Positions 1 through 45,229 of a stretch of DNA of 45,229 bases are shown here, piece after piece. The notes beneath the pieces are model-generated. The model was not told where the DNA came from and searched no databases. It saw only the letters and a list, made by a program, of their open reading frames with translations. Source of the stretch: a virus. The stretch spans positions 1 to 45,229 of the IMG/VR virus record IMGVR_UViG_3300049856_000077. One strand, written 5' to 3'. The position numbers and the translations under genes were made by a program. Position 1 is the stretch's first letter. The number at the start of each line of letters is the position of its first letter.

Positions 1-157
1 TCACCATTCGCTAATATGCCGGACCATTCTCTACTCAAATTCAGGCCTGTTCTCACATTGGAGCAGATACGACACATAGTTCATCTCACAAAAGAAGATG
101 ATATTGCAACTGATTTTGGTGAACTAGAACCAACTGGTACACATCAAAAACATCAGA
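1..157. repeat. Left copy of terminal overlap (157 bp)
   Basis: These bases recur at 45073-45229. Bases 32-157 are identical in the two copies. The first 31 bases differ at positions 15, 21, 24 and 31, and all four changes are silent in the gene that spans the join. The simplest reading is the overlap of a circular or circularly permuted assembly, with two strain variants at the ends. A true direct terminal repeat is the alternative. Confidence 0.9.
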
Positions 158-348
158 ATGTATCAATTCGTCGTGTACTAATTCCTCTTCTCGCAAAAGT
201 AGAAGTTGGTGCAATCAATCCTGCATACAAACTATCAGAAACTCATGCTCTGAAACAAGAAACTGCAAAACAGAGACAGAGATATGAGAACGATGAAATG
301 AGTGCAGAAGAAGCAGCTAAGTATGAATCTGAAGTATTAGGACTATAA
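1..348 (+). CDS. Hypothetical early protein, 5' end cut by the window
   Basis: The frame is open from base 1. Its start codon is present only in the right-hand copy at 45064, so the joined gene encodes 118 residues beginning MSNSPFANMPDH. I do not recognise the family. The second half is rich in Glu, Lys, Gln and Ala and probably helical. The protein ends SEVLGL, one of five early proteins that share an acidic-x-LGL carboxyl terminus. It is the last of a run of short closely spaced genes from 43.5 kb and is followed after 4 bases by the next gene. An ATG at 16 is only an internal methionine. Confidence 0.8.
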   Translation, partial: SPFANMPDHSLLKFRPVLTLEQIRHIVHLTKEDDIATDFGELEPTGTHQKHQNVSIRRVLIPLLAKVEVGAINPAYKLSETHALKQETAKQRQRYENDEMSAEEAAKYESEVLGL

Positions 349-352
349 CATC

Positions 353-592
353 ATGAGCAATACACGTTTCACAACTTACGGTATGAAAAAAGAACATGCA
401 GTTCAAGTAAAAGATTACTTCAATCTCAAACGCCCATGTGGAATGAACGATCTTTTGGCTGTAAATAAAACACGTCCAACAATGAATACTCTTTCCAAAC
501 TCCATCCAGTTGCAGCAATGCGAGGATACATTGTTCTAATCGTATTCGATGAAGAAGATGTATGCATAGTTAGCAGAGTGCAGGAGAACTGA
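353..592 (+). CDS. Hypothetical protein, 79 aa
   Basis: Small soluble protein of unknown function. It starts at ATG 353, four bases after the preceding stop, and the next gene begins one base after its own stop. This tight packing is the main evidence that it is real. Composition is unremarkable, with a hydrophobic strand (residues about 57-64) near the C-terminus. No motif or membrane segment is visible and I cannot assign a role. Confidence 0.65.
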   Translation: MSNTRFTTYGMKKEHAVQVKDYFNLKRPCGMNDLLAVNKTRPTMNTLSKLHPVAAMRGYIVLIVFDEEDVCIVSRVQEN

Positions 593-593
593 A

Positions 594-1667
594 ATGGCAC
601 GCATTCTCTGCGCCTACAGTGGAATAGAATTCCAGTGTCAATTCCTGCCACTCTCTTTATCTTCTCGTGAAGTGCAACATCCTATCTTCCACATTCCAAC
701 AAAGAAACTTCTCTCTCTAGGTTCTTCCTGGACTCGTGGTGAACTTCCTCCAACTGAATCATATCTCACATATCTCGCACTTCTCCACTCAACTGGTCTG
801 ATTGAATGGAGAGTTCCTGCACGTTATACGGAGAAAACAAATCAAATCATTGCAAACAATATGGAGCAACTTCTCCATGTGATTGGGCGTATTGATGTAA
901 TTCGTCATCCATCTTTCATCTTGCCACACTTCGCAATCTCTTACGATACTGCATCCCTAGAGAATTCATACCACTGGATTCAAATTTGGCAAAAGAATTA
1001 CGAAGATTGGACACAGAACATAAAGGACCATGCAAATGATCAAGAACTTATACGTCGTGAGTTGAGTCTGCAAAGGCTGCTCAAAAGTGCTCATCGTAAA
1101 ATTGAAGACTCCCCAAAGCGTCTCGCATCCTGGGCTAGAATTGCAGGTGATTTCCCAGAATTTAAAGTCCGCATATTGGGTGTCCAAAAAACACTCGCAG
1201 ATTACTGGGAAGAAATCATTGTCAAATGCGCGAAGCAAGAACAAATCTTCATGATTCCTGAAGCTGATCTGCAAGAACTTATAGATCATTGTGAAGATCA
1301 TATAGTAATGGATGGCTCCATTTTTGCAATGGCATTAATGCGATTTCTTCGCAAAGGTCTTGCAATGCAGAAATCTTATCTAGGACTAGATACAGTCTAT
1401 GATAGGAGAGCAACTAACTATTCAATCCTCCCTCCAGAACAGACAGCAGAAAGAGCGAATATACAGAACATGGTTGATTCTGCTCCAGCTACTGAACCAG
1501 TTCGGAAAAACTATCCTGATCTGATTTCATTCATTAAGGCAAAATCTCGCTGGATTACTGCACAAGCAATGAAACAACAAATTTCTCTGCAAGCTGAACT
1601 CGATGCAGAAAACCCAGAACTCAAATCACAGAAACCAGAAGAACCTGACACTGGAGAAATAGCATGA
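594..1667 (+). CDS. Hypothetical protein upstream of helicase, 357 aa
   Basis: A 357-residue protein whose TGA overlaps the ATG of the helicase gene in an ATGA arrangement, so the two are probably translationally coupled. The N-terminus has CAYSGIEFQC, a C-x8-C pair that could be a degenerate metal site, but no second pair is obvious. The middle is helical and charged. The C-terminal 40 residues are Glu/Pro/Lys-rich and probably disordered. Its fixed position before a replication helicase suggests a partner or loader, which is inference only. Confidence 0.8.
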   Translation: MARILCAYSGIEFQCQFLPLSLSSREVQHPIFHIPTKKLLSLGSSWTRGELPPTESYLTYLALLHSTGLIEWRVPARYTEKTNQIIANNMEQLLHVIGRIDVIRHPSFILPHFAISYDTASLENSYHWIQIWQKNYEDWTQNIKDHANDQELIRRELSLQRLLKSAHRKIEDSPKRLASWARIAGDFPEFKVRILGVQKTLADYWEEIIVKCAKQEQIFMIPEADLQELIDHCEDHIVMDGSIFAMALMRFLRKGLAMQKSYLGLDTVYDRRATNYSILPPEQTAERANIQNMVDSAPATEPVRKNYPDLISFIKAKSRWITAQAMKQQISLQAELDAENPELKSQKPEEPDTGEIA

Positions 1668-3367
1668 CTCTCACACCATCAATGAACAAATCACAATTCT
1701 CTGATATCATTGCTCGCTTACAAGCACGCAAGAGATTAGATTCCGAATACGCGATTGCAGAAGCAAAAGCAATTGATTATAACACATACATTGCAGAAAC
1801 AGAAGAGCCCTCTGGAAACATGCAAGCAACAGATAAGTATGGTAAACTTATCACATACAATGACAAGCAACAGGAATTCATCGATCTTGCTTCAACTCGC
1901 AAGTCTTGCATTCTTATTGGACCTGCTGGTACTGGTAAAACAACTGGTATGCAAGGCGCTGTAGAAAAGATCATTCAGAATCCAGACACGAAAATATTGC
2001 AAGCTCATGACCATAAATACTTACCTCATGGAGTACCTGGAATTGTAATCTGTGCATTCACACGGCGTGCAACTAATAACATTCGCCGTAATATGACAGA
2101 GCACATGAAAGCAAATTGCATCACAATACATAAACTCCTGGAATACGGACCAATGTATTATGATATAGTGGATGAGAAAGGAAATGAAAAGAAAACTATG
2201 CGCTTTGAACCGATGCGACATAGATTCAATCCTCTTCCTCTAGAAGTATCTACAATCATATTCGAAGAATCATCTATGATTGGCACTTCTCTATATGCAG
2301 AAGTTCTAGCAGCTATGCCTCCTGGATGTCAAATCATATTCCTCGGAGATATTCAACAACTTCCACCAGTATTTGGTCCGGCAATTCTCGGATTCAAAAT
2401 GCTGGAACTACCTGTTGTAGAACTAACTGAAGTGTATCGGCAAGCACTCGAATCTCCAATCATTCGTCTAGCTCATCGTATTCTCAGTGGCAATCCAATT
2501 CCAGCAGCAGAATTGCCTGAATGGAAATTTCCTGGACAAATGAAAATCACTCCGTGGCAGAAGAAAATAGATTCAGATGCTGCACTCTCAGTAACAGAGA
2601 AGCTCTTCATTAAACTCTATGAAGATGGAGCATACAATCCAGAAGAAGATATGATTCTCATTCCATTTAATAAACAATATGGAACACTTGAACTCAATAA
2701 GAGCATTGCAAATCATTTGGCTCGTAGGAAACAACTTGTGACATGGGAAGTAATTGCAGGATTCATGAAGCATTACTTCACAATCGGAGATAAAGTTCTA
2801 TTCGATCGTGAGGATGCAATCATTGAAGATATATTTCCTAACCCATCCTACACTGGTGCATCAGCTCAAGCTGAATCTCATTATCTAGATTATTGGGGCC
2901 ATAACAATACTCCCACAGGAGAGAAGAAAGAATACAATGAATCTGCAACAGGTGAAGATATCGATTTCCTCCTTGCTCAAGTATCAGCTTCAGATGATAG
3001 TGAAGACAGAGTTACGCAATCTTCGCATCACATTAAGTTGCATATGCTTGATTCTGATACTCATAAAACGATCACTAAAGCAGCTGAAGTAAATGCACTC
3101 TTACTCGGATATGCACTCACAGTACATAAAGCACAAGGCTCAGAATGGGACAAGGTATTCGTACTCTTCCACAACTCTCATGCAACTATGATGCAAAGAG
3201 AACTTCTCTACACTGCTGTTACTCGTGCAAAGAAGGAGCTATTTATAATATGTGAGAAAGACACATTCACATCTGCAATCAATCGGCAGAGAATCAAAGG
3301 GAATACATTGGCAGAGAAAGCAGAGTATTTCAAAGGGAAGATAGAATCAGGAGATGAACAATCATGA
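1664..3367 (+). CDS. SF1B DNA helicase (RecD2/Dda/Pif1-like)
   Basis: ATP-driven DNA unwinding enzyme of superfamily 1. Walker A is GPAGTGKTT (residues about 86-94). The Walker B region IIFEESSM has a Glu-Glu in place of the common Asp-Glu. GDIQQLPPV matches motif III. The late motifs LTVHKAQGSEWD and LLYTAVTRAKKEL are typical RecD/UvrD motifs V-VI. Length (567 aa) suits RecD2/Dda-like phage helicases. No DnaB-type helicase is seen, so this may be the main unwinding activity, together with the DUF3987-type ATPase. It overlaps both neighbours by ATGA. Confidence 0.93.
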   Translation: MTLTPSMNKSQFSDIIARLQARKRLDSEYAIAEAKAIDYNTYIAETEEPSGNMQATDKYGKLITYNDKQQEFIDLASTRKSCILIGPAGTGKTTGMQGAVEKIIQNPDTKILQAHDHKYLPHGVPGIVICAFTRRATNNIRRNMTEHMKANCITIHKLLEYGPMYYDIVDEKGNEKKTMRFEPMRHRFNPLPLEVSTIIFEESSMIGTSLYAEVLAAMPPGCQIIFLGDIQQLPPVFGPAILGFKMLELPVVELTEVYRQALESPIIRLAHRILSGNPIPAAELPEWKFPGQMKITPWQKKIDSDAALSVTEKLFIKLYEDGAYNPEEDMILIPFNKQYGTLELNKSIANHLARRKQLVTWEVIAGFMKHYFTIGDKVLFDREDAIIEDIFPNPSYTGASAQAESHYLDYWGHNNTPTGEKKEYNESATGEDIDFLLAQVSASDDSEDRVTQSSHHIKLHMLDSDTHKTITKAAEVNALLLGYALTVHKAQGSEWDKVFVLFHNSHATMMQRELLYTAVTRAKKELFIICEKDTFTSAINRQRIKGNTLAEKAEYFKGKIESGDEQS

Positions 3368-3603
3368 ACGCATCAATCACAATGACCGCCCAAGAATTAG
3401 TAAATCTGATAAAGAAGGATATATACGAAAAAACTGGTTATGACGTCCATAACATAAAAGTAGTTCATGTAGTAGAAACTTCTGAACCAGTAATGGAATA
3501 TGATCGAACTAAAAATATGATTAGGTTCCGTGAAGGTACAATAGATATAGCTACTGGTTCAATGAACTCGCGTAGTGGGGTTGACAAGCCTCCCGCGACC
3601 TGA
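3364..3603 (+). CDS. Hypothetical protein, 79 aa
   Basis: Starts in an ATGA overlap with the helicase stop, which supports translation. The first 60 residues look like a small alpha/beta domain. The last 20 residues are polar and low in hydrophobics. The final codons coincide with a consensus promoter (3581-3609) for the next gene, so this C-terminus may be shaped by promoter sequence. Function unknown. Confidence 0.7.
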   Translation: MNASITMTAQELVNLIKKDIYEKTGYDVHNIKVVHVVETSEPVMEYDRTKNMIRFREGTIDIATGSMNSRSGVDKPPAT

Positions 3604-3609
3604 TACACT
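3581..3609 (+). promoter_or_regulatory. Sigma70-type promoter for gene 3690
   Basis: Perfect -35 TTGACA (3581-3586), a 17-base spacer and -10 TACACT (3604-3609, 4 of 6). The spacer is unusually GC-rich for this genome. It lies inside the end of the preceding gene and about 80 bases before the start of the 227-aa protein, so it gives that gene its own transcription within the early operon. Confidence 0.75.
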
Positions 3610-3689
3610 GTGCATCCACTGGGAAATTCCGAATGCCCCCAATTTCAAAGAGCATTCACTCTCTATCTCAACTCAAGGAAATAGTCAAC

Positions 3690-4373
3690 ATGACTGATGC
3701 AAATACCTCTCCCGCCGCAACTTCCGAAACTCCTGCAAAGCCGAAAGTCTTTGTTAATTTCGACAACAAACTGGATTACAAGGAAGGCAAGTTCGGTTTC
3801 CGTACCATTGAAGATGAAAAGACTGGCGTAAAAACCAAGCGTCCTACCATTGAACTCAAGAAGATTCCTGTTCCTTCAGTAGAAGGATTGGTTGCAATTC
3901 TTGAAGCTGGTGGACAACCTCTTGATCTTCTGTTGGAGTGTGCAGCTGAAGTTGTTTATGATCGCATTCGTGATGTGGTCAATGCAGATGAAAAGATCAC
4001 TTCTGAGAACTTCGATTACGATACCTGTTCTTGGAACGTAATCGCTCACCTGGACAAAGAAGATCGCAAGTCTTCTATCTCGAAGGAAACCTGGGATGAA
4101 TTCGCTAAGGATTACATCACCATCATGCCTTCTGTTACCAACAATACACAAGAGCAGTGTGCTGTTGCAGCGAAAATCTTTCTTGCCAAGTTCAATCCGA
4201 TCAAGAACAAGAAAGATATCATTGGAAAACTCAAACTGCGTCTGGCTCTCTACGCAGAACACTCTCCGAAAGCTGGTGAATTCGTTGAATGTGTTGAGTT
4301 CCTGTTCAAGAAGGCTGATCGTCTGATTGAAGCTAAGGAAGAAAACCTGGTCGATAACCTCGGTCTGGAGTAA
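3690..4373 (+). CDS. Probable abundant DNA-associated protein, 227 aa
   Basis: Start chosen at ATG 3690 because AAGGAA lies 9 bases upstream; an in-frame ATG at 3633 would add 19 residues and has no such site. The protein is acidic and mainly helical after a Pro/Ala/Thr-rich N-terminus, and ends DNLGLE. Codon choice (CTG Leu, CGT Arg, AAG Lys, C-ending codons) is more biased than its neighbours, and it has its own promoter, suggesting high expression. Its size, C-terminal layout and tail resemble the 226-aa protein at 42162, so the two may be distant paralogues. I do not recognise a named family. A DNA-binding or replication-accessory role is inference. Confidence 0.85.
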   Translation: MTDANTSPAATSETPAKPKVFVNFDNKLDYKEGKFGFRTIEDEKTGVKTKRPTIELKKIPVPSVEGLVAILEAGGQPLDLLLECAAEVVYDRIRDVVNADEKITSENFDYDTCSWNVIAHLDKEDRKSSISKETWDEFAKDYITIMPSVTNNTQEQCAVAAKIFLAKFNPIKNKKDIIGKLKLRLALYAEHSPKAGEFVECVEFLFKKADRLIEAKEENLVDNLGLE

Positions 4374-4382
4374 GCACAGATT

Positions 4383-4467
4383 TCTAGCTACTTAGCGTTG
4401 GTTCGTCAGCCGATCCTCAATTAGCTAGAGACTCTGCAACATCCTGGGAATGATGTAAAACTTCCCA
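4383..4467 (+). other. Nested and tandem stem-loops after gene 3690
   Basis: Outer arms TCTAGCTA (4383-4390) and TAGCTAGA (4422-4429) pair perfectly. Inside, GGTTCG and CGATCC pair with one mismatch around a 5-base loop. A second hairpin follows: TGGGAA (4445-4450) with TTCCCA (4462-4467), then a weakly pyrimidine-rich stretch. There is no real U-tract, so an RNA stability or processing element, or a weak terminator, is more likely than a strong terminator. A similar arrangement follows genes 7810 and 42162. Confidence 0.5.
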
Positions 4468-4510
4468 CTTCCTTATTCCAGTATACATTCTAATAACAGT
4501 GCCTACTGGC

Positions 4511-4771
4511 ATGGCTGAAGATCTCCGTAAATATCAACCAATCTGGGAATCTCTGAAAGTATCTAAAACTGTTCGCATTTCTGCGCACAAGTCTCTCCAT
4601 CCTCGCATCAAAAAAGCAGTACAAAAAGAGAAAGATATTGATTTGCTCTACAAATTTGAAGTATCTGAAATACGTCCTCATGTATGTGCAATACTCCGAA
4701 TGACTAGCGCAGGATCAGTAATCACTTTCCAACTCATTCACAAACAGATCATCACAATAGATAGCGTTTAA
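4511..4771 (+). CDS. Hypothetical basic protein, 86 aa
   Basis: Small Lys/Arg/His-rich protein (MAEDLRKYQPIW...) with predicted alternating helices and a beta-rich C-terminus. I prefer ATG 4511 over GTG 4499 although neither has a clear ribosome-binding site. It lies directly after the hairpin region and 14 bases before the next gene. The charge would suit nucleic-acid binding, but no domain is recognised. Confidence 0.6.
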   Translation: MAEDLRKYQPIWESLKVSKTVRISAHKSLHPRIKKAVQKEKDIDLLYKFEVSEIRPHVCAILRMTSAGSVITFQLIHKQIITIDSV

Positions 4772-4785
4772 CGCAGGAGAATAGA

Positions 4786-5055
4786 ATGACACCACACGAA
4801 ACAATAGCAATGAAGATTGCAGAACTTGATGCAGCTCTTAAAGCTAAACATCCATCAATGTCCTCTCTTCTGCACATCATACATCAATCTCTAGCTCAAG
4901 ATCCCGATGTTGTAACTCTTCTCAAACCAGAAGATCGTGCAGTAATCGTAGCTGGTTTAGAAGTGCAGACACAGACACAGATCACAACTGCTGTAGTTTC
5001 AGGAACAAAAGGCAAAGCACTTAAGAATGTATCAGAATCTGATCTAGGCCTCTAA
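4786..5055 (+). CDS. Hypothetical protein with DLGL tail, 89 aa
   Basis: Preceded by a good ribosome-binding site (AGGAG, 6 bases before ATG). It reads like a helical domain: a start helix, a centre with HPSMSSLLHIIHQSL, then a VTLLKPEDRAVIVAGL segment and a disordered tail ending ESDLGL. The tail belongs to the shared LGL group. The function is unknown to me. Confidence 0.8.
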   Translation: MTPHETIAMKIAELDAALKAKHPSMSSLLHIIHQSLAQDPDVVTLLKPEDRAVIVAGLEVQTQTQITTAVVSGTKGKALKNVSESDLGL

Positions 5056-5065
5056 TTGCTACGCA

Positions 5066-5455
5066 ATGTCACATTCAACTAAGCTGACAATCAAAGAGTC
5101 TCTTGCTATATGGCATTACAGAGACTCTTTGTCGTTTCAGAAGTACAGAATGCTGGCAGAGTGGTGGAAATGTTATGATTACATCCTTCCAGCTCAGCGT
5201 AGGTTACGCTCAGAATTCTTTCTTATTCCACCTGCACATCAAGATTCAAGATCAGTAATGCATCTCTGGGAATTTGCCCTATTGCTAGAGAATCATTACA
5301 CGGAGAAACAACAATGCGCCGTAATATTATATCTTCTCAACAACCCACGTCCGGAATTACACGCAAGATCAATGTGGCTACACGAGTTGGAACAGTATCA
5401 GAAACAGCTCAAAAACCAACAGTTGTCGAAAACACTAGCATTACTAGATCAGTAG
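5066..5455 (+). CDS. Hypothetical protein overlapping the nuclease gene, 129 aa
   Basis: Trp/Tyr/Leu-rich helical protein beginning MSHSTKLTIKE. The ATG lacks a clear ribosome-binding site but follows the preceding stop by 10 bases. Its last 142 bases overlap the start of the nuclease gene (5314) in another frame. Both frames look like protein here. Either this is a long dual-coding overlap or the true C-terminus has been altered by an indel. Function unknown. Confidence 0.6.
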   Translation: MSHSTKLTIKESLAIWHYRDSLSFQKYRMLAEWWKCYDYILPAQRRLRSEFFLIPPAHQDSRSVMHLWEFALLLENHYTEKQQCAVILYLLNNPRPELHARSMWLHELEQYQKQLKNQQLSKTLALLDQ

Positions 5456-6390
5456 AACGTATAATTCCTGATCTTCGTATTCTCAACCTCTCCTATTCCT
5501 CTCTCCTAACTCTCCATTCTTGCCCCAGAAAATATGAACTTTATAAACTCAATGCAACTACAGATGCAACAGAGTCTATAGATGAATCAATTACATTCTC
5601 ATACGGACATTGTGTTGGACTCGGAATCCAATTGGTTCTGGAAGGAGCAACAGATGCAGAAATTATGTGGAAACTCTTTCTTGAGTGGAAACCTGCTCTC
5701 TGGGAAGAGAATACCAAACAAGGTAAATCTTTCTCAGCGGCAGTATATGCTGTACAGAAGTTCCAAGCTCTCCTTCGCAATGGATATCTACAAGGTTACG
5801 AACTTGTATGGTATGAAGGTAAGGCTGCTTGCGAACTCTCATTCCTCATATCTCTTCCTGGTGGATACAAATACAGAGGAAGTGTGGATGCTGTACTTCG
5901 ACATAACGAAACAGGAGAAGTTGTCGTACTGGAATGCAAAACAAGTTCTGCAACAACTCTACATGCCGCAACTTATCGTAATTCAGCTCAGGCAATTGGA
6001 TACTCCATTGTTCTCGACGCGATCTTTCCAACCCTTTCGTCCTACAAAGTCGTATATCTCGTCTATTCTACAAAAACTCTTTCATACGAACAGCTCCCTT
6101 TTCAAAAGAGTTACGTACAGCGTGCCCGCTGGATACAAGAACTTCTCTTAGATGCTGATCTGATCGAAACGTATGTGCAACGTGGACTATTTCCAATGCA
6201 TGGAGAATCTTGTTTCGACTGGTATCGAGAGTGCAAGTATCTAGGTCTGTGTGAGATGTCGAATCAGTTCATCACGAAACCTCTCACACCAGAAATTGTA
6301 GAACAAGTGGAGAAAGAGAATGCGAAATATCAAATTCAAATCACACTCACTGATCTAATCACCCATCAGTTAGCAAAAGTAGGAGCATAA
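5314..6390 (+). CDS. PD-(D/E)XK nuclease, Cas4/RecB-like, with Fe-S cysteines
   Basis: Probable DNA exonuclease acting with the Sak4-like ATPase in recombination. The core is GSVDAVLR (Asp about 192) followed by VVLECKTSS (Glu 207, Lys 209), the PD-(D/E)XK signature. One cysteine lies in LHSCPRKYE (about 70) and three near the end at about 300, 307 and 313, the 1+3 pattern of Cas4/AddB-type 4Fe-4S nucleases. The start at ATG 5314 has GGAG upstream. The first 55 residues are polar and lie over the preceding gene. Cas4 here is a phage recombination nuclease, with no CRISPR nearby. Confidence 0.88.
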   Translation: MRRNIISSQQPTSGITRKINVATRVGTVSETAQKPTVVENTSITRSVERIIPDLRILNLSYSSLLTLHSCPRKYELYKLNATTDATESIDESITFSYGHCVGLGIQLVLEGATDAEIMWKLFLEWKPALWEENTKQGKSFSAAVYAVQKFQALLRNGYLQGYELVWYEGKAACELSFLISLPGGYKYRGSVDAVLRHNETGEVVVLECKTSSATTLHAATYRNSAQAIGYSIVLDAIFPTLSSYKVVYLVYSTKTLSYEQLPFQKSYVQRARWIQELLLDADLIETYVQRGLFPMHGESCFDWYRECKYLGLCEMSNQFITKPLTPEIVEQVEKENAKYQIQITLTDLITHQLAKVGA

Positions 6391-6392
6391 TA

Positions 6393-6593
6393 ATGAAACT
6401 CATATACACATTCACGGTTGAATTACCTCTCAAAGATTTATCTTCCTATGAAGGAGATGAAACACTCTCAATCAAAACAATACACGAAGCGGCTGCATTA
6501 GAGCAAGATCTTCTGCGTTCAGGCACTCTAGATCCAATAGATGTGTTATGCAACTGTGAAGCATTCACTTGCACAGTCATAGGGGTAGAATGA
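6393..6593 (+). CDS. Hypothetical protein, 66 aa
   Basis: Small acidic protein between the nuclease and the Sak4-like ATPase. GGAG lies 7 bases before ATG 6393, and spacing to both neighbours is 1-2 bases, so it is probably a genuine cotranscribed gene. It begins and ends with beta-like segments (IYTFTVELP; CTVIGVE). No family is recognised. Confidence 0.65.
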   Translation: MKLIYTFTVELPLKDLSSYEGDETLSIKTIHEAAALEQDLLRSGTLDPIDVLCNCEAFTCTVIGVE

Positions 6594-6594
6594 A

Positions 6595-7455
6595 ATGAAA
6601 CTCTCAGCTCGTGCACCTTCAAAAGTGCAGCACATTCTTCTCTATGGTCCACCCAAAGTAGGTAAGACTCAACTTGCTGGTTCTCTTGCAGAACACATGA
6701 AACTTATCTGGTTCGATATGGAGAATGGACATGCAACATTACTTAAGTTCCCAGAAGCTTGGAAAGATAACATCGAACTGGTGTATTTGCCCGATACGAA
6801 ATCATTCCCAATCGCTATTGAAACGATTCTCAAAGTTGTCAAAGGTGGTGCACATAAAATCTGTGAAGATCATGGGAAAATCGCGTGTCCGTTATGCACT
6901 CGGGACCAGAAACCTGTCACGGAGATCAATCTTTCAACACTGGAGAGTAACACAGTTGTAGTATTTGATTCTCTCACACAACTCTCACTCTCCGCAGTCT
7001 CACATATCACAAAAGGTATGGCTGATGACTACCAGATGAAGATCCAGGACTGGGGGAATGTAGCTAAACTCATGGATACATTCCTCTCCCATATACAGCA
7101 AGCCCCATACAATGTAATCTGTATCTCTCACGAAGTGGATGTAGAGAAAGACGATGAGAAACCTTCTATTCTCGTACCTGTTGCAGGTTCCAAGAACACT
7201 TCTAAGAATACTGCTAGACATTTCGATCATGTTGTGTATTGCCGTATGCACAATAATCAACATAATTTTCTCTCGACAACTAATGCACTCATGGGAGTGG
7301 CAGCAGGATCACGCACTGATATTGATTTAAATGTTGCAGGTCGCGTAGCTTCTCTTGTTGAGTTCTTCAAAGAACCTCCCACATTTGTTCCTGGACAAGA
7401 TGCTTCTACAAAGAAGATGAAGGACATTCTCGCATCACTCAAGAAACCGAAATAA
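6595..7455 (+). CDS. Sak4-like RecA-fold ATPase (AAA_24)
   Basis: ATPase that probably promotes single-strand annealing or strand exchange in phage recombination. Walker A is GPPKVGKT (residues 18-25). VVVFDSLTQL is Walker B. VICISHEVD is the following strand with a conserved His. A C-x3-H...C-x2-C cluster (CEDHGKIACPLC) is inserted, a likely zinc knuckle seen in many phage AAA_24 proteins. Length (286 aa) is usual. It lies between the Cas4-like nuclease and the probable ssDNA-binding protein, the standard Sak4 neighbourhood. Confidence 0.9.
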   Translation: MKLSARAPSKVQHILLYGPPKVGKTQLAGSLAEHMKLIWFDMENGHATLLKFPEAWKDNIELVYLPDTKSFPIAIETILKVVKGGAHKICEDHGKIACPLCTRDQKPVTEINLSTLESNTVVVFDSLTQLSLSAVSHITKGMADDYQMKIQDWGNVAKLMDTFLSHIQQAPYNVICISHEVDVEKDDEKPSILVPVAGSKNTSKNTARHFDHVVYCRMHNNQHNFLSTTNALMGVAAGSRTDIDLNVAGRVASLVEFFKEPPTFVPGQDASTKKMKDILASLKKPK

Positions 7456-7467
7456 GGAACTCATATC

Positions 7468-7800
7468 ATGAACCAAAAAGAATTCACAGCTCTTGTAGAT
7501 CAAACCATTTCATCTACAGCTGCACTTTTAGTTTCCAAAGGAGAAGAATATGCAGGCTCAACAGATAGACTTGCCAACTTCAAAAGAGGTAGTGCCCTTA
7601 CTGGTGCTACACCCTTACAAGTTGCATTCATCTATGCATCTAAACACTATGACGCACTTGCTACTTTTGTACGAAAAGATGGAGCAAAAATTCCACAACA
7701 ACTTTCCGAACCAATTGAAGGGAGACTCGATGACCTAATAAACTATTGTATCCTCATGAAAGCAATCATTTCCGAAACCAAATCAATCAAACTTAACTGA
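7468..7800 (+). CDS. Nmad1/DUF1599-like protein, 110 aa
   Basis: The pattern KGEEYAG...DRLANFKRGSALTG...KHYDAL...EGRLDDLINYCILM matches the family called nucleotide-modification-associated domain 1 (DUF1599), a helical fold similar to MazG. In phages it usually accompanies nucleotide metabolism or recombination genes. The Glu and Asp residues could bind metal. AAGGA lies 10 bases before the ATG. Whether this phage modifies its DNA cannot be told: no hypermodification enzyme is visible. Confidence 0.7.
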   Translation: MNQKEFTALVDQTISSTAALLVSKGEEYAGSTDRLANFKRGSALTGATPLQVAFIYASKHYDALATFVRKDGAKIPQQLSEPIEGRLDDLINYCILMKAIISETKSIKLN

Positions 7801-7809
7801 AATCAAATC

Positions 7810-8274
7810 ATGACTGACCAAACACAATCTTCCATCGACGACATTCTTGACGCAACTCTTGATGATCTTGCTGATGCACCATCAATTGTTCCTTTTCCTA
7901 ATGGTGCCCACAAGGTAACCATGAAGTTTAAGATCAAAGATGAAGTGCCTGCAAAGTTGAGCGTACAAGTGGAATGCACTTATATCGAGAAGATCGAACT
8001 GTCTACTCCGACTGATGTACCTCCTGCTCCTGGAGATAAATCATTCGTGTTCATCCAACTCAAGAAGAAAGATGGCACACGTAATGAATTCGGTGAAGGT
8101 GCACTTAAGGAAATTCTCAAAGTGCTTAAGCCAGCATTTCCTGGAGCTACCAACAAGGAAGTTCTTAAGAATGCAGATGGTTGTACTGCTGCAATTGCTA
8201 CGAAGATCAAAGTGGGCAAAGGCGAGTACGAAGGCAGGGATCAGATGGAACTCGTATCCATCGCTCTTGTCTAA
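7810..8274 (+). CDS. Probable phage ssDNA-binding protein, 154 aa
   Basis: Starts with an acidic segment (DDILDATLDDLADAP), followed by a beta-rich body (HKVTMKFKIK, LSVQVECTYIEKIEL, FVFIQLKKKDG) that suggests an OB-like barrel. Proteins of this shape commonly follow Sak4-type ATPases in phages. It has the more biased codon usage expected of an abundant protein. Two structured elements, including a strong terminator, follow it at once. The SSB role is an inference from context and fold. Confidence 0.7.
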   Translation: MTDQTQSSIDDILDATLDDLADAPSIVPFPNGAHKVTMKFKIKDEVPAKLSVQVECTYIEKIELSTPTDVPPAPGDKSFVFIQLKKKDGTRNEFGEGALKEILKVLKPAFPGATNKEVLKNADGCTAAIATKIKVGKGEYEGRDQMELVSIALV

Positions 8275-8283
8275 CTCAGAAGA

Positions 8284-8329
8284 ATTGTGACAGACCACCG
8301 CTAGTAGTCTCCGATTAGCGTGTCACAAT
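8284..8329 (+). other. Nested stem-loop after gene 7810
   Basis: Outer arms ATTGTGACA (8284-8292) and TGTCACAAT (8321-8329) are perfectly complementary. An inner stem CGCTA (8299-8303) with TAGCG (8316-8320) stacks directly on the 3' arm, leaving a 6-base bulge on the 5' side and a 12-base loop. It begins 10 bases after the stop codon, as does the element after gene 3690. It could be an RNA stability element or a protein-binding site. Confidence 0.6.
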
Positions 8330-8332
8330 GTT

Positions 8333-8389
8333 CTCCCTCTACTGTAAATAGTTTGCAAAATAGCTTGAAGGTAGAGGGAGTTTTTTATT
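8333..8389 (+). terminator. Intrinsic terminator inside the early operon
   Basis: A perfect 10-bp stem, CTCCCTCTAC (8333-8342) with GTAGAGGGAG (8371-8380), is followed by TTTTTTATT. The loop is long (28 bases). DNA polymerase and other replication genes lie downstream on the same strand with no obvious new promoter, so it probably acts as an attenuator or needs antitermination to pass. Confidence 0.85.
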
Positions 8390-8399
8390 GGTACCAGAA

Positions 8400-8819
8400 A
8401 TGACAACTAAACCCATTCATTCAGCTGGACAAATAGCGTGGTGTAATCTCAAACAGAAAGCTAAGAATGAGCCTGTGTTTGCATCAATGATAGCACAAAT
8501 AAAAACACATCCATCATTTGATGCACTCAATGTAGGCTACTTGCTTGTTACTTTCTACAAACCACACAATGGATTCAACGCTACGAAACAAGTAGGTAAG
8601 ATGAAAGCGTTGAAAGAAATACTTGAGCTCCTTGATCTAATAGAATTCAAAAGGATACATTATGCCAGACTTCAACAAACTCTCAGAGCAGAAGAAAACA
8701 GAGAAGAGCGGAAATACAGAGAAACCAGAGAGCGCATCAATGCTCGACGAGCTAGATCACAAGCCAATAGGATTCGGAATGTACAAAGTGTACACACCGG
8801 ATCAGATCAGCGAGTTTGA
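8400..8819 (+). CDS. Hypothetical protein with basic C-terminus, 139 aa
   Basis: ATG 8400 is preferred to TTG 8388 because the latter lies in the terminator U-tract; there is no clear ribosome-binding site. The first 85 residues look like a compact domain (AGQIAWCNLKQKAKNEP, GYLLVTFYKPHNGF). The last 60 are a highly charged Arg/Glu/Ala/Gln helix. The final 158 bases overlap the next gene in another frame, so the charged tail may be a by-product of dual coding. Function unknown. Confidence 0.6.
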   Translation: MTTKPIHSAGQIAWCNLKQKAKNEPVFASMIAQIKTHPSFDALNVGYLLVTFYKPHNGFNATKQVGKMKALKEILELLDLIEFKRIHYARLQQTLRAEENREERKYRETRERINARRARSQANRIRNVQSVHTGSDQRV

Positions 8820-9057
8820 CCCTGGCTACATTTGTTGGGCAGTTGAAACAGTTACAAACAGAGGGAAATTAGTGAGTGATGTATTGTATCGTGCGTGTTT
8901 GCCTGAGAGAGATAAGAAAAGGAGACTTCCCCCGAAACTTGATAGTTTCCGAGAAATCAAACAAGGTCAGAGAGTGCAGAAGATTCTTGCACCTGGCTCA
9001 CTTGCAGAATCTCGTAGTCATTTCGATGACCCAGATGAAGATGACATTCCTTTCTAG
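8662..9057 (+). CDS. ExoX-C-like small domain protein with SSB-type DDIPF tail
   Basis: ATG 8662 has AAAGGA upstream. The core PIGFGMYKVYTPDQI...DPGYICWAVE resembles the small FGKYKG...YLxW module at the C-terminus of exodeoxyribonuclease X and related proteins, here without a nuclease domain. The protein ends DDPDEDDIPF. DDIPF is the tip by which bacterial SSB recruits partner enzymes. It lies immediately before the DNA polymerase gene. I infer an adaptor that binds host or phage SSB partners at the fork. The family match is moderate; the tail is directly visible. Confidence 0.75.
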   Translation: MPDFNKLSEQKKTEKSGNTEKPESASMLDELDHKPIGFGMYKVYTPDQISEFDPGYICWAVETVTNRGKLVSDVLYRACLPERDKKRRLPPKLDSFREIKQGQRVQKILAPGSLAESRSHFDDPDEDDIPF

Positions 9058-9062
9058 GACAC

Positions 9063-11300
9063 ATGGCTGATAATATTCTCTTCCTCGGCACTTACGCAGA
9101 TAAACCATATCTTCCCTATCTCAAGGGATGTGTTGGTTCTGCGAAGTGCTTTGTCATTACTGAACAAATATCCACTCTTTACGAGATAGGTACATATTGT
9201 AAACAAAGGGGAATCACAGGTGTCATTACTACATCAGCATACACGTTACAGAAGTTACTGCCTTCTAATACATCAACAAAACTGCCCTCAATTGATGACT
9301 ATGCAGGTAGCTTATTCAAGAATGCCGGACTTGAATACGTTATACTTGATCCCCTTGCACAACTTCTATCGGTACCTTATGGCCAGTTCATGGCCAAGAG
9401 ATACATTTCTAAACTTACTGCAAAAGCAGGATGGTTCCCACAATCTCCCCAGTTCAATTGGTGCATTCTAACTGCATCTAACATCGAGGCAGAATATGAT
9501 CGAGTATCTTCCTGGGAACTCTGTGCTTTCGACATTGAGACGTTCCAAAAGAATCTGGCAATTCGTTGCATCGGTTTTACTTTTGCTACTCTTTCTAACG
9601 GTTATTACATCACACGATCTCTTGTCCTTCCTATGGATTCTGAGTTCGCCTGTGTGTGGGCAGGAAAGTTTCTCTCTACACGATCAGCTAAGATTGCTCA
9701 GAATGGTAAGTATGATATTAACTATCTGCTTCGTTATGGCATTGTTCCAAACAATTATGTATGGGATACAGCTGCGCTCATGCATTGCTGGTATTCTGAA
9801 CTCCCGAAAGACTTGGCGTCACTCTCCGCGTTCTTTGTAAGAGAGGCAATGTACTGGAAAGATCTCGCAGAATCATCTGATCTAGAAACATATTACTTAT
9901 ACAATGCAAAAGACACACATCAGACATTGCTTGCATTTCTCGGATGGATACGAGAAGCGCCATCCTGGGCCAGAACTAATTACATTGCAGAATTCCCTCT
10001 CCAGTTCCCATGCATCATGGCAGAAATGCGTGGATTCAAGCGAGATACAGAAAGATTGGAGTTTGCCCGAAATGAAATCAGGCCTAAGATTGCCAATAAG
10101 TTATTGCTTCTCCAGCAGTCACTGGGCAAGCCAAATTTCAACCCTAATTCTCCAAAGCAAGTTGCACAGTTACTCACTGTACTTGGCTGCAAGGACATAC
10201 CTTCGACAGAAGAATCTGATCTGCAGAAAGCTGCTCTCAGGCATCCTCTAAACTCCTTTTTCATAAATCTGATTCTAGACATACGTGGTGATCGGAAATT
10301 GATTAGCACATATTTGCGGACTGATGAAGATATCACACCTAAGAAACCAAAAGGAAAGAAGGAATTAAATGGTAGAATCCTTTTCGCTCTTAATCCACAT
10401 GGCACCGACACATCAAGGTTGGCAAGTAGAGAGCATCATTTTTGGTGCGGACTGCAAATCCAAAACATTCCCAGGGGGAAAACAGTTAAGCAAACATTCG
10501 TGGCTGATGACGGATTTCTTTGGGGAGAATCTGATCTCGAACAAGCCGAGTCTAGAGACACCGCTTATATTACCGGAGACCCTGCTCTCATCAGTGCAGT
10601 ATCCAGCGGAAGAGACTTTCACTCAGTTAATGCTTCTAGCTTCTTTGGAGTGCCTTACGAAAAGATTTACTCTGACCTCACTAAGAAAACTCTCGATACG
10701 CCACTACGAGATTTGGCAAAACGCGTCAATCATGGAGCTAACTATAACATGGGATGGTTCGTCCTCATTAACACAATGGGCGAAGATAAGATTAGGCAAG
10801 CTCAGAAGTTACTTGGCCTCCCTAGTAAATGGACACTACGAGAAATTGCTGAGCACTTGCTTGCTGTGTTTACTCGTACTTATCCTGTGGTCAGAGTGGA
10901 CTATCAAAACTGGATTAAACTTGTGGTTCCCCGTGACCGGATGCTTACTGGCGCTACTGGTTGGACTCGATATTGTTTTGGCGAACCAGGAAAAAGTAAG
11001 CAAGCATTGAATGCATATGTCGCACACTGCCCACAATCTCTCAACGCACAGGTGCTTAATAAAGCTTGGATGGCTGTGTTCTATGAAGTAGCTCTCCCGA
11101 ATCAGAAAGATTTCAAACTCATTGCACAGATTCATGACTCAATTCTATTCCAGTATAGAGTAGGACGTGAGGATCTGGCACAGAAAGTTAAGCAATTGAT
11201 GGAAATCCCTGTAACTATAAAGGATATTAAAGGAGTGCAAAGGACATTCACTGTACCCGCCGCATTGAAATTTGGTAAAAAATATTGGAGTGAACTATGA
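9063..11300 (+). CDS. DNA polymerase, A family, with 3'-5' exonuclease
   Basis: Replicative polymerase of 745 aa. Exonuclease motifs: FDIET (Asp157, Glu159), NGKYD (Asp218) and YNAKD (Asp284). Polymerase motif A is SDLEQAESR (Asp491, Glu496). Motif B is RDLAKRVNHGANYNMG (Arg549, Lys553, Tyr561). Motif C is QIHDSILF (His691, Asp692). There is no 5'-3' exonuclease domain. Two residues are unusual: His557 falls where E. coli Pol I has Phe762, and motif C reads HDS instead of the common HDE. The order of domains and the length resemble T7-like and other phage PolA enzymes. The next gene starts in its stop codon. Confidence 0.96.
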   Translation: MADNILFLGTYADKPYLPYLKGCVGSAKCFVITEQISTLYEIGTYCKQRGITGVITTSAYTLQKLLPSNTSTKLPSIDDYAGSLFKNAGLEYVILDPLAQLLSVPYGQFMAKRYISKLTAKAGWFPQSPQFNWCILTASNIEAEYDRVSSWELCAFDIETFQKNLAIRCIGFTFATLSNGYYITRSLVLPMDSEFACVWAGKFLSTRSAKIAQNGKYDINYLLRYGIVPNNYVWDTAALMHCWYSELPKDLASLSAFFVREAMYWKDLAESSDLETYYLYNAKDTHQTLLAFLGWIREAPSWARTNYIAEFPLQFPCIMAEMRGFKRDTERLEFARNEIRPKIANKLLLLQQSLGKPNFNPNSPKQVAQLLTVLGCKDIPSTEESDLQKAALRHPLNSFFINLILDIRGDRKLISTYLRTDEDITPKKPKGKKELNGRILFALNPHGTDTSRLASREHHFWCGLQIQNIPRGKTVKQTFVADDGFLWGESDLEQAESRDTAYITGDPALISAVSSGRDFHSVNASSFFGVPYEKIYSDLTKKTLDTPLRDLAKRVNHGANYNMGWFVLINTMGEDKIRQAQKLLGLPSKWTLREIAEHLLAVFTRTYPVVRVDYQNWIKLVVPRDRMLTGATGWTRYCFGEPGKSKQALNAYVAHCPQSLNAQVLNKAWMAVFYEVALPNQKDFKLIAQIHDSILFQYRVGREDLAQKVKQLMEIPVTIKDIKGVQRTFTVPAALKFGKKYWSEL

Positions 11301-11554
11301 ACATAGAATTGATGGATCAGATTTACGAATTCGAATTTCAGCTTACAGACACTCAAGGTCTGTGGCTTAAGACAGATGCGTCTGTATATACTGCATTAGA
11401 GGTTATTAAAACGGGCCTGATTTGTGGGAAACAAGTTTCTCGTATCAAACTCTTTGCAATCAATGGAGAAGAAGGTAGTGCTTGTTTCATCTACGATGTT
11501 GCAGCAGCTAAGTCTGGCAATCAGCCGTGGAGTGTAGAATGTCAAGCAGGCTGA
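11297..11554 (+). CDS. Hypothetical protein, 85 aa
   Basis: Starts in an ATGA overlap with the polymerase stop, so it is very probably coupled to it. Mixed alpha/beta composition with a central VYTALEVIKTG helix and a beta C-terminal half. Coupling to the polymerase hints at a replication accessory role, but no family is recognised. Confidence 0.7.
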   Translation: MNIELMDQIYEFEFQLTDTQGLWLKTDASVYTALEVIKTGLICGKQVSRIKLFAINGEEGSACFIYDVAAAKSGNQPWSVECQAG

Positions 11555-11763
11555 CAGCAGAAGCAGATGCAGGAGATGTAATCCTAGTAATCATTCCTTC
11601 TCCCCAAATCTCTAATGCACTCATAGGTGCAATGTCTCTCTCAGAATTGCAGAGAATATTTCGGCGTGCTCTCAACACCTGGGAGATGCCTCCACCTAAT
11701 TTGATGCAACTCTGTGACAACATTGATGCACTTATAGCTAAACAAACAACAGGACTCAACTAA
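11539..11763 (+). CDS. Hypothetical protein, 74 aa
   Basis: ATG 11539 is chosen, with GGAG upstream; GTG 11527 is an alternative that adds four residues. It overlaps the preceding gene by 16 bases. The protein has a hydrophobic strand (VILVIIP), then two helices. Function unknown. Confidence 0.6.
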   Translation: MSSRLTAEADAGDVILVIIPSPQISNALIGAMSLSELQRIFRRALNTWEMPPPNLMQLCDNIDALIAKQTTGLN

Positions 11764-11785
11764 CGCATCAACAGAGCACAGTGCT

Positions 11786-13033
11786 GTGAAAGACTCATTC
11801 ATCAGGAGCTACTTAGAGTATCGCTCAGGAACAGAAGTACCTGTTTGTTTCTCTAGATGGGCAGCAATTGCAGCGATAGCAACAATACTATCTCGCAATA
11901 CTTGGATACAATTTGGGGATAAGGAAATATATGCAAATCAATATATCATGCTCATTGGATCAGCAGGAACTAGAAAGTCTACAGCGATTGATGGAGCATC
12001 AGACATTCTCCATTCAGCAGGGGTATCTAATTTCTCTGCTGAGAGAACATCGAAAGAGAAATTCCTCCTCGATCTTGCTGGAGAGTCAGACACTGGAGCG
12101 GGAGTTGACAATATACTGGAGAGAAATCTTGGATTTGATCAAGACGATGCCAGTGTCCACCCCCTCAATATTTATGTTGGGGAAGCTAATGACTTTTTCG
12201 GTGTTGGAAACATAGAGTTTCTTTCTATGCTAGGGAATCTCTGGGATTGGACAAAGAAGAAGCCATATGAGAACCGAATTAAAACAGGAAAGAGTGTTGC
12301 AATTACGAATCCGATATTGAATATCTTCGCAGGTAATACTCCTGCTATGTTTGCTCATTCTTTCCCTCCAGAAATAATAGGACAGGGATTCTTTAGTCGT
12401 CTACTTCTAGTATATGGAGAACCAAATGGTAAAAAGATTTCCGACCCGCAACCTTCTGATCCGGACCACACTGCCACAATACTTACAAAACTCAGAACCT
12501 GTAGCCAATTCAATCCAGGTACATTGGAGCGAAGTGATTCCGCAAAACAGTTATTGTCTCATATCTATGAAACCACCAAAGGATCTGGCGATTCAAGATT
12601 TGATTCATACTATAATCGAAGATTCACACATCTTCTTAAACTCTGCATTGTCATCGCCGCATCTAACAGATGCAGAGTTGTGGAGAAAGATACAGTTATC
12701 GAAGCCAATACCTATCTTTCCTACATTGAAAGCCTTATGCCAAAAGCCCTTGGAGAATTTGGGAAAGCTAGAAACTCTGACATATCTCACAAAGTCCTCG
12801 GCTTTATTGAGTCACGTGATGGATGCTCTATCAAAGAGATACTGAAATTTGTTGGTACTGATTTAGAGAAACCATCAGATATAGGAGACATATTAAAGAA
12901 ATTACAGATGAGTGAAAAGATTCAGAGTTCGAATGGTATCTTCCTCCCCATTCGCCAGTTAGGTCTATCAGATAAGAGTGATGTAATAGACCTGAGTTAT
13001 CTAAGTGAGGAAGAGTTAGCAGTGAAAGGATGA
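11786..13033 (+). CDS. DUF3987-like replication ATPase, 415 aa
   Basis: Starts at GTG 11786 with no strong ribosome-binding site. The N-terminal segment SRWAAIAAIATILSRNTWI and Walker A GSAGTRKST (residues about 58-66) fit the DUF3987 family of phage and plasmid replication proteins, relatives of primase-helicase C-terminal domains. EANDFF and LNIFAGNTPAMF...GFFSRLLLVY are the conserved middle motifs. The C-terminal 80 residues look like a winged-helix domain. It may act as helicase or initiator with the polymerase upstream. No separate primase is seen, so host DnaG is a likely partner. Confidence 0.82.
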   Translation: MKDSFIRSYLEYRSGTEVPVCFSRWAAIAAIATILSRNTWIQFGDKEIYANQYIMLIGSAGTRKSTAIDGASDILHSAGVSNFSAERTSKEKFLLDLAGESDTGAGVDNILERNLGFDQDDASVHPLNIYVGEANDFFGVGNIEFLSMLGNLWDWTKKKPYENRIKTGKSVAITNPILNIFAGNTPAMFAHSFPPEIIGQGFFSRLLLVYGEPNGKKISDPQPSDPDHTATILTKLRTCSQFNPGTLERSDSAKQLLSHIYETTKGSGDSRFDSYYNRRFTHLLKLCIVIAASNRCRVVEKDTVIEANTYLSYIESLMPKALGEFGKARNSDISHKVLGFIESRDGCSIKEILKFVGTDLEKPSDIGDILKKLQMSEKIQSSNGIFLPIRQLGLSDKSDVIDLSYLSEEELAVKG

Positions 13034-13043
13034 GGGTACCCAT

Positions 13044-13392
13044 ATGAACAAAGAGAAAATTGCACAGGTGTGTCATGAAGTTAATCGTGCTTATTGTGAA
13101 GCATTAGGAGATCATAGCCAAGTAGCTTGGAATGATGCTCCTGAATGGCAACGTAGTTCTGCACGAATGGGAGTTGATTTACATTTCATGGGTGATTTTG
13201 GTCCAGAAGCAAGTCATATTAGTTGGGCCAAACAAAAGTTGGAGGAAGGATGGAAATGGGGACCAGAGAAAAATATTGAATTGAAAGAGCACCATTGTCT
13301 TGTCCCATTCTCTGAACTTCCAGTTGCACAACAAGCTAAAGATTTTTATCTTTCGTGCAGTTGTTCATGCATTGAGAGGAGAAGTGAAATGA
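13044..13392 (+). CDS. RyR-domain protein, interrupted by a frameshift at a T5 run
   Basis: The first 101 residues contain a ryanodine-receptor repeat domain, with motifs such as NRAYCEALGD, WQRSSARMGVD and LEEGWKWGPEKN. As written, the frame runs on through CSCSC into the next gene. If one T of the run 13343-13347 is removed, the reading becomes DFIFRAVVHALRGEVK and stops at TGA 13390-13392, the usual RyR ending. That stop overlaps the ATG of the next gene. An indel, in the phage or in the assembly, is the simplest cause. RyR proteins are common in phages; their role is not settled. Confidence 0.82.
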
Positions 13393-13661
13393 ACACAGGG
13401 CAACACAGAATAGTTGCAGGAACTAAAGCAGCACGCCAAATTGAGTCACAAGCATCCACAATTGCACAATTAAAGAGGCAAGCTGATGGCTCACTTGCAA
13501 TAGTAAGGGGGGAAACCGCAATAGAAAGGAAGATACGAGAAGATAGAGAAAGATGGAATGCAGTCATTGCAGATAGGAAACTTCTGAAAGCTGCACAGAA
13601 AAGAGCACAGAGGGAACGATTCCTCAATCCAGTTTTTCATTCAACAACCACGCCAGAATAG
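13389..13661 (+). CDS. Hypothetical basic helical protein, 90 aa
   Basis: ATG 13389 has a strong ribosome-binding site (AGGAGA) and overlaps the restored RyR stop in an ATGA. In the sequence as given it is fused in frame to the RyR gene, which I think is due to the upstream indel. The product is Arg/Lys/Ala/Gln-rich and mostly helical, possibly a coiled coil with nucleic-acid-binding charge. Function unknown. Confidence 0.7.
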   Translation: MNTGQHRIVAGTKAARQIESQASTIAQLKRQADGSLAIVRGETAIERKIREDRERWNAVIADRKLLKAAQKRAQRERFLNPVFHSTTTPE

Positions 13662-13671
13662 GAATTACATC

Positions 13672-14187
13672 ATGAGCCAGATACTACCGACAATTGAAGA
13701 GCAACACATCCAACTTGTTTCCACCTCTTTCAAACACATTGATGGACGTGGTGGAAACATGGAACTACTCCATGCAATTCTTGGTCTTGCAGGAGAAGTC
13801 GGAGAACTTGTGGATGCAGTTAAGAAGCACGTGTTCTATGGGAAGCCACTCGATATATATAATGTAGTGGAAGAGATGGGAGATATTAAGTACTACTTCG
13901 AAGCTTTGCGGCAAAACATAGCTGCCAGAAACATGCCAAAAATAAATCTCACAGAACGAGATATTCTCTCTTTGAATCTGAAGAAACTTCGTAAAAGGTA
14001 TACAGGAGAGAAGTTCTCTGAAGTCGCTGCAATTGCACGGGCAGATAAGGTCCCAGTCATTGCAGAAACAAATGTGCAGATGGCGAATAAGTATTTCGCA
14101 GAGAGCTCTCATGTTCCAGGTTCTCCTGAATGGCATGAGTTCAATGAAGCTACTGCCCGAGATTTTGATAAGAAAAGGAATCTGTGA
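13672..14187 (+). CDS. MazG-like nucleotide pyrophosphohydrolase
   Basis: All-helical NTP pyrophosphohydrolase. The metal site EVGE (Glu42, Glu45) and EEMGD (Glu68, Asp71) is intact within GLAGEVGELVDAVKKH and VVEEMGDIKYYF. Length (171 aa) is that of a single MazG domain plus a helical C-terminal extension. Phage MazG proteins hydrolyse dNTPs or, as has been proposed, lower ppGpp. AGGA lies before the ATG, and the next gene overlaps its stop. It works in nucleotide-pool control beside the replication genes. Confidence 0.88.
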   Translation: MSQILPTIEEQHIQLVSTSFKHIDGRGGNMELLHAILGLAGEVGELVDAVKKHVFYGKPLDIYNVVEEMGDIKYYFEALRQNIAARNMPKINLTERDILSLNLKKLRKRYTGEKFSEVAAIARADKVPVIAETNVQMANKYFAESSHVPGSPEWHEFNEATARDFDKKRNL

Positions 14188-14783
14188 TGAGCCACGCAGT
14201 AATTAATGTCGTACTCGATCTGGAAACTCTTGCACTCTCAGAAGATTCAGCAGTAATTCAGATAGGTGCAGCAATTCCACAATTCGATTGGCAACACATC
14301 CCTCGTCCTTGTGCTACACAATTCACTGCTACTATAAGATACGAAGAAGTTCTGGGTCATGTTGCACTTAAGTTCTTCCAGATGGATGACCAGACAATGA
14401 GTTGGTGGGAGAAACAACATTCTCGTATTCATGTATTCTCTGGCCAGGATTCTTATGAAGATGCATTGTTCTCTTTTGGAAACTGGCTGACAGAACTTCG
14501 AGCAGGATTGAAAGAGAGGAAGTTAGCAGTGTGGGGAAATGGAGTTGATTTCGATAATAAAATTCTAGCTCACACCTACAGAGCACTCAATCTAGAATGT
14601 CCCTGGAACTTCCGGGAGAACATGGATTTCAGGACATTGAAGAAATTGTTTCCTACTACAATAGATCAAGTTCGTGATCCACTTCTAGATATGGAACATA
14701 CAGCTTTAGGTGATGCAAGATTCGAAGCTCGGCATCTAAATCAGATGTGGTTGGAACATAGAAGTTTGCAAGGAGTACTGTGA
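14187..14783 (+). CDS. DexA/Rv2179c-like 3'-5' exonuclease
   Basis: DEDD-fold exonuclease of the family that includes T4 DexA. Motifs: VVLDLETLA (Asp11, Glu13), WGNGVDFDNKIL (second Asp) and HTALGDARFEARHL (His...Asp). Length (198 aa) fits. ATG 14187 has AAGGAA upstream; GTG 14184 would add one residue and overlap the MazG stop. The substrate, DNA or RNA ends, cannot be told from sequence. Likely role is nucleic-acid turnover during infection. Confidence 0.88.
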   Translation: MSHAVINVVLDLETLALSEDSAVIQIGAAIPQFDWQHIPRPCATQFTATIRYEEVLGHVALKFFQMDDQTMSWWEKQHSRIHVFSGQDSYEDALFSFGNWLTELRAGLKERKLAVWGNGVDFDNKILAHTYRALNLECPWNFRENMDFRTLKKLFPTTIDQVRDPLLDMEHTALGDARFEARHLNQMWLEHRSLQGVL

Positions 14784-15077
14784 GTGGCATACCATGAATA
14801 TTTCCCAGAAGCCTTTATACAGCTTCAACTCGAAATGGATCACCATCCGCTCCTGATACAGAGAATCCAGAAACATGCAGGATTGGGTATCGAAGTTATC
14901 TTCGCAGAAACTGCACACTACTGTGGGTATGCAATTGATGCAGAATTAGATGGTGAACAACTAGAAGCACTGGCTGATCTGTTGAACCAGAAACTCAAAC
15001 AGATGGCAGTGCGAGATGCAATCAAAGGTCTATCACACGATTGGAGCGCAGAAGCATGGAAATTCGGAATACACTAG
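14784..15077 (+). CDS. Hypothetical acidic protein, 97 aa
   Basis: Begins with GTG 14784 directly after the exonuclease stop. Helical and acidic, with paired motifs FIQLQLEMDHHPLLIQ and LDGEQLEALADLLNQKLKQ. Overlaps the start of the next gene by 22 bases. I recognise no family. Confidence 0.65.
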   Translation: MAYHEYFPEAFIQLQLEMDHHPLLIQRIQKHAGLGIEVIFAETAHYCGYAIDAELDGEQLEALADLLNQKLKQMAVRDAIKGLSHDWSAEAWKFGIH

Positions 15078-15364
15078 TTGCATTAACAGTTGCACTATCT
15101 TGTTGCAACGCAATTGCAGAACCCTGGACTGGACCAGACAAGACTAAACATCTTGCAGTAGGACTTGTTATCGGTGCAGCTACTGATTACAAGGTGGGTT
15201 GTGCTGTGGGTGCAGCTAAAGAAGTGTGGGACTCGCAACACAAGAATCACACAGCTTCTTTCAAAGATTTTGCAGTCACTTGTCTAGGTGCTGCAATTGG
15301 TTCTCCGCTCTCTGTCAGAAAAGAAAGCGGTGTATGGTCAGTAACTTACGAATGGAGGTGGTAA
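15056..15364 (+). CDS. YfiM/DUF2279-like exported protein, 102 aa
   Basis: ATG 15056 gives a signal peptide (residues 1-21, a hydrophobic stretch ending AIA before Glu). TTG 15041 would add a charged leader and is less likely. The mature part has DKTKHLAVGLVIGAA, AVGAAKEVWD and SFKDFAVTCLGAAIG, the pattern of DUF2279/YfiM, a small periplasmic or outer-membrane-associated family often found in phages. It is followed one base later by a lipoprotein gene. The pair ends the early arm. An envelope role is likely; its exact action is unknown. Confidence 0.78.
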   Translation: MEIRNTLVALTVALSCCNAIAEPWTGPDKTKHLAVGLVIGAATDYKVGCAVGAAKEVWDSQHKNHTASFKDFAVTCLGAAIGSPLSVRKESGVWSVTYEWRW

Positions 15365-15365
15365 T

Positions 15366-15503
15366 ATGATACGCTTTTTTATTGTTCTTGTTCTCTGCGT
15401 ATTCGCAGTTGGTTGTGCATCTGTACCAAGGACTGCACAAGAGAGGGAAGAGTTGAGAGAGCTTCTCCAGACACTCAATGCATTTCAAGTGCTGAAGAAG
15501 TAA
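15366..15503 (+). CDS. Small lipoprotein, o-spanin-like, 45 aa
   Basis: ATG 15366 follows GGAGG. The product begins MIRFFIVLVLCVFAVGCAS: a short basic start, a hydrophobic core and a lipobox-like AVGC (Cys17). The mature part of about 29 residues is polar and helical. Size and form resemble outer-membrane lipoproteins of two-component spanins, but no i-spanin lies beside it and the endolysin is on the other strand. It could alternatively be a superinfection-exclusion lipoprotein. Stop codons of the two arms are separated by one base here. Confidence 0.75.
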   Translation: MIRFFIVLVLCVFAVGCASVPRTAQEREELRELLQTLNAFQVLKK

Positions 15504-15514
15504 TTCATTGAGTG
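15472..15514. terminator. Convergent-operon stem-loop
   Basis: CACTCAATG (15472-15480) and CATTGAGTG (15506-15514) form a perfect 9-bp inverted repeat around 25 bases. It covers the last codons of the lipoprotein gene and of the leftward giant gene, exactly where the two operons meet. There is no U-tract on either strand, so factor-dependent termination or RNA end protection is more likely than intrinsic termination. Confidence 0.45.
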
Positions 15515-18500
15515 GGCTCTTCCAGTTCTTGTACTCCGCCACCCATCAGATCTTTCATACTCTGTGAATAACTCCCCTTGAGTGTTTTGATAACTTCATT
15601 CGCTCTCGGGGTATTCACACGTGTCATTGCAGTCAGAAGAGTTTTATTAAATTGTTCTTTCCTGCCACCATTCTTCACAAACTCTTCCATGTATGAATGC
15701 ACTGCATCTTCAGTTGGTGTACCATTCTTCGTACCAATCAGATTCGTCTTGAATGCTTCTGTAGCTGCGTGCATTCTTTCTCTATCAGCAGCCTGATATA
15801 CCATTGATCGAGCTACTTGGTCATTTGCAAGTGCTTCATCTAATGGCTTACCACCCGAGAGTCTAGATAGAGTTCCTAGACTGAGTAGGTCATTCACGAA
15901 ACTAATATCTCCAGCATTGGTTGTGCTGAATGCCTGACCACTTCCGATACCTTGCAGAGTTACAGCAAGGCCACTCAAGGGGCGCGAAATCGTATTATGT
16001 TCCAAACCTTGCAATACACTTTGCCATACATTACCACCATTCACAACTTTACCTAATGTCTCTTTCAGGTTAGCTGCGAATTTGGAGAAGGCAGAAACCG
16101 CCACAATATCAGCTGGATTGGTAGGAATGATGGTAAGTTGCCTTGGATTGATGTCACCTCTGGAATAAAGATTGGTCTGCAAGATGTTGGAGGGCACACC
16201 ATACATGAGCCAGTCACCCACAGTTTTTCCTGCTGCACCATAGATTGTTGAGTATGCATCTACATGTTCCTTATTCCCTGAGGCTGTTCCAATGATGTGT
16301 TGATTGATGTACTGAAAAGCTGGGAGACCATTAAGACCATACATAGTCCCTTGTAATCCCATTGCCATTGCAACATCTTTTGAGGCACCTTCACTCACAC
16401 TTCTGAAGAGTTGCTGCATTGTGTTGAATTGGAATGTTTGGAACAAACCAATTGCTTGTCCAATCGGACCCTGGAAGATAAGTGGCCTCTGTGCTGCAAG
16501 AATATTTCCCTGAGTACGATTCACGAAAGTATTGATAAATGCCTTCTGTCCATTTGCATCCATCAATCCTGCATTGATTCGTACATCAGAGATCTGTCTA
16601 GCTACATCAGCTGCAACAAAACGGTTGAACTCTTCAGCCATCTTATTGCCAGTTGCTTTCTCTCCAAGATCTGTTAACTCTTTTGCTTTCTCAAATGCAG
16701 CATTGAGTTTTCCTCTGAGTTGCACAGGAGTTTCTGCACCACTTAAAGACAAATCATCGATCATTGCCCTCTGCTGATCTGACAAACGAGTGAGCCATCC
16801 ATTAGACTTATACACTTGTCGCAACTCATCAGATGCTCCATACCAATTCTTCATAGCTGCTGCTATGAGTTTAGAAGGAGAAAGCATTGAATCAGAAGTG
16901 CCTGGAACTGTGACTCCTGCAATATCTTTCAGCAATGCTCGCACTTGCCCAGATGTTTCATGTCCTAGGAGAACTTGTGAGCCTATTGCATTGTTCAGAG
17001 CATTGAGTGGGTCGAGGCGTAGAAATGTATTAGCCAGAATTGCATTGGCACCACGCACAAATTCAGAGACATAACTCCTGGGTGCTGAATGATTAGCGAG
17101 AACAACTTCTGCCGCATTCTTATACGCATGATTAACACCTGCTTTCATCAACGCAGTATTAACTGCTTCCAAATCATTTACACTCTTGCTCTGTGCCCAA
17201 ACATCTGCTACTCTCTGATATGCACCAGAGACTGCTGTTTCCAACATTCTATTTGTTGCGATGAGAAGTGGATATTCGCTGAGGCGCGAGATATTGAGAG
17301 CAGTTTTTCTGTAGTCGTTGTATGGGTTTTTTGTTGTCGATTCAATGCGCGCTGCAGTAGTACCGTAGCGGGAGGATGCAATGTTGGTATATTGGCCACC
17401 AAGTGTTTCAAGCTGATCGAACTCATGTCCGAACTTTGTTGAGACTGCTTCTCTTGCGAGGACTTCATCTGCTCTCCTTTCGAGTTCTAACCAACCATCT
17501 ACAATCTTATCAGGATTGGTCTTGGGGAAGAATTGATTGTTGACACCAGCACTCTTAAGAGATGCATCCATATAGTTATCATGGAGTGTGCGATCGTATT
17601 CGTACTCTTTCTGAACCTTATAGAAGTTCTCAGTATCAGCTTTGGTGTATACTTTAAATCCTTTCTCTCGTGCCATCTTCATCATCTCATCGAGACGCAC
17701 TTCATCAGTTGCATGAAGCATAGAAGTATGCCCCATACTTTCCCCTGTCACTGTCTCATCTTTTACAAACGCAAAGAATGGATAGTCACGTGGTTGTGGC
17801 TTGAGAGGATAGAATACATCAGCACTCTTGGATTCAGGAATACCAACAGCTCGACGGAGATTGCTCAGATGAGTTACACGTAGACCATTACTACTAATGC
17901 GTGCTCGTACAGCTTCTGCTGTGAGTTCAGAAAGGAATGGAATGGTTTCTGGAGCACCTTGCTGAAGTACAGGTACTTCTACATTAGTTTCGCCTTTTGC
18001 AAGTGCAGTACGATACTTCAGAGTTTTCTCTGCAATGAGCCCACTTCTATCAGGAGCGAGAACATACTTCTCAGTGGATGAAGCCACTAGATTATTGATC
18101 TTGTCGAATTCTATAGCAGCAACTTGATCTGTTCTCAGACGGAGAGTTACAGAATCCAGATGTGCAGCAGTATTACCTTTGATCTGTTTAACCAAATCAT
18201 CTGTTGCTTTTCCAATTACTTCTGCCCAAGATGCTAGAGTTCCATACGCACCATTAGCGAATTTGAAGAGTCCAGCACCTGCACCATAACGGTTGGAATT
18301 CAGTATTGCATCTTCACCAGGATGGAAGAAACGTTCAAATAGATTACCAGTCAACCGAGCAAATGCTCTATCAACTGCTTCTTGTTGTATCTTTTGCCGA
18401 TATTTGATATACGTCATTGCAGTAGTTAGATCTGCATTAGCAGTAATCATCTGCCGTGTATCGTATAGAAGTTTCAGATTCTGTGGAATGTAATCAATAT

Positions 18501-20220
18501 CACTCTCGCCACGTACAATTCCCCGATCTGCTCGATACTTCTCCCAAGCTGCTTGTGCATCCTGACGAGCTAGATAAGATGCACCATCAGTAGATTCTAG
18601 CCACTTAGGAGAAACATTCACTGCTCTTGCAATGTCAGCAGATGTGATAGATTTCGTTGCTGGATCAACTCCATATGGGTCAGGAATCTTTGGCCAGGCA
18701 GGATGATCTGTCTTTTCTAATATATTCGCAACATCCCGTTTCCTCACCTCCAACAGTTTCTCCATATCAGGGCGAGAAATGAATTCCCGATTCCCAGTAT
18801 CTTTAATGAGCTCGAAGTAATCTATTTTGGAGAGTGCTGCACCTTCAAGGAGGGGAATGTCAGATTCATGGATCAACATTCCATCTTCGTAAGCTGCTTG
18901 TTTTCTTGCCCAGATGTAGCGTGCCTCGATTTCATCTCTTGATGAAGCCTCAAACATACGCCATGCTTTTGATGTAGAGAAATCCTGTCCCTCAACAAAA
19001 TCGAGTATGGCTTTCTTGGTTGGGAATCTATCTGCAAGAGTTGTAGCTGCACCTTTGATTGCATCAAATGAAACATCTCCAGCACCTTCACCATGTACCT
19101 TAACATAGCCTTCCCTAAACCCTTTCTGTAGTTTCACAACTTCCAGTGGATGGAATACTCTAGTCAATCCTTGATACATCCTGGCAATCTGCTCAGCACT
19201 CTGGCCCCGCATGAATCCAGAAAGTAACTGACCAATAGGTACGTTATCTCCTGCAAGCTGATGTGCTGCAAGAGTATTATCTTCTTCTAGTTTCTGCAAC
19301 CTCTGAGTTCTCATTGTCTCTGCTCGGGTCCCAACTGCTACTGGTGTATTCTCTGCATCGTGAGTATTAATGATAATGCGAGTTGATGGTTTGTTATCAA
19401 GATGTGCTGTGCTGCTCAGAAGTGTCTGTTCTTTGTCAATCAGATCCTGCTTCGAAATCGCTCTCCGTATATCTCCATACACATGAGCCGATGCGAATAC
19501 TCCACCAATTGCACCACCTAGTGCAGTACCTGTGAGAATATTGAGTCCGATATCTTTGAAGTCTTGTTCTGCCAGAACAGGAGAGCGAAACATTGATGCA
19601 GCTACAAATACTTCAAATGCTGCAGATTCCCACGCAGCCTGAGCTACACCACTTCCAATAGCTTTCAATACTCCTGCATTTAGAAGGCCAAAAGATTGCT
19701 GTGATTGTGCAAGTGCTTCACCTGCAATAGTAGCCAATGATTTCCCATCAGCAGTTACGGTTCGTATGAGTCCAGTACCTTCTGCAATATTCTTACCCAA
19801 TGATCCTGTCTTGAGTCCGAGACGTAATGCTTCTTGACCTGCATTGAATAATTTAATTCCTCCCAGACCAGGAATGAATGAAGTTACTACAAATCCAGCT
19901 AGATCAGTTGATGCCTTATTCGCAGAATAATATTTACCAAGATCACTATCATAGCTAGAAAGAGTACGCTCAAGATCATTTTCTTCCGCATCTGAAACTC
20001 CAAGCCAGTTACCTGCCACAACAGCGGAATTGTAGATGCTATTGATTCCTGATGCAATGGAAGATATAGCGAAGTTAGGTGCATTGACAATTGCATTCCC
20101 CACAGCATCCACTTTATCTGCTATATTAGCGACTGGATCAGTGAAGAATGATGGGCTACCTGAACCGAGATTGTGTAGATCAGCAGCTTTGAGATAGTCT
20201 GGAGAATTAGTGAAGTCCAT
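15505..20220 (-). CDS. Giant internal virion / ejection protein, 1571 aa
   Basis: Last gene of the late operon and by far the largest. Mostly helical, with Gly/Ala hydrophobic segments (for example DLAGFVVTSFIPGLGG and TGTALGGAIGGVFASA in the first 250 residues) that could insert in membranes. No lytic transglycosylase or other catalytic motif is evident. Position and size match T7 gp16-type proteins, which leave the capsid and help form a channel across the cell envelope. The two genes before it (538 and 609 aa) would be its partners. Start ATG 20220 has AGGTA upstream. Confidence 0.8.
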   Translation of the reverse strand: MDFTNSPDYLKAADLHNLGSGSPSFFTDPVANIADKVDAVGNAIVNAPNFAISSIASGINSIYNSAVVAGNWLGVSDAEENDLERTLSSYDSDLGKYYSANKASTDLAGFVVTSFIPGLGGIKLFNAGQEALRLGLKTGSLGKNIAEGTGLIRTVTADGKSLATIAGEALAQSQQSFGLLNAGVLKAIGSGVAQAAWESAAFEVFVAASMFRSPVLAEQDFKDIGLNILTGTALGGAIGGVFASAHVYGDIRRAISKQDLIDKEQTLLSSTAHLDNKPSTRIIINTHDAENTPVAVGTRAETMRTQRLQKLEEDNTLAAHQLAGDNVPIGQLLSGFMRGQSAEQIARMYQGLTRVFHPLEVVKLQKGFREGYVKVHGEGAGDVSFDAIKGAATTLADRFPTKKAILDFVEGQDFSTSKAWRMFEASSRDEIEARYIWARKQAAYEDGMLIHESDIPLLEGAALSKIDYFELIKDTGNREFISRPDMEKLLEVRKRDVANILEKTDHPAWPKIPDPYGVDPATKSITSADIARAVNVSPKWLESTDGASYLARQDAQAAWEKYRADRGIVRGESDIDYIPQNLKLLYDTRQMITANADLTTAMTYIKYRQKIQQEAVDRAFARLTGNLFERFFHPGEDAILNSNRYGAGAGLFKFANGAYGTLASWAEVIGKATDDLVKQIKGNTAAHLDSVTLRLRTDQVAAIEFDKINNLVASSTEKYVLAPDRSGLIAEKTLKYRTALAKGETNVEVPVLQQGAPETIPFLSELTAEAVRARISSNGLRVTHLSNLRRAVGIPESKSADVFYPLKPQPRDYPFFAFVKDETVTGESMGHTSMLHATDEVRLDEMMKMAREKGFKVYTKADTENFYKVQKEYEYDRTLHDNYMDASLKSAGVNNQFFPKTNPDKIVDGWLELERRADEVLAREAVSTKFGHEFDQLETLGGQYTNIASSRYGTTAARIESTTKNPYNDYRKTALNISRLSEYPLLIATNRMLETAVSGAYQRVADVWAQSKSVNDLEAVNTALMKAGVNHAYKNAAEVVLANHSAPRSYVSEFVRGANAILANTFLRLDPLNALNNAIGSQVLLGHETSGQVRALLKDIAGVTVPGTSDSMLSPSKLIAAAMKNWYGASDELRQVYKSNGWLTRLSDQQRAMIDDLSLSGAETPVQLRGKLNAAFEKAKELTDLGEKATGNKMAEEFNRFVAADVARQISDVRINAGLMDANGQKAFINTFVNRTQGNILAAQRPLIFQGPIGQAIGLFQTFQFNTMQQLFRSVSEGASKDVAMAMGLQGTMYGLNGLPAFQYINQHIIGTASGNKEHVDAYSTIYGAAGKTVGDWLMYGVPSNILQTNLYSRGDINPRQLTIIPTNPADIVAVSAFSKFAANLKETLGKVVNGGNVWQSVLQGLEHNTISRPLSGLAVTLQGIGSGQAFSTTNAGDISFVNDLLSLGTLSRLSGGKPLDEALANDQVARSMVYQAADRERMHAATEAFKTNLIGTKNGTPTEDAVHSYMEEFVKNGGRKEQFNKTLLTAMTRVNTPRANEVIKTLKGSYSQSMKDLMGGGVQELEEPTQ

Positions 20221-20230
20221 AGGTTACCTA

Positions 20231-21848
20231 TTATGGTTGTGCTTCCCGCACACCGAATCCAAATGGGTCACGACCTTTAAGTGAGTCAACCAAGAATTTT
20301 CTTTTTATCTCCAACGGGTCTGTCATATCTACAGAAACACGTTGTCCACCAATCTTAAATGCTGCGTTGTATCCCAACTGCATAGGTAAACCATTCTCTG
20401 CATAACCTTTCTGTGCATTGTTTGTACGCACAGCTGCAGAATAGAATCCTACAACACCTTGTGTAATCTCATTGAGACGAGAAGGATCTTTAGCCAATGC
20501 AGCATTAGCCATTGCATAGACTTGTTCTGGAGTTACGCTCGCAGAGGGAGAAGATTCAGCTAGAGGCAAAAGAGTTTCTTTTACGAACCTATTAGACAAC
20601 ACAGCAGGAACTGTTTTAGCTATGGCAGCAATTGAAGGAGCAGCGTAAATATTAGCCTCATCTGTATCAATCAACTTACGCTGTTTATCTGCTTCAGTTA
20701 CCAGAGCTTTAGCAATGATTGCAGCTTTCCGAGCAGGATCTTTTTCCAGACTGAGTTCTGCACTCGAAGCAACTTCCACAGATCGTTTCATTAAGAAATT
20801 AATTGTGCTCTTATCAGGCCCAACTGGATTAGAACCAATTCGATTGTAATAGATCGCAGCATCACCTGCATTCTTAGCAACAGGAATCCCACCTTTGCCA
20901 GCAGTTTGGTTTGCAGCTAGGTCTTCTCCACGGTTGATAAGTTGAGCAGTAAGACCAGTTGGTCCTTCTCGTTTCAGTCGAGCAATAATAACAGCAGCTG
21001 GCATACTTGCAGTACCATCAGTTGCAGCAGCAAGATTGTAATACATAGCAGTATCTTCCAACTGCTTCTTATCTTCTAGTTTAGCTTCATTGAGAGCTAT
21101 GCGCTGTGCATTCACAAGTGCTCTCTGTTCAGCAGTTGCAGCCATCTGTTGTCTCTGGAGTTGTATTCTTTCCTCAGACTCTTTTACATGAACTGCTGTC
21201 ACTGCATTGTTGAGATCAGTTGCTTTAAGTTTCTGCAATTCACCTATCCCTTGGATATTAAATTGCGCAGTTTGTAATGAGTGCAAGTTCTCCTGTTGCT
21301 TCAGCAGCTGAAGTTGCCGCTGCAAGCGAACGATTCTCATTTCCAACCTTTGTACCTGCATCAACAATTCCATCGAACTCTTCGGCCGCATTGTTGTGGA
21401 GGGACGCATAATAGTTATGAGCTGCAATATCAGCAGGCAGAGTGAATTGATTAAGAATGAAACCAAGTGGATCATTGAGAAGCGTAGAACTCTTCTTCTC
21501 TGCAATCACTTTTGCAGTTTCATTCGCCTTAGCATAATTCTCTGTTCTCTGACGTGCAAGTTCCTCCAACCTGAATGAACCTTCTTGTGGGTTCAACCCA
21601 AGAAATGTTTGTGCTTGCAGATTATTCAAATCAGTTCTTGCAAGTCGTGCTTGTTTCGCAGCAGAGATAGATGCTTCTGCATCACCAGCTGCAATAACAG
21701 AAGTCATATCCTCAACTTGTGCATTGTTGATAGAATCAATATGTTTCTGCATATCGAGCTGTGCCATTGCATTATCTCGATCAGCCTGGCCTTTCTTAGC
21801 CAGATACTGGAGAACTACATTGTCATCAGGTTTCTGTGCTGTTGCCAT
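20231..21848 (-). CDS. Internal virion protein, 538 aa, encoded in two frames
   Basis: The first frame (from 21848) reads well to about codon 188 and then stops at 21258. The frame one base ahead carries a coherent protein from there to 20231. Joining at CTT (21287-21285) by a +1 shift gives ATGELHSLQTAQ and 538 residues. Directly before the junction is AGGAG, two bases from CTT, as in the internal SD of the RF2 frameshift site. So a programmed +1 shift is possible; a single-base indel is the alternative. The protein is helical, Ala/Gln-rich and probably forms part of the ejection complex with its neighbours. Confidence 0.72.
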
Positions 21849-21852
21849 GATA

Positions 21853-23682
21853 TTACATCCTTGCAGTTACTCGACCACCATTTGCAAATGCTTTCAATCT
21901 CTGCACTGCTGCTGGTGTGTGGTACTTATCAACCATCTTGTCTAGCTTCTCAATTCCAATCATTGCAACCACATCAGCTGGTAATACGTATTCTCCAGCA
22001 GAAAGTTTTGCAGGAATGGAATCAGAAGTTCCAGTACCTGGTCCAGTAATATGTCCACCATCTGCTTGTGGGCCAGCACCGCCATCATTTCCTCCGCCAC
22101 CAGAATCTATTCCACCAGAATCTCCAGCAGCTCCTGCATCTATAGAGCCAGGATCAATTCCGAAATCCGCTACAGGATCTACAGTTGGTGCAGCTTCTAC
22201 AGGAGCTTGTGAAATAATATCTGCAACAGGAACTGGAGTTGCGTCAGTCACGGGAACATTCTCTCCACTCTGTGTTCTTGATGCTTTCTCAGATGCCAAC
22301 AAATCAGGAGGTGCCATTTGCCTAGAGAATTCTGGAGCTCTTGCATTCTCTGCAATCTGCCCAAGTGTTACTCCAGTCAAGAGACCAGCAAGAGAATTAA
22401 GTGGGCCAATAGGAGTTTTTCCTACAACTACATCAATTAGAGTTGCAAGAGTAGGATCATTAATTGCAGCCATAACTGATCCCGCAATTCCTCCAGTTGC
22501 TTTATTAGCACCAGCTACTGCAAGTGCCATTCCAGGATTGTTAGAAGTTGCAATAGATCCAATAAGTCCTGCTTGGGAGAGATCAGAATTACCTAGTAGA
22601 CCACCTAATGCACCAGCAGCTTTGGATGCAGTATTCAAATCTCCTACAGGAATTCCTGCAATATCAAGAACCCCACTACCACCAAATGGACTGAATCCGA
22701 AATCAGATGAAGGAGAAGAAGAACCAGTTCCAGTAGATGGAGCAGTATCTCCACCACGATCTAGTTCCCGACCACCAGATACGATAGTTGTTGCAGAAGA
22801 TGCAAGAGAAGGAGAAGAGGCAACTGATGCAGATGCGGCAGGATTGGAACCTAGAGATCCAGGATCACCTGCAATCTCTGTATATGAATTAGATTGGTCT
22901 TCTCCCAGAAGAGATTTCTTACGTACTGCTCCACCATCTGCGAATGGAACAGCTCCTGGAATATAGAAATCATCTACTGGAGGCAGATCAACTGGAGTAA
23001 TGGGAGTCTGATCTACAACTGGGGTAACATCCACACCCGCATTTGCTGTGTATCCATTATCTCCAGCAGTTACAGAATCAAATCCAGTTGAGAGTTGTGA
23101 GTAGTTGAATGAAGAAGAAGGATTTTCTTGAGGAGTCTGCAAAACAGTATTAGCTCGATCAATCTCATTCTGATCAATTGGAGAAGCAACTGGAGTAGAA
23201 ACTGGTCCAGAACCAGACCCATCCAAATTTAGATTCTTCTTCAACCAACCAGATGCCCCAGAAGTTTCCAGAAATTTGAGAGCACCCAAGAATCCTGCAG
23301 TCTTAGCAGTTCCCCCAGCCGTAATTCCACCAATCTTTTGTACTTGAGGTGTGCTAGTAACTACCCGAGTAGAAGTCTTATTGGATGCTGCAATCTGCTG
23401 TGCAGTTCTTGCGAGCAGATCATTCGTAAGCATCTGATTCACAGAACTACCATATCCTCCAGCTGCTCTCTGCCCAGATGATACTGCTGCAAGACCAGTT
23501 GTAGAGTCAAGAGCGCTCTTCATAAGCGCATCCATCGTCTCTTTAGAAACACCAGAACTCTCCACAGTGGTCTGTGTTCCACCAGACGTAGTTCTAGTCG
23601 AACCATTAATAAGGTTGTAGAGGTCTTCAACTGTTTTAAGTCCGCCACCAGCTGATTCCGGAATGAGAGCGATTCCAGCCAT
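21853..23682 (-). CDS. Ala/Gly/Ser/Pro-rich virion protein, 609 aa
   Basis: Low-complexity protein with long Ser/Thr/Gly/Pro-rich and Asp-rich stretches and a well-folded C-terminus: LSAGEYVLPADVVAMIG and a VDKYHTPAAVQRLKAFANGG segment. The GEYVLPADVV motif recurs at the C-terminus of many phage virion proteins. Its start overlaps the holin stop by one base. Placed before two other large proteins, it is the likely first member of the ejection set or a tail-associated protein. The opposite strand is also open here, but only because of codon bias. Confidence 0.75.
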   Translation of the reverse strand: MAGIALIPESAGGGLKTVEDLYNLINGSTRTTSGGTQTTVESSGVSKETMDALMKSALDSTTGLAAVSSGQRAAGGYGSSVNQMLTNDLLARTAQQIAASNKTSTRVVTSTPQVQKIGGITAGGTAKTAGFLGALKFLETSGASGWLKKNLNLDGSGSGPVSTPVASPIDQNEIDRANTVLQTPQENPSSSFNYSQLSTGFDSVTAGDNGYTANAGVDVTPVVDQTPITPVDLPPVDDFYIPGAVPFADGGAVRKKSLLGEDQSNSYTEIAGDPGSLGSNPAASASVASSPSLASSATTIVSGGRELDRGGDTAPSTGTGSSSPSSDFGFSPFGGSGVLDIAGIPVGDLNTASKAAGALGGLLGNSDLSQAGLIGSIATSNNPGMALAVAGANKATGGIAGSVMAAINDPTLATLIDVVVGKTPIGPLNSLAGLLTGVTLGQIAENARAPEFSRQMAPPDLLASEKASRTQSGENVPVTDATPVPVADIISQAPVEAAPTVDPVADFGIDPGSIDAGAAGDSGGIDSGGGGNDGGAGPQADGGHITGPGTGTSDSIPAKLSAGEYVLPADVVAMIGIEKLDKMVDKYHTPAAVQRLKAFANGGRVTARM

Positions 23683-24065
23683 TATGCTACTCCTGCTTTC
23701 TTCTCCAGAGTACGCGAGACGGATAGTCCCAACATACCTGCGAGAAGAGTGATTAGTGTGCCCATATCAAGTTGCACAATCTTTGGTACCCAAGCAACCA
23801 GAATGGGATATACAAGGAACTGATACCCAAGTCCAGTTCCACAAATCCAACCAATGTACGGCCTCCAACCAGCTACGAACCAATTAGGGTTAGATGCTTC
23901 TGTTTTGTTAATCTCTGTCTGTGCAGTCATTTCTGCCAGATCACCTTGTTGAGCTAATCGTAGCATCTCCAGCTTTGCTGCATCTCGTGTAGCAGGATCA
24001 GGCCAGAGTCTGTCAATCAACTTCCCACCAATGTCGAGAACAGCAGTTACAGGATCGAGAGCCAT
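23682..24065 (-). CDS. Holin, 3TM_holin type, 127 aa
   Basis: Inner-membrane protein that would set lysis time. Start chosen at ATG 24065 (MALDPVTAVLD) with a G-rich site upstream; an upstream ATG at 24116 lies inside the preceding gene. Features: an amphipathic N-terminal helix, then WRPYIGWICGTGLGYQFLVYP and TLITLLAGMLGLSVSRTLEK as membrane segments, matching the GWRPxIGW signature of the 3TM_holin family. The endolysin is five kb upstream in the same operon. Confidence 0.88.
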   Translation of the reverse strand: MALDPVTAVLDIGGKLIDRLWPDPATRDAAKLEMLRLAQQGDLAEMTAQTEINKTEASNPNWFVAGWRPYIGWICGTGLGYQFLVYPILVAWVPKIVQLDMGTLITLLAGMLGLSVSRTLEKKAGVA

Positions 24066-24066
24066 C

Positions 24067-24381
24067 TTATTTTCCCCAAGGAATGTGATCTTTAATCCAC
24101 CACCAAGCAGCTGCAATAGAACCTACTACTGTGAGAGGTTTACCTAACTTACCTAATGCATCTAGAACTTTCCAAGCTCCTTTGAGTGCATTAAATGTTT
24201 CAAGTAACTCAGCAGTATTAGCTTCAGTTCGTGCAGTTTGTTCCATGTGCTTAGCTTGTACAGCTTTAGCTTCTTGCAGTGATTGCTCAACTGTGCCAAC
24301 ACGGAAAGCAAGCGTATCTAATTGTTCCTGCATCAATCTATCCCCTGATCGTCTATCAGTTGGTTGTCTTTCCTGCATCAT
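24067..24381 (-). CDS. Coiled-coil protein with C-terminal membrane segment, 104 aa
   Basis: Residues about 15-65 form a charged heptad-like coil (EQLDTLAFRVGTVEQSLQEA). Residues about 80-97 (GKPLTVVGSIAAAWWWIK) are a single membrane segment near the C-terminus. It lies one base before the holin gene. It could be a second holin-like or antiholin protein or an envelope-anchored lysis factor. Its start overlaps the preceding gene by ATGA. Confidence 0.72.
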   Translation of the reverse strand: MMQERQPTDRRSGDRLMQEQLDTLAFRVGTVEQSLQEAKAVQAKHMEQTARTEANTAELLETFNALKGAWKVLDALGKLGKPLTVVGSIAAAWWWIKDHIPWGK

Positions 24382-25337
24382 ACACCTGCACCTACAACAG
24401 TTCTCTGAGGGATAATGGTTGCACCACCTGCTGGAGTAAAGAACATACTACCAGTTCCACCGAATGTTACTCCACCTGAAGGAGCAAAGACTTTGCCACG
24501 AGAAGAAAGTCCAGAACCTGCGAAAGTTGCTCCACCAGTTGGAAGTACTATCTTACCTCGGGAAGAAAGACCAGTTCCTGCAAGAACAAATCCACCTGTA
24601 GGAGTTATTGTGTATGTGGTTCCACCCGCACTAACATAGATGATGTCGTCTTCGGGCTCGAATAGTTGCCACACATTCAGTGCACCACGACTAACCTTTG
24701 TCAAAAATGCATCGTCAAAGCACTCGAAGGCCGAAAAAATAAGGCACGATGCATAGAACAAATTACCGGCCGCCGTAGCGTGCTTGCCCGATTGAACATC
24801 GTTCATCGGGTTGAACGCCGATCCAGCAGAACTAGCCGAGGTCAGCACTCCATTCAGCGCCACTCTGCAACGGCCGGTTGTGCGGTTGACGGACCAGGCA
24901 ACAATATTCCAAGCATTGGCAACAATGTTGTTGCTCGACGCCACCAACACGGCCGTGCCGGATCGATTGACGGATATGTTGGTAGAGGCCTGGACTTCGA
25001 AACCAGCGTTGGTACTGGTTTCAATCATGTAGTACGAGGAAGTTGTCGTAGGCCAGAATCGAATAACACCGGAGTATGTCTGGCTCTCCAATGAAGTTGG
25101 CGCGCCAAATGTTATCCGATCAGCACCGGTGTTAGACCCTACTTTTTCTGCCATCTCACCCTGCCACGGCGTAATAATTGCCGCCCCGACGGTGGTTGGT
25201 TGCGCTCCGAGCGCCACTCCAGAGTTGCTATATCCGGCCGCCGGGTTGAAAACAATTTGAGCAGGGACCGGCCAGCGAACTGTGGATATGCAAAGAGGCT
25301 GACTGTGCCAATCTCGCGGAGTCGCTATCAGGCCCAC
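24378..25337 (-). CDS. LamG-like tail protein with 20-aa repeats, 319 aa
   Basis: Starts at GTG 25337 directly after the preceding stop. Residues about 20-235 look like a concanavalin/LamG-type beta sandwich (SGVIRFWPTTTSSYYMIET, NAWNIVAWSVNRTTGRCRVALNG). The last 80 residues are tandem 20-residue repeats built on PTGG...GLSSRGK. The LamG-like part is GC- and CpG-rich, unlike the rest of the genome, while the repeats have native composition. Likely a receptor-binding or tail-tip protein whose binding domain was acquired by exchange. Confidence 0.7.
   Translation of the reverse strand: MGLIATPRDWHSQPLCISTVRWPVPAQIVFNPAAGYSNSGVALGAQPTTVGAAIITPWQGEMAEKVGSNTGADRITFGAPTSLESQTYSGVIRFWPTTTSSYYMIETSTNAGFEVQASTNISVNRSGTAVLVASSNNIVANAWNIVAWSVNRTTGRCRVALNGVLTSASSAGSAFNPMNDVQSGKHATAAGNLFYASCLIFSAFECFDDAFLTKVSRGALNVWQLFEPEDDIIYVSAGGTTYTITPTGGFVLAGTGLSSRGKIVLPTGGATFAGSGLSSRGKVFAPSGGVTFGGTGSMFFTPAGGATIIPQRTVVGAGV
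24421..24620. repeat. 60-bp tandem repeats in the tail gene
   Basis: Blocks 24481-24540 and 24541-24600 align at an exact 60-base period, with degenerate copies on both sides. They encode 20-residue repeats (PTGG followed by GTGLSSRGK-like sequence). Copies have diverged at the DNA level but keep the protein pattern, so they are selected as protein repeats. Confidence 0.75.
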
Positions 25338-25480
25338 TTAAACCGCCGTGACGTAAGTTGCTTGCAGCATGCAGTCCACAGCATTTGTAGTATTGCGGCA
25401 GACTGCGAAATTGATAAAAGAGAGCCCCAAACCAAGTGACATTGAAAATGGTGACCAACTTTTTGCTGTGGTATCTCCCC
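24640..25480. other. GC- and CpG-rich cassette inside tail genes
   Basis: By eye this block is far richer in G+C, CG and GGCC than the flanking AT-rich sequence. It covers the LamG-like part of one gene and the end of the next (25338-25931). Both edges fall inside reading frames that remain open. It is best explained as a recombined host-range module from another phage lineage. Confidence 0.65.
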
Positions 25481-25931
25481 CGCTCACTGGGCGCCAGATG
25501 TAATCAACTGCATTATTAGCACCAGCTACTCCCATCCAAATCTGTGCAGCAACACCAGGAGCAGAGTTTCCATTCTGAATTCCACCTACAATATTACCGC
25601 CGTAAGCTGCACTAAGATCAAGTGCAGTTCCCATTGTCACTTTATCTACTGTCATCACAGTAGTACCAGAACTTGCGCCGGGGTCTTGCTTGATGGTGTA
25701 AGTTATAGTTGTGCCACTTGCCACTGTAATTTGGAATATACCATTATATTCCTCAATGTCATGGCCTTGAATCAAACACCAATCATTCGTGGCGAGTGTT
25801 GCTGTTGACGCCATTGTAAGCGTCGCAGTTGTCCCGCTTCGCGTGGTTGCGGCGTTGCTAGAGAGTTGCGCAAATGCCGCATTACTAGTACCGCGAGCAA
25901 TTATTGCTGTTGTTGATTTTGTAGCTGCCAT
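25338..25931 (-). CDS. Phage tail or head-fibre protein, 197 aa
   Basis: Ser/Thr/Ala-rich beta protein. The N-terminal half has GTTATLTMASTATLATNDWCLIQGHDIEEYNG-like folding segments typical of virion surface domains. The C-terminal 60 residues lie in the GC-rich cassette. Zero bases separate it from the next gene. Likely structural; no enzyme motif is seen. Confidence 0.65.
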   Translation of the reverse strand: MAATKSTTAIIARGTSNAAFAQLSSNAATTRSGTTATLTMASTATLATNDWCLIQGHDIEEYNGIFQITVASGTTITYTIKQDPGASSGTTVMTVDKVTMGTALDLSAAYGGNIVGGIQNGNSAPGVAAQIWMGVAGANNAVDYIWRPVSGGDTTAKSWSPFSMSLGLGLSFINFAVCRNTTNAVDCMLQATYVTAV

Positions 25932-25932
25932 G

Positions 25933-26184
25933 TCAAACCTTGTTCAATTCAGCTTCAAACGCTGCGATCATATCAGCATATGGACTCTTGGTAGATTGTT
26001 GTGCTACGTATGCATCATGAACTGCTTTAATCTTAGCTGCATAAGGAACTAGGTTTTGGCCGCTTTTTAATTCCATGCTACCAAGATCAAAGTGCCATTC
26101 ATCAGGTTGCCCCGCATTATAGATGACAACAATTGAACCAACTGCTTGGTCATTCACGGCAGGAATAGGAACAGTCCAGGCCAT
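25933..26184 (-). CDS. Hypothetical late protein, 83 aa
   Basis: Begins MAWTVPIPAVNDQAVGSI and has a helical C-terminal half. It sits among small tail or surface proteins with 1-9 base spacing. Possibly a chaperone or a small structural subunit. No family is recognised. Confidence 0.65.
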   Translation of the reverse strand: MAWTVPIPAVNDQAVGSIVVIYNAGQPDEWHFDLGSMELKSGQNLVPYAAKIKAVHDAYVAQQSTKSPYADMIAAFEAELNKV

Positions 26185-26193
26185 ATTGTTCTC

Positions 26194-26589
26194 CTATTCA
26201 GCAGTGATTGTAGGAGTAACTTTCACATTATCTCCCACAGTTGTAATTACGAATGGAACACCAGAACCACGCTCACTCCAGATCAGAACAGTAGAAGTGA
26301 CCTGAACAACAAAGTATCCATAGCAGTTCTCTGAACCTGCCCCAGAACAAGTGAATGTTTGTTGTGGGTATGCAATAGATTCAGCAGCAGCAGCACCCCA
26401 AGTCGCTCCAACAAGGTTGATTGCAGCATAACCAGTGAATGTGCACTCAGTATAGGTTGCAGCAGTATCAGTGTCTGATGGTGTTATGTTATTCGAATAT
26501 AGTTTCAGAACAAGATTCTCAGGAGCAGTCTTATTGACCATGTGCTCTAGAATCTTGTTCGATCCTACGGTAGGTACATTGAGTGCCAC
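26194..26589 (-). CDS. Small beta-rich virion protein, 131 aa
   Basis: Begins MALNVPTVGSNKILEHMV and is followed by strands (LVLKLYSNNITPSD, YPQQTFTCSG, VLIWSERGSGVPFVI). This type of protein recurs among phage tail and head-surface genes. It probably forms part of the virion surface. Function not established. Confidence 0.65.
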   Translation of the reverse strand: MALNVPTVGSNKILEHMVNKTAPENLVLKLYSNNITPSDTDTAATYTECTFTGYAAINLVGATWGAAAAESIAYPQQTFTCSGAGSENCYGYFVVQVTSTVLIWSERGSGVPFVITTVGDNVKVTPTITAE

Positions 26590-26598
26590 TATGTACTC

Positions 26599-26904
26599 CT
26601 ACATGTAACCTAATCCTCTAGCTGCATCACGAGAGATACCCATCCGGGAAGGAGGAATATTGTCGTAACGAGCGAGAGAAATTTCTTGCACAGGTACTTT
26701 GAGTGACAAAGTAGTGAGGCCACTAGAATCTACAAAATCTACCCAAGCAAAACCAAAATCAGAGGTGTCAGTAATTATACCTACTGCCCCCTGATGAGTT
26801 ACCCACTTCTTAGCTTTGAGCCAAACTGGTGGCTGATAGAGCAATTCTGGAGTTGGGACAGGTACTGGCTTCTTGCCAAACAGTTTTTCAATCCACTGTG
26901 TCAT
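26599..26904 (-). CDS. Hypothetical late protein, 101 aa
   Basis: Starts MTQWIEKLFGKKPVPVPTPELL, then a beta-rich domain containing WVTHQGAVGIITDTSDFGFAWVDFVD, which resembles small SH3-like folds. It overlaps the upstream gene by 17 bases. Probably structural. The family is not known to me. Confidence 0.6.
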   Translation of the reverse strand: MTQWIEKLFGKKPVPVPTPELLYQPPVWLKAKKWVTHQGAVGIITDTSDFGFAWVDFVDSSGLTTLSLKVPVQEISLARYDNIPPSRMGISRDAARGLGYM

Positions 26905-27229
26905 AGATCGCTACTCCTCCAACAGCAGTACCAACAGTCATGTTGAGAGTTAGTGCTTCACCAACAAGAGTAATAGCCCACGGCATCGGACTATTACCAG
27001 GGCCACAAGGACAGACAAGACCACCATTAGCTGCTAACGGAGCTGCACCAGTAAGATCAGTTGTAGCAGCAGATTGCCATTTGACAGAATTAGCGAGTGT
27101 GGTTACCAGATAGAATTGCAGAAGACGTATACGCTTCCCTGCAACTGCTGCAACTACCTGACCTGATGCTGCAAGAGCAATTACTGCTGTATCTGCTCCT
27201 GAGTTTGATTGTCTTACAAGTGCTACCAT
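26888..27229 (-). CDS. Beta-sandwich virion protein, 113 aa
   Basis: Pattern RIRLLQFYLVTTLANSVKW ... LAANGGLV ... PWAITLVGEALTLN ... VGGVAIYD is common in small phage decoration or fibre-like proteins. It follows the endolysin gene. Ala/Val/Thr-rich with no charged catalytic cluster. Structural role inferred. Confidence 0.7.
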   Translation of the reverse strand: MVALVRQSNSGADTAVIALAASGQVVAAVAGKRIRLLQFYLVTTLANSVKWQSAATTDLTGAAPLAANGGLVCPCGPGNSPMPWAITLVGEALTLNMTVGTAVGGVAIYDTVD

Positions 27230-27252
27230 ATGTGTTCCTTATATATGAGTGT

Positions 27253-27657
27253 TCAAATTGGTCCTGGAAATGGTGCAGGATACTGAGCATGAGTTAGTTG
27301 AAAATGAGGTCCATCAGGAAATGTTTTCCAATCTCCACCCCACTCGATTGGAATATGAAGTTCAAGTGCAGCAGTTTTCATTGCCTCTGCAATTTTATGA
27401 TACAGTGGCCAATCCCATCTTACTTGCCCATCAATTAATGCACCAAGATCAACTGCATGTCCTGTAAGATGGCGAGATTTCATTGTCTGAGAGGCACCAC
27501 ATTCACACAATGCTCTTTGCCTCTCGATGCTTCTTACACCTTCAAGAACTGTGAAATCTATTGTACTAAGTTGTATTGCACGTGAAACTACTTCCACTAG
27601 ATCTTCATGTACACCCTGTAGATTCCACTTACTTTTGAGCCCCAGAGAAAATGTCAT
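27253..27657 (-). CDS. Endolysin, M15 peptidase (L-Ala-D-Glu / D-Ala type)
   Basis: Zinc peptidase that cleaves peptidoglycan peptides. Zinc ligands are visible: SRHLTGHAVDLGA (His63, Asp70) and DGPHFQL (His118). The IEWGGDW segment also fits the M15 family. The 134-residue length is a bare catalytic domain with no wall-binding module, usual for Gram-negative hosts. There is no signal peptide, so a holin is needed for release; one is encoded at 23682-24065. Confidence 0.92.
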   Translation of the reverse strand: MTFSLGLKSKWNLQGVHEDLVEVVSRAIQLSTIDFTVLEGVRSIERQRALCECGASQTMKSRHLTGHAVDLGALIDGQVRWDWPLYHKIAEAMKTAALELHIPIEWGGDWKTFPDGPHFQLTHAQYPAPFPGPI

Positions 27658-27672
27658 ATGTGCTCCGATTAC

Positions 27673-28218
27673 TTATGCAAGATCAGGACGGAACATAAGA
27701 GAAGAAGCCCCTAGTCCGTAACCAACTTTCTGAGAAACTGTTCCTGCTGTAGTAGCAATTGCTCCGGCTGTGTTAGAGAGATAATACAATTGTCCTGGGG
27801 TGAGTCCTGCAATTGCTGTACACATACCAAGTAACATTACCTCTCCATACGAACCAGATGCAATTCCTGCTGCTGTAGAACACCACGCATGTGCAGGTTT
27901 AGTTGCATCTACAGCACTTGCTTTTCTCGCTGTCAAAACTCCAGCTCCACCATCATACAGATTAATTATATCTCCATATGAAAGTGCAGCACCAGCAATA
28001 CAATACACCCGAGTCAGATTCTGTACAAGCAGGGTCGTAGAAAGAGGTGTTGTGGAGTAGAACTGAGAATCTGCTGCAAGCACTCCTGTATACGCATCAA
28101 GAGCAATTGCTAGATTCCGTATTGCATTATACACACGTGTGAACTCAGCAAAGAATGCTGGATCTGGCGGATCTGCAATATTTGGGAGACCTAGATTGAC
28201 ACTGCTCTTGTAGCTCAT
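27673..28218 (-). CDS. Fibre-like virion protein, 181 aa
   Basis: N-terminal 55 residues are helical (FAEFTRVYNAIRNLAIALDAY), as in fibre bases. The C-terminal part has GLTPGQLYYLSNTAGAI and VGYGLGASSLMFRP, a pattern shared by head-fibre-type and some tail proteins. It lies between the tail nozzle and the endolysin. A structural role is likely. Confidence 0.7.
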   Translation of the reverse strand: MSYKSSVNLGLPNIADPPDPAFFAEFTRVYNAIRNLAIALDAYTGVLAADSQFYSTTPLSTTLLVQNLTRVYCIAGAALSYGDIINLYDGGAGVLTARKASAVDATKPAHAWCSTAAGIASGSYGEVMLLGMCTAIAGLTPGQLYYLSNTAGAIATTAGTVSQKVGYGLGASSLMFRPDLA

Positions 28219-28227
28219 GTTGTACTC

Positions 28228-29811
28228 TTATCGGTTCCCATGCACATGGAATGCAAGCACAAAAGAAGACAGAGAGAATCCTCCTACAAACATGATTGAA
28301 TGATTTAAGGCTGTATTGTGGAACTTAAATATCTTCTGCCTATCTGCTGGCACAGATGCATTGTATCCAGTGTATTTAGTGCAAGAATCTATTGTTCCGC
28401 CCTTTACTGAAGCGAAATCATATGCAGCACAACTCTGATTAAGTCCAACAGATTGCATCACAACTTCTTCAAGAGTCAGCAATCTTGCGCGAACATACTG
28501 GAATTTACCAAGAAGGATCACACCTGAAGATCTAGGACTATCTACTTCAGTATCAACAACTACGATTGCACCAGATGACTGCAAGAAAGCAATACTTTTT
28601 CTAGGCACATCAACTACAGCTGGATCGAGATATTCATACTCGAAACAATCTACGTGCGGTACTTTCAATTTCCCGTATCTCTTCTGACTCATATCATACA
28701 CAATTGCATGAGTGAGCGAAGTCTTGCCATAAGAGATAATCATGTATCTATCTGCTATGGAAGTTATTCGTTTCTTGAGTGGAATGGAGAGTTGTTCAAA
28801 AGAGAATGTTAAAGTGGCTTCATCGAAATCTTCAAAATTCGCTCCTGCAATGAAGTCTGTAACTTCCGGCATCTTCGTGTCAGTTGATGTAGAAGAAAGC
28901 AATTGTAAACCTGAAGTGGAGTACACATACTGATTCCCTGTAGTTGTATCGTATGTTACCAAGTCAGGGTCAGCACATCCGCCAGAAGCTACAATCTCTT
29001 TGAAATTGAACGGGTAACGAGAGTTTCCTGAATAGACTGCAGATACAATATTGACTGTAGTATAAACAGCAAGTCCGAATGTGGCAGGTTTCAGGAAAGT
29101 TATCGGTCCTTTTGCGCCCTCCAATTTGAGAGAACCTGCGCCAGTTGTGAGAGAGGGAGTGAAGTCTACAGAATTGAGAGTGTAGTCAATATCCAGAGTG
29201 GATGACCAATAAATTGTGGAGGCATCAAAGGCTATCAAATACCCCTGGAATGAAGCAATTCCGAGGATGTTAGCAGCTACCAGACCAGTGAGAGTTACTG
29301 CAATGAGTGCATTGGTTGCTGAATTGTATTTATAGCAACCTTGTCCGGTGAAATAGATATACGTAATTCCCTGCACTGTTGCATAAGTGATGAGGGAATT
29401 TTGTGTGTATGGAACAGAAGTTGCACATGCAGTCCAAACAGTATCACCTAGGGCAAGAGTGTAGATAGCCCCAGAGAATTGTGGAGAGAAAAAGACACGT
29501 GGGCCTTTTACTGAAGCACTCAATGCATTAGATACAATTATTTCTACATCCTCAAATAGAGTGGATGCAGGAGTAATTGCTTCTACAATAGATTCATAAC
29601 CAACAGATTGAAAACCAAATGGTGCTGGAATTACATTGTGGGCGTAGTATGCAATTGCTACACCTACGTCTCGATCTACGTCTTCTGTAGAAACAAGTGA
29701 ACGATTAAAAGTATTATCGGGGCCAGCAACTATTACAGTTCTGCCTTGAAAGTCTGTCAGAAAAGGTAATGCCTTAGCTGATAGATTCCCACGATAAGTA
29801 ATAAGGCTCAC
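28228..29811 (-). CDS. Tail nozzle/hub protein, beta-propeller-like, 527 aa
   Basis: Almost all beta strands. Repeated blocks such as FQGYLIAFDASTIYWSSTLD and RYMIISYGKTSLTHAIVYD resemble blades of a propeller. Position after the adaptor and fibre genes, and size, match P22 gp10/T7 gp12-like nozzle proteins. It would form the distal part of a short tail. The assignment is by fold impression and order, not by a signature motif. Confidence 0.75.
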   Translation of the reverse strand: MSLITYRGNLSAKALPFLTDFQGRTVIVAGPDNTFNRSLVSTEDVDRDVGVAIAYYAHNVIPAPFGFQSVGYESIVEAITPASTLFEDVEIIVSNALSASVKGPRVFFSPQFSGAIYTLALGDTVWTACATSVPYTQNSLITYATVQGITYIYFTGQGCYKYNSATNALIAVTLTGLVAANILGIASFQGYLIAFDASTIYWSSTLDIDYTLNSVDFTPSLTTGAGSLKLEGAKGPITFLKPATFGLAVYTTVNIVSAVYSGNSRYPFNFKEIVASGGCADPDLVTYDTTTGNQYVYSTSGLQLLSSTSTDTKMPEVTDFIAGANFEDFDEATLTFSFEQLSIPLKKRITSIADRYMIISYGKTSLTHAIVYDMSQKRYGKLKVPHVDCFEYEYLDPAVVDVPRKSIAFLQSSGAIVVVDTEVDSPRSSGVILLGKFQYVRARLLTLEEVVMQSVGLNQSCAAYDFASVKGGTIDSCTKYTGYNASVPADRQKIFKFHNTALNHSIMFVGGFSLSSFVLAFHVHGNR

Positions 29812-29838
29812 TTGTTTTCTCGCTTAGCGATTCCTGTA

Positions 29839-30246
29839 TTATGACACAGCCGGAACTAGAGAAAGTTGTCGCACATCTGCACTCTGTTCATCTTCGAATA
29901 TAATTCCGTACAGAGAATTGATCTGAAGAGGACTGAGAGAGATTTCTCCGAATTGATCAAATGAGATGAGTGGAAGAGGAGAAATAGTTTCAGTCTCCCC
30001 TAGTTCATCCAGCTCTTTCTGAAAAGCTACTTTGTTCTCTTCAGGGATACTATAGTTATTAGGTTGCCCTTCAATTGGTGTACCAAAACGAGCAGCTATT
30101 TGTGTCTGCTGTTTTGCATACGCACGGAGTTCAATATCTAGAGCAGGAAGTGCACGAGCTATACGATAACCAACACGTGCTGGAAGATTTTGATTAATGA
30201 GCACTTGGAGTGCAGGCATTGCAGAAACAAGTTTAGAGATTTTCAT
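29839..30246 (-). CDS. Hypothetical virion-assembly protein, 135 aa
   Basis: Start ATG 30246 has AGGAG 6 bases upstream. A longer frame to 30495 would run into the fibre gene and is not supported. Residues begin MKISKLVSAMPALQVLINQNLPARVGYRIARAL, a pattern found in small phage proteins next to adaptor or nozzle genes, and continue with KVAFQKELDEL and an acidic C-terminus. Probably a head-tail assembly factor. The exact role is unknown. Confidence 0.72.
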   Translation of the reverse strand: MKISKLVSAMPALQVLINQNLPARVGYRIARALPALDIELRAYAKQQTQIAARFGTPIEGQPNNYSIPEENKVAFQKELDELGETETISPLPLISFDQFGEISLSPLQINSLYGIIFEDEQSADVRQLSLVPAVS

Positions 30247-30283
30247 TGGAGACTCCTGAGAGAGGCGGGGTTGAGAAGATTGC

Positions 30284-31558
30284 TTATGCAACCGTAGTGA
30301 TAGCCGTCCACGTAGTTCCCCCATCCGTATTAATATACGCACGAGTTGTAGTGGATGACCCATCTGAGCGAAGGTAGAGAGAACCTTTTGCTGCAGATAT
30401 TGTTGGTGCACCTGATCCGAAGAACACACCGAAATTAGCTGTAGAGGAAAAAGCAAATCCTTTTCCAGAAGTTCCACCTGCCGCAATTGCAACATTACTA
30501 GCCAGACGAACTAATCCATCACCAAATTTATCTGTGTAATTGCTGTTATAGCAAGTAAATACAGAAGAGGCATCAAAGATGAAAGCATTACCAGTCGCAC
30601 CGGCTACAACAAGCATATTCTCTGTTGTAGTCATGCTCTGAGAGGTAGTGCCATTCTTCTTGAATGCACGTATCTCTATTGGTGCTCGTGCACCAGAATT
30701 TTTTGTAGTATCCGCAGTAGTACTGACACCAGATAGAACTAGACCACTTATAGCTTCTGAATAAGCTGTTATCCACAAACCACCTTGGTTGCCATCATAT
30801 TTGACAAAAGTTCCGTACGTATCAGTTTCAGCAATAGATGTCATCCCATGAGCAACATCACTTGACTTAAATGTCAGAATCTCATCATCTGCTGCACTCT
30901 GATTGATTGTGACTCCAGATGCATTAAATGCATTCTGTGTGGGGGTAGTTCCACCGCCAAATAGAATTCTGCCACTATCAGTCCAGAGAGTGAAGTTATT
31001 TGTTGCAGCAACTCCAGTAGGTGCAGTAAGTTTGAGAGTTGCCGCTCTTGTAAGAGTTGCTGCTCCTGCTGCTACAACAAGAGAGAAGATACCTGCAACG
31101 AATTCTGAGTGAGTAGAAGATGCAGCCTTAGTTATTGTTTTAGCTACTCGGAGAGAATATGCAGGAAAACCAATTTCTGCGTCTATTCCACCACCGATAT
31201 AGAGACCAGACGCTCCACCAGAAGAACCTCCTTGTCCTCCTATGAGTGTTCCAATAATAGAAAGAGTGGTATCTCCTACTGCTGCACTATATGCGGCCCC
31301 AATTGAATTCCCAGATGTATTAAGCAGTGAGACATAGACATTATCCCATGTAACACTACCATCATCCACAGTCAATCTAGTTGAACCGTTAATACTTAAA
31401 CTAACACCACCTACATACGGCTGGAAGAAACCACTATCTAAATCTCCTGAAAAAGAAATTCCAGGCGCACCTGCAGAACCAGCAACAAAAACAAATTGCG
31501 CAATTGCAGGCGAGGATTGTGTAGTAGTTGTACCAGGAGTCCAAATAGATGCGCTCAT
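30284..31558 (-). CDS. Tail fibre-like protein, 424 aa
   Basis: Start ATG 31558 (MSASIWTPG) with AGGAAAC upstream; an upstream ATG at 31690 would overlap the adaptor gene by over 100 bases. It has ISFSGDLDSGFFQPYVGGVSL...STRLTVDDG, the fibre pattern in which short strands repeat along a trimer. The C-terminus (SLYLRSDGSSTTTRAYINTDGG) is a typical fibre end. No chaperone or endosialidase domain is evident. It probably contributes to receptor contact. Confidence 0.78.
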   Translation of the reverse strand: MSASIWTPGTTTTQSSPAIAQFVFVAGSAGAPGISFSGDLDSGFFQPYVGGVSLSINGSTRLTVDDGSVTWDNVYVSLLNTSGNSIGAAYSAAVGDTTLSIIGTLIGGQGGSSGGASGLYIGGGIDAEIGFPAYSLRVAKTITKAASSTHSEFVAGIFSLVVAAGAATLTRAATLKLTAPTGVAATNNFTLWTDSGRILFGGGTTPTQNAFNASGVTINQSAADDEILTFKSSDVAHGMTSIAETDTYGTFVKYDGNQGGLWITAYSEAISGLVLSGVSTTADTTKNSGARAPIEIRAFKKNGTTSQSMTTTENMLVVAGATGNAFIFDASSVFTCYNSNYTDKFGDGLVRLASNVAIAAGGTSGKGFAFSSTANFGVFFGSGAPTISAAKGSLYLRSDGSSTTTRAYINTDGGTTWTAITTVA

Positions 31559-31565
31559 ATGTTTC

Positions 31566-32159
31566 CTAATTCCCAATGCCTGTAACAGCGTGTTTCGTAA
31601 GATCAGCACGTGCTTCCATAGCCAACGCCTGATATTGTTTATGTTGTTCATCAAAACCAATAGTTTTGAATACAATCGAGACTGCTTCATAAATTATGGC
31701 AAATGGGTGATCATCTGCAATCCAAGAAGAGAATGATGCAGCAACAACAGAAGGATTTAGGTAACAACCAAGAATTGCGTATTGGAACGTGGTGGAAGAT
31801 CTGATCTGTATAGATGCACCAGCTACATAGAATACATCTAAACGATCAGAACCATATTCATCTATTACCTTCTCAGGTACTATGTACCCAAAGAAGTCAC
31901 CAGGAGATGAATTGACTGCATCATACTTACGTATGTAGCGAGGTTTCCGCCAGAGAGGAATTATTGTTTTATAATCCAATGTCTGGTAGAAATCAGATGT
32001 GCTGAACGCAATAGAATATTCAGCAAAATCTTTTATCCAATCATCTGCCTGATGTGCTTTGAGAGTAGCTGCTTGAACTGCCAATGTAGACTCTGCTACC
32101 AGATCAGCTCTGTTAGTTAGAGAATAAACATTTGTCAGCAGCTCAGCAAAAGTTGTCAT
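31566..32159 (-). CDS. Head-tail adaptor protein, 197 aa
   Basis: Size, alpha-rich composition and position after the capsid genes match the T7 gp11/P22 gp4-like adaptor that docks on the portal. Visible segments: TFAELLTNVYSLTNRADLVAES, DWIKDFAEYSIAF, and a C-terminal helical region. The start overlaps the preceding stop by ATGA. Assigned mainly by context. Confidence 0.75.
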   Translation of the reverse strand: MTTFAELLTNVYSLTNRADLVAESTLAVQAATLKAHQADDWIKDFAEYSIAFSTSDFYQTLDYKTIIPLWRKPRYIRKYDAVNSSPGDFFGYIVPEKVIDEYGSDRLDVFYVAGASIQIRSSTTFQYAILGCYLNPSVVAASFSSWIADDHPFAIIYEAVSIVFKTIGFDEQHKQYQALAMEARADLTKHAVTGIGN

Positions 32160-32326
32160 GCGCGATCAACCTCGTCAATTACCAGTGTTTCGCCATCTTC
32201 CAAGAGAAGTTCTACTGAGAGATCAATGATTCGTGTATCATCTTTCAGCTCCTCTCCCTTATACACTTTAACTTCCACCATCTTATCAGCTGCACACATT
32301 GCAGTAATGATTACTTTTGAGGTCAT
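32156..32326 (-). CDS. Hypothetical small late protein, 56 aa
   Basis: ATG 32326 with AGGA upstream is preferred to TTG 32347. Beta-rich, acidic (MTSKVIITAMCAADK...). It overlaps the adaptor gene by 4 bases. It may be a head-completion or assembly factor; no family is recognised. Confidence 0.65.
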   Translation of the reverse strand: MTSKVIITAMCAADKMVEVKVYKGEELKDDTRIIDLSVELLLEDGETLVIDEVDRA

Positions 32327-32379
32327 GTTAGTCCTAGTTAGTTCCAATTGAGTGATTAAATGGAGGAAGAATAGCTATG

Positions 32380-32859
32380 CTACGAAACTCGTGAAGCAGA
32401 TGCTCCGCCACCAACTTTAATGCCAGATGAAGCAGGGACAGAATTAGAGTTCTGAGATGCGCCACGAATACTCATAGAGTTCGCAATCTGGCCAAGTCCT
32501 TTGTTTTCAGACTTACCCATATCTCGACTCATACCCATTTCTTCCATGAGTTTCAAACGCTCTTCTTCACGAATACGCTGTTTAATTCCTGCAAGAGGGT
32601 CATTGAATGCAGCTACATCAGCAACTGTCTTGTTCTCTGCATCAATGTAGAAAGTAGTAGAAGTCTTGCATTCTTTCGTGAGTTCAGCTATTTCATCTGC
32701 ATCAGCAGTGAAGTAGTTATGATTCATGAAGTGAACAACTTTCCCGTTCTTGAATGCATAACCCATCATCTCAGGTTTGGATTTGAATAGATGGATTACT
32801 TCTTTTGGTTCTTCTGTGGGAACTGCGACAGCAGCAGCATGATCGATAGTATCAGACAT
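32380..32859 (-). CDS. Capsid-associated protein, 159 aa
   Basis: Next gene after the capsid protein. The first 85 residues include KSKPEMMGYAFKNGKVVHFMNHNYFTADADEIAEL. Next comes a charged helix (RIREEERLKLMEEMG). The last 45 residues are Ser/Gly/Asn-rich and disordered. Likely a head-completion or cement protein by position. Confidence 0.7.
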   Translation of the reverse strand: MSDTIDHAAAVAVPTEEPKEVIHLFKSKPEMMGYAFKNGKVVHFMNHNYFTADADEIAELTKECKTSTTFYIDAENKTVADVAAFNDPLAGIKQRIREEERLKLMEEMGMSRDMGKSENKGLGQIANSMSIRGASQNSNSVPASSGIKVGGGASASRVS

Positions 32860-32984
32860 TTTGGTTCCTTGGCGGTTGAGTTAGATAACAAGAACAGGCG
32901 TTTGATTTAACCACATAACACCTGTAATAAACTGTGGGCCCTTCCCCGCCAGGAGAAAAGCAGTGTGTAGCAACTGACTAACTA

Positions 32985-34220
32985 TTACCCTGCGGCAGCG
33001 GCAGTCAAGTTGTACACGACACCGTTAGCAGGAGGATTCTTGATAACACAGGTGAGTTCTGTAGTCAAGGTTCCACCAACTGCGTCAATACCGTTATCCG
33101 ATACTGCTTCACCCGGCTCATTGAACTCTCTGTTCTGTGTCTTCCGGTCACCCAGGTAGGCAACACGGAAAGTAGACAGATCAACACCCAGAGCCATCTT
33201 CGAATACGAAGAATTGGAGTTCAGAAGAGGATGCTCAATCATCTGGAAAGTTCCACGAGAAGTCTTAACGCGAGAATATTGCAGACCCCAGCTGGTTTGT
33301 CCATCTACGATAGAATAGAACGAACCAGTTGCAAGACGAGCAATACCAGTGATCACTTTCTTAGCAGTACCACCTACAAACAGAAGACGCTCATTACCTA
33401 CTTTCGGATCAGTTGACTGATTGAACAGCGGATCGAGGAAACCTTCCAGTTGCGGATAAGTTGTGGTACCGCCAGCAGTGTACACGTTGGTTGCACTGTA
33501 GTACGAAGGATAGTTACCTAGAGTACCCACAATGTTGATAAACCCATCCATTGTACGGAAAGGTTGACCGTTGCGGTTACCAGTGGATTTCTGTCCAAAG
33601 ATCAATGCTTTCTCAATATCTGCTGCATGGAAAGCTGCACAATCTTGCCGAGATTCAGCAATATTGGTGTCTCCTGCAATCATCATGGTCTGACGAACTG
33701 TGTCAGAGATTGCCCATGTATTACGGAAAATCTGAGTCAGATTGGTAATACGAATAGGATTGATGATCAGAGATTGCGGACGCAAAGAAGCTTCTTCGTA
33801 AGCATTCCCAATCTGATACATCAATGAGTTAGCTGGAATCGTTGCTGCTGCAACAGTACCAACTGCACGAGTGCAAGTGAATTGAGTTGCACTGATAACA
33901 GTATTGACAATAAGGTTCTCGTATGAAGAGGTATTGTCAATTCGCAGAATCATGCCTGGGAGCAAGTTCGTGGTAGACACTACGTTAATCGTAGTATCCG
34001 TAGATGCATGGGTGGAACCATAGCAAGTAACTTGCGGCAGAATCATAGTCTTCGTGAAGAAGCCATGCTCTGGGGCAACAGCAGTTTCACTCTGCAACAT
34101 TGAAGTCAAAGAGAAAAGAATTGCTTCCCCATTAGGCATCAGACGAGTAATCATTCCTGCAAAAGATTTCTTTGCAAGATCCGTCGTCATGTTGTTGGAG
34201 GTAAAAAGTCCAGTGCTCAT
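32985..34220 (-). CDS. Major capsid protein, SU10/DUF5309 type
   Basis: 411-residue shell protein. The start MSTGLFTSNNMTTDLAKKSF, the segment FFTKTMILPQV, and IRITNLTQIFRNTWAISDTVRQT are typical of the DUF5309 (SU10-like) HK97-fold capsid family. Codons are more biased than in neighbouring genes, as expected for the most abundant virion protein. It follows scaffold and decoration genes in the usual order. A short hairpin (TTCGC-TAT-GCGAA at 34252-34264) lies in its leader. Confidence 0.92.
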   Translation of the reverse strand: MSTGLFTSNNMTTDLAKKSFAGMITRLMPNGEAILFSLTSMLQSETAVAPEHGFFTKTMILPQVTCYGSTHASTDTTINVVSTTNLLPGMILRIDNTSSYENLIVNTVISATQFTCTRAVGTVAAATIPANSLMYQIGNAYEEASLRPQSLIINPIRITNLTQIFRNTWAISDTVRQTMMIAGDTNIAESRQDCAAFHAADIEKALIFGQKSTGNRNGQPFRTMDGFINIVGTLGNYPSYYSATNVYTAGGTTTYPQLEGFLDPLFNQSTDPKVGNERLLFVGGTAKKVITGIARLATGSFYSIVDGQTSWGLQYSRVKTSRGTFQMIEHPLLNSNSSYSKMALGVDLSTFRVAYLGDRKTQNREFNEPGEAVSDNGIDAVGGTLTTELTCVIKNPPANGVVYNLTAAAAG

Positions 34221-34284
34221 TTTATTTCCTTAAGATTGAGATGATGTGTGATTCGCTATGCGAAGTGTGTGACAGCAGATTGTT

Positions 34285-34686
34285 TTAGAGAGGGTACAAA
34301 GTGAAAGTAGCTGCACCAGTCTTACGCAATCCTACCCACTGCGAAGAAGACGCTGGGCAAGTTGCACGACCAGCAAGAGTTACACCAGTTGCAGCTACCC
34401 AAGTACCAGCGAAACCAGCAACGCAAGATACCATGAACCAGAGAATATCACCAACATCCATTTCTGGAAATGCTGTTGCCAAGTTAGCTCCAGTATCAAT
34501 TGTCAGATTTCGTCCAGCTGAGAATGCAGTGTACTGAACGACACCAGCTGCAATCTTGGAAGCAGAAACAGTATCGTTAGCGTCAGCAGTAACCAAAGTG
34601 ATATCTGCGTGCACAACCATACCATCACCGACACGTGCATTACGCATCAGACCGCCATCTTGAAGAATTTCCCGTTTGAATCCCAT
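34285..34686 (-). CDS. Head decoration-like protein, 133 aa
   Basis: Beta-rich protein between scaffold and capsid genes. Segments such as MVVHADITLVTADANDTVSASKIAAGVV and VTLAGRATCPASSSQWVGLRKTG fit a capsid-surface or stabilising protein. Codon bias resembles that of the capsid gene, suggesting high expression. No enzyme motif. Confidence 0.75.
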   Translation of the reverse strand: MGFKREILQDGGLMRNARVGDGMVVHADITLVTADANDTVSASKIAAGVVQYTAFSAGRNLTIDTGANLATAFPEMDVGDILWFMVSCVAGFAGTWVAATGVTLAGRATCPASSSQWVGLRKTGAATFTLYPL

Positions 34687-34739
34687 GATTGTTTCCTAGA
34701 AAGTTGAGAGAGTGAGAGAAGAATGAAAGAACTAATTAC

Positions 34740-35474
34740 TCAGTTGCCGGAAAGGAATTTGTCCCAATCTTCTGAAGCTTTAACTGTAGGATCCACCTTA
34801 ACTGGCGGAGGTGCCACAAGTGCTGCAAATTGAGTCAAATATTGTTTCGCCATATCGTTAATCTCAGTAGCAGTTGCATTCGGAAACTTAACTGTTAACT
34901 GAGATTGCAGTGCTTCGACAATTGGAGCCGCTGCTGGATTGGAAAATGCTGGGTTGTTTTGCTTGATTGTGTCCGCAATCGAATGAGCGCGGATTGTAGA
35001 AGGGAGTCGTTTTTCAACACCTTCTTGATATTTCTTCAATGCAGCTTCAATCATTTTAGTTGAAGCGAAAGAAGATTGAGCGTATGCACGCTGCCCAATA
35101 TCATTCATTGCAGTAACAAAGGCTTCTTGTGCTTGCGGTCCACCTGCTGCAATCTTAACTAACACTTCAGGAGGAATTGACTTAGCAAAATCAACTTTCC
35201 TTGCTGCCTCTAACATCTTAGCAGGATCTACGCCAGCAAAAAGATTCTCGGGTAGTGTAGTATCCGGGCCGTCTTTGCTAGTGTCTACAGGTTGCCACAA
35301 ATCTTTCCAACTGTCCATAGGGGGAGGTGCTGGTTTGTCTTCTATTACGGGAGCAGCAGGATTAGTTGGAGTAATTGGTGCAGTAGAACCATCTGACCTA
35401 CCGAAAATTCCTGATATAAAGGTAGATGCTTGCTGCATGAGACCAGGAGCTGCTGGAGTGAATACGTCGGCCAT
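34740..35474 (-). CDS. Scaffolding protein, 244 aa
   Basis: Acidic, Pro/Ala/Lys-rich with a disordered N-terminal third (APITPTNPAAPVIEDKPAPPP) and helical C-terminal half (TIRAHSIADTIKQNN...). It lies two genes before the capsid gene. These traits are those of podovirus scaffold proteins that shape the procapsid and then leave. There is no protease motif. Confidence 0.82.
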   Translation of the reverse strand: MADVFTPAAPGLMQQASTFISGIFGRSDGSTAPITPTNPAAPVIEDKPAPPPMDSWKDLWQPVDTSKDGPDTTLPENLFAGVDPAKMLEAARKVDFAKSIPPEVLVKIAAGGPQAQEAFVTAMNDIGQRAYAQSSFASTKMIEAALKKYQEGVEKRLPSTIRAHSIADTIKQNNPAFSNPAAAPIVEALQSQLTVKFPNATATEINDMAKQYLTQFAALVAPPPVKVDPTVKASEDWDKFLSGN

Positions 35475-35489
35475 GATTTAATTTCCTAT

Positions 35490-35777
35490 TTAAGAATCAG
35501 CTTGTTGACGGGCTAGGGCTAGAACTTCAGATTGCGCAACTTGAGAACATTCAATTAGCAATTTCAAAACACCAATTTGTCCTTGGAGTTCTGCTTCTCG
35601 TTGCGCAAATGCTAAAGGATTCGAGGGATCGAATTTGAGAGTGAGCTTTTCTTCTGCTGCATCACAGATAAGATTCTGTATTGCCATAATTTGGAAATCA
35701 GAAAGAATCTGTGCACTACGGAATTCATCTTCTGTGAAACTCCATCTAGTGAATGTAGATTGTACAAGGCGGGGCAT
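35490..35777 (-). CDS. Hypothetical protein between portal and scaffold, 95 aa
   Basis: Helical, 95 residues: MPRLVQSTFTRWSFTEDEFRS... and a C-terminal helix with LKLLIECSQVAQ. Small proteins at this place often help portal or capsid assembly. I recognise no family. A 15-bp palindrome lies just upstream of its start. Confidence 0.65.
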   Translation of the reverse strand: MPRLVQSTFTRWSFTEDEFRSAQILSDFQIMAIQNLICDAAEEKLTLKFDPSNPLAFAQREAELQGQIGVLKLLIECSQVAQSEVLALARQQADS

Positions 35778-35786
35778 AGCTGTTAC

Positions 35787-35801
35787 CGCAGTATTACTGC
35801 G
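35787..35801. promoter_or_regulatory. 15-bp dyad at the end of the portal gene
   Basis: CGCAGTA-T-TACTGCG is perfectly symmetrical about 35794, at the portal stop codon and 10 bases before the next start. It might be an RNA hairpin coupling translation or a protein-binding dyad. Confidence 0.4.
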
Positions 35802-37845
35802 TTCCTGGAGTTACTGCACCAATGTCAGGAGCCTGGGCGGGCGCTGCATTAGCTGCAATTGTGGATATAAAAGATTGGAGTGGATCAGGTTCTTCTTGTT
35901 CTTGCGCTCCTGGTACGAGGTAGTTAAATTGCTGTGGAGCAGGTTGTGGAATCTTCCATTCCTGTCCTTTTGAGAGTGCAAGTTGTGCCATTTGCATCCA
36001 TTGATTAATTGCTTGCTCATATGCAACTTGTTCTTTAGATTTCTCAAAATCATCCAAATGAGCACCTTGTGTTTTCATCATGTATGAGAACATAGGTCCT
36101 ATATTGTAGGAAGCAGCAATCTGCGGAGAACTACCAAATACTTGCAGAGCTGTTGCAAAAGAATCAGAATTGATCAATTTCGATGCAGGTGTGAGTCCAT
36201 CTGTCATCTTGAATTCAATGACTGCCTTACGGAGTTTCACAGGATCAATTTGGACAGTAACTTTTTTGTTCTTGTAAAAGAGAGAGCCAGCACCTTGATA
36301 TTGCAAGATATTGGTTTTCAACACCATCTTAACTGGAGTAAAGAATTGATCCTCTATGAGAAGTGAGGTACCTTGATCACGTCCATTAGAGTTATTCATC
36401 ACATCTGAATACTCTGTCTGTGTCTTGTTACCTTTCACAAACTGTCCTTGTCGTGAAGGATTCTGTCCTGTGATAACATCAGAAAGTTTGAGAATCACAC
36501 CCATTTCTGACATGATTGTGGCAGATTGTCTATCTTCGAATGGGATAGGAAAATATGCTTCTCCAAGTGGTTTCCCGTATGCAGCTGGCCTGACAGGAAT
36601 TTTAGCACTTGGGTTGTCGCTATTGATGTTATTCTCTGAGACTCGTGAAGGATCATATAGACCACGATCTGAAACAGCTCTACGACGCGCAGCCATTACA
36701 GAATTCATCATTGCAGTTGTGACTGCTTGAATGGGCTCTACGTTATTTGCAAGAGACTTGGTTTGATAAGAGAGTCCATCTTCCAGAGGCTGGATGAAGA
36801 AGAGAGGAATTAGTCCATGTGCATTAGTCTGACGTTCTGCGTAGATGAGAACTTGGTGGTTCACGTACACAAATTTCCAGACTTGTGGAGTATTAGGAGA
36901 AGGTACACGCATTCCGAAATCAGATGGAATAATGCGTGCATAGAGAGTTGTTAGTTCGTATATGTTTTTATACGCAATGGTACTAGATGAATTAGAGACC
37001 TGCGCCCAAGCCATCCAATCTGTGCCACTACGAATATTAACATTAGTGAGAGCTTCAGAATTAATGGGTGGAATGTAGTAAGAGCCGGAGCCAGTTGCAC
37101 CTGTAGATGTTCCACCTAAGCCAGATTCGAATGCTGCAACAATATTATCTACCATCTTATCAGGAAGCGTGGCGATATATTGCTTAAGTGCAACTCTGCT
37201 TTTCAGTTCTGTGAATCCAGCATATTCTGCCCACATTGGTACATCTGTGACAGAAACTCGTGTATCCCAGAATGTGTTATACATATCACGATGTATAATC
37301 TTATTCCCTGCCCAAACAACTTCACGAGGTTTACCTTGTTTACCTCCTGCGAATTGAGAGTCAGTGTCTAGAACTACAGTGGTTTCTTCTTGCCAAGATA
37401 CTTCTGCACAGCCTATGTTATATTTGAATCCATCACGAAATACCATCTGGAGGTGTCTTTTCCATCCTCCACGAGTTGAATGATCTTCCATAAGTGCTTC
37501 CATACTCATGGCTGCATCTTCGAAATCTGGGTGTGCTACAACTCCAATGATTGGTTCACCTGTCAGGAATACAGAACTTTGATATGTTACTGCTGCTTCA
37601 ACCGCGGGTAGAATCACAGGCATTGTGATATTACGGAACTTATTGGCATCTCCGTAGTTATTAGCTAACTTCGACTTACTCTGTGTGGCTGTAAGATCCA
37701 CTTCTCGCATGTAGGCAAGATCGATTTTACGCATCTGCTCCCGAACATTCCACTGCTGATTTAGCATGTTATAACATTGCTTGGAGAAAGCAAGTATACC
37801 AGCTTGAGCATTCTTGGAAATAATCATTGGAGTGTTTGTAGCCAT
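35794..37845 (-). CDS. Portal protein, 683 aa
   Basis: Large portal of the podovirus type, forming the ring through which DNA passes. Seen: long helical N-terminus (NAQAGILAFSKQCYNMLNQQWNVREQM), a FRDGFKYNIGCAEVSW strand, and a C-terminal Pro/Gln-rich tail. It follows the large terminase directly. Size and order, rather than a short signature, support the call. Confidence 0.85.
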   Translation of the reverse strand: MATNTPMIISKNAQAGILAFSKQCYNMLNQQWNVREQMRKIDLAYMREVDLTATQSKSKLANNYGDANKFRNITMPVILPAVEAAVTYQSSVFLTGEPIIGVVAHPDFEDAAMSMEALMEDHSTRGGWKRHLQMVFRDGFKYNIGCAEVSWQEETTVVLDTDSQFAGGKQGKPREVVWAGNKIIHRDMYNTFWDTRVSVTDVPMWAEYAGFTELKSRVALKQYIATLPDKMVDNIVAAFESGLGGTSTGATGSGSYYIPPINSEALTNVNIRSGTDWMAWAQVSNSSSTIAYKNIYELTTLYARIIPSDFGMRVPSPNTPQVWKFVYVNHQVLIYAERQTNAHGLIPLFFIQPLEDGLSYQTKSLANNVEPIQAVTTAMMNSVMAARRRAVSDRGLYDPSRVSENNINSDNPSAKIPVRPAAYGKPLGEAYFPIPFEDRQSATIMSEMGVILKLSDVITGQNPSRQGQFVKGNKTQTEYSDVMNNSNGRDQGTSLLIEDQFFTPVKMVLKTNILQYQGAGSLFYKNKKVTVQIDPVKLRKAVIEFKMTDGLTPASKLINSDSFATALQVFGSSPQIAASYNIGPMFSYMMKTQGAHLDDFEKSKEQVAYEQAINQWMQMAQLALSKGQEWKIPQPAPQQFNYLVPGAQEQEEPDPLQSFISTIAANAAPAQAPDIGAVTPGTQ

Positions 37846-37870
37846 ATAATTCCTGAGTTGGCGAAAGCAT

Positions 37871-39529
37871 CTAACTTAAATATACGCAATTATCTTCTAG
37901 AACACCTGTTGCACCAAATTCCTGTTCATTAATGATGGCAGAAGCAAGAATCTGTGCGCCATACATTTCAAGAGCTTTCGGTGCATATGTCAGAAGATCG
38001 AGTATGTTATCTGTGTTGTTTCGGACTAGTGGGTTGAATTGAGTTGCTTGAAGGAGAACTTGTGGTGCAATAGAAGGATGTATGTATACTTCTCCTTTAA
38101 GGAGCTGCAAAAACATCGCAAGTATACGAGCATTCTTATTTTGTACCCCTGAATATATCTCTACTGGCTCAATTCCTGTGACACCCATTTGTGTTGTTAT
38201 GAATCCAAACCAGTAAAGAAGAGAATATTGAAATGCATTAGATTCTATTACAACAAGTGAGACTCCATGCCTGAAGCATATTGTAAGCGTTTTACGTATG
38301 ATGTCTCCAGGGGATAGTCTCTCTTCGATTACTTCTTTCAGAACAGGATATCCATTATGGACTTCGAAATAGCCAATAGCTACCTGATCAGATGTTGCTT
38401 TGTCATTGGAAGGGTCTATTACTATGAAACGACCTGCTGGGATATCTGTGTCCTGAAAAGGGAATGTAGGAATTTTGGAGATATCAAAAGTGTTGTTGAC
38501 TTGTGCAGTTTCATCATTGAGGACTTCTGCGTAGAAGATTTCTGGATGACCCGTGCTTAAGTCATTGAGGAATTCACGATGTAGCTGTGCTATCGGTTGG
38601 AGTTCTTCCCAGAGAGAAGTACCATCTGCGAGTATCCCACCTGCAATGAATTTAATCCAATTCGGATTGCTCTTGATCTTGCGTAGGATAGACCATTTTG
38701 TAGGATACATGTTACCTACGAAAAGAAAGAGACACCCGTGAGGTGACTTCGCTTTCATAGCAGTACCATACATTTCTCGCTCAATAGTTTCTGAGATTAC
38801 TTGTGAATCAGCATCTTTACGACTCTGAATATCATCAAATATCATCACATCTGGGCGAGCATTTTTGAGTACATAGCCACGAATTGCTTCTACAGTTGTG
38901 GCGAGAAGAATGATATTGCGACCTCTGAATCCGAATTTCTTTAGTGCTTGCTGATCTGTTTCAGTACCAGATTCCCAATCTCCAAATGCTTTACGTATAT
39001 TGAGTTCTGATAGCATATCCATTACATCAGATACCACGTTCACAGCTTTCTTCTCGTTCTCACAGAGAACAGCAATGAATTTCTTTTGTGTGAAGAGGAT
39101 GCAATAGAGAACGAATAGTTTGACTTTCGTAGTTTTGGCGAAGCCTCGTGGCCAACCTAGAGCGATCTGAGTAAAATCTCGTACTTTGTGAGCAGCTTCA
39201 GTGAGTAGTTGCCATGCAGCTAGATAATGTTTAGGAAACATGTATCTAAATGTCTCTGGCATTGCAAGACCTGCCAAGAAAGACATATCTTGTTTTGCTA
39301 ATTCTATGACTTGGGATGCTGTGAAAGAATAATCCTGCCCTTCTAGATATATTGGAGTATCTTCTGGTGCAGGAGGTGGAGGTTCTGGCGGGAAAGACCC
39401 ACTATTTTCAAGTTCTACTATCTTATCAGGAATCGGGGGAGGAATTGTATCTGGCGGCTGTTCCTCTCCGAGTTTTTCGTAGATATTACCTGTAGGATGA
39501 TCAGATACATTATCGTTTTTACGATACAT
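37871..39529 (-). CDS. Terminase large subunit, 552 aa
   Basis: DNA-packaging motor. Walker A is GWPRGFAKTTK (about 125-135). Walker B is PDVMIFDDIQS. Nuclease residues lie in FIVIDPSNDKATSDQ (first Asp) and SLVVIESNAF (Glu). The N-terminal 65 residues are Pro/Glu-rich and probably disordered. Start ATG 39529 lies 7 bases after the small nested gene. Packaging strategy (headful or unique ends) cannot be read with certainty. Confidence 0.93.
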   Translation of the reverse strand: MYRKNDNVSDHPTGNIYEKLGEEQPPDTIPPPIPDKIVELENSGSFPPEPPPPAPEDTPIYLEGQDYSFTASQVIELAKQDMSFLAGLAMPETFRYMFPKHYLAAWQLLTEAAHKVRDFTQIALGWPRGFAKTTKVKLFVLYCILFTQKKFIAVLCENEKKAVNVVSDVMDMLSELNIRKAFGDWESGTETDQQALKKFGFRGRNIILLATTVEAIRGYVLKNARPDVMIFDDIQSRKDADSQVISETIEREMYGTAMKAKSPHGCLFLFVGNMYPTKWSILRKIKSNPNWIKFIAGGILADGTSLWEELQPIAQLHREFLNDLSTGHPEIFYAEVLNDETAQVNNTFDISKIPTFPFQDTDIPAGRFIVIDPSNDKATSDQVAIGYFEVHNGYPVLKEVIEERLSPGDIIRKTLTICFRHGVSLVVIESNAFQYSLLYWFGFITTQMGVTGIEPVEIYSGVQNKNARILAMFLQLLKGEVYIHPSIAPQVLLQATQFNPLVRNNTDNILDLLTYAPKALEMYGAQILASAIINEQEFGATGVLEDNCVYLS

Positions 39530-39535
39530 CTTGAT

Positions 39536-39700
39536 TTAATCTACTAGGAACTCACGTGCAACTATTTCAACTGTCACAACTTCACGAGCCCTAAGTTGTG
39601 CAACCAGGGATTCTAACATTTTACGCGCTTGTTCTTTGTTCTGATCTATTTGTTTCTGTTGTTGTAGGAGCTGGTAAGCTTCCCGTTCTTGGTGAGACAT
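39536..39700 (-). CDS. Small helical protein between terminase genes, 54 aa
   Basis: ATG at 39700 with a perfect GGAGG 6 bases upstream. It overlaps the end of the small terminase gene by 80 bases in another frame and stops 7 bases before the large terminase. The sequence is Gln/Glu/Arg-rich (MSHQEREAYQLLQQQKQ...) and likely a coiled coil. It could bridge the terminase subunits. The strong ribosome-binding site is the main evidence. Confidence 0.7.
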   Translation of the reverse strand: MSHQEREAYQLLQQQKQIDQNKEQARKMLESLVAQLRAREVVTVEIVAREFLVD

Positions 39701-40190
39701 TTTGTGCCTCCACGGTTTTTCTCAAATTGGCGGATGGGATAGTGAGAAGGGACTGAGAATCTACTTGAATAACTTGATTATGAATATTTTTAGTAAAGTG
39801 CTGAATTAGGACAGGGGGAAGATTAAGTTGCAGAACTGTTTGTTTTGCTGTTAGAGCTTCTGGTGCAGACTGTCCACGTCGTTTTGCAGCATTGATTACA
39901 GAGAATGCTTTAATAATCTCCATTGGTCTGGTCATCATGCACAAAGAATGCTTCAGAGTTTCTAGAAGCTTATCCTCTAATGCATCAATTGTGGAATCTC
40001 GTTCATTATGTTTCGAGAGTGATTCGAATTTCTTTTCTACAACTTTCTGTGCGAAGTCATCATTGCTCAGGAGTTGGGATATACGAGATATATCTACTCC
40101 GAGAGCATTAGCTACAGCTTGTGGAGGAACACCCTGGCCGAGAAGAGTAAGTGCCCGATCTTCAGTTGTGGTAGTAGTTGAAGTGCTCAT
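39621..40190 (-). CDS. Terminase small subunit, 189 aa
   Basis: Probable DNA-recognition subunit. A helix-turn-helix lies at about 14-42 (TLLGQGVPPQAVANALGVD, then SRISQLLSND). A helical oligomerisation region follows and then a Thr/Pro-rich C-terminus. It lies upstream of the large subunit. The start overlaps the previous stop by ATGA. Confidence 0.82.
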   Translation of the reverse strand: MSTSTTTTTEDRALTLLGQGVPPQAVANALGVDISRISQLLSNDDFAQKVVEKKFESLSKHNERDSTIDALEDKLLETLKHSLCMMTRPMEIIKAFSVINAAKRRGQSAPEALTAKQTVLQLNLPPVLIQHFTKNIHNQVIQVDSQSLLTIPSANLRKTVEAQNVSPRTGSLPAPTTTETNRSEQRTSA

Positions 40191-41386
40191 GGTGTCTGAT
40201 AACGATCAATAATTGCTTTAACTGATGGATCCATGTCAAATTTAGGTGTCACAGTTAATGCATCTGTCTTAATCATATCACGAGTGAATCCATCTTGTAT
40301 GTCTGGATCGAATGATTTAATCTTACGAGAATCATTCCACATCTCTTCAGTTACTTTAGCTTCTGCTTCGCCTTGAGTCTGCCGATAGCGGGCATACGCT
40401 TTACGATCCACATTAATAACTGCTTCCCTGTCCATGGTGAGTTGCTTATTCAATGCAAAGATGGAAGCATCTGCACCAGCACCACCTGGATATTTAGCAT
40501 CTAGATCAGCTAGCTGTTGAGAAATATTCTTCTTTGCTCTATCCAGTCGTCCACCATATTCAATGAAGTTAGCAGGATTCTGCCCACCTGTCATTCCAGT
40601 TCTGTACTGCACAGCATGTTGGAGCTCATGTAGAAAAGAAGACATGAAATCGGATTCTGAAGAATGTTCTGCAACTTTAATAAGTCCTTTTCCTCCATTG
40701 GCAGATGGATCATATGATGCTGAACTACGAGAATTGACCAGTGCACGAACTTCTATATCTGCGAGATCTGCGAGTTGTGGGTCATTCTTGAGTTGCTGGA
40801 GAAGTTTGGGATGATCAAGAATATCTGAGAGTTTACCTGTGTCTGCAATACGAACAGCACCAGAAGTAGCGTCTTTAGCCAGGTTACCACCAAAAATAAA
40901 TTTCGCATCATTATCTGGAATAATGCCTTTCATGATCTTCCCATCATGTTTCCCCCAGAATGCTCCAGTTGCATCATATATCTCTTTAGCAGTTTTACCT
41001 GCAGCTTTCATATTGGTTGCAAGAACTTGCTGAATTGCAGAAATTGCAGCTCTAGATGGAACAATCATTCCACCTAATGCAAGTGCTGTTCCTTTTGCTG
41101 CACCAGCAGGACTCAACAGACCTCCAACTGCTTCAACAGAATCTTGTACTACTCCAGAAGAAGGAGTTTCTAGGCCGAAAAGATTGTTAATACTCTTGGA
41201 TCCTCCAATTGGAGAAGAATCTGCGCCTTCTAAACCTTTTCCAGACACCACACCCAATAAAAGATTCGCAAGATCAGTTCCACCACCTACAATTTGGCCT
41301 GGTACTCTCTGTGCACCACGCAAAATATTGCGAGCAACTGAGTTAACTAGTTCGTTACCTTGCAGGAGGGGGCGTGGTTGTGGCAT
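40187..41386 (-). CDS. Metallopeptidase-like virion protein (LPD23-type), 399 aa
   Basis: First gene of the late operon. The N-terminal half is Gly/Ala-rich with hydrophobic segments (SPAGAAKGTALALGGMIVP). From about residue 135 it has KEIYDATGAFWGKHDGKIMKG, LADLADIEVRA and FLHELQHAVQ (HELQH 253-257), the pattern of the large-polyvalent-protein-associated domain 23 family, a zincin-like fold. It may be carried in the virion and delivered to the host, or act in head maturation. Leader AAGGA lies 11 bases before ATG 41386. Confidence 0.75.
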   Translation of the reverse strand: MPQPRPLLQGNELVNSVARNILRGAQRVPGQIVGGGTDLANLLLGVVSGKGLEGADSSPIGGSKSINNLFGLETPSSGVVQDSVEAVGGLLSPAGAAKGTALALGGMIVPSRAAISAIQQVLATNMKAAGKTAKEIYDATGAFWGKHDGKIMKGIIPDNDAKFIFGGNLAKDATSGAVRIADTGKLSDILDHPKLLQQLKNDPQLADLADIEVRALVNSRSSASYDPSANGGKGLIKVAEHSSESDFMSSFLHELQHAVQYRTGMTGGQNPANFIEYGGRLDRAKKNISQQLADLDAKYPGGAGADASIFALNKQLTMDREAVINVDRKAYARYRQTQGEAEAKVTEEMWNDSRKIKSFDPDIQDGFTRDMIKTDALTVTPKFDMDPSVKAIIDRYQTP

Positions 41387-41418
41387 ATGTGGGGCATCCT
41401 TGAGTAATCTCAGTTAAT

Positions 41419-41427
41419 ATTATAACA
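41419..41427 (-). promoter_or_regulatory. Extended -10 promoter of the late operon
   Basis: On the minus strand the sequence reads TGT-TATAAT, a perfect -10 with the TGn extension. No good -35 is present at 16-18 bases, which is common for extended -10 promoters and for those needing an activator. Transcription would start about 25 bases before the first late gene. It is the only clear late promoter I find. Confidence 0.6.
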
Positions 41428-41519
41428 CCCAACTGAGCACGTACACGTGGGGATGCATATATGGAAACAATATTGTGCTATTGACGTACTCGTTTGGAAA
41501 ATTTTAGGAAAATTTAAGT

Positions 41520-41540
41520 GGGTCTTTAGGATATAGACCC
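41520..41540. other. Hairpin between late promoter and origin
   Basis: GGGTCT (41520-41525) pairs with AGACCC (41535-41540) around 9 bases. On the left is an AT-rich stretch with AAATTT/AAAATTTT blocks. There is no U-tract on the plus strand. In the 775-base gap 41387-42161 the rest of 41541-41816 holds no convincing gene or promoter. Confidence 0.45.
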
Positions 41541-41816
41541 AAGCTCGCGACCAAAAAGGCCATGCCCCTCCCTGCTAATTGCGAATCACTCTCATTTAGA
41601 TTCACAGTGTATACAATTATACAGCATACACATACGCATTCAGCCCATGAAGACACTAGAATAGTCGGACTAGTATGTGACTGTACTGTATGGTATAGAT
41701 ATGGCCTGATTGCATGTAGCAGACAATATAGGCACGGATATTGCTAATAGCACATACTATGCCAAAAACCCCACAATATCAGGTAGATGCCCCATATTGG
41801 TGCGAATATAACAAAC

Positions 41817-42083
41817 TGTGGATAACGTGTTGTTTATAGGAGAATTGTGTGCATAAGCTGTGCATAAGCTGTGGAGTGTTACAGTGTAAAGAAAATCGGC
41901 AGACTGCGCAGTAATCTACTGTATGGACATACAGGAAAACGCGTGTAAGTCATTGATTTGTCGGGAATATTGACAGGTGATGAAATAATGAGCAGGTGTC
42001 GCATTGGTGACAGTGTGGATAACTGGTGGATAAGGTTTGTAAGTGGTTGATTTATATGGGGTTTCTAAAATAAGTTATCCACA
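41817..42083. other. Probable replication origin with DnaA-box cluster
   Basis: Five perfect DnaA boxes (TTATNCACA) lie within 267 bases: minus-strand orientation at 41817-41825, 41848-41856, 41859-41867 and 42014-42022; plus orientation at 42075-42083. A sixth at 42025-42033 has one mismatch. Two boxes are repeated at exactly 11 bases, one helical turn. AT-rich segments suitable for unwinding lie between and to the left. Such a cluster is what bacterial oriC and DnaA-dependent plasmids use, so host DnaA is the likely initiator. Confidence 0.8.
41919..41934. promoter_or_regulatory. 16-bp dyad in the origin
   Basis: CTGTATG-GA-CATACAG is a perfect 7+7 inverted repeat with a 2-base centre, placed between the left and right DnaA-box groups. 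A shorter palindrome, ACTGCGCAGT, lies at 41903-41912. The form is that of a dimeric regulator site. The binder is unknown. Confidence 0.5.
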
Positions 42084-42092
42084 GGGGGTATA

Positions 42093-42120
42093 TTGGCATG
42101 ATTGATGCTACTACTATAGG
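42093..42120 (+). promoter_or_regulatory. Candidate promoter for gene 42162
   Basis: TTGGCA (42093-42098), 16 bases, TATAGG (42115-42120). The match is moderate. It begins 10 bases after the last DnaA box and reads into the 226-aa gene, so initiation complexes could affect its use. Confidence 0.45.
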
Positions 42121-42161
42121 GCACGATTGGTGCGTGAAACATTTTCTAGGAGTTAAATCAA

Positions 42162-42842
42162 ATGAGTGCAATATTCAAAACACACACTTCTATAGTGTAT
42201 GAATCCAAAGGCAAGAATAAGACTATCGCGCCACTTGGTAATCGATTGGTGATTACAAAAGCGATGCCAGACAAGGACGGTAATTTTGGTCCACATCTCC
42301 AGCAGACAATGGCAACGGCAGTTCCGGTACTCCAACTGACTGATGCGGATTTTGCCAATACGGAACTGCGTGATGCAGTATCCGCATATTTTCTGGAAGT
42401 GCAACATAAGGTCATTGGACAACGCATTCGGGATGATGGCCAGAAAACACACATTGATTCTGATATTGATGTTAGTGCGTGCTTGCGTTATCTGGCTGCT
42501 GAGGCATCAGGAGATAAGTGGGATGCCACTAGGATTGCAGAATGGTTCGCTGCAACGATTGGTGATGCATTGGGTGTGAAGTTGTTGGAAGTGAACCCGA
42601 CACTGGATAATACAGGACTGGAGAAACTGTTACTCGCTAACACTGATCTGTTTGTGAAGTGCATGACCAAGAGAGCGACAAGCATTACTGTGAAACAGGC
42701 ACAAACATGCGTAAATCGCTTACGCCTGATTGATGAATCCAAATGGGATAGAGCAGCACGGAAATTTTATGCTCGGATGGATGCGATTATTAACCCGCCT
42801 GAAGTGTCGGAAGTCATTGAAGAGAATCTTGGTTTGGATTGA
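42162..42842 (+). CDS. Origin-adjacent protein with NLGLD tail, 226 aa
   Basis: AGGAG lies 9 bases before ATG 42162. The protein is alpha-rich after a short beta N-terminus and ends EENLGLD. It resembles the 227-aa protein at 3690 in length, in a central RIRD segment followed by an acidic region with Cys, Trp and similar helices, and in a C-terminal LRL...F...D...I..ENLGL pattern. I read them as distant paralogues. Codon bias is stronger than in most early genes. Being next to the origin, it is a candidate for an initiator or origin-binding factor, but I see no known DNA-binding motif. Confidence 0.85.
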   Translation: MSAIFKTHTSIVYESKGKNKTIAPLGNRLVITKAMPDKDGNFGPHLQQTMATAVPVLQLTDADFANTELRDAVSAYFLEVQHKVIGQRIRDDGQKTHIDSDIDVSACLRYLAAEASGDKWDATRIAEWFAATIGDALGVKLLEVNPTLDNTGLEKLLLANTDLFVKCMTKRATSITVKQAQTCVNRLRLIDESKWDRAARKFYARMDAIINPPEVSEVIEENLGLD

Positions 42843-42867
42843 TGCAATAAATTGACTGCGTAGCAGG

Positions 42868-42917
42868 TCACACAAACCTAGGGGATTGACTAATCATCAG
42901 TCTCCTATATTGTGTGA
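42868..42917 (+). other. Nested inverted repeat after gene 42162
   Basis: Outer arms TCACACAA (42868-42875) and TTGTGTGA (42910-42917) pair perfectly. Inside, GACT and AGTC pair, with AGG...CCT close by. It follows the stop codon by 26 bases and also covers a promoter-like sequence, so it could act as RNA hairpin, as operator, or as both. Confidence 0.55.
42886..42913 (+). promoter_or_regulatory. Candidate early promoter
   Basis: TTGACT (42886-42891), 16 bases, TATTGT (42908-42913). The -10 is the same TATTGTG as in the promoter at 43438. It overlaps the inverted repeat 42868-42917. It would drive the 44-aa gene at 42998. Confidence 0.5.
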
Positions 42918-42997
42918 GTTTAAGAGATTAGTTCTCTATTCTTACACTTCGCAGCATCCTGCAATTTTGCAATTCACATCATAACTGGAGTATTCAA

Positions 42998-43132
42998 ATG
43001 CATAATCATTCTCTCTCAATTGTTTCTCTTCTCTCTCGTTCACAGTTCCGAGTGTATCAGAGTTTGCGCAAGATAGGATTCAAACCTGCAATTGCACTTG
43101 AAATTGCTTTTGAATGGTTCGCACAAAATTGA
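42998..43132 (+). CDS. Small hypothetical protein, 44 aa
   Basis: GGAG lies 8 bases before ATG 42998. The product begins MHNHSLSIVSLLSRSQFRVYQ and ends EIAFEWFAQN. It is basic and amphipathic, with a helix-turn-helix-sized second half but no clear match. It stands alone between two control regions, as early host-takeover peptides often do. Confidence 0.6.
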   Translation: MHNHSLSIVSLLSRSQFRVYQSLRKIGFKPAIALEIAFEWFAQN

Positions 43133-43437
43133 TTTTCAGAATCTGAATCTGGCATCATAGCCACTTTGCCAGAAAACCAAAATGCCAAAGTCACTTTTCG
43201 ACCCGTCCCTAGGGGTCATGTGTCTCTGGCATCTATATTAGTACACTCACAGTATCTATCTGCACCATGCTAGGTATAGAGAGTATAGTAATATAGATAT
43301 ATACATATTTTCATTTTCATTTTTGATACCCTACAGAATAGGCGCTATGTATAACACAATACTCCCTACGGTCGTACAATACAGTCTAGTATTGAGAATA
43401 TTGTGCCCTATGCATCGATGGTCCTACGGTGACCCCC
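43133..43437. other. Non-coding region with recurring TGGCA motifs
   Basis: No credible gene. TCTGGCAT or close variants occur at 43148-43155, 43166-43173 (reverse), 43182-43189 (reverse) and 43225-43232. Others follow at 43448-43455, 43482-43489 (reverse) and 43598-43605. There is a small CCCTAGGG-centred stem (about 43199-43216), an AT-rich block (about 43284-43326), a hairpin CAATAC-AGTCTA-GTATTG (43377-43394) and a repeated CCTACGGT (43365-43372, 43423-43430). This looks like a regulatory or second origin-like region. Confidence 0.55.
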
Positions 43438-43466
43438 TTGACACGGGTTTGGCATTCTGGTATTGT
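43438..43466 (+). promoter_or_regulatory. Strong early promoter
   Basis: TTGACA (43438-43443, perfect), 17-base spacer, TATTGT (43461-43466). It lies 60 bases before the 100-aa gene and reads into the run of small genes that crosses the genome join. A palindrome lies over the -10 and start site. Confidence 0.72.
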
Positions 43467-43491
43467 GGCAGACTGGTCGCCATGCCAGAAT
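43454..43491. promoter_or_regulatory. Palindromic operator-like element over the promoter
   Basis: ATTCTGG (43454-43460) pairs with CCAGAAT (43485-43491), and inside TGGC (43466-43469) pairs with GCCA (43479-43482). It spans the -10 and the expected transcription start. It could be a repressor site, or the 5' end of the mRNA folded as a stabilising stem. Confidence 0.55.
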
Positions 43492-43525
43492 GGATTGTGT
43501 GTTAGTTAACTTAGGAGAAAATGAG

Positions 43526-43828
43526 ATGTTTAAAATCGGTCAATCAATTATCTGGCTTCAGACAGACAGAACAGATACCACAAAGCAAATAATGCAATCT
43601 GGCATTGTCACGAAACTCAATAAACGTGGTGATGAGATGTGGATAGACCATCAACATAAACCAGAAGATTGTTTGTATTCTTCATTTGCGTATCCTGACA
43701 TTCCAGAGGCACGGCAACTGCTGAATGACATATTGGAACAGTCAGCACGGCATAAGAAAGAAAGTTTGGATATGCTGACGCGGCAAATGCAATTGTCCAA
43801 TCAATGTGTGCGTGATGGATTGAAGTAA
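43526..43828 (+). CDS. Hypothetical early protein, 100 aa
   Basis: ATG 43526 with AGGAG about 8 bases upstream; an earlier in-frame start at 43463 would lie inside the promoter. N-terminal beta segment (MFKIGQSIIWLQTD), then helical and charged with a Gln-rich end. First gene after the strong early promoter, so a host-takeover role is possible. No family is recognised. Confidence 0.75.
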   Translation: MFKIGQSIIWLQTDRTDTTKQIMQSGIVTKLNKRGDEMWIDHQHKPEDCLYSSFAYPDIPEARQLLNDILEQSARHKKESLDMLTRQMQLSNQCVRDGLK

Positions 43829-43846
43829 GAGAGTAGGAGAATCACA

Positions 43847-44041
43847 ATGTATTACTTCCAAGAGCATGCAACTCAGTCTCTCAAAGACCAGAATGATTTG
43901 CACTTCCGGACTGAGAGAATCAGGAAACAACATCCTGATTGGTCTACTTCTGACATTCACAGCTACATTGAATGCAGAGATGAAGGATACTCTCAATATG
44001 AGAGTAAATTGATGTGTGGATTGTGTGACCCATCAAAGTGA
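43847..44041 (+). CDS. Hypothetical protein, 64 aa
   Basis: Preceded by AGGAGA. Charged, His/Asp/Glu/Gln-rich, with a C-terminal CGLCDPSK that has a Cys-x2-Cys pair. Possibly a small zinc-binding protein, but only one pair is seen. It overlaps the next frame's GTG by 4 bases. Confidence 0.7.
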   Translation: MYYFQEHATQSLKDQNDLHFRTERIRKQHPDWSTSDIHSYIECRDEGYSQYESKLMCGLCDPSK

Positions 44042-44049
44042 GAAAGAGA

Positions 44050-44529
44050 ATGATTCCCAAACTCTATACCAATCGTATCGTATCTCTTGGAGATTGTGAG
44101 ATTGAAGAAACATTCTCTTTCACACCTCGTTCAATTGATCGTGCAAATATGCCACTTCTATTCAAAGATGTTGCACCATCACTGAAAACAATTGCTCGTG
44201 AAATAATTGCAGCAGATTGGAAAATCTATGTTGTAGATCAATCTCGCGGATACTGTTCATACACTGCAAAGATCATAACAGTTCCAACATGGGCAGTTGC
44301 ACCACAGAAACAACATTTCTATAAACACAAAGGTAAACCATTGCAATACAAACAATGGTATATTGCACATGAATTGGCTCATGCATATACTGCATCTGCA
44401 CACCATGGTCCTATATTCATGCAGCGTTTAATTGATACTTGCCCTGAAGATTCAATTCACTTCGAACTAGGATATAAACCTAGAAATGCAAGAGCAGCAG
44501 GGATAATAGATGATTTAGGTCTTGATTGA
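44050..44529 (+). CDS. SprT-like zinc metallopeptidase with DLGLD tail, 159 aa
   Basis: IAHELAHAY (HELAH, about 107-111) followed by HHGPIFMQ matches the SprT-like pattern of HExxH plus a downstream His-Gly. SprT/Spartan-type enzymes cut proteins bound to DNA in cells. Start ATG 44050 is preferred; GTG 44038 would add four residues and overlap the previous stop. The C-terminus IIDDLGLD belongs to the shared LGL-tail set. It may act near replication forks or on host proteins. Confidence 0.85.
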   Translation: MIPKLYTNRIVSLGDCEIEETFSFTPRSIDRANMPLLFKDVAPSLKTIAREIIAADWKIYVVDQSRGYCSYTAKIITVPTWAVAPQKQHFYKHKGKPLQYKQWYIAHELAHAYTASAHHGPIFMQRLIDTCPEDSIHFELGYKPRNARAAGIIDDLGLD

Positions 44530-44551
44530 TTAACACAACCGGAGAACTGAA

Positions 44552-44770
44552 ATGAAATTTCTTAACAAAAACATACTTAAAGCAATTAAGCAAACACTTC
44601 GTATGGAAAATCCTTCCATAATGCATCCACAACTGGCATATATTCTTCACCGTTATTACAAAACAGGGGAACAATGGGTAGTTTATCGTGATCTTGAGTT
44701 AACAAGAGAACAAAGATTCGAAACAAAGATTATCTTTCTCTTGCTATTGCTCGAAGCTGAAGGAGAATAA
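44552..44770 (+). CDS. Hypothetical basic protein, 72 aa
   Basis: GGAG lies upstream of ATG 44552. Lys/Arg-rich N-terminus (MKFLNKNILKAIKQTLRM), then helices ending IIFLLLLLEAEGE, a short hydrophobic run too short for a sure membrane segment. Followed after one base by the next gene. Function unknown. Confidence 0.7.
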   Translation: MKFLNKNILKAIKQTLRMENPSIMHPQLAYILHRYYKTGEQWVVYRDLELTREQRFETKIIFLLLLLEAEGE

Positions 44771-44771
44771 C

Positions 44772-45062
44772 ATGAGTACATCAAAATCAAAACACATTCC
44801 AATGCCCTCACGTTATGAAGGTTCACATTTGCAACGTGCAATTCGTGCGAAACTTGGTACACCACAATACATCGAAGAGTCCTATATTGGGCCAATTCAA
44901 GGTTCACAAGGATACATTCTTTCTTTGCAAGTGTGCAAAGAACATCCTAATTTCACACATCAACAAGTTTATGATATGATGCACTCATCTATCTATTCTG
45001 ATTTCAAAATCAAAGATGAACAGATTGCAGCTGCAATTCAAGATTACGTACGAGACAACTAA
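44772..45062 (+). CDS. Hypothetical protein, 96 aa
   Basis: AAGGAG lies just before ATG 44772. Basic N-terminus (MSTSKSKHIPMPSRYEG), a middle with GSQGYILSLQVCKEHPNF and a helical C-terminus. One base separates it from the gene that crosses the genome join. No family is recognised. Confidence 0.72.
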   Translation: MSTSKSKHIPMPSRYEGSHLQRAIRAKLGTPQYIEESYIGPIQGSQGYILSLQVCKEHPNFTHQQVYDMMHSSIYSDFKIKDEQIAAAIQDYVRDN

Positions 45063-45063
45063 A

Positions 45064-45229
45064 ATGAGCAATTCACCATTCGCTAACATGCCAGATCATT
45101 CTTTACTCAAATTCAGGCCTGTTCTCACATTGGAGCAGATACGACACATAGTTCATCTCACAAAAGAAGATGATATTGCAACTGATTTTGGTGAACTAGA
45201 ACCAACTGGTACACATCAAAAACATCAGA
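45064..45229 (+). CDS. 5' part of the gene that continues at base 1
   Basis: Contains the true start (ATG 45064, MSNSPFAN) of the gene seen without its start at 1-348. It matches that copy in protein sequence throughout the overlap, in spite of four base differences. On the circular molecule the two parts make one 118-residue gene. Confidence 0.85.
   Translation, partial: MSNSPFANMPDHSLLKFRPVLTLEQIRHIVHLTKEDDIATDFGELEPTGTHQKHQ
45073..45229. repeat. Right copy of terminal overlap (157 bp)
   Basis: Counterpart of 1-157, with an offset of 45072 bases. Identical over the last 126 bases; four silent differences in the first 31. Unique genome length is therefore 45072 bp if the molecule is circular or circularly permuted. 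Confidence 0.9.

What the first reader, a model, noticed from the sequence alone, without database searches (positions are those of the whole stretch)
41817..42083. Bacterial-style DnaA-box origin in a lytic phage
Five perfect TTATNCACA boxes and one near match lie in 267 bp, two of them 11 bp apart. By simple base counting far less than one is expected by chance. The boxes lie between the two divergent arms. Most phages with their own polymerase use a phage initiator or primase, so a host-DnaA-type origin is unusual. No phage primase is obvious either, which fits reliance on host DnaA and DnaG.
Basis: partly seen in the sequence, partly recalled or inferred. Interest (0 to 1): 0.78.

Follow-up and report, generated by a model that had tools for sequence, protein, structure and literature searches.

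The report
DnaA-box array at phage early promoter
A virulent-looking phage carries five perfect binding sites for the host replication initiator DnaA next to its early promoter; comparison with relatives suggests they tune early gene expression that feeds a separate, better conserved replication origin about 1.1 kb downstream, rather than being the origin themselves.

Summary
The boxes are real: five exact TTATNCACA and one near match in 267 bp, in the spacer between divergent arms. 300 simulated genomes never exceeded two. Relatives L009/L010, L044 and L016 keep 3-6 boxes at the same place, two phased at -22 and +21 from an IHF-type site. But equally close relatives (L015, L018, L011, L048, L049) have none, so an essential DnaA origin is unlikely.

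Two findings change the picture. First, the boxes sit in an early control region with sigma54-type -24/-12 elements, an IHF site and, in several relatives, NtrC-box palindromes; unrelated phages show the same combination (9 of 16 phage IHF+sigma54 modules carry boxes, against 1 of 119 bacterial ones). Second, a better conserved origin candidate lies 0.3-1.5 kb downstream: inverted TTCTGGCA iterons around very unstable DNA, in boxed and box-less relatives alike.

Best reading: DnaA (with IHF) modulates a host-regulated early promoter whose transcript runs through the iteron origin, as DnaA does at lambda pR/ori-lambda. A DnaA origin in the spacer remains the main rival. The annotated 'primase' is predicted to be an MCM-like AAA+ helicase. 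All binding is inferred from sequence.

The parts
41387..42161 (.). Divergent intergenic control region between late (leftward) and early (rightward) arms
   Evidence: ORF map; same position and flanking genes in relatives
41817..41825 (-). DnaA box TTATCCACA (exact)
41848..41856 (-). DnaA box TTATGCACA (exact)
   Evidence: 11-bp direct repeat TGTGCATAAGC
41859..41867 (-). DnaA box TTATGCACA (exact)
42014..42022 (-). DnaA box TTATCCACA (exact)
42025..42033 (-). Near-match DnaA box TTATCCACC; occupies the -22 position from the IHF core that is an exact box in L009, L044, L016, L237 and L246
42075..42083 (+). DnaA box TTATCCACA (exact), on the far side of the IHF site
42039..42056 (-). IHF-type site TATAAATCAACCACTTAC (fits WATCAANNNNTTR); a weaker second copy at 41945-41962
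   Evidence: the same 18-mer recurs in intergenic DNA of many unrelated phages
42093..42109 (+). Sigma54-type -24/-12 element TTGGCATGATTGATGCT facing the early arm
   Evidence: conserved at this place in most close relatives, perfect TTGGCACG-N4-TTGC in L048 and L049
41749..41765 (-). Sigma54-type element TTGGCATAGTATGTGCT facing the late arm (weaker)
   Evidence: outward-facing pairs also in L048, L049 and L014
41788..41804 (.). NtrC-box-like palindrome TGCCCCATATTGGTGCG (2 mismatches)
   Evidence: strongly enriched upstream of such modules
42162..42842 (+). First early gene, 226 aa, conserved in the family, function unknown
   Evidence: AlphaFold model without a PDB fold match
43148..43490 (.). 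Candidate replication origin: TCTGGCAT/ATGCCAGA iterons in inverted orientation around AT-rich DNA (least stable 60 bp of the genome starts at 43270)
9063..11300 (+). DNA polymerase A family
   Evidence: phrog_17, PF00476
11786..13033 (+). 415-aa replicative helicase (annotated 'DNA primase' in 119X); MCM-like AAA+ fold, no primase domain recognised
1..157 (.). Terminal direct repeat (other copy 45073-45229, 97%)

Best explanation
The boxes form an accessory DnaA-binding array inside the phage's early control region, not the conserved replication origin. Host DnaA, probably with IHF bound between two phased boxes, modulates a host-dependent (sigma54-type) early promoter at 42093. The transcript covers the first early gene and then the iteron/AT-rich element at 43148-43490, the likely origin, where an unidentified initiator and the phage MCM-like helicase and PolA would start synthesis. 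[quoted passage not shown] Shown by sequence: box array, phasing with the IHF-type site, sigma54-type element, downstream iterons, and their conservation pattern. Inferred: protein binding, promoter activity, direction of the DnaA effect, and origin function of the iterons.
For: Box cluster non-random and kept at the same site in L009/L010, L044 and L016. Fixed spacing of boxes at -22/+21 from the IHF core in L009, L044 and L016, and -22 in L237 and unrelated L246. Sigma54-type element upstream of the early gene in 8 of 10 close relatives; in 28 further family records the pattern occurs 24 times against 1 for the backward control, although most of those sites were not placed relative to genes. 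In phages, IHF+sigma54 modules carry DnaA boxes in 9 of 16 cases against 1 of 119 in bacterial genomes. Reciprocally, sigma54-type sites are 18-fold denser near phage DnaA arrays than elsewhere in the same loci. Iterons with very unstable DNA lie downstream of the promoter in boxed and box-less close relatives. Box loss between sister phages. DnaA acts this way at lambda pR/ori-lambda (PMC3985674 and its references).
Against: No binding or transcription data, and the host is unknown. In the window the sigma54 element is only a moderate match (2 mismatches to YTGGCACGNNNNTTGCW) and the NtrC-like site is far from the early promoter. The iteron element is 1.1 kb from the boxes, is not proven to be an origin, and no phage initiator was identified. 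DnaA-box/IHF sandwiches are also typical of true origins.
Confidence: 0.45

Rival explanations
1. The DnaA boxes with the IHF site are a DnaA-dependent replication origin: DnaA and IHF open the spacer and load the phage helicase, giving bidirectional replication into both arms.
For: DnaA box - IHF - DnaA box arrangement as in oriC and several plasmid origins; array at the divergence point; no recognisable primase in the phage; tandem DnaA arrays occur in at least 120 other viral contigs, most without a sigma54-type site nearby; skew changes sign near the spacer.
Against: Boxes absent from close relatives with the same replication genes. No exceptionally unstable DNA next to the boxes: the least stable spacer segment is about 360 bp away, and the genome minimum is at 43270. 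The skew turn has the opposite sign to oriC, is 1-2 kb off and is shared by box-less genomes. A better conserved iteron/AT-rich candidate exists.
Confidence: 0.27
2. The array is a DnaA sink: incoming and replicating phage DNA titrates DnaA, stopping new rounds of host chromosome initiation.
For: High-affinity TTATCCACA/TTATGCACA boxes, patchily gained and lost as an accessory trait; up to 10 boxes in some other phages.
Against: Fixed phasing with the IHF site and strong association with sigma54-type promoters are not needed for titration; only five boxes per genome in the window.
Confidence: 0.12
3. The motif is recognised by something other than DnaA (a phage regulator or initiator) that happens to prefer TTATCCACA-like sequence.
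For: No footprint data; boxes mostly in one orientation and tied to the promoter.
Against: No gene was found that is shared by the boxed genomes and absent from the box-less ones.
Confidence: 0.1
4. Chance or compositional artefact.
For: None found.
Against: 0 of 300 simulated genomes reached more than 2 boxes in 267 bp; synteny in relatives.
Confidence: 0.01

Closest known systems
Lambda pR / ori-lambda with DnaA (transcriptional activation of the origin)
   Same: DnaA sites at early promoter DNA; transcription runs downstream through an iteron + AT-rich element; DnaA influences replication through transcription (PMC3985674, and references listed there)
   Different: Sigma54-type rather than sigma70 promoter; phased IHF site; virulent-looking phage with PolA and an MCM-like helicase; no O/P homologue identified
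Bacterial oriC and DnaA/IHF plasmid origins (pSC101, R6K, RK2, P1 oriR; from general knowledge)
   Same: TTATNCACA boxes flanking an IHF-type site; iterons plus AT-rich DNA elsewhere in the region
   Different: Boxes are about 1.1 kb from iterons and AT-rich DNA; not conserved in close relatives; no Rep/dnaA gene adjacent
Cyanophage promoters using the host nitrogen regulator NtcA (PMC3037559)
   Same: Phage genes placed under a host nutrient-stress regulator, by sequence prediction
   Different: Here NtrC-box/sigma54-type elements, single divergent control region, coupled with DnaA boxes
Fredfastierviridae (Pseudomonas phages 119X and PaP2-like) and Polaromonas phage Tiera
   Same: Gene order, terminase (about 32% identity), PolA, helicase annotated 'primase', RecD/Dda-like helicase
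   Different: 119X, Tiera, P5 and EBPR podovirus 3 have no DnaA-box cluster

Membership tests
DnaA-dependent replication origin (oriC-type) | Cluster of TTATNCACA boxes beyond chance | tested here: met
DnaA-dependent replication origin (oriC-type) | IHF-type bend site phased with boxes | tested here: met
   (sequence only)
DnaA-dependent replication origin (oriC-type) | DNA unwinding element immediately beside the boxes | tested here: not met
   Least stable spacer DNA about 360 bp away, genome minimum at 43270
DnaA-dependent replication origin (oriC-type) | Cumulative GC-skew minimum at the site | tested here: not met
   Detrended maximum 1-2.2 kb to the right, same in box-less relatives
DnaA-dependent replication origin (oriC-type) | Conserved among close relatives | tested here: not met
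   Present in L009/L010, L044, L016 (and 1-2 boxes in L235, L237), absent in L015, L018, L011, L013, L014, L048, L049
DnaA-dependent replication origin (oriC-type) | DnaA binding and autonomous replication | not testable with these tools
   -
Sigma54 (RpoN) promoter | -24 TGGCA / -12 TGC with GG-N10-GC spacing (consensus TGGCACnnTTnTTGC, PMC8743547) | tested here: met
   window copy is moderate, L048/L049 perfect; RpoN dependence itself not tested
Sigma54 (RpoN) promoter | Upstream enhancer for an activator (NtrC box TGCACCAnnnTGGTGCA) and IHF between | tested here: inconclusive
   IHF met; NtrC-like sites strongly enriched over the set, weak and displaced in the window, absent in L048, L049 and L014
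Iteron replication origin (43148-43490) | Repeated short iterons beside AT-rich DNA | tested here: met
   6 motifs in 1 kb against 0.46 expected, at the genome's least stable DNA; repeated in relatives
Iteron replication origin (43148-43490) | Cognate initiator protein | tested here: inconclusive
   No initiator recognised; MCM-like helicase present

The most novel reading that the evidence does not exclude
Virulent phages of several unrelated families have independently assembled one control module (DnaA boxes, NtrC-type enhancer, IHF site, sigma54 promoter) so that early transcription, and through it origin activation, is gated by the host's replication initiator and nitrogen-stress machinery.
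Probability: 0.4. Interest if true: 0.82.

Novelty: new variant of a known kind. Interest (0 to 1): 0.62.

Why it matters
If right, infection timing in a group of environmental phages is wired to the host's DnaA level and to the sigma54 stress sigma factor, a link not found in the papers that could be searched here. It offers testable host-gating of lytic growth. It also shows that a DnaA-box cluster in a phage should not be annotated as an origin without checking relatives.

Tried and rejected
DnaA-trio (BUS) reading of TTATCCACAGGGGG...CTACTACTA at 42075-42115: not kept in relatives and overlaps the -12 element, dropped on inspection. Sigma70 reading of TTGGCA...TATA: spacing mostly 13-15 nt, too short; L011 and L013 instead show TTGAAT-N17-TATAAT at that place, read by eye. 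GTAAGTNGTTGATTTATA as a family signature: rejected, since it recurs in many unrelated phages as an IHF-type site. 'No phage primase' as simply wrong: the protein annotated primase folds as an MCM-like helicase. Gene content separating boxed from box-less phages: none found. Similar phages by megablast: none. The conserved AAAATTTTAGGAAAAT...AAAAAGGCC block next to the terminase arm was considered as a packaging site, but ends of the 119X, Tiera and P5 records did not settle it. The structure of the first early gene gave no fold match, so a single-strand-binding role is unproven.

Full report
OBSERVATION. The window holds 8 exact matches against 2.4 expected and five fall in 267 bp; 300 simulated genomes never placed more than two in such a span. 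They lie in the 775-bp spacer between the two divergent arms of a circular or terminally redundant 45-kb genome (157-nt end repeat).

WHICH PHAGE. The terminase is about 32% identical to Pseudomonas phages 119X and PaP2-like (119X is placed in Fredfastierviridae) and to Polaromonas phage Tiera, and 43 viral contigs carry closer homologues at 50-71%. Gene order around the spacer is conserved: a roughly 216-aa first early gene, the spacer, then small terminase, large terminase and portal. The host is not known. No integrase was recognised among the window proteins scanned against PHROGs; the largest protein and several small ones were not scanned.

CONSERVATION OF THE BOXES. L009/L010 (5), L044 (6) and L016 (3 plus near matches) keep boxes in the same place. 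L235 and L237, more distant members, have 1 and 2. L015, L018, L011, L013, L014, L048 and L049 have no cluster. In the terminase tree L044 is sister to L015/L018, so boxes come and go on short time scales. Among 24 further near-complete relatives only one has even two boxes close together. 119X, Tiera, P5 and EBPR podovirus 3 have no cluster.

WHAT SURROUNDS THE BOXES. In L009, L044 and L016 two boxes sit at -22 and +21 from the core of an IHF-type site (TATAAATCAACNACTTAC); L237 and L246 have the -22 one, and in the window the -22 place is taken by the near match at 42025. Just downstream, before the first early gene, is a TTGGCAY-N6-TGCW element with the GG-N10-GC spacing of sigma54 promoters. 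It is the best or among the best genome matches in most relatives, perfect in L048 and L049, and present also where boxes are absent. L011 and L013 have a sigma70-like TTGAAT-N17-TATAAT there instead (seen by eye). The window, L048, L049 and L014 have a second, outward-facing sigma54-type element toward the late arm. The published consensus sequences for RpoN (TGGCACnnTTnTTGC) and NtrC (TGCACCAnnnTGGTGCA) were checked in PMC8743547.

THE COMBINATION RECURS. These phages are not all related: L145, L239, L234, L242 and L246 have other terminases, portals or replication genes, or no match to the window proteins compared. Related pairs inflate the counts somewhat. NtrC-like palindromes are found upstream of 15 such modules at 5.1 per kb (up to 3 mismatches) against 0.06 per kb elsewhere in the same loci; the reversed consensus gave none. 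Conversely, near 120 tandem phage DnaA arrays the sigma54 pattern is found 17 times in 85 kb against 11 times in the other 969 kb. Most arrays (about 109 of 120) have no sigma54-type site, so DnaA arrays are not tied to it.

WHERE IS THE ORIGIN. The cumulative GC skew, detrended, peaks 1-2.2 kb to the right of the spacer in six of six genomes, three of them box-less, and its minimum is 26-32 kb away, not where the arms converge. The sign is opposite to that at bacterial origins, so skew marks the region as special but does not say origin or end. The least stable 60 bp of the window genome is at 43270, and it lies between inverted arrays of TCTGGCAT/ATGCCAGA iterons at 43148-43490. The same arrangement, with up to six tandem 8-bp iterons, follows the early promoter in boxed L009, L044, L016 and box-less L018, L014, L011, L048; L049 has it between promoter and first gene; L015 has it weakly, and more distant L041 has a related array. 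In L015 the least stable DNA is in the spacer itself. This is a better origin candidate than the boxes: better conserved and placed at or near unstable DNA.

REPLICATION GENES. The phage encodes a family A polymerase, a RecD/Dda-like helicase, a Sak4-like recombinase and a PD-(D/E)XK exonuclease. The 415-aa protein called 'DNA primase' in 119X is predicted to fold as an MCM-like AAA+ helicase (pTM 0.80; best 50 PDB matches all MCM chains, E down to 1e-9).

MECHANISM. The arrangement resembles lambda, where DnaA affects transcription that activates ori-lambda downstream (PMC3985674 and its references). I therefore favour an accessory DnaA/IHF array that modulates a host-dependent early promoter feeding transcription into the iteron origin (0.45). 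A DnaA origin in the spacer is the main rival (0.27), then DnaA titration (0.12) and another binding protein (0.10). All protein-DNA interactions are inferred from sequence.

LITERATURE. Searches of the open-access library found no description of sigma54/NtrC-controlled early transcription in lytic phages. The nearest idea is NtcA sites in cyanophages (PMC3037559). Subscription papers were not searchable. Predicted phage origins with DnaA boxes have been reported by Ori-Finder, for example in PMC11512268.

Noticed in passing
window 43148-43490: Inverted iteron arrays TTCTGGCA around the least stable DNA of the genome, conserved in close relatives: probable phage replication origin.
   Followed up: yes
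window 11786-13033: Protein annotated 'DNA primase' in phage 119X is predicted to be an MCM-like AAA+ helicase, unusual for a phage of bacteria.
   Followed up: partly
L236:1-650; L056 and L134 near the IHF motif: Perfect or near-perfect NtrC-box palindromes in phages, up to five in a row in L236 (TGCACCAAGTAGGTGCA and others); L056 encodes a transposase-like protein.
   Followed up: no
L016, L011, L015/L018, L014, L048 spacers: Fur-box-like sequence (for example GAGAATGAGAATCATTCTC in L016) on the terminase side of the spacer; degenerate in the window.
   Followed up: no
window about 41493-41580 and relatives: Block conserved in all close relatives: AAAATTTTAGGAAAAT, then GCGCGC-like and AAAAAGGCC..CCCC, next to the terminase arm; possible packaging or late-control site.
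   Followed up: partly
L009, L015, L016, L013, L011 spacers: Repeated palindrome-like GTTAGTTAGTGCTTACTTAC, perhaps a regulator operator.
   Followed up: no
L457:about 9893-10663; L476:8781-9300: DnaA arrays followed by three to five sigma54-type elements, most of them facing the same way.
   Followed up: no
window 40187-41386: 399-aa gene between small terminase and spacer, not at this place in relatives; weak match to a putative metallopeptidase (DUF6782) and a large polyvalent-protein domain.
   Followed up: no
window 13044-13661: Early protein with a RyR domain (PF02026).
   Followed up: no
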